From positions 1-40,219 of IMG/VR virus record IMGVR_UViG_3300022932_000010: 40,219 nt of DNA. One strand, written 5' to 3'. Below the pieces are notes generated by a model. It was not told the origin of the DNA, did no database searches, and saw only the letters and a program-made list of their open reading frames with translations. Of the stretch, positions 1 to 40,219 are shown one piece after another (the first letter of the stretch is position 1; the number at the start of each line of letters is the position of its first letter). The DNA is from a virus. The translations under genes were made by a program, and so were the position numbers.

Positions 1-127
1 CGATGGCGTTAACCATGGGAGAGACACCGGGCGCAAAGGTCGTCGGGTATGTCCAGACGTAGGTTGACGCGGCCGGAATGGCTGCGACCATACGGCGGGT
101 CTTGCTGGCGTGCGTATGATCGGCTGT
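1..127. repeat. terminal direct repeat, left copy
   Basis: These 127 bases recur exactly at the right end of the window (40093-40219). Joining the two copies restores an open reading frame that the window edges break, so the repeat marks closure of a circular or circularly permuted genome of 40,092 bp. A length of exactly 127 equals a common assembler k-mer size, so an assembly overlap is more likely than a true packaged terminal repeat. Confidence 0.95.
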
Positions 128-271
128 CGCGTATTGCGACGTATCTGATCCGGCCTGGCTCGTTACTGCCACGGCAGGCGGCGCACTTGAGGCCGGTGTG
201 GGAACAGATGAAATCAACGCATAAGGCGCAAGATTGACCGGGTTTTGCTGATCGGAGGGAGACCATGCCAT
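1..271 (-). CDS. virion protein with YAxxDHTH motif, 5' part (split by window edge)
   Basis: Reading the minus strand from ATG at 269-271 gives an open frame through base 1 that continues at 40092 and ends at 39908, for 151 residues in all. The N-terminal part is rich in Ala, Pro and Ser. Around residues 50-57 it carries YATADHTH, a motif I associate with phage tail and fibre proteins of the YAxxDH(T/V)H type. The start lies one base after the stop of the upstream gene, in a run of coupled virion genes between the gp4-like and gp10-like tail factors. The other minus-strand frame here (9-266) is a shadow. Exact function unknown; a tail accessory or fibre-connecting protein is the best guess. 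Confidence 0.8.
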   Translation of the reverse strand, partial: MAWSPSDQQNPVNLAPYALISSVPTPASSAPPAVAVTSQAGSDTSQYATADHTHASKTRRMVAAIPAASTYVWTYPTTFAPGVSPMVNAI

Positions 272-272
272 A

Positions 273-767
273 TCAATACACCGTAGTTTGCATGTCCCAA
301 GGGACGGGGCCGAGGCCGAGGTAAGGGTTCATTTTCATCGAACCAGCGGGGGTCCAGAAGCCGAGGAACTGAAGGGAACGCGTCGAGTTAGTGCCGGTGT
401 TGGACAAGTACCCGTTGCGGTCTAGCGCAGGCGTCGGCGCGGACGTGATAGCTGCCTCACGCATGATTATCTCACGCCCGGCTGAAATCTGGCTCGCGTA
501 TTCAGCAGAGCTAGGCAAGCCATGTTGAACAACTTTAGCCGTCGTGGCGGATTGGAGGGCTGACAGCCACGAGGAGCCGCTCATAGACCCTGTATCAGCC
601 GCCGCTGTAGTTCGGCTGGTTCCCGAACTCCCAGGCAGGGAGGTGGCCCATGCTGAGGTCGATCCAGTCAGAGCCGCAATCGCCGCCTGATACTCCGCAT
701 AGGTCGCAATTGCCACCGCAGCGGACGTGCGCAACAGCGCCCTATTCGACCCCACGGTGAGGATCAT
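273..767 (-). CDS. hypothetical virion protein, 164 aa
   Basis: The ATG overlaps the upstream stop as TAATG, and the next gene starts one base after this stop, so it sits in the coupled block between the gp4-like and gp10-like genes. The protein is rich in Ala, Ser and Thr with no membrane segment. The C terminus has an aromatic, Pro and Gly-rich patch (FLGFWTPAGSMKMNPYLGLG). No family recognised. Position suggests a head-tail or tail accessory protein that P22 itself lacks at this place. Confidence 0.75.
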   Translation of the reverse strand: MILTVGSNRALLRTSAAVAIATYAEYQAAIAALTGSTSAWATSLPGSSGTSRTTAAADTGSMSGSSWLSALQSATTAKVVQHGLPSSAEYASQISAGREIIMREAAITSAPTPALDRNGYLSNTGTNSTRSLQFLGFWTPAGSMKMNPYLGLGPVPWDMQTTVY

Positions 768-1312
768 TAGCCAGCCAGCCCGATAATGAAGATGCGGTCT
801 GCCCCCTGGTTAACAGGGGCGGCGGCGGTGCCAGAGCGAATCTTGATGTGTGTGTAACTGATCCAATCGACCAGCGAGACCCGTAGGTTACGCTGGATTC
901 CGCCCGTTGGCGTGGTGAGCGTCGTCACGCTGGCGCTAGATACCGTCGTTTCAGTTGCCGTTCCGCTCACGATGTCAAACAGGTCTCGATAAGTCGCGCC
1001 TCCATCGGTCGATCCTTGGAAGGTGACGGCGGCGGCTGTCCACGCGGCGGGGAAGGTAATAGACGAAACCTTGCCGTTGACGACGGCGGCGCTCGAAAGA
1101 GCCGTTCCGCTTGTGATCGTGGCACTTACAGAAGTGGGCGCCGCAGAGGTGACGGGAACGGAAGAACCGTCAGAGGCGTAGGTTACGCGCGTTGCCGTTG
1201 CGGCGGTTCCGGGGCCGGTGGCGCTTGCACCCGCCGCATAAGGCAGCAAAGTCGTTGGGTCGATAAGGACGACGCTAGCGGCTGGTCCACCTGCGTTATA
1301 GGGAACGGGCAT
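767..1312 (-). CDS. hypothetical virion protein, beta-rich, 181 aa
   Basis: ATG start with GAGG upstream; overlaps the end of the gp4-like gene by 17 bases and couples to the next gene by TAATG. The N-terminal 80 residues are low-complexity Ala/Thr/Ser/Val. The second half (TFQGSTDGGATYRDLFDIVS onward) has alternating hydrophobic and polar residues typical of a beta-sandwich. It lies among tail accessory genes, so a decoration or fibre-base role is possible. No family recognised. Confidence 0.75.
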   Translation of the reverse strand: MPVPYNAGGPAASVVLIDPTTLLPYAAGASATGPGTAATATRVTYASDGSSVPVTSAAPTSVSATITSGTALSSAAVVNGKVSSITFPAAWTAAAVTFQGSTDGGATYRDLFDIVSGTATETTVSSASVTTLTTPTGGIQRNLRVSLVDWISYTHIKIRSGTAAAPVNQGADRIFIIGLAG

Positions 1313-1961
1313 AGTCGTATTCCTCGTCGTTGCCGTAGTTGGTCACCAGGGCGAGTTTATAGCGATTTGCAGAGCGCACGGACGCGGCCCCAAGAAGCTC
1401 TTCGCCGAATTGATCGGTAAGGCGGGTGGCGAGGAGAGAGGCGAGACCATCGAAGCCGCGCGCGCTCAATGGAGCCTCATCATCCAAGGTCAGCGTATCG
1501 ACGCGCATCCAGCGCTGAATGGTTCCGTCATAGACATAAACAAGCCGCTGCGCTGCGTTCGGCGCGCTGGCTTGATAAGTCACCATGACCACCGCCTTGT
1601 CGCGCGGGACGTTATATCCCGTGTCGCCCCCTAGAGGCACGTTCAGACCCCAACCGTAGTCACGGCTAGGCATCCATGTATTCCAGTAGTCGTAAGCAAC
1701 TGTAGCAGGAGGGGTGACGGTTACAGCATCATTCGTCAGGACAGAAACGTGCTGGTTTGGATAGGGAGTGACCGAGCCCGGCTGGCTCACCGGGATATTG
1801 CACACGCGCCCGAACGTCCCGCTATCAATGCACTCGGCATACCAGCTCTGCAGGGACAAGCGCGCATCCTCAGCGTCTCCGGCCGATGGAACACCACCAG
1901 ACCGGAGAACACCGAGTTTTCTATACGCGGTCGTAACTACGTCGCGCACAGAGTAGGGCAT
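1296..1961 (-). CDS. P22 gp4-like head-to-tail connector
   Basis: The 221-residue protein begins with YSVRDVVTTAYRKLGVL and continues with SAGDAEDARLSLQSWYAE, the helical opening of the P22 tail accessory factor gp4 family, which binds beneath the portal and starts closure of the DNA-filled head. Length is near that of P22 gp4. I cannot tell whether the muramidase activity reported for P22 gp4 is present. ATG overlaps the upstream stop as TGATG. It follows coat genes and precedes the gp10-like gene, with three extra genes between. Confidence 0.85.
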   Translation of the reverse strand: MPYSVRDVVTTAYRKLGVLRSGGVPSAGDAEDARLSLQSWYAECIDSGTFGRVCNIPVSQPGSVTPYPNQHVSVLTNDAVTVTPPATVAYDYWNTWMPSRDYGWGLNVPLGGDTGYNVPRDKAVVMVTYQASAPNAAQRLVYVYDGTIQRWMRVDTLTLDDEAPLSARGFDGLASLLATRLTDQFGEELLGAASVRSANRYKLALVTNYGNDEEYDYARSL

Positions 1962-2308
1962 CAGCCTTCCGAAGCCTCAGCCTTCAAGGCCTCGTGTTCG
2001 TCACGAAGCCTGCGAAGGGCGGGAAGGCCCAGCTTGTGATGGGGGTGAATCCCATCCTCAGCCAGCTTCGCACGAATGGCTTCGGCCTCTGCCTTGTCGG
2101 CTTCGTCCGCACCTTGCGCAATCGCGTCTTTGTCGCTGCCTTCGGTTTTGAAGAACCGGTTGGCGGAGAACTTGGCGAGCAAGCCTTTATCGGTCACGCT
2201 GACCGATTTGCCCTCAACAAAGGTCTCTTCGTGCTGAACGACGTAGCGTTTGCCGTCCTCGTTCACCTGACCCTCAGGGTACTCGCCGTGATAGGTTACG
2301 GCGCTCAT
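1961..2308 (-). CDS. hypothetical virion-block protein, 115 aa
   Basis: Start joined to the previous gene by ATGA and to the gp4-like gene by TGATG. The protein is acidic in its middle (EADKAEAEAIRAKLAEDG) and the C terminus looks helical with basic and acidic residues mixed (LPALRRLRDEHEALKAEASEG). No signal or membrane segment. No family recognised. Its place between coat-associated and connector genes suggests a head completion or assembly role. Confidence 0.7.
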   Translation of the reverse strand: MSAVTYHGEYPEGQVNEDGKRYVVQHEETFVEGKSVSVTDKGLLAKFSANRFFKTEGSDKDAIAQGADEADKAEAEAIRAKLAEDGIHPHHKLGLPALRRLRDEHEALKAEASEG

Positions 2309-2757
2309 TGTTGGGGCTCCTCGACGGTGTAGGCGATGGACACCTCAACAGTGCCAGCCGTTGCAACCGTGCCAGCCGCGAACCGCATCGTCACCAGCAA
2401 ACGGTTGTTAGATGCGCCCGTGCGGAAGAAGACGCCCTTAGGGTCCATCGTATTAATCACGCCACCGGCAGTCGTGATAGCGTTAGCGCCAAGATAACGC
2501 GTATTATCAGCCGCAACAGCACCATACCCACCATCACCGATGGTGATCGTGGTTGCTCCACCCAGAGCCGCCGACTTGACCTTGAGCGATTGCACGATGG
2601 CATTTGCAGGCAGGAAGAACAAAGGCAGGGTGTCGGTCGTGGTCGCGTTCAGAGGAACATTGACCAGAGTATATTGCTCACGGATTTGACCGCCGCCAGC
2701 GCCGAAGCCTGGGATCGGTGCGCCGTTAGCAATAGCGAGAGAGTTATAAACAGCCAT
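2305..2757 (-). CDS. probable head decoration or minor capsid protein, 150 aa
   Basis: ATG with AGGAG upstream. It follows the major capsid gene after 65 bases. The protein is small, Gly/Ala/Thr-rich and beta-rich, with no charged low-complexity segment and a C terminus IAYTVEEPQQ. Position directly after the coat gene and composition fit a capsid decoration or cement protein, but I recognise no specific family. Confidence 0.65.
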   Translation of the reverse strand: MAVYNSLAIANGAPIPGFGAGGGQIREQYTLVNVPLNATTTDTLPLFFLPANAIVQSLKVKSAALGGATTITIGDGGYGAVAADNTRYLGANAITTAGGVINTMDPKGVFFRTGASNNRLLVTMRFAAGTVATAGTVEVSIAYTVEEPQQ

Positions 2758-2822
2758 AGTCTTAGTCTCCTAAAGCGTTTCCCCGACCAACACCATTGTC
2801 AGCCGGGGAGAATGCTTAGTGA
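2758..2822 (-). other. intergenic hairpin after coat gene
   Basis: Read on the minus strand, CCCCG-GCT-GAC pairs with GTCGGGG around a ten-base loop (about 2780-2807), giving an imperfect stem. It is followed by AAACGCTTTAGGAG and lacks a strong U run, so it is a weak terminator at best and may stabilise the 3' end of coat mRNA. It lies just before the AGGAG site of the next gene. Confidence 0.4.
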
Positions 2823-3953
2823 TTACGGGTTAACCGCAGCGGCAGTGTAGATGTTGTAAGCTCCGTACTGGACGCCTTGGAACGAAGTCTTCTTGATACC
2901 AATGCACTCTTCAATCGCCTTGGCAGGGCGGAATTGATAGTCCTGATCGTTGTCGGTGATCAGGCGAGGCATTTGACCCCAAGCGACGGCCAGAGCCGAC
3001 TGACCGACCAGCGTGGCTTGGGCCACGTCGATACCGCCAGCACCAGCGCCAGCGATTACAGGAAGGTCAGCGACCTCCTTGATGATCATGCCATTCCACA
3101 GCAGGTCGCCATTGCGGAACAGCGGGTTATCCTTGCCGCGCTCCATGGCGTCGCGGTTAGCTTGGAACATCGTCGGGTCGCGACGAAGGTCACGCATCTG
3201 GCGACGGTTGACGAACACAACGTACCATTCTTCGCCATCTTCCGTCATGTACGGGTTGATGGCGGGGCCGGTCGAGGCGATGTCGGCAGTCTCAGCGGCG
3301 CGCGAGCGAGCGAGATCAAGAACCAGCGTGGACATCTTGTCGTCGGTGTTGTCCAAGGTCGCCAGAGCCGTAGCCATGACATTGGACGAGCCGTTCGAGA
3401 CCAGAGCGCCGAACTGAACACGATCCGCGTTGTTCACGAGGAAGGTGTTACGCTGGGCAGCAGAGGCGTTCGTGTAGCTGACGACAGTGTCGGGGGCGTT
3501 GTAGCCGTCCGTGCCGACAGCGCCAGGAATGACGATACCGTTCAGGTTCTCGATGATGCCTTGCTTCAGGACGATGCGAGCCGCCCAATCGCGAAGCGAC
3601 GGACCGGCAAGACGCAGGATGTCCATGTTGGAGCGGTAGGACGACGACTTCGGCACCTTGACGGCGTTACGACGCCAGCGGGTGGTGACCTTGTCCACGA
3701 ACTGCGCGAGATCGACTTCGTTGCCTTCCAGAACCTGCGAGTCGGAGACGCCGCCGTTCTTGATGACACCCAGCAGCGGGACGATGATGTCCTTGCCGCC
3801 GTCAGTCTTGTTCTCACGGAAAACGCGGATAACCGCGTCGGAACCTTCACCCATAAACCGGTCAAAGCCGGAAGCGCGGATGTAGGGTTTGTAGTAATCG
3901 TTAATCAGCCAACGAGTTTCGTTAAGCTGCGAATTGATGACGACTTCAGCCAA
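2823..3953 (-). CDS. major capsid protein (TTG start)
   Basis: The 376-residue protein resembles the large phage coat group that includes the N4 gp56-like and P22 gp5-like proteins: an N-terminal NDYYKPYIRASGFDRFMG segment, a VPLLGVIKNGGVSDSQVLEGNE stretch and a central domain with repeated Asn-Asp-containing turns. It follows the scaffold gene, as expected. The scaffold TAA stop lies two codons upstream in the same frame, so the start must be the TTG at 3951-3953, with GGGG about six bases before it; the next in-frame Met is residue 34. A TTG start for the most abundant virion protein is unusual. Confidence 0.9.
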   Translation of the reverse strand: MAEVVINSQLNETRWLINDYYKPYIRASGFDRFMGEGSDAVIRVFRENKTDGGKDIIVPLLGVIKNGGVSDSQVLEGNEVDLAQFVDKVTTRWRRNAVKVPKSSSYRSNMDILRLAGPSLRDWAARIVLKQGIIENLNGIVIPGAVGTDGYNAPDTVVSYTNASAAQRNTFLVNNADRVQFGALVSNGSSNVMATALATLDNTDDKMSTLVLDLARSRAAETADIASTGPAINPYMTEDGEEWYVVFVNRRQMRDLRRDPTMFQANRDAMERGKDNPLFRNGDLLWNGMIIKEVADLPVIAGAGAGGIDVAQATLVGQSALAVAWGQMPRLITDNDQDYQFRPAKAIEECIGIKKTSFQGVQYGAYNIYTAAAVNP

Positions 3954-3956
3954 GAG

Positions 3957-4712
3957 TTACCCCAGTGCGAATTTTACCTCCGACCAATCCGCACCAGAGG
4001 GGGCCTGACCAACACCGCCCTTACCGGGCGCGGTAGCCAAGCCTTTTGGGGGCATGGGCGAAGACGGTTTCAAAATAGGCGCGGGTGCGCCCGGTTCAGA
4101 AACAATCCAGCCCTGCGATGCAGCGTATTCGCGGGCGAAGTCCTCGGGACTTTTGCCAGCCAACGTCTGTAGGGTCCGTGACCGTTCGTATTCTTGCACA
4201 ACAAATCCGACCGGATCGGTGTTGGCCTGAACGCGCTGACCAAGTGTAGGGTCTTTAGCACCCTGCTCTTGAGCCCACGCGACTGCGGCCTCTACCTTAT
4301 CCTTGCCGTGGATTTGCTCGGCAAACCGGCCAGACATTTCGGCCCGCATCTTCCATTCAGTCTCTTGGACTGTCTGTTGAACGTAGGCGTTATACCCAAC
4401 CGGGTCTTCATAGGGGTCCGGGGCTTGCTGGGGAGCCTGTGCTTGAGGCCGAGGCGCATTAGCCCGCAACTGCTCAAGCTCACGTTCCGCCGCCTGTCGC
4501 TTAGCGCGCTCTTCCTTCATCTCACGGTAGAGAGTCGGGTTGAACTTCTCTTCGACTGGCGTCTGTTCTTCTGTCGCCTGAGTCTCGACGGGTTCAGCGA
4601 CTTGCGTCTCTTCAACCTGTTCCGGCTCTTGCGTTACCGTCTCCGCGACTTGTTCAGCGGGCTCGATAGCCCAAGGATCGGAAGCGTCGTCGGTATCCAG
4701 AAAATCAGCCAT
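3957..4712 (-). CDS. scaffolding protein
   Basis: The 251-residue protein is acidic and Gln/Pro/Glu-rich. Residues 1-55 are strongly acidic, residues 60-90 form a charged helix (REMKEERAKRQAAERELEQL), followed by a Pro/Gln linker, a helical middle and a small basic C-terminal segment. This composition and its place between portal and coat genes are typical of internal scaffolds of the P22 gp8 type. ATG start with GAGGG upstream, after a 201-base gap that holds a terminator. Stop codon TAA is in frame with the coat gene two codons later. Confidence 0.85.
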   Translation of the reverse strand: MADFLDTDDASDPWAIEPAEQVAETVTQEPEQVEETQVAEPVETQATEEQTPVEEKFNPTLYREMKEERAKRQAAERELEQLRANAPRPQAQAPQQAPDPYEDPVGYNAYVQQTVQETEWKMRAEMSGRFAEQIHGKDKVEAAVAWAQEQGAKDPTLGQRVQANTDPVGFVVQEYERSRTLQTLAGKSPEDFAREYAASQGWIVSEPGAPAPILKPSSPMPPKGLATAPGKGGVGQAPSGADWSEVKFALG

Positions 4713-4819
4713 TTAGTTCCCTCTGCCCGATCTTCGGCGGCATCCCTGAGTGCTGATCATCGGCGCACCATCCCTCGCGCCTATGAATACTTCGGTTTGC
4801 TTTGGGATGCAAGAAGGCA
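4713..4819 (-). promoter_or_regulatory. possible promoter for scaffold and coat genes
   Basis: Between the terminator after portal and the scaffold ATG, the minus strand reads TTGCAT, 17 bases, TATTCA, then about 60 bases to the AGAGGGA ribosome site. Each hexamer matches the sigma70 consensus at only three positions, so this rests mainly on the need to restart transcription after the terminator. No other gene is seen in this gap. Confidence 0.3.
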
Positions 4820-4856
4820 AAGAAAAGCCCCACACCGGTCTAAGCGGTATGGGGCT
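4820..4856 (-). terminator. intrinsic terminator between portal and scaffold
   Basis: On the minus strand AGCCCCATACCG pairs with CGGTGTGGGGCT (one G-T pair) around a seven-base loop, followed directly by TTTTCTTT. It lies about 60 bases after the portal stop and splits the packaging genes from the scaffold and coat genes, perhaps as a partial terminator setting expression ratios. Confidence 0.75.
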
Positions 4857-4913
4857 AGTCTGGCCCTTTGGGGAGCCTCGCTTTGGAGGAAGCAAGCGCA
4901 CTCTACACGCTAA

Positions 4914-6857
4914 TCAGCTTGCGTCAATCGGCTGGCCAAGATTGAACTGCGCCGCCTTCAGCACCGTATCCGCCTCAGTCTCGCGCGTGTCTGCGCCGAC
5001 TTGTTGAGCCTTCGCCATATTCAGTTGGGCCGCCGACGTTTTCAGGTCGATCTCAGCCTTAGCCATCAACTGCTGAATCTGGAGCGCCATCTGCTCCATC
5101 CGCTCTTGTTGCTGCTGTTGAGCCTGCGCCGCCTGCTGCTGCTCTGGCGACAATTCGTCCGGCTTCTCCATCATGTCCTTGATGCGCGCCTTCTCAGGGA
5201 CGGACGACAGCGCAACGCCGATCTCGAACGCCTTCTTCGGACCCACGGCCTCAGCCAGTAGCGGGAACATGGGCGACAGGGCCTCGAATTGCTCCGCTTG
5301 CAGGTTCGCCGTGTCTGGCACGGTTTCAACCTCAATATCCACGTCCATGGTCGCAAGTTCGTTTTTCTTCTGAACCGGCATACCCTGAGCTTCCATCGCC
5401 TGCGCCATACGCGGATCGATAGGCTGACCATCAGGACCGACCGGCTGGTTCAAGCCCTGGAATTCAGGCTTCTTGGAATCGTCGCCCGTAATCCTGATCC
5501 ACCACGGCTCCGTCTTGAACTGCTTAAGGACAGACCAGATCATGCGGTAAACTTCGTTCTCGAAATCCTCCAGACGACCCAGCGCCCGCGCAATCTCCGT
5601 CATGCCCGCCTGTTGCAGCACAAGGCGGCTACGGCCTGACTGATTAGACGAAGATGCATCGGCAAGGACGGCAGGCGTAGGGGCCTGACGAACGAGGGCC
5701 TGACGCGCCTCGGACATCATAAGCTGCATACCCTGCAACAGATCGACCGTCTGCACCGGCTCGTACCCCGTAGGAATCACCCCATCAGGCTTCGCAGCCT
5801 CGGCACTCGCTGTCTTGCTATCAACCTCAGGCGGGAATTGCGGATCGGACACGCGAAGCTGGCGAGACCGCGCCAAATGCAGCGAGCGCGACCCATAGGC
5901 GTTCAACTCATCCTGTGGCGACAGCATCGCCTTGACCAGACCGGCGCGTTGATTGTCTCGCGTGATCAGGCAGGATTGGAACACGAAGGCGCAAAGGCTC
6001 TGTCCCTTGTCGTCCTTGTAAGGCGAAGGCCCCTCTTCCAGAACCCCGCCAGCGTAGAAGACGCAGCGGGTCCACTCGCCATCGTCCAGATAGTAAAGCT
6101 CAACCACAAAGATGCGTCGGCGCTTCGGGTCAAGCCAATTCGTGCCTAGCGCGTTCTCGGGCTTGTCAGGACGGTCCAGACCCATCTCTGCGCCACCGCC
6201 CCACGAGGACGACGTAAAAGCTGCTGACAGGTCTTCTCGCATAAGCGGATAGCGACGCATCAGGTCGCCTTCATACATCCACTTCCCGATGCCCTTGTAG
6301 GACGCATCCGAGAAGTCGGCACGACGCGAATGCGGATCGTAAATCAGCTCATCGAAAGGCAACTGAGTGATGATTGGGTCGCCGTCTTCACTCGCCTCAA
6401 TAGCGACGGCCGCGATGCCCTCAATCAGGAACGTCTCGGCTGCATCAACCTTCTTCTTATGCCATTTCTGGCTGTCAGCGACGAACCTCAGTGCCTTGGA
6501 CGCGACGTCAGCCTGATCCTCGTTATCCGGGTTCCGAGGCCATGCGCGCGGGTCAACCTTGGCTTGCTGGATAACGCCCAGCATCCCGTTGACGGCAGGG
6601 GCAATCTCATTGCGGATGACCTTGGGCTGGCGACTGCGACGCCACGCGCGCTCCGTCTCCCCGAAAATCTGGTCATTGTCGTAATAGCGGCGCGACTTCT
6701 CGCCAATGTCGCGGCTTTCGGTCGTGCCGTCGCGGAAGTCCTCGACCATCTTGCGCTTGGGCATAGGGTCTATGAGCCGCAGTCGCTCGACCTCGACTTG
6801 TTCAGGCGTAAGTTCGGGGGTCTCCAGTTCCCACTCGGCTACCATTACGTCAGTCAT
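4914..6857 (-). CDS. portal protein, P22 gp1-like
   Basis: About 647 residues. The N-terminal half has FRDGTTESRDIGEKSRRYYDN, then NEIAPAVNGMLGVIQQAK, and later a DELIYDPHSRR element: the layout of the P22-type portal family, the dodecameric ring through which DNA enters and leaves. The C-terminal ~90 residues are Gln-rich and helical (QQAAQAQQQQQERMEQMALQ), like the helical barrel reaching into the head. I chose ATG 6855-6857, overlapping the upstream gene by eight bases; an in-frame TTG at 6872 and ATG at 6845 are alternatives. Followed by a terminator. Confidence 0.9.
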   Translation of the reverse strand: MTDVMVAEWELETPELTPEQVEVERLRLIDPMPKRKMVEDFRDGTTESRDIGEKSRRYYDNDQIFGETERAWRRSRQPKVIRNEIAPAVNGMLGVIQQAKVDPRAWPRNPDNEDQADVASKALRFVADSQKWHKKKVDAAETFLIEGIAAVAIEASEDGDPIITQLPFDELIYDPHSRRADFSDASYKGIGKWMYEGDLMRRYPLMREDLSAAFTSSSWGGGAEMGLDRPDKPENALGTNWLDPKRRRIFVVELYYLDDGEWTRCVFYAGGVLEEGPSPYKDDKGQSLCAFVFQSCLITRDNQRAGLVKAMLSPQDELNAYGSRSLHLARSRQLRVSDPQFPPEVDSKTASAEAAKPDGVIPTGYEPVQTVDLLQGMQLMMSEARQALVRQAPTPAVLADASSSNQSGRSRLVLQQAGMTEIARALGRLEDFENEVYRMIWSVLKQFKTEPWWIRITGDDSKKPEFQGLNQPVGPDGQPIDPRMAQAMEAQGMPVQKKNELATMDVDIEVETVPDTANLQAEQFEALSPMFPLLAEAVGPKKAFEIGVALSSVPEKARIKDMMEKPDELSPEQQQAAQAQQQQQERMEQMALQIQQLMAKAEIDLKTSAAQLNMAKAQQVGADTRETEADTVLKAAQFNLGQPIDAS

Positions 6858-7098
6858 AAGAGCCCATTTCAATCAGAGCCATCGCGCGAGAGATGATGTC
6901 CGCATCGTGGTCGTTATCGGTCGCGGCCATGATGCCAAGAGCGCCCACCACCTCAGCCTCTTCGGCCCGCCATTCAGCGCGGGCGCGTGCCATAGCCGCG
7001 AAAGTCAATGCGTTATGCGCGTCCATGTCTTCGCGCGACATAAGCGGCTCGTCAGATTCGATAATCTGGACGCCATTATAGAACATCAAATCGGACAT
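6850..7098 (-). CDS. hypothetical protein between terminase and portal, 82 aa
   Basis: ATG at 7096-7098 overlaps the stop of a 17-codon frame as TGATG; a longer frame from 7203 overlaps the terminase end and is less likely. The protein is helical and acidic with an Ala/Arg/Glu-rich centre (AMARARAEWRAEEAEVVGAL). No family recognised. Its stop lies eight bases into the portal frame, so expression is coupled to terminase and portal. Confidence 0.7.
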   Translation of the reverse strand: MSDLMFYNGVQIIESDEPLMSREDMDAHNALTFAAMARARAEWRAEEAEVVGALGIMAATDNDHDADIISRAMALIEMGSYD

Positions 7099-7151
7099 CA
7101 GATTTGTGTCCCGCCATCCCCGATGTTGAGGCCGCCCCAATCTTCGGTCAT
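7098..7151 (-). CDS. 17-residue micro-ORF between terminase and next gene
   Basis: ATG shares a base with the terminase stop (TGATG at 7149-7153) and its TGA shares a base with the next ATG (TGATG at 7096-7100). The peptide is MTEDWGGLNIGDGGTQI, Gly-rich. The exact coupling at both ends suggests it is translated, either as a real micro-protein or as a bridge that carries ribosomes from terminase to the next gene. Confidence 0.5.
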   Translation of the reverse strand: MTEDWGGLNIGDGGTQI

Positions 7152-8446
7152 CAGTAAAACCCCGCATCTTCCGCTTTTTCGCGCAGCCGACTATACCGAT
7201 CAATCGGTTTTGGTTCTAGTGCTGTCACGCCCGGCTTACCAGCACGCCTAAGACCCTCCAAAGCATAGCGCAAGGCGTCAATGGTGTGGTTGTCCTTGTC
7301 CTCAAGGAAAGGCAGGATTTCATCGGTCTGTTTGTCGATCTTGTACGAGAACTCAGACACCTCGCGAATGACGTTCACGCAGCGAGGATGAATAACGATC
7401 TCGAAAGACTGTAGGAAGCTGATGCCGTCTTCAATCGAGCCGGGGCCTTTGACGGCGGGGATGATCTTGGGGAAGCCGTTGCGACGCATGTAGCTGACGG
7501 TCTCGGGGCGTGCGGAGTCGGCGGTGATGCGGAAGTCTCGTGAGCGCGGAACAGTGTCGAATAGTGCGGGAGTCTTGTCGATGTCGCACCCGACCTCATA
7601 GGCCTCGTAGTCCACGAACAAGCAGCGCCCAGCCGGATCAGCGATAGCCCTGTCGCCATCCATGCGGCCGATAAAACCGCGCACCAGGGTCGTCGGGTCG
7701 ATGGAGAAGCCCCAGTCCCCCCCGAACCGGAACACGGCCTCCACAGGGCTCTCAAAGGCCTGTATGCGGTAGTTCCTGAACACCTTGGCCTCTGTGCGGC
7801 CTGCGTAGGCTCCTAGCCAAACGTGAGCGTACTTGTCGGGGTCAGTGCGCTTGTCCCGCTCCATGTCCCCCTGCAAGGCAGAGCCCGCGAACCAGGGGTT
7901 ATCGCTGTAGTTGGCGTGAACCAGAACGAAATCGGGATCATCCTTGTTCGCCTCAAAGAACGTCTCAATTGGGTCGCTTGCCTTGTCGGGGTTCCACGAA
8001 AAGCGAAGCTTTGCACCCGGAACGCGGAAGGTCGGGACGGCAATGTCCAGCGACTTCTGGCTAATTGTCTGCGCTTCTTCCACGAACGCTCTATTGAAGC
8101 CCTCAAGGGACTTGATAGAGCTTACAGTGTGATTCCTAAGACCCTTGAAGACCATAAGGCTGTCATTCGGCCCGACAATCTCATTCTCTGTAATCTTGAA
8201 AAGGCTTTCGACGCCTAGCTTCCTGATCTTGTCTTCGATCAATTGCTTGACGGAATCTTTGATACTGTTCTGCACTTCGCGAAGACACGCAACGCGCACA
8301 TGCTCGTAGCAGCTTTCCTCGACTAACTGCTCACAAAAGAAGTGAGACTTTCCCGAGCCGCGCCCACCTCTTGCTCCGAAATATCGGGCATCGGTTTTCA
8401 GGAGGGGCAGAAAGACGCGGGGGGTCTCAATCTGTAGGACGGTCAC
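7151..8446 (-). CDS. terL: terminase large subunit
   Basis: The 431-residue packaging motor has an N-terminal ATPase with Walker A GARGGRGSGKSH (residues 24-35) and Walker B AFVEEAQ (120-126), and a C-terminal RNase H-like nuclease with acidic residues in GGDWGFSID (about 243-251), ITADSARPE and HTIDALRYAL. The pattern is that of the PBSX/Terminase_3 group. It cuts and translocates DNA into the prohead. GTG start overlaps the preceding stop as GTGA. Small terminase lies one gene upstream. Confidence 0.95.
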   Translation of the reverse strand: MTVLQIETPRVFLPLLKTDARYFGARGGRGSGKSHFFCEQLVEESCYEHVRVACLREVQNSIKDSVKQLIEDKIRKLGVESLFKITENEIVGPNDSLMVFKGLRNHTVSSIKSLEGFNRAFVEEAQTISQKSLDIAVPTFRVPGAKLRFSWNPDKASDPIETFFEANKDDPDFVLVHANYSDNPWFAGSALQGDMERDKRTDPDKYAHVWLGAYAGRTEAKVFRNYRIQAFESPVEAVFRFGGDWGFSIDPTTLVRGFIGRMDGDRAIADPAGRCLFVDYEAYEVGCDIDKTPALFDTVPRSRDFRITADSARPETVSYMRRNGFPKIIPAVKGPGSIEDGISFLQSFEIVIHPRCVNVIREVSEFSYKIDKQTDEILPFLEDKDNHTIDALRYALEGLRRAGKPGVTALEPKPIDRYSRLREKAEDAGFY

Positions 8447-8682
8447 CCGTTAGAAACGGCCTGAACCTTTCGGGTCAAGCGAGCCTCTAGCCAAGTCTGC
8501 ATCGCGCTTACGGCGAGCGCTGTATCTCCGCCCTTTGGAAGCTTTACACCAAATCGCATCCATTTATCGTCGGCGGTTCTCAACTCAATCGCATATGCTG
8601 GACGAAAACCGTAATCCTGATCTAGATCAACAAACGCCGTGCCTAAGGGGAAGGCTTTTTGAGCCTGCTGCTCAAATGTCAT
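8443..8682 (-). CDS. hypothetical protein between terminase subunits, 79 aa
   Basis: Joined by ATGA to the small terminase gene and by GTGA to the large one. Soluble, mixed alpha/beta appearance with DKWMRFGVKLPKGGDTALAVSAMQTWLEARL. No family recognised. Tight coupling on both sides suggests a packaging accessory role. Confidence 0.7.
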   Translation of the reverse strand: MTFEQQAQKAFPLGTAFVDLDQDYGFRPAYAIELRTADDKWMRFGVKLPKGGDTALAVSAMQTWLEARLTRKVQAVSNG

Positions 8683-9068
8683 TTCGGGTCCAACACTACG
8701 CGCTCAATGCGCGTCACCTGAATAGGTCCGCCTTCTGCGCCGGTATGCTCGATTTGCTGCTTATCGCCGTAGCGTTGCCCGTACCATTTCGACAGTAGTT
8801 GAAGCCGGGTGTGAACCCTCACCTTCCGGGAAGCAGGCTCTTCAGTTTTGTCGTCGGCAATATCAAGGCAGTCTTCCGCGATCTTGTCGTAACCTTCTTT
8901 ACGAGCGGTTTCGTAACTCGCCTTAAGTTCTGGATCATTCGCCATCCAGTCGTAAACAGCGCTCTTGCCAATGCCGATCTCACGGCAAATGCCACGGAGA
9001 TGCTCGCCTTCCTCCGTTTTCTCAATGATTGTGGCCCAAATCTCAGGCGTGAAATACGAAGTCTTCAT
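8679..9068 (-). CDS. terS: terminase small subunit
   Basis: About 129 residues. The N terminus is a helix-turn-helix of the small-terminase type: EGEHLRGICREIGIGKSAVYDWMAND, which would recognise the packaging site. The middle is helical (YDKIAEDCLDIADDKTE) with RKVRVHTRLQLLSKWYGQRYGDK, a signature I know from small terminases with the terminase_5/phBC6A51-like HTH. Start set at ATG 9066-9068 because a coupled 26-residue frame ends there as TGATG; a TTG seven codons upstream is an alternative. Confidence 0.9.
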   Translation of the reverse strand: MKTSYFTPEIWATIIEKTEEGEHLRGICREIGIGKSAVYDWMANDPELKASYETARKEGYDKIAEDCLDIADDKTEEPASRKVRVHTRLQLLSKWYGQRYGDKQQIEHTGAEGGPIQVTRIERVVLDPK

Positions 9069-9148
9069 CACTGATACCAAACCCACCAACCGCTAGGCAG
9101 GATAAGCGCCGACTCGGCTACGGTGGTGCTGTAGTAAAGGCGGGTCAC
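9068..9148 (-). CDS. 26-residue micro-ORF before small terminase
   Basis: GTG at 9146-9148 overlaps the stop of the upstream gene as GTGA, and its TGA overlaps the small-terminase ATG as TGATG. The peptide (MTRLYYSTTVAESALILPSG, then WWVWYQ) is aromatic-rich, with a short hydrophobic run. It fills exactly what would otherwise be a gap in a coupled operon. Function unknown. Confidence 0.55.
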   Translation of the reverse strand: MTRLYYSTTVAESALILPSGWWVWYQ

Positions 9149-9360
9149 GCCATCCCATCCAATTGCGCCTGAATAGCCAGACGCCGCTCGTGCTGACCTT
9201 CCTTGCCTTCAAGCTTGGCGAGCAACTGGCGAAGTTCTGTAGCCGTTCGCGTGGGCTTGGGCACGTCAGAGCCAAGCACGAACGCGGCGACCGACTTGGA
9301 GTCGGCGTCTTGCGTGTCGTCCTGTAGAACGCGCGCGGCTTTGGACTTTATGCCGGTCAT
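9145..9360 (-). CDS. hypothetical protein upstream of terminase, 71 aa
   Basis: ATG at 9358-9360 overlaps the preceding small membrane gene as ATGA, so the longer frame from 9420 is not used. The protein is soluble; the C-terminal half is a charged helix (ATELRQLLAKLEGKEGQHER then RLAIQAQLDGMA). Its stop couples to the micro-ORF before small terminase. No family recognised. Confidence 0.75.
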   Translation of the reverse strand: MTGIKSKAARVLQDDTQDADSKSVAAFVLGSDVPKPTRTATELRQLLAKLEGKEGQHERRLAIQAQLDGMA

Positions 9361-9497
9361 CCGAGTTGCGGCAATGCCCAGATAAACGCGGCAACCGTCC
9401 ACAGAGCCCAGGCGGGCCACTCCGGCAGAGTGAACTGCGGAATCTTGGCGACGGTCATGGCGATGAAGCCAAGCAGGACGAGGATCACGAACAACAT
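9357..9497 (-). CDS. small membrane protein, 46 aa
   Basis: The minus strand has TAAGGAGTT six to eight bases before ATG at 9495-9497, a strong ribosome site. The peptide starts MLFVILVLLGFIAMTVAKIP, a clear first membrane segment, then has a Trp-rich second one (WPAWALWTVAAFIWALPQLG). Stop overlaps the next ATG as ATGA. Two hydrophobic segments in a hairpin. It could be an accessory or superinfection protein; function unknown. Confidence 0.75.
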   Translation of the reverse strand: MLFVILVLLGFIAMTVAKIPQFTLPEWPAWALWTVAAFIWALPQLG

Positions 9498-9539
9498 ATG
9501 TAACTCCTTAGCATATCTCGGGCGAACGAGCGAGGGCGG

Positions 9540-9785
9540 TTAGGGTTGCGGTGGGAGGGGCATCCAATGAGTGGGCTCTTCAAGATCGTCGTCCCAATCG
9601 TGAGCGTATATGCTGGGCTCTTGCCATGAATCTCCGAAACGCTCCCGAACGCCCATGATGCCGTCCTTGACGACCAAAACAGGAGTTTTCTCAGGCGCGC
9701 TATTAATCGTCCGCCATCCTGCCACCCTACCCATCCTCGCCTTGCGCTCTTGCTCCCAGCGGGAGTGGTTGAAGGCGTGGGTCAT
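9540..9785 (-). CDS. DUF551-like protein, 81 aa
   Basis: ATGA start. The layout matches small phage proteins of the DUF551 type: GWRTINSAPEKTPVLVV, a variable middle, and the C-terminal signature THWMPLPPQP. Function of the family is not known to me. Last gene before a 42-base gap that precedes the small membrane gene at 9497. Confidence 0.8.
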   Translation of the reverse strand: MTHAFNHSRWEQERKARMGRVAGWRTINSAPEKTPVLVVKDGIMGVRERFGDSWQEPSIYAHDWDDDLEEPTHWMPLPPQP

Positions 9786-10072
9786 TGGTCAGACTCCGGA
9801 TTTCCGACGAAGCCTTCAGGACGATCAAGCCCAGGCTCCCAAAAACTAGTTCCTAGCTTGGCGTAGGCTTGACCGCCCATCCCAAAGTCAGAGCCAATAA
9901 GGCGATTGAGGGCAATTCCTAGCTTCGAAGCAAACTCCCACGAATCATCCATGGCGCTTTCTCCGTAGAAAGACTGGATGCGAACCCATGCAATTTCCCC
10001 CATGATGCAGACGTGGCGTGTTGATCCCCCGCCCTTCTCGATGATAATGTTGGGGTAATCGAAGCGGCTCAT
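9782..10072 (-). CDS. hypothetical protein, 96 aa
   Basis: ATG at 10070-10072 joined to the upstream stop by ATGA; the frame from 10114 is a longer shadow start. Contains SRFDYPNIIIEKGGGSTRHV and a Gly/aromatic C-terminal part (GTSFWEPGLDRPEGFVG). Soluble. No family recognised. Confidence 0.7.
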   Translation of the reverse strand: MSRFDYPNIIIEKGGGSTRHVCIMGEIAWVRIQSFYGESAMDDSWEFASKLGIALNRLIGSDFGMGGQAYAKLGTSFWEPGLDRPEGFVGNPESDQ

Positions 10073-10332
10073 TTCGGCTCCTCGTTCAGGATGGCGTCGA
10101 TATACGAATGCCACATCGTCTCAAAACCGCCTTCTACCTCAAGCCACCCATCGACAGTAGCGGCCGACTGCGCGTCTCGGTCAACGCCCCGCACAGCCAT
10201 CAGGACAGCTCGGGCTTGGGCGATGTATTCGGACCTGACCTGAACGCAATACGGCTCGGCGCTGTCCCATTCTTCAGGAATACCGCCGTCAACGTCGTAA
10301 GCAGCCCTCGCCGCCTTCTCCAGCGCGCTCAT
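10069..10332 (-). CDS. hypothetical protein, 87 aa
   Basis: ATGA start from the upstream small membrane gene. Helical N terminus with SALEKAARAAYDVDGG, then IPEEWDSAEPYCVQVRSEYI and QARAVLMAVRG. This resembles many short phage accessory proteins in which an Ala-rich helix is followed by QARAVL. No function known. Confidence 0.7.
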   Translation of the reverse strand: MSALEKAARAAYDVDGGIPEEWDSAEPYCVQVRSEYIAQARAVLMAVRGVDRDAQSAATVDGWLEVEGGFETMWHSYIDAILNEEPK

Positions 10333-10478
10333 GCGATGCGCTCCATGTCGGAAATGGCTCTGTCAGCCGCTTGTGATTGCGCGATAAACGCTAAAATTGC
10401 GGCACGTTCCGGTTTAGCCCGACACCATATTAAAGCGTTAATGACGCCGACCGCGATATAAGCGACTGCCACAATCAT
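10329..10478 (-). CDS. small single-span membrane protein, 49 aa
   Basis: ATG at 10476-10478 overlaps the upstream stop (ATGA), and its own stop overlaps the next ATG (ATGA). MIVAVAYIAVGVINALIWC is a membrane segment, followed by a basic loop and a helix (ERAAILAFIAQSQAADRAIS). Function unknown. Confidence 0.75.
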   Translation of the reverse strand: MIVAVAYIAVGVINALIWCRAKPERAAILAFIAQSQAADRAISDMERIA

Positions 10479-10846
10479 GGAGCGATCTCCAGCCACACCG
10501 GATCGGAACCACGTGCCGAGGACATACCGCTTTCAAGCGGTCCCCAGAGAACGCACTGGCCTTCGCGGAAGGCAACCAGCTCAAAACTGACCCTGTCATC
10601 CCCATATCCGCGCTTGAAACGCACCCGATCCCCCACCTTCAGCGGCGGATCGATGCGCTCGATTTGGAAACCTTCTTCGGACAAATCATCACGCGTGAAC
10701 CAAATCGGTTCTTGAGAACCTTCGCCGTCTTGGATCACATCCAAGGCCCCGTTGCGAGGGCTAACGACGCGACCAGTAAACGTCACCCGCACCCGATCCC
10801 CAGGCTTGATTCCTGCGGCGGCCAGCTTGTCGTGAGGGGCGGTCAT
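10475..10846 (-). CDS. hypothetical protein with two KxGDRVR repeats, 123 aa
   Basis: ATG at 10844-10846 (ATGA coupling). Two similar segments, KPGDRVRVTFTGRV near residue 14 and KVGDRVRFKRGYG near residue 70, look like paired small beta-barrel (SH3/KOW-like) domains. Such folds often bind nucleic acid or protein; here this is inference only. Confidence 0.7.
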   Translation of the reverse strand: MTAPHDKLAAAGIKPGDRVRVTFTGRVVSPRNGALDVIQDGEGSQEPIWFTRDDLSEEGFQIERIDPPLKVGDRVRFKRGYGDDRVSFELVAFREGQCVLWGPLESGMSSARGSDPVWLEIAP

Positions 10847-11031
10847 CGGACGATGTCTCCATTGCGCCAAGCAGTCAGCGGCGACTTTTTGTCCCAAATC
10901 GAAACGTTGGCGTATGAGAACGATTTCTCCCTAGCGAACTCGACAGCATCGCTTTCTTCTGAGAACTTAGCCTTCCTTGGCGCGTCGTTATCTCCCGGTC
11001 CATACAGGACGCTGTAAAGCAAAGCCGTCAT
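10843..11031 (-). CDS. hypothetical protein, 62 aa
   Basis: ATGA start. Contains KFSEESDAVEFAREKSFSYA, which resembles a small alpha/beta domain, ending in WRNGDIVR. Sits between the Lar-like gene and the KxGDRVR-repeat gene. No family recognised. Confidence 0.65.
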   Translation of the reverse strand: MTALLYSVLYGPGDNDAPRKAKFSEESDAVEFAREKSFSYANVSIWDKKSPLTAWRNGDIVR

Positions 11032-11258
11032 ACCCCCTCCTCCTTCGCGCTGTGTGTGGTGGTGTCGGGTCGGCAGTTCCAGGCGGCGATGGCGTCAGCT
11101 CGATTTGAGGACGAAGTGCTGTGAATCTCCGCCCCGCATGATGGCCCGGAGCATTTTACAATCGTCCCGTCATACTCAAGTCCTCGGTCTTTGGGGTCGC
11201 CGTAGCGGCATACGCGCGCTCGTTCTCCACAGAACGGACATGGCTTAGGATCACGCAC
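11028..11258 (-). CDS. Lar-like zinc-ribbon protein
   Basis: Two Cys pairs, PCPFCG near the start and VKCSGPSCGAEI in the middle, followed by NRADAIAAWNCRP. This is the pattern of Lar-family restriction-alleviation zinc ribbons (PCPFCG ... CxxCG ... AxxxWNxR). In Rac prophage, Lar modulates a type I restriction enzyme; many phage relatives are untested. The most likely start is GTG at 11256-11258 with GGGAG upstream, giving 76 residues and an eight-base overlap with the previous gene. Confidence 0.8.
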   Translation of the reverse strand: MRDPKPCPFCGERARVCRYGDPKDRGLEYDGTIVKCSGPSCGAEIHSTSSSNRADAIAAWNCRPDTTTHSAKEEGV

Positions 11259-11469
11259 GGTCAGAGCACTCCCTAACCCGCTCGCTGACGACCTCGGCGC
11301 TGTGTAGCGTGCTGAGCGCGCCATTGTGACGACTGCGAACGACACGATTGCGCACCATATCGACAAGATCGCCATTGCGTGTCTTGCCCTCCATTCGGCA
11401 CAGCAACCCGAACTCGGCCCAGAGCTGGGGGGAGATGCGGATGCCGGTGGTTGTGGTGGGAGAGGTCAT
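11251..11469 (-). CDS. possible ribbon-helix-helix protein, 72 aa
   Basis: ATGA start. TGIRISPQLWAEFGLLCRME followed by GKTRNGDLVDMVRNRV has a beta strand followed by two helices, as in small RHH DNA-binding proteins. No zinc or membrane signals. A transcriptional regulator role is inferred. Confidence 0.6.
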   Translation of the reverse strand: MTSPTTTTGIRISPQLWAEFGLLCRMEGKTRNGDLVDMVRNRVVRSRHNGALSTLHSAEVVSERVRECSDRA

Positions 11470-11642
11470 GCGGAGCGCTCAGCACGAGGGCGGCCAGCGC
11501 TAGTCCACGCCGCAACAGCCTCAAGCCACTCCTCTTGCTCGTCCACGACGTCCTGAGCGCGCTTGGTTTCCCAATCAATCTGGGTGTCGGTCATGGCGTT
11601 AAAATCGCCTTGAAACTTCTTCCAAACATCGTTGATCTGCAT
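11466..11642 (-). CDS. hypothetical first-gene protein, 58 aa
   Basis: ATG at 11640-11642 after GGAGGAAGAC, the strong leader ribosome site seen at other transcript starts, and about 35 bases after a good promoter. Helical, acidic (DWETKRAQDVVDEQEEWLEA). Begins the transcript that seems to run into the terminase genes. Confidence 0.75.
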   Translation of the reverse strand: MQINDVWKKFQGDFNAMTDTQIDWETKRAQDVVDEQEEWLEAVAAWTSAGRPRAERSA

Positions 11643-11676
11643 GTCTTCCTCCACTCGGCATCATTGCCGACGCCCT

Positions 11677-11705
11677 GTTGTACGAGCGTTGTACGTTGGG
11701 GTCAA
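11677..11705 (-). promoter_or_regulatory. promoter with 11-bp GTACAAC repeats
   Basis: Minus strand TTGACC (11700-11705), 17 bases, TACAAC (11677-11682). GTACAAC occurs twice, one helical turn (11 bp) apart, within the spacer and -10, suggesting a regulator site. It faces the gene at 11642. Confidence 0.6.
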
Positions 11706-11711
11706 GCGGGG

Positions 11712-11978
11712 TTAGTTCAGATGTTGCGCGCCCACGCCTTGGATGATTACAGCTTCGTCGGTGAATTGGCTTTTCTTCCCGGCCGCCACCCACCCGGCAG
11801 GAAAATCTCCAACCATCCGGCATCGACTAAAGCTGTTTCCACCCATGGAAAAGTCCACGTCTTTTGTGCCATTCCATATGACCACGCATTCTACAAACTC
11901 GCAGTCTTTCCACGAGTACCCGTCCAGATACACAGTCTCGGCCTCAAACCGCTCACGCTCTCTGAGGGGTAAACTCAC
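11712..11978 (-). CDS. hypothetical beta-helix-like protein, 88 aa
   Basis: GTG at 11976-11978 overlaps the upstream stop as GTGA; the longer frame from 12086 is a shadow. The sequence YSWKDCEFVECVVIWNGTKD and SMGGNSFSRCRMVGDF repeats Cys/Phe at short spacing, like pentapeptide or right-handed beta-helix proteins. No stated function. Ends the transcript before the 11.7 kb promoter. Confidence 0.7.
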   Translation of the reverse strand: MSLPLRERERFEAETVYLDGYSWKDCEFVECVVIWNGTKDVDFSMGGNSFSRCRMVGDFPAGWVAAGKKSQFTDEAVIIQGVGAQHLN

Positions 11979-12319
11979 TTCGACAACCCCACAGCGGCGG
12001 TTAGGTCGGAGTGGCGAACCCATTGGCCGGTCTTTGCGCGTCGTAAGGCATCGCCCTCTTGCTCTGGATGCCAGTCGAGTGCCCATCGCTCAAGGCCGTT
12101 CAGCTCCCCCACCATCCCAATCAACCTGCTCACCGCCTGGGCCTGCGTCATCCCTGAGTCGCGGGCCATCTGAGTGAGGTCGGCGTGGTCGGAGGCGGAG
12201 AGCCAGCCGGAGAGGGCGACCTCGCCTCTGGCGGCGCGGCGCTGGCGTTCAGTTCGCTTGCGGTTGGCAGCGTTTTCTCGCTGCTCGTCCAGCCACGCCA
12301 TCTGATGCTTGGCGGTCAT
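11975..12319 (-). CDS. hypothetical protein with RHH-like segment, 114 aa
   Basis: ATGA start. N terminus is very basic (RENAANRKRTERQRRAARGE). The middle (LSASDHADLTQMARDSGMTQ then AQAVSRLIGMV) resembles a ribbon-helix-helix or short HTH. DNA binding is a reasonable inference. Stop is coupled to the next gene by GTGA. Confidence 0.65.
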   Translation of the reverse strand: MTAKHQMAWLDEQRENAANRKRTERQRRAARGEVALSGWLSASDHADLTQMARDSGMTQAQAVSRLIGMVGELNGLERWALDWHPEQEGDALRRAKTGQWVRHSDLTAAVGLSK

Positions 12320-12489
12320 TTGGGCTCCTCTTTTTCGATCATCGCCAAGCCCTCGCGGACAATCGATGCGATAAAGGCATCGCTGCCCCCTCCGTGAACG
12401 GCAGAAGCCAGAGCGCTTATTAGCTCAAACAGCGCCATATCGCGTCCCGCGTCATCGCGCTCGGAGGCTTTGCGGGTGGCGGCGGTCAT
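12316..12489 (-). CDS. hypothetical protein, 57 aa
   Basis: ATG at 12487-12489; both ends are joined to neighbours by ATGA. Amphipathic helices (MALFELISALASAVHGGG) and an acidic-basic C terminus (IEKEEPK). No family recognised. Confidence 0.7.
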   Translation of the reverse strand: MTAATRKASERDDAGRDMALFELISALASAVHGGGSDAFIASIVREGLAMIEKEEPK

Positions 12490-12632
12490 GCGCGGTGCGC
12501 CATTGCAAGCCTAAGCTTTGCTGCGTAGGCAGCATCTTTTGCCTTCTTGGCTTCCACGCGAGGGCTTTCACCTCCGCACCGACGACACACGCCATACGCG
12601 CCACGTTCGTATTTATGGTCCACACAGGCCAT
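12486..12632 (-). CDS. short zinc-ribbon-like protein, 48 aa
   Basis: ATG at 12630-12632 with GGAGGAG nine bases before. Cys and His residues (ACVDHKYERGAYGVCRRCGG) suggest a small zinc site; the rest is a Lys/Ala helix (VEAKKAKDAAYAAKLRLAMA). First gene after the GTGACNNGTCAC promoter, coupled to the next by ATGA. Confidence 0.65.
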   Translation of the reverse strand: MACVDHKYERGAYGVCRRCGGESPRVEAKKAKDAAYAAKLRLAMAHRA

Positions 12633-12674
12633 CAAACCACTCCTCCATCCCGCCGCTCCGTGCGCCGGTGTTTC

Positions 12675-12703
12675 CTTGTGTCATGGGTGACGGGTCACGT
12701 CAA
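12675..12703 (-). promoter_or_regulatory. promoter with GTGACNNGTCAC operator-like dyad
   Basis: Minus strand TTGACG (12698-12703), 17 bases, CACAAG (12675-12680). The spacer holds the perfect dyad GTGACCCGTCAC (12687-12698). A second promoter at 13.6 kb has the same design, so one regulator probably controls both. Confidence 0.55.
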
Positions 12704-12719
12704 CAGCCCCGGCGCAGTT

Positions 12720-13040
12720 TTATTCGCGTGCCTCGCGCTCAATGCGGATTCCGTAGGGCTGGCGAAGCGACCGAGCTGCATCACGCCAAGTTGCCGCCTT
12801 CAGTGCGCAGACCATGGCCATATGCATGTTGTCGGGGTGTGCGTCCTTTGCTTTCCAGTCGTCGGCGCTTTGAGCGATAGCCTCGGCAATCTTGTCAAAC
12901 TGAAGCGCTTCTACTTCAGCCCAGCACTCTCTTTCATTTCGGCTATCCTCACTCTCAATTTGTTCACTGATCTGCTGGCACTCTTGAGGATTCCAGCAGT
13001 CGCGCCCTATAACGCCGTTGCAAGCTGCGCAAATGGTCAT
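12720..13040 (-). CDS. hypothetical Cys-rich protein, 106 aa
   Basis: ATGA start. The N terminus (CAACNGVIGRDCWNPQEC) has four Cys that could bind zinc; the rest is acidic and helical (EVEALQFDKIAEAIAQSADD). Last gene of the MazG-like transcript. No family recognised. Confidence 0.7.
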   Translation of the reverse strand: MTICAACNGVIGRDCWNPQECQQISEQIESEDSRNERECWAEVEALQFDKIAEAIAQSADDWKAKDAHPDNMHMAMVCALKAATWRDAARSLRQPYGIRIEREARE

Positions 13041-13348
13041 CGACCTTCCTTCAACAGGTCAAGTGAGAGAGCGGCGCGTTGCTCTGCGAGGAGCTTTTCC
13101 CGGCGTGCGGTCAGATTGTCCGCGTACATCGTTGCGTCGAGACGATCTAGCGCTTGCCGGAGGTCAGACATTTCCCGGCTGAGCCAAGCCTCGTTTGTCT
13201 CTTGCTGACTTGCTGGAATGAGGGGGTTCACGCTGTCGCGACCCCATCGCTGCGTCTTTCCAGCAGCCGCCAGCACCTCGCCGCACTCCTCAACGAGATG
13301 GGCGAGTTGCTTTTCAAAGCCCTTTTGCAGGAAATCGGGATGGCTCAT
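13037..13348 (-). CDS. MazG-like nucleotide pyrophosphohydrolase
   Basis: About 103 residues. The metal-binding pattern of the MazG/all-alpha NTP pyrophosphatase fold is visible: VEECGEV (E20, E21, E24) and SREMSDLRQALDRL (E59, D62). Such enzymes hydrolyse NTPs or dNTPs; phage copies may adjust nucleotide pools or host alarmone signals. An insert of about 20 residues lies between the two motifs. ATG at 13346-13348, ATGA coupling. Confidence 0.75.
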   Translation of the reverse strand: MSHPDFLQKGFEKQLAHLVEECGEVLAAAGKTQRWGRDSVNPLIPASQQETNEAWLSREMSDLRQALDRLDATMYADNLTARREKLLAEQRAALSLDLLKEGR

Positions 13349-13575
13349 GCCATCCACTCCTGCGTGGTGGCGATGTTCTCGGCATTGGGGGCCAACCAGC
13401 GATACAAGCGGCCCGAAACATACCAGCGGAGCTGACGACCGCCACGGTCAGTTCCGACAATGCGAGCCGTGCGCTTGCCCTTAGGGGTCAGGTCGGCAGC
13501 TTCAAAAACGATCTTGCCGCCCATGGCTTGGATTTCGTTCCAGGCTGAGACTGCTGCTTGTTGTTCGGTTGTCAT
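13345..13575 (-). CDS. hypothetical protein, 76 aa
   Basis: ATG at 13573-13575 after GGAGGAAGAC, the leader ribosome site. MTTEQQAAVSAWNEIQAMGG then a beta-rich half (RIVGTDRGGRQLRWYVSGRL). First gene of the transcript from the 13.6 kb promoter. No family recognised. Confidence 0.75.
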   Translation of the reverse strand: MTTEQQAAVSAWNEIQAMGGKIVFEAADLTPKGKRTARIVGTDRGGRQLRWYVSGRLYRWLAPNAENIATTQEWMA

Positions 13576-13598
13576 GTCTTCCTCCGTGGTGTTGATCC

Positions 13599-13627
13599 CT
13601 TGTCCCACACAGTGACCCGTCACGCAA
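13599..13627 (-). promoter_or_regulatory. promoter with GTGACNNGTCAC operator-like dyad
   Basis: Minus strand TTGCGT (13622-13627), 17 bases, GACAAG (13599-13604), with GTGACGGGTCAC (13612-13623) across the -35/spacer. Layout matches the 12.7 kb promoter, and a CAACACC follows about 8 bases downstream. Confidence 0.5.
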
Positions 13628-13644
13628 CACCTAAATGACGTAGC

Positions 13645-13657
13645 CGCGCATTATTTT
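13645..13657. repeat. 13-bp direct repeat, copy 1
   Basis: CGCGCATTATTTT occurs here, at the 3' end of the 13651-13899 gene (it includes its TAA stop), and again at 13919-13931 upstream of its start. The two copies bracket a unit of about 275 bp containing that single gene. Confidence 0.8.
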
Positions 13658-13899
13658 GCGGAAAGGCGCGTTCGGTTGTTCTCAGTCCGCATCAACTGCA
13701 AGAGAGCGTAAGCCTGCCCCCTGAAGCATTCAGCTTGCTCCTTCGGCATCCCGGCCTCTACCAGGCCGTCCAGCACGACGCCAAGGGCGTTGACGTTGAC
13801 TGCGCGGCACAGATCAAAATTCCTCTTGGCAACAGCATCGTCAACAGAATCGCCATGGCGCAAGGGGCGATCAACAAAATAGACAGGATGGAATTGCAT
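13651..13899 (-). CDS. hypothetical protein, 82 aa
   Basis: ATG at 13897-13899 after GGAGAGAAAA. MQFHPVYFVDRPLRHGDSVD, then a helical part with two Cys (KEQAECFRGQAYALLQLMRT). A single-gene unit not coupled to neighbours, bracketed by 13-bp direct repeats and preceded by AT-rich dyads. Could be a separately regulated insertion. Function unknown. Confidence 0.7.
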   Translation of the reverse strand: MQFHPVYFVDRPLRHGDSVDDAVAKRNFDLCRAVNVNALGVVLDGLVEAGMPKEQAECFRGQAYALLQLMRTENNRTRLSAK

Positions 13900-13918
13900 T
13901 TTTCTCTCCGGTTCAAAA

Positions 13919-13931
13919 CGCGCATTATTTT
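13919..13931. repeat. 13-bp direct repeat, copy 2
   Basis: Second copy of CGCGCATTATTTT, followed by CGCG. See the copy at 13645-13657. Confidence 0.8.
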
Positions 13932-13948
13932 CGCGCCCTCACTGTGCG

Positions 13949-13985
13949 GTGTTATTTTGTAACAGGCGTGGTGTTATAATATAAC
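13949..13985 (-). promoter_or_regulatory. two AT-rich dyads upstream of 13.9 kb gene
   Basis: On the plus strand GTTATTTTGTAAC and GTTATAATATAAC (13 bp each, GTTA...TAAC symmetry, both preceded by GGT) lie about 20 bp apart between the exonuclease gene and the gene starting at 13899. They look like paired operator sites around the control region; a clear -35 is not seen. The 122-base gap 13900-14021 otherwise holds only the 13-bp repeat. Confidence 0.5.
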
Positions 13986-14021
13986 TTCGCGGGCGATGCG
14001 TCCGGTAGCGGGTTACCACGA

Positions 14022-14474
14022 TTATTCCGCCGTCAGCTTATGCCTCAACGCCATCGCATCCCACCAAGCGTTGTGTTGCACAGCGCCAGGAAGATCGGTC
14101 GGGTAACAATCGACGTTGTGAACCGAGAAGCACATCACCGGATAATCCGCCGACGCCCACTGCCCATCATGTCCAGTCGATAGCGCCCGACAGAAGCGAC
14201 CGATGTCTACAGGGCTGTCCGCGATGATCAGCGGGCATTCGCACTCACCAATAAAGCCCTTGATCACCTCGCCCACGCGGTCGTGATAGACAGTAGCTGA
14301 CTCGCTGGCGTCATGGCTGTCCATGATCGGCAAGACGTTTTGGCGGACCCACAGGTCCATAGGCTCAACATCGGCTCTTATATGAATGCTGTAGCCGTCC
14401 TCTCGCACCATGGCGAGGCTGAGTAGCGGGCCATCGTGTCCGTCAAACTCGCAGTCGATATAAAAAACTTTCAT
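14022..14474 (-). CDS. DEDD-type 3'-5' exonuclease-like protein
   Basis: 150 residues. MKVFYIDCEFDGHDGPLLSL begins with the hhDxE motif (D7, E9) of RNase H-fold exonucleases. Later come IIADSPVDIGRF (D86, D90) and AVQHNAWWDAMALR (H134, D139), matching the DEDDh order. It resembles small bacterial and phage 3'-5' exoribonuclease-like proteins; substrate (RNA or DNA) is unknown. ATG 14472-14474 overlaps the upstream stop as TGATG with AGGGAGAG before it. Confidence 0.75.
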   Translation of the reverse strand: MKVFYIDCEFDGHDGPLLSLAMVREDGYSIHIRADVEPMDLWVRQNVLPIMDSHDASESATVYHDRVGEVIKGFIGECECPLIIADSPVDIGRFCRALSTGHDGQWASADYPVMCFSVHNVDCYPTDLPGAVQHNAWWDAMALRHKLTAE

Positions 14475-14671
14475 CACTCTCTCCCTGCGTTAATCACCAT
14501 CGCCTCAACAGCCGCATCCTTGCTAAGCCCGTTTTTAGCCGCGTACAGCGCAATCACGGCTCTGGCATACTCAGACAGCCGAAAGGATGCGACACGGGTC
14601 CCAGCGGCCTCCTGGCGGGCTTTGTAGGCGGCTCTGGAGAGCTGTTGGGGGGTTTGGGTGCGCGGGGTCAT
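14474..14671 (-). CDS. possible ribbon-helix-helix protein, 65 aa
   Basis: ATGA start. Basic N terminus, then RVASFRLSEYARAVIALYAA and KNGLSKDAAVEAMVINAG: a strand and two helices as in RHH DNA-binding proteins. Coupled to the exonuclease-like gene by TGATG. Regulatory role inferred. Confidence 0.65.
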   Translation of the reverse strand: MTPRTQTPQQLSRAAYKARQEAAGTRVASFRLSEYARAVIALYAAKNGLSKDAAVEAMVINAGRE

Positions 14672-15063
14672 GCGAGACGGTCCACGATGGCGTAACGAAA
14701 CGACGGCACAACCAATTCCGTCATAACCGCAAGAGGCTCAGACTGATCCCACATTGGCCGCGACACAGCCTTGCCTTCGGCGAGAGAGACCACATGCCGC
14801 AATGGTGTGAATGATAAAAAGTCAAGCGTAAGATCGCGGACCTTCTTTCGGCTCATCGCGTCGGCAAATGTTGGTCGAATCTGCTGTTCAACCACATGCT
14901 TTGCCAATGAGTAAGCTTGATCCTCAATGGTTCTCTGGATCAGACCTGGGTTTCGGTATTCATAATCTAAAACGTCGTTGCGGCCATCTTCGCGCGCTCG
15001 TGCAGCGTTTTGATTGGCGCGTTCGATTTCCGCGAACGGATCGACCCAGCAATAATAATCCAT
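14668..15063 (-). CDS. hypothetical protein, 131 aa
   Basis: ATG at 15061-15063 after GGAGGAAGAT. MDYYCWVDPFAEIERANQNA with an acidic N terminus and a soluble alpha/beta body (QQIRPTFADAMSRKKVRDLT). First gene of a three-gene unit with the RHH-like and exonuclease-like genes. A weak TTGCAC-16-TAGGGT pair lies upstream (15087-15114). No family recognised. Confidence 0.7.
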   Translation of the reverse strand: MDYYCWVDPFAEIERANQNAARAREDGRNDVLDYEYRNPGLIQRTIEDQAYSLAKHVVEQQIRPTFADAMSRKKVRDLTLDFLSFTPLRHVVSLAEGKAVSRPMWDQSEPLAVMTELVVPSFRYAIVDRLA

Positions 15064-15132
15064 ATCTTCCTCCATTTCGATAACCCACCCTACACCTTCC
15101 TCAGCCCGGTGCAAGCATATAATGCGGATTGA

Positions 15133-15681
15133 TCAGCCGAACGGGATTGGGTCGTCTAAAACCCCCTTCGACCGCTGCGACCTCTCAACCACCTTAGCGC
15201 CAGGCCATGTCTCTTTCGCTTGACGCACGATCTCCGGCAGATGGTCGATAGCCCGCGCGACCTCATCGAGCGTCCAGACGTTCAACGCCCGCCCATCCTG
15301 AATAACCTTCGACGCCTCGGCGTTCGTCCGAACGATGCAGGCAATCGACCCGTCATCAAGCACCGCCTCCCAGATGTCCGGTTCGGTGGACTTGTGGCCT
15401 GCGTCGCGCGCCGACTTGTCGAGCGCCAGCCAAGCCCGCTCCATTCCGCCCGCCGTCTTCTCGACGGCCTCAAGCTGGTCGCGGGTCAGCATCTTCGCTT
15501 CGTAAGCCGACTCCAGGGCTTCCCTGAACCGCGCGCCCTGCCGCATGAACTTAGCGCGCATGTCAGTGTCCACGAGCATCGGGAGCCGCCCGATCCCCCA
15601 TGTCGCCTCAGCCTCGCTCGCCGCCTTGTCCACGCCCATGATGTGCGCCTGTATCGTCGCTGCGTCTTCGGGGGTTGGCAT
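15133..15681 (-). CDS. hypothetical protein beside the repeat region, 182 aa
   Basis: ATG at 15679-15681 with AAAGGA upstream. Mostly helical, mixed charge (LTRDQLEAVEKTAGGMERAW), then a small domain with DIWEAVLDDGSIACIVRTNA and basic C-terminal residues. The leading segment from 15723 is not used. It is the first gene downstream of the iteron-like repeats, so a replication role is possible, but no family is recognised. Confidence 0.75.
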   Translation of the reverse strand: MPTPEDAATIQAHIMGVDKAASEAEATWGIGRLPMLVDTDMRAKFMRQGARFREALESAYEAKMLTRDQLEAVEKTAGGMERAWLALDKSARDAGHKSTEPDIWEAVLDDGSIACIVRTNAEASKVIQDGRALNVWTLDEVARAIDHLPEIVRQAKETWPGAKVVERSQRSKGVLDDPIPFG

Positions 15682-15739
15682 ATCTTTAGTCCTTTCAAAA
15701 TGGGGCGGCGGCGCAGGCCCCATAGGGCCAAGCCGCCAA

Positions 15740-15780
15740 GCCCCTACGTAGTAGGGGCGTGCGCGCCCGCGCGCGCATAC
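15740..15780. other. perfect hairpin and alternating GC tract
   Basis: GCCCCTAC-GTA-GTAGGGGC (15740-15758) is a perfect eight-bp stem with a three-base loop. It is followed by GTGCGCGCCCGCGCGCGCAT, an alternating purine-pyrimidine tract able to adopt left-handed DNA. No U run follows on either strand, so it is not a standard terminator. It lies between the 15681 gene and the iteron-like cluster. Confidence 0.7.
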
Positions 15781-15819
15781 GAGGGGAACCTATTGTTTTT
15801 GCTTATAAAGTGCGGTCTT

Positions 15820-15952
15820 ACTGCACTGTTCAGTGCGATCAGTGCGATGATCCCAGATTTCTGTTTGTTTTCATAAGCTTGACCACAGTGCAGTGCACTG
15901 AAACCGCACTCACTGCACTGTTTTTGGCCCATCAGTGCAGTAACACTGCACT
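15820..15952. repeat. iteron-like cluster, candidate replication origin
   Basis: At least ten copies of the AGTGC/GCACT core lie within about 130 bp: ACTGCACTG at 15820, two tandem CAGTGCGAT (15831-15848), CAGTGCAGTGCACTG (15886-15900, including palindrome CAGTGCACTG), CGCACT and CACTGCACTG (15904-15920), CAGTGCAG (15933) and ACACTGCACT (15943). They sit just after the primase/helicase gene, in a non-coding stretch of about 300 bp (15682-15982) with AT-rich patches at 15791-15808 and 15856-15880. This is the layout of an iteron origin, or of a multi-site operator. Confidence 0.65.
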
Positions 15953-15982
15953 TTGCCTTTGAAATCAAAGACATGACCTTTT

Positions 15983-18397
15983 TCATATGCATCGGTAGCC
16001 CCTTTTCCCATTGCTGGCTCCCGACTTTACCTTGCCGTCCTCGATGCACTCCCTGACGGCTTGTCTGGCAATCATCGGCTTGTATCCGGCGTGCATTAGG
16101 TCGGTCACCAGGGCCTTGTGAATGAACCGATCATGGTCCTTTCTGTCGTTGTAAGGCGACCCCGAATCCCACTTGCGACCGATCATGGCGACGGCCTCAC
16201 GAACTGCGCCCCAGAGCAGTGCGTCATCGTCTTTCACGTCATCGGACGCGTGGAGGACGCCGTTTTCATAGAAGAGACGCACGCCGGTTTCGTCGCCGCT
16301 CTTGGCGTAGTTGGCCTTGCCTCGCGTCAGCAACCGTTCGTCGCCTGCGCCCTCTTCAGGCCGCGTAAGATACATTCTGGACCGGACGGCATTGTTCCAT
16401 GCCGTAGAGCCGCTGTAGCCGCTCCCTGACGCCTTCCCTGCGACGGACGGGTGGCCGAGCAGAAGAACCGTCAATGGCTCCCCTGCGGCCTTTCTCGCGG
16501 CGATCAGGCCGCCAAGCACGACCTTTACGAAGTAGTTGACCTGAACCCGGTCGATCTCGTTGCCGCCGTAGAAATCCGCCAGCGTGTCTAGGACGACAAG
16601 CGAAGGGCCTTTTTCGTTGATCTGCTGAATCAGCTTTTCAGCAAACGGGCCTAGCGTCGCCCGGCCGTCCCGATCCCAGCGGACAAGGACGTTATCGAAG
16701 CCGACGCGAGGCCAGAGCCAGACATCATCAAACGGATTGCCGACTGCGTAGCCCATGGACGACTTGATGTCGTTATGCCTGCGGTGCAGCTCACCCTCAT
16801 CGTCCTCGCACAGCACGGCAAGGACAGAACCCTGAATCGTCGGCATTCCCAGCCACGTCGCGCCCATAGAGACACAGCAAGCCAACTGCTGCGCCAAAAG
16901 CGTCTTGCCTAGGCCACCATCACCGTAAAGGCTGTTTACGGCTCCCTCGACAATCCAATCCTCGACCACCCACCGCCGCGCGGGCGGTTCGCCGTGAAAC
17001 GCAGACGCCTGGATAGGGCCGGGCTCAAACTCCTGAACCGGATCGGTCGTCGCTGTTTCAGCCGACATCGCCGCGATAGCTTCCGAAGGCGCGACGTATG
17101 GCTCCTCCGGCTTTTTTCGCGCCTCCTGTCGCCGTTCGGCTACGGCTTTCGCCTCCGCTTCACCAACGCCCGTGTTGACGCTGAACAATCCGACCTTGGC
17201 GAGCCTGCCGGTCTCCAGGCGGCGGATCGTGTTCGTGGCCCGCGCCATGAGCTGCTGTTGACCGGCTGGCGATGTCCACCGCCCATCCTTGTTATCGACC
17301 TTGCGCGGATCGCTGAACTCGACAAAGGCGGCGTCGAATATCTCTTGCGGCGTCGGATCGCAGCCGGTGCTTTCCTGATAGTCCGCCAAATGGCGCAGCA
17401 GCATGTTGCGGAACTCAGACTCCCGCCCGTCTACAACGCGCCCGGTCCAGTCACGCACGATCTCGCCAGACGCGCCGCTCTGACGCTCTGTCTGAGCCAT
17501 ACGTGTAGCCGGTGCGGGTTCCAACCCCTTAAGGCGTTCGATGTCCGTGGGGCGCGCGTCAGCCTTGATCGCAACCGACGTGGTTTCAGTGCAGTATCCT
17601 TTGGCCTGTTTCTTGTCGTGCGGATAGGCGACCGTCCCGCCCAGGCGCATGATCCGAGCGCCATCCTTGACCTTGAAATCTGCGCCCGTGTGGACCACGA
17701 GCGCGGCGAAGGCGTGGACGAAATCAGCCTCGCTATCAACCGGCTCAAGCAGCCGTGCCCAATGCTGCGACCGACGCTCAGGCACAAGGCCGGTCGTGAC
17801 GACTAGGCCGTCATCGCACACCGCAGCCATGGCCGCCCGCGTGGCGTCGTAATCCTCGTCAATGTCGATAGGGACCGCCGTTGCAGCGTAGAAGTATTCT
17901 CCCCGCGCCCGACCATTGCGAGGCGTGTCGGGAAGCTTGAGGGCCGCTGCGATATAGACGTTGACGCCGCTGTCGCTCTTTTCGGCTGCGAACGCGACCG
18001 CCTCGTCAATCTCGCTGAAGTCAAACAGCTTCGCCCCGTTGCACCCTCCAGGCGGCACGTCGTAAGCGATCTCAAAAAGGGCGTCGCCGTAGTCGCCAAG
18101 CGCGGGCTCAATCAACCACTCGATATGACGGCGGATGTCCTCGCGGTTCGTGGTACGCGGCTTGTCGGGCAGCCCTGTTACGCTGACCTGGGCCAGAGCA
18201 GCGGCGGTTGTCTGACTGACTACCCCTCCGGCAACGGCAATGCCGTAAGCGCCCGTCTCCAGACCCAGCGACGAAAAGTGGCGCTTAAGGTCGTTCTGGA
18301 GCCAGCCCCGCGCCTTGGCGTCGGCAACTTCCGACTTGACGGCTTCGATAGTCAGCGCGTCCAGCGCTCGGCTCGCGTCGTTTGATTCCGACATCAT
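15983..18397 (-). CDS. primase/helicase fusion (primase-polymerase-like plus RepA/AAA ATPase)
   Basis: 804 residues. The N-terminal third has AVPIDIDEDYD (DxD at 178-180), RSQHWARLL (H212) and VHTGADFKVKDG (D240), the spaced motifs of archaeo-eukaryotic-type primases. The C-terminal half is a RecA-like ATPase with Walker A GDGGLGKT (492-499), an acidic ALCEDDEGE-type strand, Walker B SLVVLDTLADF (599-607) and GHPSVAGKASGSGYSGSTAW, as in RepA-like hexameric helicases. It would open the origin and prime synthesis; no DNA polymerase gene is seen, so host polymerase is probably used. ATG at 18397 or 18394 (TGATG with the preceding HTH stop). Confidence 0.88.
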   Translation of the reverse strand: MMSESNDASRALDALTIEAVKSEVADAKARGWLQNDLKRHFSSLGLETGAYGIAVAGGVVSQTTAAALAQVSVTGLPDKPRTTNREDIRRHIEWLIEPALGDYGDALFEIAYDVPPGGCNGAKLFDFSEIDEAVAFAAEKSDSGVNVYIAAALKLPDTPRNGRARGEYFYAATAVPIDIDEDYDATRAAMAAVCDDGLVVTTGLVPERRSQHWARLLEPVDSEADFVHAFAALVVHTGADFKVKDGARIMRLGGTVAYPHDKKQAKGYCTETTSVAIKADARPTDIERLKGLEPAPATRMAQTERQSGASGEIVRDWTGRVVDGRESEFRNMLLRHLADYQESTGCDPTPQEIFDAAFVEFSDPRKVDNKDGRWTSPAGQQQLMARATNTIRRLETGRLAKVGLFSVNTGVGEAEAKAVAERRQEARKKPEEPYVAPSEAIAAMSAETATTDPVQEFEPGPIQASAFHGEPPARRWVVEDWIVEGAVNSLYGDGGLGKTLLAQQLACCVSMGATWLGMPTIQGSVLAVLCEDDEGELHRRHNDIKSSMGYAVGNPFDDVWLWPRVGFDNVLVRWDRDGRATLGPFAEKLIQQINEKGPSLVVLDTLADFYGGNEIDRVQVNYFVKVVLGGLIAARKAAGEPLTVLLLGHPSVAGKASGSGYSGSTAWNNAVRSRMYLTRPEEGAGDERLLTRGKANYAKSGDETGVRLFYENGVLHASDDVKDDDALLWGAVREAVAMIGRKWDSGSPYNDRKDHDRFIHKALVTDLMHAGYKPMIARQAVRECIEDGKVKSGASNGKRGYRCI

Positions 18398-18570
18398 TGA
18401 CGCCCCCGGCGCTGATCAAGAAGGAGTTGGATAGCTTTTGCGGCGGGGCCAGAAGGCCCTCTCGCCGCGTAGGCTTGTGCGGTGCGAGGCGAGACCCCAA
18501 GCCAGTTACCGGCCGCGATCTGCGTCCAGCCGAGTTGGGCTAGCGCGGCTTTGTATTCGGAGGGGGTCAA
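18394..18570 (-). CDS. small HTH protein with TTG start, 58 aa
   Basis: TTG at 18568-18570 overlaps the upstream stop as TTGA; a TAG in frame four codons upstream excludes an earlier start. The peptide YKAALAQLGWTQIAAGNWLG and VSPRTAQAYAARGPSGPAA has the helix-turn-helix pattern of small phage DNA-binding proteins (ALaqLGwtQ..aa.wLGVs.rTaq.y). It ends at the primase/helicase start. A role in origin recognition or autoregulation is inferred. Confidence 0.7.
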   Translation of the reverse strand: MTPSEYKAALAQLGWTQIAAGNWLGVSPRTAQAYAARGPSGPAAKAIQLLLDQRRGRQ

Positions 18571-18788
18571 GGACGTGTGCTATAGTTTGGAACAAGACCA
18601 ATAAATGTCATTTCAAAGTCCCACTCCGCTGCCTCGTAGCCGCGAATAAAACTCGCGATCTCATCGTCTGTTCGGTTTCTAGTTTTCTTAAAGGCATCAA
18701 CAGCACGCTCTTTGCGAGTGATGTTGATGGTGGGGATGTCTTCCGAATAAGACCGCCCTCCAGAGTGCCAAGTACGCCGAATGGTCAT
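18567..18788 (-). CDS. hypothetical protein, 73 aa
   Basis: ATGA start, TTGA exit. Basic first half (TIRRTWHSGGRSYSEDIPTI), then helical (DDEIASFIRGYEAAEWDFEM). No family recognised. Confidence 0.65.
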   Translation of the reverse strand: MTIRRTWHSGGRSYSEDIPTINITRKERAVDAFKKTRNRTDDEIASFIRGYEAAEWDFEMTFIGLVPNYSTRP

Positions 18789-18970
18789 TTAATTTCCGTG
18801 ATGTTTGGGACAGGCTGAACGGTCCAAGACTGGATTTCTGCTCCGTAAAGCAGTTCCTGCTCAGCAAAGTCGCCAAACCTTGCCATTTCATAGGCCTGAG
18901 AAGCGCTATCAGCTTCAATGACCACTGTGGCCCACACAGTAAGGGTCATTGGTACGTGCCAGTTCTTCAT
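18785..18970 (-). CDS. hypothetical protein, 61 aa
   Basis: ATGA at both ends. MTLTVWATVVIEADSASQAY then EMARFGDFAEQELLYGAEIQ forms a strand-helix-strand pattern, a small alpha/beta domain. No family recognised. Confidence 0.7.
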   Translation of the reverse strand: MKNWHVPMTLTVWATVVIEADSASQAYEMARFGDFAEQELLYGAEIQSWTVQPVPNITEIK

Positions 18971-19323
18971 CGCCTATTCTCCCATACATCTTTGGCCCTG
19001 AAGTCGTGTTCGGTCTCGTCTGACTCATACAGGACGCGATAAGCCTCGCTCTGGACGAGCGTTAGACCGCACGTGCAGGATATGTCGCCTCCACAGTTGC
19101 CTACGTGAGCCCCCCACCTCCGCATCCATGCCTCAGAAGCCTTAAGCATGTCGCGAAGATTTTTCTTTTCTGGGTCATTGCGCTCAAGCAGGTAGAGCAA
19201 GGTTTGCGCCCCGATAGTCATAGAAGCAACCGCGCCAAGCTTGAGGCCGCTGGCAAGCCTGTCGTGGCACTCATCAACAAGCCTGATGCGGTATTCTTCG
19301 CTGATTTTGTTGGAATAATTCAT
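18967..19323 (-). CDS. hypothetical protein, 118 aa
   Basis: ATGA start and exit. Helical first half (GAQTLLYLLERNDPEKKNLR) and a Cys-containing centre (CGGDISCTCG) that may bind zinc. No family recognised. Confidence 0.7.
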   Translation of the reverse strand: MNYSNKISEEYRIRLVDECHDRLASGLKLGAVASMTIGAQTLLYLLERNDPEKKNLRDMLKASEAWMRRWGAHVGNCGGDISCTCGLTLVQSEAYRVLYESDETEHDFRAKDVWENRR

Positions 19324-19517
19324 GCCCGGTAATCCGATATTTTGTTGAGAAGATCAGCGACCCCGGCGCGTGTCGCGACGAACCTCAGAGAATGGACGCC
19401 TTCGGGTTCGTCTCCATCACGACAACGGGACGTGAAGTCTGCTTGAGCTTGGCGAAGGGTCGGATAGTATGGCCCCTCATATCCAGTTTCATCACGAACG
19501 AAATAGACCTTAGGCAT
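19320..19517 (-). CDS. hypothetical protein, 65 aa
   Basis: ATG at 19515-19517 overlaps the upstream gene by eight bases; the start at 19610 is a shadow. MPKVYFVRDETGYEGPYYPT and LRQAQADFTSRCRDGD suggest a small alpha/beta domain. Exit by ATGA. Confidence 0.65.
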   Translation of the reverse strand: MPKVYFVRDETGYEGPYYPTLRQAQADFTSRCRDGDEPEGVHSLRFVATRAGVADLLNKISDYRA

Positions 19518-19782
19518 TTGAGTATCCCGTGACGGCGAACACAGGGAATGCGTTTGGGTCCCCTTTGGCAGCAGGAATGAAACATTTTTCGCCAGCGCCT
19601 TTATGGACATTCGTCAGCCACGCTACAGGCTCCTTGTCTATTTCATCTGCTGCGCCTCGATGAGCGGCAAGAAGTGCGCGAGCTACCCGCTGATGCAAAT
19701 GATTTCGGTTCCTACCGATCATCCCTCGCCCGTCGTCGTGTATGGCCTTTAGGGCTAGCTTTTCGGCTTCGTCGTAGGTCAC
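19510..19782 (-). CDS. hypothetical protein, 90 aa
   Basis: GTG at 19780-19782, GTGA coupling. Helical start (TYDEAEKLALKAIHDDGRGM), then EPVAWLTNVHKGAGEKCF. The PVAWL segment recurs in many small phage accessory proteins. Function unknown. Confidence 0.7.
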   Translation of the reverse strand: MTYDEAEKLALKAIHDDGRGMIGRNRNHLHQRVARALLAAHRGAADEIDKEPVAWLTNVHKGAGEKCFIPAAKGDPNAFPVFAVTGYSNA

Positions 19783-19964
19783 TTCGGCGCTCCAAAATAT
19801 TTAAGTTCCCACGTGTCCGCATTGCGCACGGCCCCCAGGGCCACGCCGAAATCTTCGATGTTGCGATCTTCAATGATCGAGGCGGAACAGAAATCTTTCC
19901 ATCGCGCGCAGGTCAATCGATACAAAAGACCGTTCTTGACTACGTACTCGTATTTGCGCTGCAT
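19779..19964 (-). CDS. hypothetical first-gene protein, 61 aa
   Basis: ATG at 19962-19964 after GGAGGAAGTG; the frame continuing up to 20162 crosses a terminator and is not used. MQRKYEYVVKNGLLYRLTCA then a short Cys-containing part. First gene of the transcript leading to primase/helicase. Confidence 0.7.
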   Translation of the reverse strand: MQRKYEYVVKNGLLYRLTCARWKDFCSASIIEDRNIEDFGVALGAVRNADTWELKYFGAPK

Positions 19965-19988
19965 CACTTCCTCCGTTGCGTTGAAACC

Positions 19989-20016
19989 AACATACGCACT
20001 TTCTACGTATCCGCAA
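19989..20016 (-). promoter_or_regulatory. promoter for the primase/helicase transcript
   Basis: Minus strand TTGCGG (20011-20016), 16 bases, TATGTT (19989-19994), ending about 25 bases before the ATG at 19964. It directly follows a terminator, as expected for a new transcription unit. Confidence 0.5.
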
Positions 20017-20044
20017 GCAAAAAGAAAGGGGCTTTCGCCCCCTT
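20014..20044 (-). terminator. intrinsic terminator after the 20.0-20.7 kb gene
   Basis: Minus strand AAGGGGGC-GAAA-GCCCCTTT forms an eight-bp stem with a GAAA tetraloop followed by CTTTTTG. It starts six bases after the stop at 20050 and separates the nuclease/ssDNA-binding transcript from the primase transcript. Confidence 0.85.
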
Positions 20045-20049
20045 CCCTC

Positions 20050-20688
20050 CTAGAACTCTTCAGCCCCGCTATCACCGGCCGGAAGAACCTTCGCGGGCTC
20101 CGGCTTCGGCTCTTCCTTCGGAGCCTCGCCGCCCTTGCCGCCCAACTCAGCCGGGCGATCAACCCATTTGTCGATCTGGAAAATCGGGCTGTAGTTCGTG
20201 GACTTCTTGTCGCCCGACCCCGACGTGATCGAAGTCGTCTTGACCAGGGTCACCACCGGGAGCTTGCCGGGGTTATCCTTCTTGCCCGCCTCATAGGCGG
20301 TGTGCAGTTCGTCAATCGGGCCTAGCACGACCTTGGCGGTGTGCGAGAAGGTCCGGTGTTCACTGCCGAACGCCTTGCCAAGCTTCAGTTCCATCAGGAA
20401 CCCTTGCTTGTGCTTGTCGGACGGCTTCGGAGGCAGGGGCTCGCCCAGCTTGACCATCGTGTAGGACGGGGCCGCGCCGGTGTTGTAGAGAATCCAGCCG
20501 ACCGTGATGTTTTCGAGGTCCATAACGGCCGTGAAGCCGTTCGTGATTTCCTCTTTGTCGGTCTGCCATTCGCCGTTGCCGTCCTGGGTGCGGTTCGGCT
20601 TGAAGAAGCGGCCCGCGCGGGCGTCGTATTGGACGTAGCCCAGGAAGTCTTCGCTGTTCGTCGTTTCGGTGCTGAGGCCAAGGGCCAT
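20050..20688 (-). CDS. possible single-stranded DNA-binding protein
   Basis: ATG at 20686-20688 with AAGGAAT upstream; 212 residues. Beta-rich body (GFTAVMDLENITVGWILYNT; THTAKVVLGPIDEL-type strands), then a disordered Pro/Glu/Lys tail ending GDSGAEEF. An acidic tail with a C-terminal Phe is typical of bacterial and phage SSBs, which use it to bind partners. It follows a RecB-like nuclease gene and precedes a terminator. The assignment rests on composition and context; no OB-fold signature is certain. Confidence 0.6.
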   Translation of the reverse strand: MALGLSTETTNSEDFLGYVQYDARAGRFFKPNRTQDGNGEWQTDKEEITNGFTAVMDLENITVGWILYNTGAAPSYTMVKLGEPLPPKPSDKHKQGFLMELKLGKAFGSEHRTFSHTAKVVLGPIDELHTAYEAGKKDNPGKLPVVTLVKTTSITSGSGDKKSTNYSPIFQIDKWVDRPAELGGKGGEAPKEEPKPEPAKVLPAGDSGAEEF

Positions 20689-20736
20689 CGGTTCATTCCT
20701 TCTTTTCATCCTTGGAAGCGCCAAGTCGCATCACGG

Positions 20737-21498
20737 TCAAAAACCGTAGATTTCTATTGCGGCAGCTTTGACCGCAGGGTCGTTGAAATAGAAGCTGCTG
20801 CTGTCGTGAGGCACAAGAGCCGCAAGCTCGCGTGCGTCTTTCGACAGCCCCAAGAAACGCTCCATCCGCTGCGCCGTCAAGGTGATTTCTTTGATGGCCT
20901 GATCGTATTGCTCACGGTTGAGCGTGTGTTTGGCGGACTTCTTGTCGCTGGCGTAGAAGAATCGCACGCGCTTGCCCATTCTAGCGGTCTTGTAAAGCGA
21001 AGCTTGACGGAGGTGCGGAGCTGACATTTCGGACGGCACGCGCAGCGTCGTCTTGAGGTCGATCACCTCGTCAGCATATTCCCAATCCAGAAACCCGACG
21101 ATGGGAACGCTGACGCCCTCAAGCCTGATTTCAATGCGGTGCTGATCGCCCTCGCTCGGACGGATCGGCAAGCCATGCTCACGAAGCGAAAGGCCCTGAG
21201 TGATCATGCCGGGGATAACGGCGCGCTCGCTGTCTCGCTTCGGATCGCCAGACAGCGCCGTCAATCGGTCATAGATCGGCAGGGCGACCGCAAGGCAATC
21301 CTCGTGCGACATGAGCGGATCAAACAGACCGGCGCTTATGCCTGCCTCTGACGCCGTTCCCCTGTGTGCCGCGCAGCCTACGCCGCCACGCTTCTTGAGA
21401 AGTTTTTCGAGAATCCAAAGACTCGGACAAGCAATCCAAAGATTCAACTGTGACGCAGATAAGTGGGTTACCCCGTGATTTTCAAAACTATTCGACAT
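20737..21498 (-). CDS. PD-(D/E)XK nuclease, RecB/Cas4-like
   Basis: 253 residues. THLSASQLNLWIACPSLWIL is the N-terminal motif seen in RecB-family nucleases. VGFLDWEY (D138), EVIDLKTT (D147, K149) and LRQASLY (Q165, Y169) form the nuclease core with the QxxxY element. Related phage proteins act as recombination or DNA-processing exonucleases. ATG at 21496-21498, overlapping the HNH gene by 11 bases. Confidence 0.85.
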   Translation of the reverse strand: MSNSFENHGVTHLSASQLNLWIACPSLWILEKLLKKRGGVGCAAHRGTASEAGISAGLFDPLMSHEDCLAVALPIYDRLTALSGDPKRDSERAVIPGMITQGLSLREHGLPIRPSEGDQHRIEIRLEGVSVPIVGFLDWEYADEVIDLKTTLRVPSEMSAPHLRQASLYKTARMGKRVRFFYASDKKSAKHTLNREQYDQAIKEITLTAQRMERFLGLSKDARELAALVPHDSSSFYFNDPAVKAAAIEIYGF

Positions 21499-21979
21499 GC
21501 GCCCAGCTCTTTCTTTTTGCTATTCTTGTGATGTTCGTTGCGCTCATTTTCATTTTTCTTGCCAGCCCTTTGTAAGTTTCTCCGGAAGCGATTTGCTCCC
21601 TGATGAACCTGACTTGTTCATGAGTGACTTTTTTTGTTGGGCTATCGTCTCCTGACCTGGTATTTTTTGCCCCCGTCATTCGGCCTTTTTTGACCGCGTC
21701 TGCGGAATTATCCGCCGCTGTTCCTAGCCACAGATGGTCAGGGTTTACGCAGCATCGAACGTCGCATGTATGGCAAACTTGAAGACCTGACGGGTCTCCT
21801 TTAAACATTTTGTAGCTGGCACGATGCGCCAAACACATGGCGGCCCGACTTAAGGCGAACATTCCGTAACCGCGCTTATTAAGATAGCCAGTCCACAACC
21901 AGCACCCGGAGTTTAAATCCGGCTCCACCTTGGACATGAAGCGCTGTTCTTGAGGAACGATTGTGTAGCCACGCTTCAT
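21488..21979 (-). CDS. HNH homing-type endonuclease
   Basis: 163 residues. SGCWLWTGYLNKRGYGMF, AHRASYKMF (H52) and VCHTCDVRCCVNPDHLWLGT (68-87) make the HNH site with its zinc-binding Cys. The C-terminal part (THEQVRFIREQIASGETYKG and MKMSATNITRIAKRKSW) is a DNA-binding HTH. It interrupts the nuclease genes and looks richer in A and T than its neighbours (runs such as TTTTTTTGTTGG), as expected for a mobile free-standing endonuclease. ATG overlaps the upstream stop as TGATG. Confidence 0.88.
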   Translation of the reverse strand: MKRGYTIVPQEQRFMSKVEPDLNSGCWLWTGYLNKRGYGMFALSRAAMCLAHRASYKMFKGDPSGLQVCHTCDVRCCVNPDHLWLGTAADNSADAVKKGRMTGAKNTRSGDDSPTKKVTHEQVRFIREQIASGETYKGLARKMKMSATNITRIAKRKSWAHVE

Positions 21980-22323
21980 CAAAATTCCTCCACTTCCCAA
22001 CCGCCACCATGCTTCTTCGCCATGACCTTGAAGGCCTTGAACCGGAAGGGGTAGAGGTCCGCTGCTATCTTGATCTTGGCCCTGGCGTCATCCATCCAAT
22101 GGCCTTTAACCTCGTGCATCTCCATCACCCCGTCAGCCGCCATGACGGCGAAGTCTGGAGTGTAGAATGTGTTGTCCGCTAGACGAAGCTTCACGCCCTC
22201 AAACTTGAACCACAGGATTTGACCTGTATGGGCCATCAGCTTCAGTTCGTCGGCGTAAGCGGTCTCTGTCTTGTTCATCTGGCCGCTCTTGAGGCGACCG
22301 AGCGCGAGTAGTCCAGGCCGCAT
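21979..22323 (-). CDS. phage nuclease-like protein (DUF1064-like)
   Basis: 114 residues. The PD-(D/E)XK pattern is clear: FYTPDFAV (D57), then EMHEVKGHW (E71, K73), followed by AKIKIAADLYPFRFKAF. This matches the small phage family DUF1064, proposed to act on branched or recombining DNA. TGATG start; the frame from 22341 is a longer shadow. Confidence 0.8.
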   Translation of the reverse strand: MRPGLLALGRLKSGQMNKTETAYADELKLMAHTGQILWFKFEGVKLRLADNTFYTPDFAVMAADGVMEMHEVKGHWMDDARAKIKIAADLYPFRFKAFKVMAKKHGGGWEVEEF

Positions 22324-22562
22324 CAAATCCCCTCCTCCCACGAAAACCGCCTAGGCGCAGAGGGACCGACGAACACAGCCGATCCGACCGACTTGGCCGT
22401 CTGCTTGTCCTTCTTGACCGCGCGTGGAACGTGTCGGCTGAGTTGCCCAATCACCGCGTTTTTCGTGACTTTGACGCGCTTGGCGACTTGGCTTGCGCTG
22501 AGTCCGGTCTTGGACAGGGTGAATATCTCTTCTCGCCTTTCTTGACTCCAGATGTAACTCAT
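22323..22562 (-). CDS. GcrA-like cell-cycle regulator domain protein
   Basis: 79 residues. WSQERREEIFTLSKTGLSAS then QVAKRVKVTKNAVIGQLSRH closely follows the DNA-binding domain of GcrA (W..ERve.L..L...GLSAsqIAk.Lg.vtrNAVIGkvhRl), an alphaproteobacterial activator that works on CcrM-methylated GANTC sites with sigma70. The C-terminal sigma-binding domain of full GcrA (about 170 residues) is absent; only a basic tail remains. It could compete with or redirect host GcrA, or act on phage promoters. ATGA start. Confidence 0.85.
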   Translation of the reverse strand: MSYIWSQERREEIFTLSKTGLSASQVAKRVKVTKNAVIGQLSRHVPRAVKKDKQTAKSVGSAVFVGPSAPRRFSWEEGI

Positions 22563-22939
22563 CCCTCCACCAACGCACGCACCTGACGCGCTCCCTCCGG
22601 GGTGATCATATAGCCGTGTCCATATTCGTTGTGGACGGCATCGGTTATGCCGCGCGCCCTCAAGCGCTTCTTGAGGCGAGAGATCGCGACGCTGACGACG
22701 TGTCGGCTCTGTGATTCCTCTGAGGCTACGATAGCGTCGTGAAGGTCATCAGTGTTTTTGAAACGCCCCGGCGACTCGCACAGGATCATTGCGACGTGGG
22801 CGACCTGGGGCAGAACGCCAAGCGACCGACGCCACTGATGGATTCGCTCGTTTCGGTCCATCTCCCCGAACTTCTCCCACTCCGCCAACTCCTCCTCCAG
22901 TTCGCGCACCCGCACCCTCAGGCGCTCCAACTCGGTCAT
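22559..22939 (-). CDS. winged-helix protein with N-terminal coiled coil
   Basis: 126 residues. A charged coiled coil (LRVRVRELEEELAEWEKFG) is followed by a winged-helix domain: VVSVAISRLKKRLRARGITD and VHNEYGHGYMITPEGARQV resemble the recognition helix and wing of the OmpR/PhoB-type effector domain. No receiver domain. Probably a transcriptional regulator of the early genes, next to the GcrA-like protein. ATGA coupling on both sides. Confidence 0.75.
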   Translation of the reverse strand: MTELERLRVRVRELEEELAEWEKFGEMDRNERIHQWRRSLGVLPQVAHVAMILCESPGRFKNTDDLHDAIVASEESQSRHVVSVAISRLKKRLRARGITDAVHNEYGHGYMITPEGARQVRALVEG

Positions 22940-23343
22940 GCGGAGGGCCTCAACAGGCGGTGCTGTATTTCTGCCTGCTCGTCACGAGCGAGTTGGGCGC
23001 GGTATTGAGCGATGCGCTGAACTCTCAGAGTGTGTTCGTCTTGGAGCATTTGATTTTCAGACCGCTCCTGACGACGCTTGACCCAGCGGTTAATAGCGGA
23101 CCGAATAGCGCCCTTATCGAGTCCTAAATCAAGCTTCACACCGCCTCGGATAATTTCCAAGCCAAGGCTTTTATAATCAGTCGCGTTGTCCAGCTTGACG
23201 CTCAAAGGAGGGTACCTGAGCGAGCCTATGGATTCGCTCCATGTGTCTGGATCATTGTCCAGAGCGTCGATGATGACTTGGGCTGCAATGCATGGCCGCG
23301 TGTCAATGACAGTGTTACTGAACAACCTTTGAAACCAATTCAC
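22936..23343 (-). CDS. hypothetical protein, 135 aa
   Basis: GTG at 23341-23343 (GTGA coupling). The C-terminal half is a long charged helix (IRSAINRWVKRRQERSENQM and RIAQYRAQLARDEQAEIQHR), likely a coiled coil. No family recognised. Confidence 0.7.
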   Translation of the reverse strand: MNWFQRLFSNTVIDTRPCIAAQVIIDALDNDPDTWSESIGSLRYPPLSVKLDNATDYKSLGLEIIRGGVKLDLGLDKGAIRSAINRWVKRRQERSENQMLQDEHTLRVQRIAQYRAQLARDEQAEIQHRLLRPSA

Positions 23344-23675
23344 TTCACTTCCTCCACCTTCGGACTCACCGGCCCCACCACCCTACGCGGCCCCTCCGGT
23401 TGACCCGTCTTGATGGTCATGAAGGATTCGATGGAGAGGGTGTCGCGGGTGCGGGTTACGGGGCGGAAGCGGTCGGATCGGTGGCCCCAGAAACCAGCCT
23501 CACGATTAAACTCGCCCCCGTTAGGAACGCCAACGAGAGCAAGAGCAAAATTTCCGCTCCATTGATTGAAGAATACGCTTTCTACCACGTAGGTCTGCCC
23601 AGACCGTGTCGGGTTCGTTGGCTTAGTGGCAGACTTGATGCACACTACCTCATCGCCCGGTTTGAAATCACACAT
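23340..23675 (-). CDS. hypothetical beta-rich protein, 111 aa
   Basis: ATG at 23673-23675 after GGAGGAAAG, overlapping the HTH gene by eight bases. CDFKPGDEVVCIKSA opens a small beta-barrel-like domain also seen in other phage proteins (FKPGDEVVCI...). C-terminal part is Pro/Arg-rich. Function unknown. Confidence 0.7.
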   Translation of the reverse strand: MCDFKPGDEVVCIKSATKPTNPTRSGQTYVVESVFFNQWSGNFALALVGVPNGGEFNREAGFWGHRSDRFRPVTRTRDTLSIESFMTIKTGQPEGPRRVVGPVSPKVEEVK

Positions 23676-23886
23676 TCGCTTTCCTCCGATATGTAACCGT
23701 TTTGGTCCGCACGAGCCCGAACGCATCTAGCAGCGTCTCGCTTGGCTCTTTGCGCCCGTTTAGCACCATGCTGATGTAGGCGTCACTGACACCGATCTTT
23801 TCCGCGAACCGTTTCTGGTTCCCAGGCGCGGGGTCCGTCGATACGATGACCTTCCGCATGTATTTTAGGGCCTGATCTGGCGTCAT
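23668..23886 (-). CDS. Cro/CI-type HTH regulator
   Basis: 72 residues. NQKRFAEKIGVSDAYISMVL followed by NGRKEPSETLLDAFGLVRTK is a clear Xre/Cro-type helix-turn-helix with little else, so Cro-sized. ATG at 23884-23886 after AAGGAGACCAC. It is the first gene of the minus-strand early transcript and is divergent from the plus-strand operon, so it probably controls both promoters. No integrase is seen, so a lysogeny role is uncertain. Confidence 0.85.
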   Translation of the reverse strand: MTPDQALKYMRKVIVSTDPAPGNQKRFAEKIGVSDAYISMVLNGRKEPSETLLDAFGLVRTKTVTYRRKANV

Positions 23887-23896
23887 GTGGTCTCCT

Positions 23897-23934
23897 TATG
23901 CGCAGACTATGCGGCAAGGATATTTTCAAATCAA
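23897..23934 (-). promoter_or_regulatory. minus early promoter with TATGCG repeats
   Basis: Minus strand TTGATT (23929-23934), 17 bases, CATAGT (23906-23911). TATGCG occurs twice on the plus strand, 11 bp apart (23897-23902 and 23908-23913), overlapping the -10 and the start of transcription, a fitting site for the HTH protein it drives. Confidence 0.6.
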
Positions 23935-23947
23935 GTGAAGATTTTTG

Positions 23948-23976
23948 TTGACGCCCCCGTACCCCTCCTTCACATT
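23948..23976 (+). promoter_or_regulatory. plus operon promoter
   Basis: TTGACG (23948-23953), 17 bases, CACATT (23971-23976), followed by an AC-rich leader and GGAGGAAGAC before the ATG at 23999. Its -35 lies 13 bp from the -35 of the divergent promoter. The -10 is weak, which suggests activation or repression. Confidence 0.5.
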
Positions 23977-23998
23977 GAGACAACAAACGGAGGAAGAC

Positions 23999-24325
23999 AT
24001 GCAGACCCAACCCCACCCCCGCCAGCTTAACCACTCATCCGCGCTCGCTAGCGCAGAGGATGATTTCGAGATGGAAGTGCGGATGCACTACCAAGTCCCG
24101 ACCGGCTCAATCGGCCCCGACCTTGATGGCGCTGATGCCTTGGCGGTTTTGACCGCCGAATATGTCAAGGGCTTCGAGAATATTCTTAAGGGCATGACGT
24201 ATGCGGCTGATCCCGAGCGCAGGTTTTTCAAGGAATGCCTCTTGGACCTTATTGACGACCAGATGCAGCACGGCGCGGGCGCTGTCGTTAAGGCGCAGTT
24301 TTTGAAGATGGAGAGTGGGAAGTGA
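23999..24325 (+). CDS. hypothetical first gene of plus operon, 108 aa
   Basis: ATG after ACGGAGGAAGAC, the strong leader site. Acidic and helical (DALAVLTAEYVKGFENILKG; ERRFFKECLLDLIDDQMQHG). Ends with GTGA coupling to the next gene. No family recognised. As the promoter-proximal gene it is probably the most highly made of this operon. Confidence 0.8.
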   Translation: MQTQPHPRQLNHSSALASAEDDFEMEVRMHYQVPTGSIGPDLDGADALAVLTAEYVKGFENILKGMTYAADPERRFFKECLLDLIDDQMQHGAGAVVKAQFLKMESGK

Positions 24326-24510
24326 ATGTTGGTGACATCGTCACGAACGGCCATTGGCACAACAGGGAGCGTAATATTCAGATGCGCGCTCGCGTCGATG
24401 CCATAGCCGACAAGGAGGCGTGGGTTTTCGCACTTACTGGTCCGCACGCTGGCGGTAGGTTGACCTTCGCCATTGCCGATCTTTCCCTAGTAGTGGAGAA
24501 GTCCAAATGA
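24322..24510 (+). CDS. hypothetical protein, 62 aa
   Basis: GTG start (GTGA overlap). VGDIVTNGHWHNRERNIQMR and WVFALTGPHAGGRLTFAIAD suggest a small beta-barrel. Exit by ATGA. No family recognised. Confidence 0.7.
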   Translation: MNVGDIVTNGHWHNRERNIQMRARVDAIADKEAWVFALTGPHAGGRLTFAIADLSLVVEKSK

Positions 24511-24680
24511 CCCCCGACCCTTTCACCACTGCCTCCCCCATCTACCAACAAGCCATCCGCCACCCGCACAAGTCCGGCCCCGCTCTTGAGATCGTGAGCG
24601 CCGGTATCCGATTTGGCCCAGGATTGTTTTTCTTTATCGCTGTCGTCGCCGTGTGCGCTGTTGCGTGGTGTTTTCGATGA
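24507..24680 (+). CDS. small membrane protein, 57 aa
   Basis: ATGA at both ends. The N-terminal 38 residues are polar (TPDPFTTASPIYQQAIRHPH); residues 39-56 (GLFFFIAVVAVCAVAWCF) form one membrane segment with a C-terminal Arg. Probably a tail-anchored inner membrane protein. Function unknown. Confidence 0.75.
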   Translation: MTPDPFTTASPIYQQAIRHPHKSGPALEIVSAGIRFGPGLFFFIAVVAVCAVAWCFR

Positions 24681-24994
24681 CCGACCAAGCATTGAAGGCG
24701 GCTGTTGAGCGGGCTCTGCTGTGCGGAGACGCTGCCGATTATTTCGATGGAACGGACATGATCCAAGACCATCTACACGGCAAAACCGTAATCAGGACCG
24801 CCGACCTCCGCACCCTGTTAGCCGCCCTATCCTCTCAAGCCTCCGTCATGGAGGCGATGGCGAAAGGGCTGAAACGCATTGCCGATGGCGAGGCGGACGG
24901 TCTCGACTTGGCGCGAGACAGCATGGTTCTTGAGCGCGCCATCAAAGTCGCCCGCACCGCCCTTTCCCAATACCGCACCCTTGGAGGTGAGTGA
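24677..24994 (+). CDS. hypothetical helical protein, 105 aa
   Basis: ATGA start, TGATG exit. MTDQALKAAVERALLCGDAA and LRTLLAALSSQASVMEAMAK are helical. No family recognised. Confidence 0.7.
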   Translation: MTDQALKAAVERALLCGDAADYFDGTDMIQDHLHGKTVIRTADLRTLLAALSSQASVMEAMAKGLKRIADGEADGLDLARDSMVLERAIKVARTALSQYRTLGGE

Positions 24995-25206
24995 TGGCGA
25001 CGATCACTGTCTGCGACGGCGGCTGTGGCGCTCAAAGCCCTGACGCGAAGGCGAGGGGCGGCCCTCATGTCGCGAACCATTGGTTCAGAGTCCGCGCACA
25101 CTCGAACATCGATTTCGACCGCCGGAGTCCACACGACGACAAGCTGTTCTGCAAAACCTGCGAAACCCGCATCCGCCGCACCCTTGGAGACCGCCATGAC
25201 GATTGA
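24994..25206 (+). CDS. small zinc-ribbon-like protein, 70 aa
   Basis: ATG 24994 (TGATG) with GGAGGTGAG before it. CDGGCG near residue 8 and CKTCETRIRR near residue 54 form two Cys pairs of a likely zinc ribbon, with His residues between. Overlaps the next gene by 11 bases. Confidence 0.7.
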   Translation: MATITVCDGGCGAQSPDAKARGGPHVANHWFRVRAHSNIDFDRRSPHDDKLFCKTCETRIRRTLGDRHDD

Positions 25207-25504
25207 TCTGGAGCCTGTCGCATGGCGCGTTCGCCGTCTGAGCGATGATCCTGAAGAATGGCAACTGCGTCCGGCTGGCGCGGCGCTGGACTTTGGAAAT
25301 CCGAAGCGTTGGGAGGTGCAAGGCCTCGTCCTCAAATCCGACGCCGAAGCAGCAGCCCGTGAGCGTGATGTGCTGAGGGCTGACATGCAGCGGATTGTCG
25401 AGATCGCCGGTGAGCGAGCGGCCCTCGGATTCAACGAAGCTGGACGCCTGGAAAGTATCAAATCCATCGCCCGCCAAGCCCTTCAGGCCGGAGAGAAGGG
25501 ATGA
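25196..25504 (+). CDS. hypothetical protein, 102 aa
   Basis: ATG at 25196. LEPVAWRVRRLSDDPEEWQL at the N terminus, then KSDAEAAARERDVLRADMQR, a charged helix. The VAWR opening recalls the small phage proteins found with restriction-alleviation or accessory genes. Function unknown. Exit by ATGA. Confidence 0.7.
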   Translation: MTIDLEPVAWRVRRLSDDPEEWQLRPAGAALDFGNPKRWEVQGLVLKSDAEAAARERDVLRADMQRIVEIAGERAALGFNEAGRLESIKSIARQALQAGEKG

Positions 25505-25764
25505 GCGGGGAGTTTGTAGACCCAGCGACCCAGCGCGATTTCGAGCGCTGGCAGGCCAAGCGGAACCGCCCCCTGTCCGATGCCGAGCAACGCGGCTGGC
25601 GTCGGTTCTGGGACGGTTGGGTCATCTGTCCCGCCTGCATCGCCGTCAAAGACCTGACGCCAGAAACATGGGCTGTCCCGGCCAACTACGACACTCCGAT
25701 CAAACCCGATGAAGCCTGCATGAAGTGCAAGGCCGAACAACAAGGAGGCCAGAGCCATGGGTGA
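25501..25764 (+). CDS. hypothetical zinc-ribbon-like protein, 87 aa
   Basis: ATGA start. WVICPACIAVKDLTPETWAV and DEACMKCKAEQ give two CxxC pairs about 30 residues apart, a likely zinc site. N terminus is charged and Trp-rich (RGWRRFWDGW). Overlaps the next gene by eight bases. Confidence 0.7.
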   Translation: MSGEFVDPATQRDFERWQAKRNRPLSDAEQRGWRRFWDGWVICPACIAVKDLTPETWAVPANYDTPIKPDEACMKCKAEQQGGQSHG

Positions 25765-25933
25765 TCCCAGAACAGGCCGTCCGTATGCCGACCACGGCAC
25801 GGCGGAACAAGCAATCGACTTCGCGATCGATCACGCCGCCATCGAGGCAGACAACTTCCTTCGCTCGTGGAGGGAGGGAGATTTGAACGAGTGGCCCGAG
25901 TTCTATCGCTGGCTCAATGAGGTCCAGCCATGA
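25757..25933 (+). CDS. hypothetical acidic protein, 58 aa
   Basis: ATG at 25757 after AAGGAGG. TAEQAIDFAIDHAAIEADNF and GDLNEWPEFYRWLNEVQP: acidic, helical, aromatic C terminus. Exit by ATGA. No family recognised. Confidence 0.7.
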   Translation: MGDPRTGRPYADHGTAEQAIDFAIDHAAIEADNFLRSWREGDLNEWPEFYRWLNEVQP

Positions 25934-26454
25934 ATAGCGCCTCCCAACTAACCCCAGGCGAAGTCCTGAACGGTGAGAGCGTCGAGGCGCTGGCCCAACA
26001 GATGTTCAAGGAGCGTTGGCCCGGCAAGGCATGGACTGGATCGGACGTGTCTCGATCCTACTGGAGGAGAAAGGCACGCGAAAGCCGCCCTCAACCCTCT
26101 GGTGGTCAGGATGGGGGCGGGGAGCTAGCGCGCCAAATCGACATTCTCCGTCGCGCCGTTGAAGTTCCGCTACCCGACGATGATGCCGACTTCTCGCCCG
26201 ACAAGGCACGACGAGGCGGCGAGAGCTGGCGCGCCATGGCCCGAAACACTGTCGCGGCATTCGACCAAGCCCTCGCTTCCCCCGCTAAAGCAACTGGCTG
26301 GCCGTCGAGGGAGGTTGAAGAGGCTCTGCGCGGCGCTTTGGAGTGGGACAAGGCGCGCGGCTACCGGATGCCATATCGCGTCCGTGACCCGATCTATGCC
26401 GCCCTCGACAAGCTCGCCCCAACCACCCCCATCAAGGCAGAAACCCATGAATGA
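25930..26454 (+). CDS. hypothetical protein, 174 aa
   Basis: ATGA start. NGESVEALAQQMFKERWPGK and WPSREVEEALRGALEWDKAR are helical, joined by a Gly/Asp-rich linker. No family recognised. The next gene begins eight bases before its stop. Confidence 0.7.
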   Translation: MNSASQLTPGEVLNGESVEALAQQMFKERWPGKAWTGSDVSRSYWRRKARESRPQPSGGQDGGGELARQIDILRRAVEVPLPDDDADFSPDKARRGGESWRAMARNTVAAFDQALASPAKATGWPSREVEEALRGALEWDKARGYRMPYRVRDPIYAALDKLAPTTPIKAETHE

Positions 26455-27265
26455 GACGAACCAGGGCGGTGAGCCGACAGACGAAATGCTCGCTGCTGGA
26501 ATGGCTGCCGGTGGGCTGCTGTTCCCGGCCCGCGCCCGAGACGTCTATCTGGCTATGCGTGCTGCGGCCCCCAGCAGGTCTGCGGCTTGGCGGACGGTGC
26601 CGGTAGAGCCGACCGACGCGATGCTAGACGAGGCTGTCTATTTCTGGGGACCGTGGCTGGACGAAGAGAAAACCCAGCGAGCAGGGCGTCGTTCGGACGA
26701 TCCTGCCGACAGGGATCGGGCGAGAGCCGTATGGGCGCAAATGCTGTCCGCCACCCTCTCCCCCCGCGAGCAGCCGGAGCCTGTGTTCTATATCAGGTTC
26801 GACAATCTGAGTGATTGGAAGCGAGACCCGCGCGAATGGCGCAATCTGCCCCTTTGGCGTGATCCAGCGCACGGACGCGTTCCCCTCTACGCCCAACCCA
26901 GCGAGCAGACCGGCGGGGGAGGGGAGGATGCGCCGTCCGCATGGGCAGTCGAGGCCGAGAAGGCCGCGTCTGACGCCTACGCCGCCAACATGGGAGACCC
27001 GGACGGGAACGACGATACTGCCGCTGCCAAGTCCGATGCCGCGCTGGCTATCGAACGGATCGCACGTCGCGCCCTGAAAGCCGAACAGGCTGCCGAGTCA
27101 GGGTTGAGCGCAGCTCGAAAATATCTCCTGCAAATTCAGGAGGGCCGCGAGGTGCGTCAGGAAGACGGCTCAACCCGCATGGAGGATTGGGACGCCGACA
27201 AGATTTCCACGCTCGCGGGCTTGGCCCTCGCCGCCCTCTCTACGCCGGAGGTGGGGAACCCATGA
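26447..27265 (+). CDS. hypothetical protein with repeated PTDxML motif, 272 aa
   Basis: ATG at 26447; the frame upstream to 26159 is a shadow. PTDEMLAAGMAAGGLLF at residue 10 and PTDAMLDEAVYFWG at residue 55 are a repeated helix motif. EPVFYIRFDNLSDWKRDPRE and PLWRDPAHGRVPLYAQP resemble a module seen in many small phage proteins. C-terminal half is Ala-rich and helical. Longest gene of the plus operon; function unknown. Confidence 0.75.
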   Translation: MNETNQGGEPTDEMLAAGMAAGGLLFPARARDVYLAMRAAAPSRSAAWRTVPVEPTDAMLDEAVYFWGPWLDEEKTQRAGRRSDDPADRDRARAVWAQMLSATLSPREQPEPVFYIRFDNLSDWKRDPREWRNLPLWRDPAHGRVPLYAQPSEQTGGGGEDAPSAWAVEAEKAASDAYAANMGDPDGNDDTAAAKSDAALAIERIARRALKAEQAAESGLSAARKYLLQIQEGREVRQEDGSTRMEDWDADKISTLAGLALAALSTPEVGNP

Positions 27266-27474
27266 GCCGCCGGATCGACTTCGAAAAGGGCGATTTGGAC
27301 TCGGCTGGAGAGGTCGATGACCTCGCCATCTCCGGGTCCGAAATCCAGATGCTGCGCCTGGAGCGCATGGACACCGGCCATGTCTGGGGCGCGATCTATT
27401 TCAACGACGGGAGCGAGGTTCGCCTCAGCTTCCACAGCAAGGGACGCCTGTCGATGACGGCGGAAAGCCAATGA
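27262..27474 (+). CDS. hypothetical protein, 70 aa
   Basis: ATGA at both ends. ISGSEIQMLRLERMDTGHVW and GAIYFNDGSEVRLSFHSKGR are beta-rich. No family recognised. Confidence 0.7.
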   Translation: MSRRIDFEKGDLDSAGEVDDLAISGSEIQMLRLERMDTGHVWGAIYFNDGSEVRLSFHSKGRLSMTAESQ

Positions 27475-27686
27475 CGCCGCCAGAACCGAGGGGCGGGGAG
27501 GGTATGACCCCCATCGAACTATCCCAAGCCGAACTAGCCGATCTGATCCAGGCAATCGGCGGCCCCTTCAGAACCCAACCCTTCACCGCGAACGACAGGC
27601 TTGCATTGCGCATGAGGCTGGAGGGGCTGATGGTGAATGAGCGGTCTAATCGTGATTTCAACCCGAGTGTTGAGGGAGATGGCTAG
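27471..27686 (+). CDS. hypothetical protein, 71 aa
   Basis: ATGA start; an internal ATG at residue 12 (MTPIELSQAELADLIQAIGG) is an alternative start. Helical. Its TAG stop forms CTAG with the stop of the opposing spanin gene. Last gene of the plus operon. Confidence 0.7.
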   Translation: MTPPEPRGGEGMTPIELSQAELADLIQAIGGPFRTQPFTANDRLALRMRLEGLMVNERSNRDFNPSVEGDG

Positions 27687-27958
27687 GGGAACTGCCACCA
27701 AGCGCGATTCCTGGCTTCCGCAATAGCAACGACGGCGTCTTTCTGGATCGAGCAAACCTGAAGGTCGCCGTCACCCTGTACGATAGCCCTACCCAAATCG
27801 CCCACCGTCTGCGCACCTGAAACATCAACGGTCGAGACGCAGGGCGTCCGAAGAGACTCAGGGATTACGACGTTGCTCGCCCCTGCGCACGCGCTCAAGT
27901 TCAGAGGCAAAGCCATCAGGCAAGCGCTCATCAGCGCCTTCGATACGATCAACCTCAC
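27683..27958 (-). CDS. o-spanin (Rz1-like lipoprotein)
   Basis: 91 residues from GTG at 27956-27958 with GGAG upstream. A signal peptide ends in the lipobox LSAC (residues 21-24), so it should be an outer-membrane lipoprotein. It starts inside the i-spanin gene in another frame (103-base overlap), the nested Rz/Rz1 arrangement. With the i-spanin it would fuse the inner and outer membranes at lysis. TAG stop shares CTAG with the plus operon. Confidence 0.85.
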   Translation of the reverse strand: MRLIVSKALMSACLMALPLNLSACAGASNVVIPESLRTPCVSTVDVSGAQTVGDLGRAIVQGDGDLQVCSIQKDAVVAIAEARNRAWWQFP

Positions 27959-28160
27959 TCTGCTTCTCCTGTTGCTCTTGTCGAATGATAGGGGTTTCGT
28001 GCGCCACGTTGTCCAGAGCGCGACCGGTAGCGGCTTCAGTCTGGATGCGACCCCTGTCCGCGTTGCGTCCGTTACACATAGTCAGGAGCGCGAACAAAAG
28101 GCATAGGGCGGCTACGCATAGGCCGAGAACGATCCAGCGGCGGATTTCAGAAGTTATCAT
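27858..28160 (-). CDS. i-spanin (Rz-like)
   Basis: 100 residues. One N-terminal membrane segment (RRWIVLGLCVAALCLLFALL, residues 7-26), then a periplasmic charged helix (RQEQQEKQSEVDRIEG and ELERVRRGEQRR), as in Rz. ATGA coupling to the endolysin. Contains the start of the o-spanin gene. Confidence 0.85.
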   Translation of the reverse strand: MITSEIRRWIVLGLCVAALCLLFALLTMCNGRNADRGRIQTEAATGRALDNVAHETPIIRQEQQEKQSEVDRIEGADERLPDGFASELERVRRGEQRRNP

Positions 28161-28669
28161 GGCTCAATCTGGAAGTGAGGCCCGTCCTTAAGCGTCTTCC
28201 AGTCACCACCCCAGGTGATGCGCTTGCCCTGCTCTGTCGCAGCAGCCTTGAAGGCCTTCGCGATCTTCGGATACAGCGGCCAATCCCAACGGACCTCGCC
28301 ATTGACCAAGGCGGCCACGTCCACAGCCTGCCCGATGATGTGGCGACTGTTCATGGTCTGAGATGCGCCAGACGCCACAAGCTGCTTTTGCCGCTCGCGA
28401 GTGCGGAGGCCCTCCGTCACCGTAAACTGAACCTCGCTGATTTCAGCCGCACGGTGAACGATAGCGACTAGGGCCGTGCTGACCCCCTCCATTCGCTTCA
28501 GGTCTCGCTCTGATAGTTGAAAGCCCCTTGAGCTAGCGGAAGGCGTGGGGGCGACAAGAGTGTGCCCTAGCACCGTCCGCAGAGCCTTCAGGCTATCAGA
28601 GCCAAACACCCCATCAACGGTGACGCCTAGAAGCTTCTGGGCTTCGCGGATGTAGTCGGATTGGGTCAT
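28157..28669 (-). CDS. endolysin, M15-type peptidase
   Basis: 170 residues. Residues 5-36 (REAQKLLGVTVDGVFGSDSL) look like a peptidoglycan-binding repeat. The catalytic part has EGLRTRERQ, SRHIIGQAVDVAA (H110, D117) and GPHFQIE (H165), the zinc ligands of VanY/L-Ala-D-Glu peptidases, which cut peptide cross-links of the cell wall. No signal peptide, so it depends on a holin. ATGA start. Confidence 0.9.
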   Translation of the reverse strand: MTQSDYIREAQKLLGVTVDGVFGSDSLKALRTVLGHTLVAPTPSASSRGFQLSERDLKRMEGVSTALVAIVHRAAEISEVQFTVTEGLRTRERQKQLVASGASQTMNSRHIIGQAVDVAALVNGEVRWDWPLYPKIAKAFKAAATEQGKRITWGGDWKTLKDGPHFQIEP

Positions 28670-28836
28670 TTGGAAGGGCGTCCGCTCGAAACGGCTGGAG
28701 ACCAGTCGGCTTTTTGATAGTGGTATGTCGGCATAGGCAATGCCTGTGGAGGGAACGCCTTGAAAGAGGTGTCCTTGTCGGCCTTGGCCTTAGCAATCTC
28801 TTCGCGAACGATGCGGCGGACGTCTTCTTCGGTCAC
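28666..28836 (-). CDS. hypothetical acidic lysis-cassette protein, 56 aa
   Basis: GTG at 28834-28836 after GAGGAGGGG; GTGA start and ATGA exit. MTEEDVRRIVREEIAKAKAD is a charged helix, followed by a Pro-rich part (FPPQALPMPTYHYQKADW). No membrane segment. Function unknown. Confidence 0.75.
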   Translation of the reverse strand: MTEEDVRRIVREEIAKAKADKDTSFKAFPPQALPMPTYHYQKADWSPAVSSGRPSK

Positions 28837-29081
28837 TTCTTCCCCTCCTCAGTCGGCGTAGACCCCGCAAGCTGATCGCTCATGCGTTCCGTCGTGCGCT
28901 CGCGCGGACGGTCACGAATCACGCCGATGACGCTCTGCAAGACCAGCAGACAGGCGGCAATGTCCCATTCACGCTTAAGGACTGCCACCGTTAGCAGCAG
29001 GACAATGATCCCCGTCGCAATGAGGGTTAGCAGCCAAAGCTCTGAGTTATGCTCGCGCTTGGGCTTGCGGCGGTCGGTCAC
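28833..29081 (-). CDS. small membrane protein, possible holin component, 82 aa
   Basis: GTG at 29079-29081 (GTGA). Basic N terminus, then ELWLLTLIATGIIVLLLTVAV and WDIAACLLVLQSVIGVI, two membrane segments, and a charged C terminus. Position just before the endolysin makes it a holin or antiholin candidate. Confidence 0.75.
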   Translation of the reverse strand: MTDRRKPKREHNSELWLLTLIATGIIVLLLTVAVLKREWDIAACLLVLQSVIGVIRDRPRERTTERMSDQLAGSTPTEEGKK

Positions 29082-29464
29082 TTCTCATCCCCCACCATCG
29101 TAGCAATCCGATGCCATAGGCTAGGTCCGCCTAGAGTGGCGAAGAAGCCGAGGAAGCCGCCGGTCGAGAGTATGGCCGCCCAAATCTCATAAGGCGTGTG
29201 TTCGATGAGAAGGCTTTGCACCGTCATCGTCATAGCGGCCCCAGCAAGCCCCAGGAACGCGCGCTGTGCATAGGTCAGGGTCGGGCCGAACCCGAAGGCC
29301 ATGGAGAACACGCACAGGATCAGCGCGCCCCTCAGGACTGCCGCCATGACAGCAAGGCGGGACAGCGTCTCGAACGGCCAGCTTGCGCCGACGACTAGCA
29401 GGAAGGCAAAGGCTGAAAATGCCAGTCCAACCGCGACCGTCTTGCGGTGCAGATGCGGGTTCAT
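29078..29464 (-). CDS. membrane protein with four spans, 128 aa
   Basis: ATG at 29462-29464 (ATGA). Segments around residues 9-27, 33-57, 62-85 and 91-112 are hydrophobic (VAVGLAFSAFAFLLVVGASW; LRGALILCVFSMAFGFG; RAFLGLAGAAMTMTVQ). Part of the lysis cassette; longer frame from 29665 is a shadow. Confidence 0.75.
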   Translation of the reverse strand: MNPHLHRKTVAVGLAFSAFAFLLVVGASWPFETLSRLAVMAAVLRGALILCVFSMAFGFGPTLTYAQRAFLGLAGAAMTMTVQSLLIEHTPYEIWAAILSTGGFLGFFATLGGPSLWHRIATMVGDEK

Positions 29465-29784
29465 GCGTCGTCCCTCAGATTTATATTCACTCGCTTCGCA
29501 TAAGCTACAACGCGCTTGATGATGACTGGACCCACCGCAAAGGCCAACCCAGCGATCATGAATGACCAGAAGGTGGATTCCGAGGGCGGCGCATCGGGAA
29601 AGAAACGATCCACGACGTAGGGGCCGACGAACAAAGTCACGAGAACTGAGATGAAAACTCGCCATGCCTTCGCCTTCAGCGAAAGGGTTGCGAAGTCGGG
29701 TTGCAGCGCAACGCCGGACAAACCGCCAGCGAAGGGGGCAGATACCGCGAGGAGGGCTTCGATAAACGCAGAATCACCGGTCAC
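29461..29784 (-). CDS. putative holin, three spans, 107 aa
   Basis: GTG at 29782-29784 (GTGA). Hydrophobic segments near residues 8-27, 43-60 and 70-90 (EALLAVSAPFAGGLSGVALQ; VFISVLVTLFVGPYVVDRFF; FWSFMIAGLAFAVGPVIIKR), short loops and a charged tail: the layout of a class I holin. Best holin candidate of the cassette. Confidence 0.7.
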   Translation of the reverse strand: MTGDSAFIEALLAVSAPFAGGLSGVALQPDFATLSLKAKAWRVFISVLVTLFVGPYVVDRFFPDAPPSESTFWSFMIAGLAFAVGPVIIKRVVAYAKRVNINLRDDA

Positions 29785-29902
29785 GCGCGCTTTTCCAGAA
29801 CCGCCTTACCACGATGGTTGCGAGCGCAGCCAGCCCCGGCAGAGCGTAAAGAAACATCCCGAAGAGATGCCAAAAGACTGCCGATTCGATTCCGAACATC
29901 AT
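29774..29902 (-). CDS. embedded small membrane ORF, 42 aa
   Basis: MMFGIESAVFWHLFGMFLYA, LPGLAALATIVVRRFWKSAR: one membrane segment with a basic tail, in the +1 frame inside the 3' end of the previous gene. AGGGGG lies before the double ATG. It reads more like protein than the overlapping frame, whose C terminus is rich in R, S, G and C. Either an overlapping gene or a sign that the longer gene has shifted frame. Confidence 0.5.
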   Translation of the reverse strand: MMFGIESAVFWHLFGMFLYALPGLAALATIVVRRFWKSARDR

Positions 29903-30305
29903 CGCCCCCTGCGAAGGCCACGAGAGCCACCGAGATCAAAAACAGCCCCTGAAACACCGGAACATAATACGGATTGACTGAAACGCCTAGGTAGTATGCC
30001 CACCAGAACCACGCGCCATAGGTCGCGGTTGCGAGGGCAATAGCGCACAGGGCGGCTATCCACCATGTAACGCGTTCGCTGACCATAAGTACGGCGATGG
30101 CGCTGAATACGAACGCATCGACGTAGGACGGGATTTTGTAGAAAAGTAGCGGGTCGCTGGCGGGCGCGGGCAGAAGCTCCTGCGCCATCTCACAACCCGC
30201 CGTAGCCGCCACAGACGCTAACAGCGCAATAGCATAAGCCCTCACCCTCCGGCTAAGGAGAGCGAGGGCTAGCAGCACCCCGAATAGGAGCGCCTGTAGA
30301 ATCAC
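29781..30305 (-). CDS. membrane protein with several spans, 174 aa
   Basis: GTG at 30303-30305 (GTGA overlap). Hydrophobic segments occur near residues 3-17, 24-40, 60-80, 83-103 and 113-132 (MILQALLFGVLLALALLSRR; IAALCAIALATATYGAWFWW). The last 40 residues read poorly as protein and overlap the embedded 42-residue frame. First membrane protein of the cassette; function unknown. Confidence 0.7.
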   Translation of the reverse strand: MILQALLFGVLLALALLSRRVRAYAIALLASVAATAGCEMAQELLPAPASDPLLFYKIPSYVDAFVFSAIAVLMVSERVTWWIAALCAIALATATYGAWFWWAYYLGVSVNPYYVPVFQGLFLISVALVAFAGGDDVRNRIGSLLASLRDVSLRSAGAGCARNHRGKAVLEKRA

Positions 30306-30439
30306 TTCTCTTCGTCGTCCGAAGGCTCGCCTTCGGGCTTCGGAGCCGGGCGGCCCGAACCAGGGAAGCCGGGATCAGGCTTAGGCGGCGGAGGAGGCGG
30401 GGGAGGGTTGGTGACTGGACCGTCGTCAGGAGGGCACAT
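30302..30439 (-). CDS. proline-rich small protein, 45 aa
   Basis: ATG at 30437-30439 after AAGGAAAAAG. Eight Pro in a row near residues 12-19, then PKPDPGFPGSGRPAPKP and an acidic end EPSDDEEK. Disordered. Coupled by GTGA to the following membrane gene. A structural linker or a host-interaction peptide; function unknown. Confidence 0.7.
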   Translation of the reverse strand: MCPPDDGPVTNPPPPPPPPKPDPGFPGSGRPAPKPEGEPSDDEEK

Positions 30440-30440
30440 G

Positions 30441-30551
30441 CTACTTTTTCCTTGGCTGTGGTGGAGGCGGTGGCCGTGTTACGGGTCCACGCGCAGGCGT
30501 AGGTTTACCACGCTTGGGCATGATCGGGGATAGCTTCTCAGCGTAGCTCAT
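30441..30551 (-). CDS. basic proline-rich small protein, 36 aa
   Basis: ATG at 30549-30551 after AAGGAAA, inside the end of the previous gene. MSYAEKLSPIMPKRGKPTPA then RGPVTRPPPPPQPRKK. Strongly basic, disordered. Followed by its partner proline-rich gene two bases later. Confidence 0.65.
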   Translation of the reverse strand: MSYAEKLSPIMPKRGKPTPARGPVTRPPPPPQPRKK

Positions 30552-30666
30552 CGCGTTTCCTTACCCATGCGGCGAATAGATCGTCCTGCATGTGAGCGGC
30601 CCATTGCTTCTCATCCATCTGCCCAGACGCGTAGCAGGCGAGGATGAGGGCGAAGCTATTGTTCAT
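30538..30666 (-). CDS. hypothetical helical protein after fibre gene, 42 aa
   Basis: ATG overlaps the fibre stop as TAATG. MNNSFALILACYASGQMDEK then QWAAHMQDDLFAAWVRKR: a helical pair. Short proteins of this kind follow the fibre gene in other podoviruses, to my recollection. Function unknown. Confidence 0.7.
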   Translation of the reverse strand: MNNSFALILACYASGQMDEKQWAAHMQDDLFAAWVRKRDELR

Positions 30667-32582
30667 TACGACACCCGTGGAGTTAGGGCGTTCAGGTTAG
30701 ACGTGTTGATATAGGTCTCAAACAACAAAACACCCTTGGTCGCTGCGTCTGCGTCTCCAGTCGCAAAAATGTAGTTGTTGGAAAGTTGGATGCCTGCGTT
30801 TTTGCCCGCGACCAGAAGGGGGATGCGGGCATCCGATCCGCCTGCCTGAACGATGGGAGATGCGCCCGTGAGGGCACCCAGAACCTCGACGCGGTTTACG
30901 CCTGCTACCGGAATGACGCGGAAATCATCGTTACCGGGGCCACCGCCCACAGCCAATCCTCCGACAATCGTCATGCCTCCAACGTCACCAGTGAACCACG
31001 GAGCTCCAGCAGGCCCAAAGGTGTAACCGGTGCTGTTGACGTTCATTTTATTGACGCCATCAGCAACGTTAATAACGCTAAAGCCTGCGTCATCAATGAT
31101 GACTCGCGAGCCTGCAAGATAGTTATTTACGCCAAAGTAAAGTCCGCCAACGATTTGACCCCCTACGCCTGCATCAATGTATTGAGCAATGTAAGACTTG
31201 GGGATTGCCATAAGCTCCCCATAGCCGCCGCCCTGATCTTTCAGGAAGTCGCTGTGAACGACGATACCCTTATCCACCTTCGGCGGAGTCGAGACGGTGC
31301 AAGTGCCACCAACGCGGATACAGTTGAAGTTAGCTAGGAGGCCGATTCCGCACGTCAGATCGCTTGCGTGAGGCTGGAAGCCGCCGTTGGCGAGCCACGC
31401 GATAGCTCCGATAGGTTGACCGCCAGCAAACATGTTGAAGGGGTTGATCGGCGTCAGAGACCCTACGGGGTAGTAGCTCGTCGTATCGACCTCCATCCCG
31501 AAGATCGTGCCCGAACCATTTTTCTGAACCGCATCGACATATACGCCCCATGCCCCGGCAGCAGTATTCCCTCCGTCGTTCATGGCCGAGAAGAACCCGC
31601 CCATGGTTCCGCCGTCGCCGCCAGAATTGTTGTCCGAAGAACGCGAGCCGCCAAACACTGCCGCGTTGCCAGACGATGCCACGACACTGAGGGTTCCTAG
31701 GGAGACCGAACGACGCCCGGTCGTGTCCTCTACATCTGCCGCGCCTAATTCCCGGAATACGCGCTCAAACGGAGGCTCTCCGTCTACAAGCGCTTGACCG
31801 ACGTACATCGTATCAAACGGGAAGGTCTCTGCGATGACATCGCCGCCGCCATTCAGCGTTTCGCGGTTCATGCCAGAAAAAGCAATGAACTTGGAAGCAG
31901 CAAGGGTTGGCTGGCCTGAGAGGGACGATCCAGTCATCCGATAGTCTTGAGGGGCTGGCGGTGGCGTGGGTGTAAAACCAGCCGCAGGATTTAGATTGGT
32001 AAGGCCGTCGAAAACGTAGGTCTGCCCACCAGGGACGGCGTAGTTCAAATCATAGTCGCCCGCTGCGACGTTGACGGCACGTTTCTTCGGTCCACCAGCC
32101 GCGTCGCGCGCGAACTGGAAGGCATTACCGGGGACCGCATCAGAGAAGTCCTGAACCGACAGGGTCTCGGCCAGCTTATCAGACACTGCGCGCGGGGCTG
32201 CGTCGTCAGCAGGCGCAAGGTAAGGCAGGTTCGTGAGAATGTCCGGCTCACGGTTGCCGCCGTCTTTGTCTAGCTTGTTCGCAGCGCCACCGACAGAGTT
32301 GGATGGAGCGAGATCGTCAATGGTGTCGATCTTGCCGAGCGTGATGGAGTCGAGCGATGCCGAGAAAAGAAGGGTCTGGTCTGCCCAGATTGGCACGAAG
32401 TTACCCGACGAATCGGCAGGCACAGGGTTTTGCAGCGGAGCCGTCAGGGCTTCATCTGCGTATACCGTGGCGAGCGTCGTCGTGCGGTTGACGTAGAAAA
32501 ACATCCGCGCATCAGGATACGGAACGCCATCGGGGTCGATAGCAGGCATACGCCCAGAAAAGACCAGTCTGCCGGATGCCAT
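30666..32582 (-). CDS. tail fibre or tailspike protein
   Basis: 638 residues. Residues 1-65 (ASGRLVFSGRMPAIDPDGVP, DARMFFYVNRTTTLATVYAD, NPVPADSSGNFVPIWAD) form the N-terminal particle-attachment domain common in podoviral fibres. LSVQDFSDAVPG near residue 140 resembles the entry of a beta-helix (SVxDFG). The rest is Gly/Asn-rich beta structure. It would bind or degrade the host surface receptor. ATG overlaps the upstream micro-ORF stop as TAATG. Confidence 0.85.
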   Translation of the reverse strand: MASGRLVFSGRMPAIDPDGVPYPDARMFFYVNRTTTLATVYADEALTAPLQNPVPADSSGNFVPIWADQTLLFSASLDSITLGKIDTIDDLAPSNSVGGAANKLDKDGGNREPDILTNLPYLAPADDAAPRAVSDKLAETLSVQDFSDAVPGNAFQFARDAAGGPKKRAVNVAAGDYDLNYAVPGGQTYVFDGLTNLNPAAGFTPTPPPAPQDYRMTGSSLSGQPTLAASKFIAFSGMNRETLNGGGDVIAETFPFDTMYVGQALVDGEPPFERVFRELGAADVEDTTGRRSVSLGTLSVVASSGNAAVFGGSRSSDNNSGGDGGTMGGFFSAMNDGGNTAAGAWGVYVDAVQKNGSGTIFGMEVDTTSYYPVGSLTPINPFNMFAGGQPIGAIAWLANGGFQPHASDLTCGIGLLANFNCIRVGGTCTVSTPPKVDKGIVVHSDFLKDQGGGYGELMAIPKSYIAQYIDAGVGGQIVGGLYFGVNNYLAGSRVIIDDAGFSVINVADGVNKMNVNSTGYTFGPAGAPWFTGDVGGMTIVGGLAVGGGPGNDDFRVIPVAGVNRVEVLGALTGASPIVQAGGSDARIPLLVAGKNAGIQLSNNYIFATGDADAATKGVLLFETYINTSNLNALTPRVS

Positions 32583-32677
32583 TATTCAATCCCCGTGGTA
32601 GTATTGAGCGTGATATTCGCACTCATATTTCTGTTCTGGTGGTCAGGAAATCCCGCATTCTTCTTGTTGGCGTTCAT
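32582..32677 (-). CDS. 31-residue ORF between ejection and fibre genes
   Basis: ATG at 32675-32677 overlaps the stop of the 721-residue gene (ATGA), and its TAA overlaps the fibre ATG (TAATG). MNANKKNAGFPDHQNRNMSA then NITLNTTTGIE: polar, Asn/Thr-rich. Exact coupling at both ends supports translation. Function unknown. Confidence 0.6.
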   Translation of the reverse strand: MNANKKNAGFPDHQNRNMSANITLNTTTGIE

Positions 32678-34839
32678 TCCGTTTCATCCTCGGCAAGTGC
32701 GCGAATCGGACCGGCTGTGGTCTGCTGTAGGGCGTTCGTGATCGCTTGACGGTTTGCTGCCCAGAACGCAGCAAAGTCAGCGTTGCGCGCCGCTAGACGG
32801 GGCGCGGAGGCAATGGCCCGTTGAGCGGGCTGTGCCATCCAGCGAGCGACGCCCGGCGATGTCAGTAGGCGTGCGCCCACATTCATCGCCCCAAGACCGC
32901 TTACAACTGCGATAATTGGAACGGGATTGCCTGTGACGAGCGCAAGTCCCGCGCCACCCAAGGCGCTGCCTACGCCGACGTTTCCAAGGGCGTTTCCGCT
33001 TTCGGAGTAGTTGTAGAATTGCGTTGCGCCCTTCTGGTCCTTGATGACCCGAGCGAGGTTGTTCAGGTCTCGGAACTGGTCTTCACGGCCTTGGCCTCCG
33101 AACAGCGTGCGGCGGGCCTGTGGCGTCAGCTTCTCCCACTCGCGGGTGAAGATGGCGGGCGAGAAGTCTTCGCCTTGGCCGCCCAGGTTGCGGATAATTC
33201 CTGCGCCGATCTCGTTCCAATCTTCGGCAGGAATTGACCGGCGAAGTTGACCCAACTGCGCCCAATCGGAACGGCGACCCGTACCGCGAGCAACGGCTAG
33301 CAACCGCTCGTAAGCCGTTGAGGCATTGTCAGCGCCCATGAACTGTTCAAGAACACGGTCGGCGCGGTCTCGGGCTGCGCTGTAGAACTGATCAGCACGC
33401 CCCAAAGCTTGGGCGGCTTGCGGCCCGCCAAGAGTCTCCGCACCCTGAGAGATGTCGTCGGACAACGCGCCGTAGAGGCGGCGGATACCGGCCTCAGAGC
33501 GAGAGTTAAACACCGTCGGGTCGTTCATCATGCGGCCGACAATCGAACGAAGCTGGCGTGCCTCTGCAAATGTCGATTGGTTGTTTGCGCGCTGTAGAAC
33601 GTCGTCAAAGCTCGTCAGGTCGGTCGCATTGTTCCGGAACCAATCGCGAATCTCCGGAGTGGAGAAGGTCGAAAGGCTTTCATCAATCGCCTGCCGGGCA
33701 TTATTGAGCGGAATGGGCGTAGTGTTCTGCTCAAGAGCATTGACGGGCTGATAGAGGTTGCCTCCTTCTTGTCGCAACTCACGCGCGCCGGTTTCAGCAC
33801 CACGACGCAGAACCTGCCCCGCGCTGTCTCGGCCTGCCGCTGCGCCATATTGATCCGCAATCCGGTCAACGGCTGAAATGGTTTGTTCGCGAACGCGACC
33901 TGATGCAGCAGTCATAGGCCCAGAAGCGGCTACGTTGCCGGAAAGGGTTCCTGCTATGCGCCGCGTGATCGGGCCGCCTTGACCGGCAAGAGCCGGGTCG
34001 ATACCAGCCCAACGGGAAGCCTGAACGCGCTCTGCAACAGGATTGACGGCGCGAGGTGCGTTGCCACTTGCGATGCCGGAAAGGCGACCAACCAATGGCG
34101 ACACAGCGGCTTGCAGCGCAACACCGCCAGCCGCCCCAATAGCGCCCCCTAGAGCGGCGGGGGCCAGACGATCAGCAAAACCGCCCTCTGCCGTGCCTGC
34201 TCCATAAGCCGCGCCAGATGCTAGGCCAGTGCGCGCGGCATTGGCTAGGGTCGCGCGCCCGCCACCAGCAACGCCGCCCGTCAACGCGCCACCCGCGAAT
34301 TGCAGGGCAAGGCTTTCTAGCGGGCGCTCGCGTTGGAACGTCTCGTTCTGATCTCGCGAGTAGTTCGTTACGGCGTCACGAAGGTCCGCCGATTCAATCT
34401 CGATGGGCTGGCCGTTGAGATTGCGAAGGACATTCTTGCCCTGTTGCCCGAGTTGAGCAAGACGGCCAGATGCTTCGTCGGCAAACCCAAACGTCAGGCC
34501 CTGAAATAGCTGGCCTTCTCGCGCGGCTGCATCGCCGTTAGAGCCTAGACGGCGCTCTGCTTCGGCTTGAGCGGCCATCTCGGACGGCGTTACAACAGGG
34601 TCATTACCCCAAGGCTGCTCAGCCACAATAACATCGGCTTGCGGAAGGTATTGGCCTTGCGTGCCGACGTATCCCTCTTCGCCCTGCAAGATTGGAGGTC
34701 GCGCAAGCGGGTTTCTGTCTCCAGTAGTGTTACGATAGCGAGTCTCGGCTTGCTCGCGCTCATTCAGGCGCGGATCATTCCGCTGACGCGGCAGTGTAAC
34801 AACGGGATCGGTTTCCCATGGCATATCCTGACGAGCCAT
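32674..34839 (-). CDS. DNA ejection (internal virion) protein, large
   Basis: 721 residues. A disordered acidic N terminus leads into GLTFGFADEASGRLAQLGQQ and long Gly/Ala-rich, weakly hydrophobic stretches (LQFAGGALTGGVAGGGRATL; APAALGGAIGAAGGVALQAA), as in P22 gp16/gp20-type pilot proteins that enter the cell envelope. The C-terminal half is helical. Third of three ejection genes before the fibre, as in P22. ATG overlaps the upstream stop as TAATG. Confidence 0.8.
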   Translation of the reverse strand: MARQDMPWETDPVVTLPRQRNDPRLNEREQAETRYRNTTGDRNPLARPPILQGEEGYVGTQGQYLPQADVIVAEQPWGNDPVVTPSEMAAQAEAERRLGSNGDAAAREGQLFQGLTFGFADEASGRLAQLGQQGKNVLRNLNGQPIEIESADLRDAVTNYSRDQNETFQRERPLESLALQFAGGALTGGVAGGGRATLANAARTGLASGAAYGAGTAEGGFADRLAPAALGGAIGAAGGVALQAAVSPLVGRLSGIASGNAPRAVNPVAERVQASRWAGIDPALAGQGGPITRRIAGTLSGNVAASGPMTAASGRVREQTISAVDRIADQYGAAAGRDSAGQVLRRGAETGARELRQEGGNLYQPVNALEQNTTPIPLNNARQAIDESLSTFSTPEIRDWFRNNATDLTSFDDVLQRANNQSTFAEARQLRSIVGRMMNDPTVFNSRSEAGIRRLYGALSDDISQGAETLGGPQAAQALGRADQFYSAARDRADRVLEQFMGADNASTAYERLLAVARGTGRRSDWAQLGQLRRSIPAEDWNEIGAGIIRNLGGQGEDFSPAIFTREWEKLTPQARRTLFGGQGREDQFRDLNNLARVIKDQKGATQFYNYSESGNALGNVGVGSALGGAGLALVTGNPVPIIAVVSGLGAMNVGARLLTSPGVARWMAQPAQRAIASAPRLAARNADFAAFWAANRQAITNALQQTTAGPIRALAEDETE

Positions 34840-36641
34840 TAGCGGCGCTGCCTCAGTTGACCCGTGGGATCGAGATAGTATTGACCAGCGCGCACATTGC
34901 CGTAGCTTCCGCGCGGATCAGCAGGATTGATCAGGATGGGATTACCTGTCGTTCCGCGTGCGGGTTCAGCACCGCCGCGACGCGCCGAGACGATTTGTTG
35001 ACTGGCCGAAAGTTGCTCAGGCGACGCCTGAAAACGAAGGCGGCGAGCCGGGGTAGCGGGATCATTCCGCAGAGGAACCACCCTATTAGGGTCAAACCCG
35101 TCTTCCTCAGCATATCCGCGATACTGCTGCACAAGCTCATTGTATCGAGATTGACGGCCTTGAAACACACGGCCAGCGGTCTCGACTAGATTGCGACGAA
35201 GTTCAGGGGTCAGGCGCTGACCCGTGCTAAGCCGTTGAAGCGCTACAAGGGCTTGACCGCCGATGCCCTGAGACTGACCGACCAAGGCATATTCAGACTC
35301 GCGGACAACCGAAGTGGGGTCGAGCATTTTCATGAACTCGAAACCAACCGCCGTGTCGTCAGTCGCGCTTCCGCTCCTAGTCAGGCTTTGTAGACGGTTA
35401 TAGGCAGAGCGAACCGCCTCATATTCCTGAACGCCATCCTGGCTTTCAAAGTCCCGGCGAAGCTGCCTAGAATCCTGACGGCCTTGGCGGTTCTCTACCC
35501 GTGCTGCATTTGCCTCGGCACGAGCACCCGCAGGCGTGGGGCCATTGTTAGCCCCTTGGGCAAGTACGCGAACGCCGCCTGCTTGGGAAGGAGACGAAGC
35601 CTGTCCGCCTCCTACACGGGGCTCAAGGTGAATATGCGCGCCGGTCCCTTGATTACGGCCGCTGCCCGATTCAACAAGAACGCGACCAAAGCGACCGGTC
35701 GCACGAAGGTCGTTAGCGATCTGATCCCATTGCTCACGCGGGGCAGAGGGAACAATATCCTGACCCAGACCGCCGACATGAGCCGAATTGTAGGCAGAGG
35801 TTGCACCACGAGCGATCAGGGAGTCTTGCTCCTCCCGGCTCCGTGCTCCGCTGGTCGGGCGGAAGTCGCCCACGATAGGAGCAATGAACCCAAGAACCTC
35901 TTCCCGCGTTCCGAATCCCGATCCGCTAGGGGCTGCGCTTCCTCCACCTCCGCGCACTGGAGACGGGTCGATAGCGACAACCGAAGAGGAACCATCAGAG
36001 TTTTGGACTGTCTGCGTCTTGGCCTCGCGCGTATCCACAAGGGGCTGGAAAGTGACCGGGTCAACAAGGACACCACCCACCTCAATAGGCTGTTGTTGCG
36101 GGTCGAAAGTGCGGACAGGGTTCGGGTCATTGCCCTGGAAGACCAACAGACGATCACCCGCCTTCTGGAATTCCAATTCCGCCTGACCAATGCCAGACTC
36201 CAGCATGTCTAGCGCACCAGTAGGATCACGTTCGATTAGCTGACGAAGCGGCAAAAGCTGCTCATCAGTTGCGCCAGTCAGCCGCAAAGCGGGCGCAAGC
36301 GCGTCGAACTCCTGCAACGCACCTTGCGCGCCCTCACGTTGTGCGCGTTGACGAAGAGCCGTCGTCGCTTGGCGATAGATGCCGAGGGTGCGAGCCTGTT
36401 CAGCCTGCTGTTCAGTGCGCGCGGCAGATCGCTGTTCGCGCTGCGCAGTCTGGTTTGCTGTCTGCTGATTAAGCAGGCCCTGCCCAGCGGCCAGATTGCC
36501 GTTGCCGAATTGCGCGTTCGCGGCCCCGTTATAGTCGCCCGTCTGCAAGGCGCGACCCGACGCCAGATTGGCACTCCGGTCAAAGATGCCTTGCGTGAAA
36601 TCGATGCCTTTTTGGACTGAGGCGAAGGGATCGTAAGCCAT
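34839..36641 (-). CDS. ejection protein with embedded M15-like peptidase domain
   Basis: 600 residues. Residues 1-170 are Gln/Ala-rich helices (QTANQTAQREQRSAARTEQQ). Residues about 247-343 form a D-Ala-D-Ala or L-Ala-D-Glu peptidase-like domain: RPTSGARSREEQDSLIARGA, SAHVGGLGQDI (H288, D295) and GAHIHLE (H336/H338), matching the endolysin's zinc motif. The remainder is helical. A cell-wall-cutting activity carried in the virion would help DNA cross the envelope. ATG follows the upstream TAG directly. Confidence 0.85.
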   Translation of the reverse strand: MAYDPFASVQKGIDFTQGIFDRSANLASGRALQTGDYNGAANAQFGNGNLAAGQGLLNQQTANQTAQREQRSAARTEQQAEQARTLGIYRQATTALRQRAQREGAQGALQEFDALAPALRLTGATDEQLLPLRQLIERDPTGALDMLESGIGQAELEFQKAGDRLLVFQGNDPNPVRTFDPQQQPIEVGGVLVDPVTFQPLVDTREAKTQTVQNSDGSSSVVAIDPSPVRGGGGSAAPSGSGFGTREEVLGFIAPIVGDFRPTSGARSREEQDSLIARGATSAYNSAHVGGLGQDIVPSAPREQWDQIANDLRATGRFGRVLVESGSGRNQGTGAHIHLEPRVGGGQASSPSQAGGVRVLAQGANNGPTPAGARAEANAARVENRQGRQDSRQLRRDFESQDGVQEYEAVRSAYNRLQSLTRSGSATDDTAVGFEFMKMLDPTSVVRESEYALVGQSQGIGGQALVALQRLSTGQRLTPELRRNLVETAGRVFQGRQSRYNELVQQYRGYAEEDGFDPNRVVPLRNDPATPARRLRFQASPEQLSASQQIVSARRGGAEPARGTTGNPILINPADPRGSYGNVRAGQYYLDPTGQLRQRR

Positions 36642-37448
36642 CTATTTGCGCATCCCAAAGTATTGGGTAAGGCCGCTCGAAAGTCCGCCTGCAATTCCGC
36701 CGTATAGGTTCGCATTGGTCTCTGCGCGATTGGTGTAGCTAGACGCAAGGTTCTGTGCGTTATTCTGGCCAATATTGCCGACAGAGTTAGCGTAGTTCTG
36801 ACCAAGTGCTTGGTTCTGCCCTGCCGCAGTCTGTCCAACACCCGCCAATGCACTCAGTCGGTTCGCGTAGTTATTGAACTCACCCGACGCCAGGTTGCCC
36901 GAATATTGCAAAGCCGAGCGCTGCGCGGCTCCGCTGTCTTGAATACCCAAGGCAGCGTTACGAGCCGTCAGGGCGCGGGCCTGTTCATTTTGCCGGAACT
37001 GATAATCAGGCGACGCCACGAACGCATCCATTGGCGTAGAGATGGTGGGAGCAGCGCGGCCCTCAGCCTGACCATACTCTTGGTAGTGGCGCTGCGCAGC
37101 CCCGGCTAGACCACCCTCGCCACCATAAGCCCCACCCTGAACGGCTGCCTGAACGTCAGGATTGGCCGTTAGGTACTTATTCCAGTCCTGAGTTCCGCCG
37201 CCCTGACCATTGAGATTGTAGAGGCTGGCGAGTTGGTTCAGTGCGCTCGTACCCGTCGCAAGCCAAGGGGCGTTATCGCCGCGCGACAGATCGTACTGAC
37301 GCCTTTGTTCAGCAGTCGCAGCATCAGCGGCTTGTTGCGATGCGTTGGCGGCTTGTTGCTGTCCTTTGTTGGCTGCGTTGGCCGACAGGACGGCCCCGCC
37401 AGCGCCAACACCGGCTGCGATAAGAGGGACGAACGGCGCTACTGGCAT
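36642..37448 (-). CDS. P22 gp7-like DNA ejection protein
   Basis: 268 residues from ATG at 37446-37448 with GGAAGGAAG upstream. VPLIAAGVGAGGAVLSANAA is a Gly/Ala N-terminal helix, followed by Gln/Ala-rich helices. WNKYLTANPDVQAAVQ and HYQEYGQAEGR match the YLxxNPDVxxA...HYxxxGxxEGR module. C terminus is rich in Asn/Gln/Ala, like internal virion proteins. First of three ejection genes. Confidence 0.8.
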   Translation of the reverse strand: MPVAPFVPLIAAGVGAGGAVLSANAANKGQQQAANASQQAADAATAEQRRQYDLSRGDNAPWLATGTSALNQLASLYNLNGQGGGTQDWNKYLTANPDVQAAVQGGAYGGEGGLAGAAQRHYQEYGQAEGRAAPTISTPMDAFVASPDYQFRQNEQARALTARNAALGIQDSGAAQRSALQYSGNLASGEFNNYANRLSALAGVGQTAAGQNQALGQNYANSVGNIGQNNAQNLASSYTNRAETNANLYGGIAGGLSSGLTQYFGMRK

Positions 37449-37894
37449 TGCATCTTCCTTCCGACCGGAGAGGCAACCCATGCCTCACGGGTCAAGAGCC
37501 AAAGCCGAACGCGCTTCGACAGTCCTACTTCTCGAAACTCACCAGAAGACACCCAGCCGTGAGACTTGGGCGGTAAAGACCTCCAATGCCCCTCTTGCTC
37601 ATTTGTCGTGATGAGAGAGCAGACCTTGAACGCCTCTTCTATGAATTTCCTACCGAACAAGGCAACCTCGCGACCCCACCCCTCGGGTTTATACATGGTG
37701 TGCATCTCTCTTACCATACCAAGAGGATCAATACCGACGAAGAGCACGCCGCCATTCTCGGATGCAAGAGGAAGCACGCCGGGATGCTCGACAAGACCCG
37801 CCAGAGACGATGTAGCTCGACCCATAAAGACATGCGGGGCAACTTGTGGATGCTGCGCTACACTGTCCCAGAAAGCAGGGTCGCGGTTGATCAT
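37439..37894 (-). CDS. GNAT-like internal virion protein, 151 aa
   Basis: DPAFWDSVAQHPQVAPHV resembles the opening of phage GNAT-fold proteins (FWxxVAxHPxVxPxV); later LFVGIDPLGMVREMHTMYKP and WGREVALFGRKFIEEAFKVC fit an acetyl-CoA-type beta-alpha core with a variable pocket. In P22 and T7-like phages a small protein at this point is an assembly factor or internal virion protein. ATGA start, and its end overlaps the gp7-like gene. Confidence 0.7.
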   Translation of the reverse strand: MINRDPAFWDSVAQHPQVAPHVFMGRATSSLAGLVEHPGVLPLASENGGVLFVGIDPLGMVREMHTMYKPEGWGREVALFGRKFIEEAFKVCSLITTNEQEGHWRSLPPKSHGWVSSGEFREVGLSKRVRLWLLTREAWVASPVGRKMQCQ

Positions 37895-38529
37895 GTCCGC
37901 TTCACATACAGGTAAGTCAGCAGATTTGAAATGTCCTCGCCGCTGTCGATGATGACATCAAGCCTGTAGTCTACAGCGCCTGTAGACGAGCGAACCGAAG
38001 AGAAGGCCGAAACAGCCGTCGCGCTCATGTTGTAAGTAGTAGGCGGTGCGCCGTCATCGGTGGCGTAAACACTGTAATCGCCAGTGAACAGCACATCATC
38101 GATACCGCCGACGACCTCAACAATGCGGAATCGCCCTGTTGACGTTCCTGAAGCTGGACGCGTGGTTCCTGAGTCTTGCTGGGGTCCGGAGCCGGTGATT
38201 GTCAGTATTCCGGCCACAACGCCCGTCAGGTTCAGAATGGCCCCGGTAACCCATGAGTTACTGACCAAACCGGCCGTGCCGAATGCAGAGTCGCCGCCGC
38301 CGCCTTCGTTAGCCGCTTGCAGGGCAGCATTTGCAATGGAAATAGCCGCTTGAAGGCCCGCCACGATCTCGGCAAGCTCTGCAATGGTTTGTTGGTTCTG
38401 ACGGATTGCGCTTTCGACCTGATTGAGAACCTGTTCATTCATAAAGCTTGTGAAAGCGCGAGTCGGCTTGCCATTAGATGGCTCGGCAATCGAGAGATCG
38501 AATTTAAGACGGGGAAGGGAGAAGGCCAT
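37891..38529 (-). CDS. coiled-coil tail protein, possible needle
   Basis: 212 residues. Residues 30-75 form a coiled coil (NQVESAIRQNQQTIAELAEI, AGLQAAISIANAALQAANEG), then a Gly linker and a beta-rich C-terminal domain. Its place between the gp10-like and ejection genes is that of the P22 gp26 tail needle, but the fold appears different (short stalk plus globular tip). TGATG start. Confidence 0.6.
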   Translation of the reverse strand: MAFSLPRLKFDLSIAEPSNGKPTRAFTSFMNEQVLNQVESAIRQNQQTIAELAEIVAGLQAAISIANAALQAANEGGGGDSAFGTAGLVSNSWVTGAILNLTGVVAGILTITGSGPQQDSGTTRPASGTSTGRFRIVEVVGGIDDVLFTGDYSVYATDDGAPPTTYNMSATAVSAFSSVRSSTGAVDYRLDVIIDSGEDISNLLTYLYVKRT

Positions 38530-39905
38530 CAGCGACTCGGCGCGTTAAAGCTTGCGGCCGAGAACGTCACCACGACATTGTCGGTCACTTGGAACTGAAC
38601 AAGTCGACCAGGGTATCGCGCATAGCCGAGCCGGTTGATCCGCACCGGCTCGCCGTACCGCCCCTGCTTACGCAGCGTGACATCCTCCCAATCGTCATAA
38701 GTCTGCCCGCCGTCGTCCGACCATGTAATCCGGCATTTCGGGAACAGGTTCGGGTCGTCAATCGTCCCTGTGACGGCGTAGAGTTGCAGGTTGTTCCACC
38801 GCTGGGGCTGCCCCACCGTGGCGACGCCGCCCGTAACGATGCGGGTCATGAACACACCGTTGTCGTTCGGCACATTCGGGTCAAGGCGATAGATCAGCCC
38901 TTCTTCATCATCACCCGCAACATTGTAGTCAGTGCCAACCTCACACAGATGCGCCCGCCAGAATGGACGGTTGTAGGACTCGAACTCTGACCATTGCTGA
39001 TTAGAGAAGTCACGCGCCCATGTACCCATATCCGAGGTCAAGACATACATTTCGTGTCCGTCCTCAGAGTATGTCGTGGCCCTAAGCGTTTCGCCATCAG
39101 AGGTGCGAACGAACTCATCTACGGAGTTGTCCGAAATCTTCTGAGGCGCGTTGGCTCCTAGATAGACAAAGCCGTCGTTTCCGACCCAAGCAACGGAGTT
39201 ATCCACGCGCACGACAGTATCGCGGTTTCTGCAACCCTTGTCATAGTTGCGGCCCGGTGTGCGCTGGAAAGGCAGGTCTGCGTCTCCAGTCGGATACCAG
39301 ACCTCAACGCCCTCGTCCTTGAAGAACCAAAGTTCATCACCGACGCGCTCAACCTTCTTGTTCGCGCCCGGCGTGGATTCGGTCGTCGCAAATGACAATC
39401 CGTCAGGATCGACTTGGCCCGGCTCAATCCAGTAGAAACGAGCCGTGTTCAGCTCGGTCAGGATGAAGTAGCCGTTGAGTTGCGCGACCGATCCGACAAG
39501 GCGAGCATCAGGCATGACAACGGGCGTAACGGTCGTGCCGTTAGTGCTGTAGGCGATGCCGTTAGAAACCGTGATGGCGCGGGCCGATGTCGCGGCGGCG
39601 ACGTTGCGATCTGTGCCTGGAACAGAGCCTAGCAGCGTCGGGACGCCCGCCCCGTTGACCCTGAACCACTGAACGCCAGACACAGCGAGGAAGTCACCAT
39701 TGAAAGTGCCTGCCTGCCTGTAAAGCCCGCGAATAGGCCCTGTGCCGACCTCTGCAAACTCGACAAGCCCCGGCCGCTGGACGTGATCAATCCCGTTGAA
39801 TTGGTTCGTGTCCGAGGCCTCGGCGACCATGTTCACGATACGGATAGACGGCGTCCACGTTGAGCGCCGCTTCCGTGCTGTCACGCCAAGGGGGAGTTCG
39901 GGCAA
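38529..39905 (-). CDS. P22 gp10-like packaged-DNA stabilisation protein
   Basis: About 458 residues. SIRIVNMVAEASDTNQFNGI followed by repeated Trp/Tyr-rich beta blades (DELWFFKDEGVEVWYPTGDA, MYVLTSDMGTWARDF) match the gp10 tail accessory factor, which binds the gp4 ring and seals the head. The best start is TTG at 39903-39905: GGTGGAGG lies seven bases before it. GTG at 39926 is an alternative. P22 gp10 is a similar length. Confidence 0.85.
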   Translation of the reverse strand: MPELPLGVTARKRRSTWTPSIRIVNMVAEASDTNQFNGIDHVQRPGLVEFAEVGTGPIRGLYRQAGTFNGDFLAVSGVQWFRVNGAGVPTLLGSVPGTDRNVAAATSARAITVSNGIAYSTNGTTVTPVVMPDARLVGSVAQLNGYFILTELNTARFYWIEPGQVDPDGLSFATTESTPGANKKVERVGDELWFFKDEGVEVWYPTGDADLPFQRTPGRNYDKGCRNRDTVVRVDNSVAWVGNDGFVYLGANAPQKISDNSVDEFVRTSDGETLRATTYSEDGHEMYVLTSDMGTWARDFSNQQWSEFESYNRPFWRAHLCEVGTDYNVAGDDEEGLIYRLDPNVPNDNGVFMTRIVTGGVATVGQPQRWNNLQLYAVTGTIDDPNLFPKCRITWSDDGGQTYDDWEDVTLRKQGRYGEPVRINRLGYARYPGRLVQFQVTDNVVVTFSAASFNAPSR

Positions 39906-39907
39906 GG

Positions 39908-40219
39908 TTAAGCCTCCACCGCCCACATATGCAGAGTGATCGCGGATGGCGTGGGATTGATCGACAAAGCGCCCAGCAGAACGCCGAGAAGGCCTGACGA
40001 CACGCGGTTAATCTGGAAAGTGCAGGAGGAATTTCCGGGTGTTCCAACCACTTGCACATTGAACAGATCGGTGTTTCCGGGGGCTACCTGAGCGATGGCG
40101 TTAACCATGGGAGAGACACCGGGCGCAAAGGTCGTCGGGTATGTCCAGACGTAGGTTGACGCGGCCGGAATGGCTGCGACCATACGGCGGGTCTTGCTGG
40201 CGTGCGTATGATCGGCTGT
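39908..40219 (-). CDS. virion protein with YAxxDHTH motif, 3' part (split by window edge)
   Basis: This is the C-terminal part of the gene that starts at 271. The apparent start at 40183 is an internal Met (TRRMVAAIP) and not the true start, because the frame stays open upstream through the circle junction. The C-terminal half looks like a beta-rich domain (NVQVVGTPGNSSCTFQINRV). The gp10-like gene begins inside its last codons: the GGTGGAGG that encodes its C terminus is also the ribosome site of that gene. Confidence 0.8.
   Translation of the reverse strand, partial: TADHTHASKTRRMVAAIPAASTYVWTYPTTFAPGVSPMVNAIAQVAPGNTDLFNVQVVGTPGNSSCTFQINRVSSGLLGVLLGALSINPTPSAITLHMWAVEA
40093..40219. repeat. 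terminal direct repeat, right copy
   Basis: Identical to bases 1-127. It should be counted once in the closed genome. It lies within the minus-strand virion gene that continues from 271 down to 1 and then to 39908. Confidence 0.95.

Follow-up and report, generated by a model that had tools for sequence, protein, structure and literature searches.

We propose that a cluster of short repeats directly beyond a primase/helicase gene is the replication origin of this phage, with the helicase encoded next to it acting as the initiator. Sequence comparison and predicted structures together lead us to give this reading a probability of roughly 0.78. The cluster lies in a non-coding gap of the window, by which we mean the whole stretch of 40,219 nucleotides analysed here. 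An origin is the best explanation for it, as the initial annotation had suggested, since the cluster is unique in the genome, adjoins the replication gene and recurs 3′ of related helicase genes. The annotation had also named a 58-residue HTH protein as a possible ligand, and this part of its reading was not supported. The features of the region are given below, where L numbers refer to the loci used for comparison.

15133-15681, minus strand: next gene, not proposed as a repeat binder; a related gene lies near the cluster in L002-L007
15682-15982 (301 bp), unstranded: non-coding gap 3′ of the helicase gene, contains the candidate origin in full; identity to L007 about 81%
15707-15737, unstranded: third hairpin, around GGCCCTATGGGGCC
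15740-15758, unstranded: hairpin CCCCTAC-TAC-GTAGGGG; in many relatives the repeats are followed by a C-rich hairpin or a CCCCATACCCC motif
15760-15777, unstranded: GC-rich hairpin TGCGCGCGCGGGCGCGCA
15809-15827, unstranded: 19-bp dyad AGTGCGGT-CTT-ACTGCACT; place and spacing the same in L007
15831-15848, plus strand: two tandem CAGTGCGAT units
15886-15920, unstranded: composite site of overlapping CAGTGCAGTGCACTG, the dyad AGTGCACT-GAA-ACCGCACT (15892-15910, one mismatch) and CACTGCACTG
15934-15952, unstranded: 19-bp dyad AGTGCAGT-AAC-ACTGCACT; spacing of 125 bp to the dyad at 15809, likewise in L007
15957-15970, unstranded: AT-rich dyad CTTTGAAATCAAAG
15983-18397, minus strand: primase/helicase, with a weakly AEP-like N-terminal part, a RepA-type (AAA_25) core and a C-terminal winged helix
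15986-16228, minus strand: winged helix (C-terminal 81 residues), proposed repeat ligand from predicted structure and covariation
18394-18570, minus strand: 58-residue HTH-like ORF, ligand role not supported

The CAGTGC/GCACTG cluster described in the initial annotation is real. Eight exact cores lie within 116 bp (15823-15938) and AGTGC occurs 11 times, a density beyond that of 50 first-order Markov simulations of the genome, in which the densest cluster of any 6-mer held 4-6 copies against the eight CAGTGC per 125 bp seen here. The word itself is not over-represented, with 21 copies genome-wide against approximately 25 expected, and it is the clustering that is unusual. The palindrome CAGTGCACTG was found again at 15891-15900, as were the two tandem CAGTGCGAT units, at 15831 and 15840. 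A better description of the unit is the 8-bp AGTGCRGT, which occurs in both orientations at ten positions in 144 bp. Allowing two mismatches to AGTGCAGT, a 160-bp stretch holds 11 sites at these 10 positions, where 0.25 would be expected from the rest of the genome. The repeats, called iteron-like in the initial annotation, are mainly opposed half-sites and dyads rather than direct iterons of the classical kind. The 19-bp dyad AGTGCRGT-N3-ACYGCACT (up to three mismatches) occurs three times in the window, always within the gap, and the repeat score of the cluster region was equalled nowhere among 785 other windows of 300 bp, bearing out the claim that it is the only one of its kind. A single GGTTTCAGTGCAGT at 17582-17604, within the helicase gene, matches 15883-15905 of the cluster in inverse orientation. 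That the cluster is a chance or low-complexity artefact has a negligible probability: the lack of genome-wide enrichment of CAGTGC alone would fit such an explanation, but the local density, together with the conservation in L007 and the recurrence across loci described below, contradicts it.

The stretch is non-coding by position, lying between the gene at 15983-18397 and the next gene, which starts at 15681, and is partly AT-rich, at 52% G+C compared with 59% genome-wide. Three hairpins (z -3.4) fold in the GC-rich part beyond the sites. We found no Rfam match in the gap and no tRNA in the window. Between 4 and 25 kb the GC skew declines evenly, and no turning point coincides with the cluster. 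An identical 127-nt terminal direct repeat (1-127 and 40093-40219) indicates that the contig probably represents a whole genome in circularly permuted form.

Scanning viral contigs for the 19-bp dyad identified L007, a fragment of 7.6 kb that encodes a helicase 73% identical to that of the window. It contains two exact dyads, 125 bp apart as in the window, and nine of the ten window site positions recur in it at the same distance from the helicase stop codon (31, 42, 64, 84, 89, 135, 144, 156 and 167 nt). Over 178 ungapped nucleotides the two clusters are 82% identical, whereas third codon positions of the neighbouring helicase gene are 44% identical and its fourfold-degenerate sites 35%. Identity over the whole gap is approximately 81%, compared with 70% in the helicase gene and 64% in the next gene, and it rises to 92% in the GC-rich hairpin part. 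The cluster is under strong constraint between the two phages, as judged from its 82% identity while the fourfold sites of the helicase gene have fallen to 35%. A search of viral contigs for the exact GC-rich hairpin matched L007 only, and megablast of the window region against phages gave no match. Eight further contigs (L008-L015), each with a single 19-bp dyad, had no helicase match, and their dyads look like unrelated hairpins.

We also gathered relatives of the helicase, from genomes as well as viral contigs and for the most part alphaproteobacterial, giving 51 distinct loci, and scored repeats in the 300 bp 3′ of each helicase gene, a score of at least 3.7 counting as a pass. A cluster lies directly 3′ of the helicase gene in 36 of the 51 loci; the passing score was also reached by 24 of 408 other windows and by 3 of 48 gene-start windows. 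These counts are to be read in the light of scoring and thresholds set after the loci had been seen, and of loci that are not independent. With a stricter score the numbers were 29 of 51 against 2 of 408. Among the 25 loci fetched before any look at their 3′ regions, 15 passed, and in two more (L057 and L058) a cluster lies 200-500 nt past the helicase stop. In these two, seven CTTCCACC copies surround a C-rich hairpin, several of them making one large palindrome. At the sensitivity used, at least 13 of the 51 loci have no cluster.

The repeat itself differs between loci. In L002-L005 (46% identity) a quite different sequence, TGTGGGCG, occupies the same place, and the unit is GCGGAAGT in Chelatococcus, TTCCAACC in Inquilinus and others, GTGCATC in Rhodopseudomonas and CGCAAACT in Methylobacterium. 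Conservation of the repeats wherever the replication genes occur, which the initial annotation had named as a check, thus applies to sequence among close relatives only, but to the presence and place of the cluster widely. Many loci consist of little more than a helicase of about 400 residues and the repeats.

Two further elements recur in these regions. No more than 330 bp past the helicase stop, 24 of the 51 loci have a C-rich element, either CCCCATACCCC or a CCCCTA..TAGGGG hairpin, against 4 of 1144 other windows, and the window carries the hairpin form (15740-15758). We also noted a CCCCC(T)ATACCCCC element common to 3′ regions beside otherwise unrelated repeats (L035, L038, L040, L041, L062, L063, L066, L068, L072, L075, L076, L080 and L083). 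TTGAWWTMA elements, similar to CTTTGAAATCAAAG, occur in 11 of the 51 3′ regions against 11 of 910 other windows. Such an AT-rich, CATTGAWWTCATTG-like element lies among the repeats in L024, L035-L038, L044, L045, L047 and L076 and at 15957-15970 of the window, and could be a host-factor or melting site.

Repeats of this kind might instead form the operator of a transcription repressor controlling the promoter of the downstream genes. The neighbouring genes are on the minus strand, which makes the gap a natural promoter place for the next gene, and the 19-bp dyads resemble repressor operators. An operator would be expected to accompany the genes it controls, yet the clusters go with the helicase gene and the gene after them varies, 25 of the 36 loci sharing no downstream ORF with any other locus. 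In addition, no sigma-70-like promoter was found in 15500-16100, and the dyad occurs nowhere else in the genome. We consider an operator function in place of an origin distinctly unlikely, while noting that operator and origin can coincide at one site. Clustered dyads are also typical of parS-like sites, and the cluster could in principle serve partition or packaging, as a centromere-like or pac site. This is very improbable: no ParB_N match was found in the window (the control was detected in 11 of 14 genomes), approximately 7 kb separate the cluster from the terminase gene (7151-8446), and across the family it is the helicase gene that the place of the cluster tracks.

Similar arrangements extend to more distant AAA_25/RepA relatives. 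In Wolbachia phage WO (KX522565.1, L085 4285-4530) eight AGTTGGCA/AAGATGGCA-type sites directly follow the RepA gene, with a repeat score of 6.35 against a maximum of 4.35 elsewhere, and from their sequence we regard these sites as an origin candidate. As in our phage, a RepA-type helicase is followed directly by repeats, but the primase part is TOPRIM-like rather than AEP-like and the repeat sequence is another. The passages that a keyword search brought up in a 2022 survey of phage WO (PMC9203015) contained no phage origin. Alteromonas phage PB15 (L092 4045-4330), whose primase part is TOPRIM-like as in phage WO, has eleven TGGTTCAC-type sites directly after its TOPRIM-RepA helicase gene. 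In plasmid pSULKU02 (L091 4369-4700) ten CCTAATAC-type repeats lie after the gene that follows the AAA_25/DnaB-N helicase gene. No cluster was found after the helicase gene of two other distant AAA_25 relatives, corynephage BFK20 (gp43) and the Rhabdochlamydia plasmids, and therefore the rule of 3′ repeats does not cover all AAA_25 helicases. A search for plasmids with the helicase type of the window as sole replicase found none.

The primase/helicase matches Pfam AAA_25 with an E value of 1.6e-33. A predicted model of residues 435-804 (pLDDT 85) has RSF1010 RepA (1g8y) as its best structural match, with a Z score of 25.6 and 2.6 Å over 226 residues. By both measures, AAA_25 in Pfam and RSF1010 RepA in structure, the domain falls outside the D5/SF3-type helicases. 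The C-terminal 81 residues are predicted to form a winged helix (pLDDT 96, from 35 aligned sequences). In VIA/Foldseek its structural neighbours are mostly winged-helix domains of no one clear family, the best being the winged helix of archaeal Rpa2 (Z 8.3); the P4 alpha domain was absent from these winged-helix lists, an absence that excludes nothing. The N-terminal 430 residues bear a weak likeness to AEP-type primases (PrimPol, PDB 6zp9, E 0.016). PF16793 (RepB primase) gave a weak match in one relative (E 0.089) and none in the window, while the relative L036 has a clear Prim-Pol domain in the N-terminal place (E 1.3e-40). These matches weakly suggest that the N-terminal part is an archaeo-eukaryotic-type primase.

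We infer that the helicase binds the repeats through its own C-terminal winged helix. If it does so, winged helix and repeats should change together. Across 36 loci the covariation of repeat and winged-helix similarity was modest (Spearman 0.19, Mantel p 0.0004), with many members only distantly similar and close pairs (window/L007, L042/L043 and L044/L046) carrying much of it. In a partial test given the helicase core, which allows for relatedness only roughly and in part, the value was 0.17 (p 0.0006); given the winged helix, the helicase core added little (0.09), its term falling just short of significance (p 0.058). The locus whose repeat was most similar ranked on average 8th of 35 in winged-helix similarity, against 17th by permutation, where the lowest of 2000 values was 10.7.

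It is also conceivable that the cluster is an origin whose sites bind some other protein, of phage or host, such as an HTH protein. In both the window and L007 the helicase gene is immediately preceded by a gene for an HTH-like protein, and in pSULKU02 a separate binder is suggested because the repeats follow the second gene and not the helicase gene; the 302-residue protein encoded there, before the repeats, has no Pfam match and may be an iteron binder. A tblastn search with the 58-residue protein of the window (18394-18570), however, gave no match at E values up to 1 in L007, where the repeats are the same, nor in any other locus of the set at the same threshold. The L007 gene in this place encodes a different HTH protein of 124 residues, not homologous to it by tblastn and with only a partial match elsewhere in the window. 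The many loci that offer only the helicase of about 400 residues also speak against a separate binder, as does the covariation with the helicase winged helix. A binder other than the helicase thus appears unlikely. On the strength of the covariation, and of the HTH protein having no tblastn homologue in L007, we prefer the winged helix of the helicase as the putative ligand.

In RSF1010, RepA is the helicase that is loaded for replication at an iteron origin. The phage resembles RSF1010 (IncQ; RepA, RepB', RepC, oriV) in its RepA helicase fold and in having iterons, and the hairpins beside the phage repeats are comparable to the RSF1010 ssiA/ssiB hairpins, which lie next to the iterons (PMC4234260). 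In RSF1010, however, the tasks are split over three proteins, primase and iteron binder being separate, whereas in the phage one protein would carry the helicase, the AEP-like part and the winged helix. The phage sites also differ in being 8 bp long and in both orientations. The PF06504 (RepC) profile gave no match in the window and none in the control either, and Rep_3 gave no match.

P4 alpha has an SF3 helicase. The predicted C-terminal winged helix of the phage protein is a feature in common with P4 alpha and pRN1 ORF904, although the phage helicase is not SF3. P4 alpha is a primase-helicase whose winged helix binds origin repeats (PMC4234260). It differs further in its TOPRIM primase, that of the phage being weakly AEP-like. 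In pRN1 ORF904 and Bordetella phage BIP-1/BPP-1 an AEP primase, a helicase and a C-terminal winged helix are combined, with an essential region downstream of the gene (PMC4234260). Here the helicase is again SF3, and what lies downstream is a long stem-loop instead of iterons. The pRN1 protein, of comparable layout, showed no specific binding in vitro (PMC4234260), which counts against reading the phage helicase as the binder. A parallel in layout is offered by SaPI Rep and SCCmec Cch2, in which the C-terminal domain recognises iterons directly downstream of its own gene, in vitro in the case of Cch2 (PMC7581432). In the phage, too, several short repeats come directly after the helicase gene, and the helicase carries a C-terminal domain of DNA-binding type, in its case a predicted winged helix. 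Unlike these proteins, which belong to a D5/SF3-like helicase line, the phage protein has the RecA-like, AAA_25 fold of RSF1010 RepA. The phage layout would combine the helicase of RSF1010 with the SaPI/P4 way of finding the origin. The layout itself is not new: SaPI Rep, SCCmec Cch2, P4 alpha and pRN1 have it, on helicases of other families. The literature searched, mostly non-subscription papers, held no description of a RepA-type helicase with its own winged helix and 3′ iterons.

We envisage that the winged helices of several helicase subunits would bind the AGTGCRGT sites, the paired 19-bp dyads arranging two sets of subunits. The RepA-type ring could then assemble on the adjacent AT-rich DNA, after which the GC-rich hairpins and the C-rich element would be exposed as single strands. 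On these strands the first primer may be made by the fused AEP-like primase domain or by a host primase, and it would be extended by a host polymerase.

AAA_25 proteins were in 2022 still described as without known function (PMC8965321). We consider it reasonably probable that the helicase belongs to a class of initiators found widely in phages, chiefly those of Alphaproteobacteria but also phage WO. In this class the helicase, of RSF1010-RepA type, would read the origin through a winged helix of its own and would be followed by private iterons. Within such a class the iteron sequence would co-evolve with the winged helix, and the primase part would be freely exchanged (none, Prim-Pol, other AEP-like or TOPRIM). 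If this is true, sequence alone could reveal where many uncultured and temperate phages have their origins, immediately 3′ of the gene for the RepA-type helicase. The family would also offer a natural series of winged-helix/iteron pairs for deriving a recognition code, and a testable origin candidate for Wolbachia phage WO.
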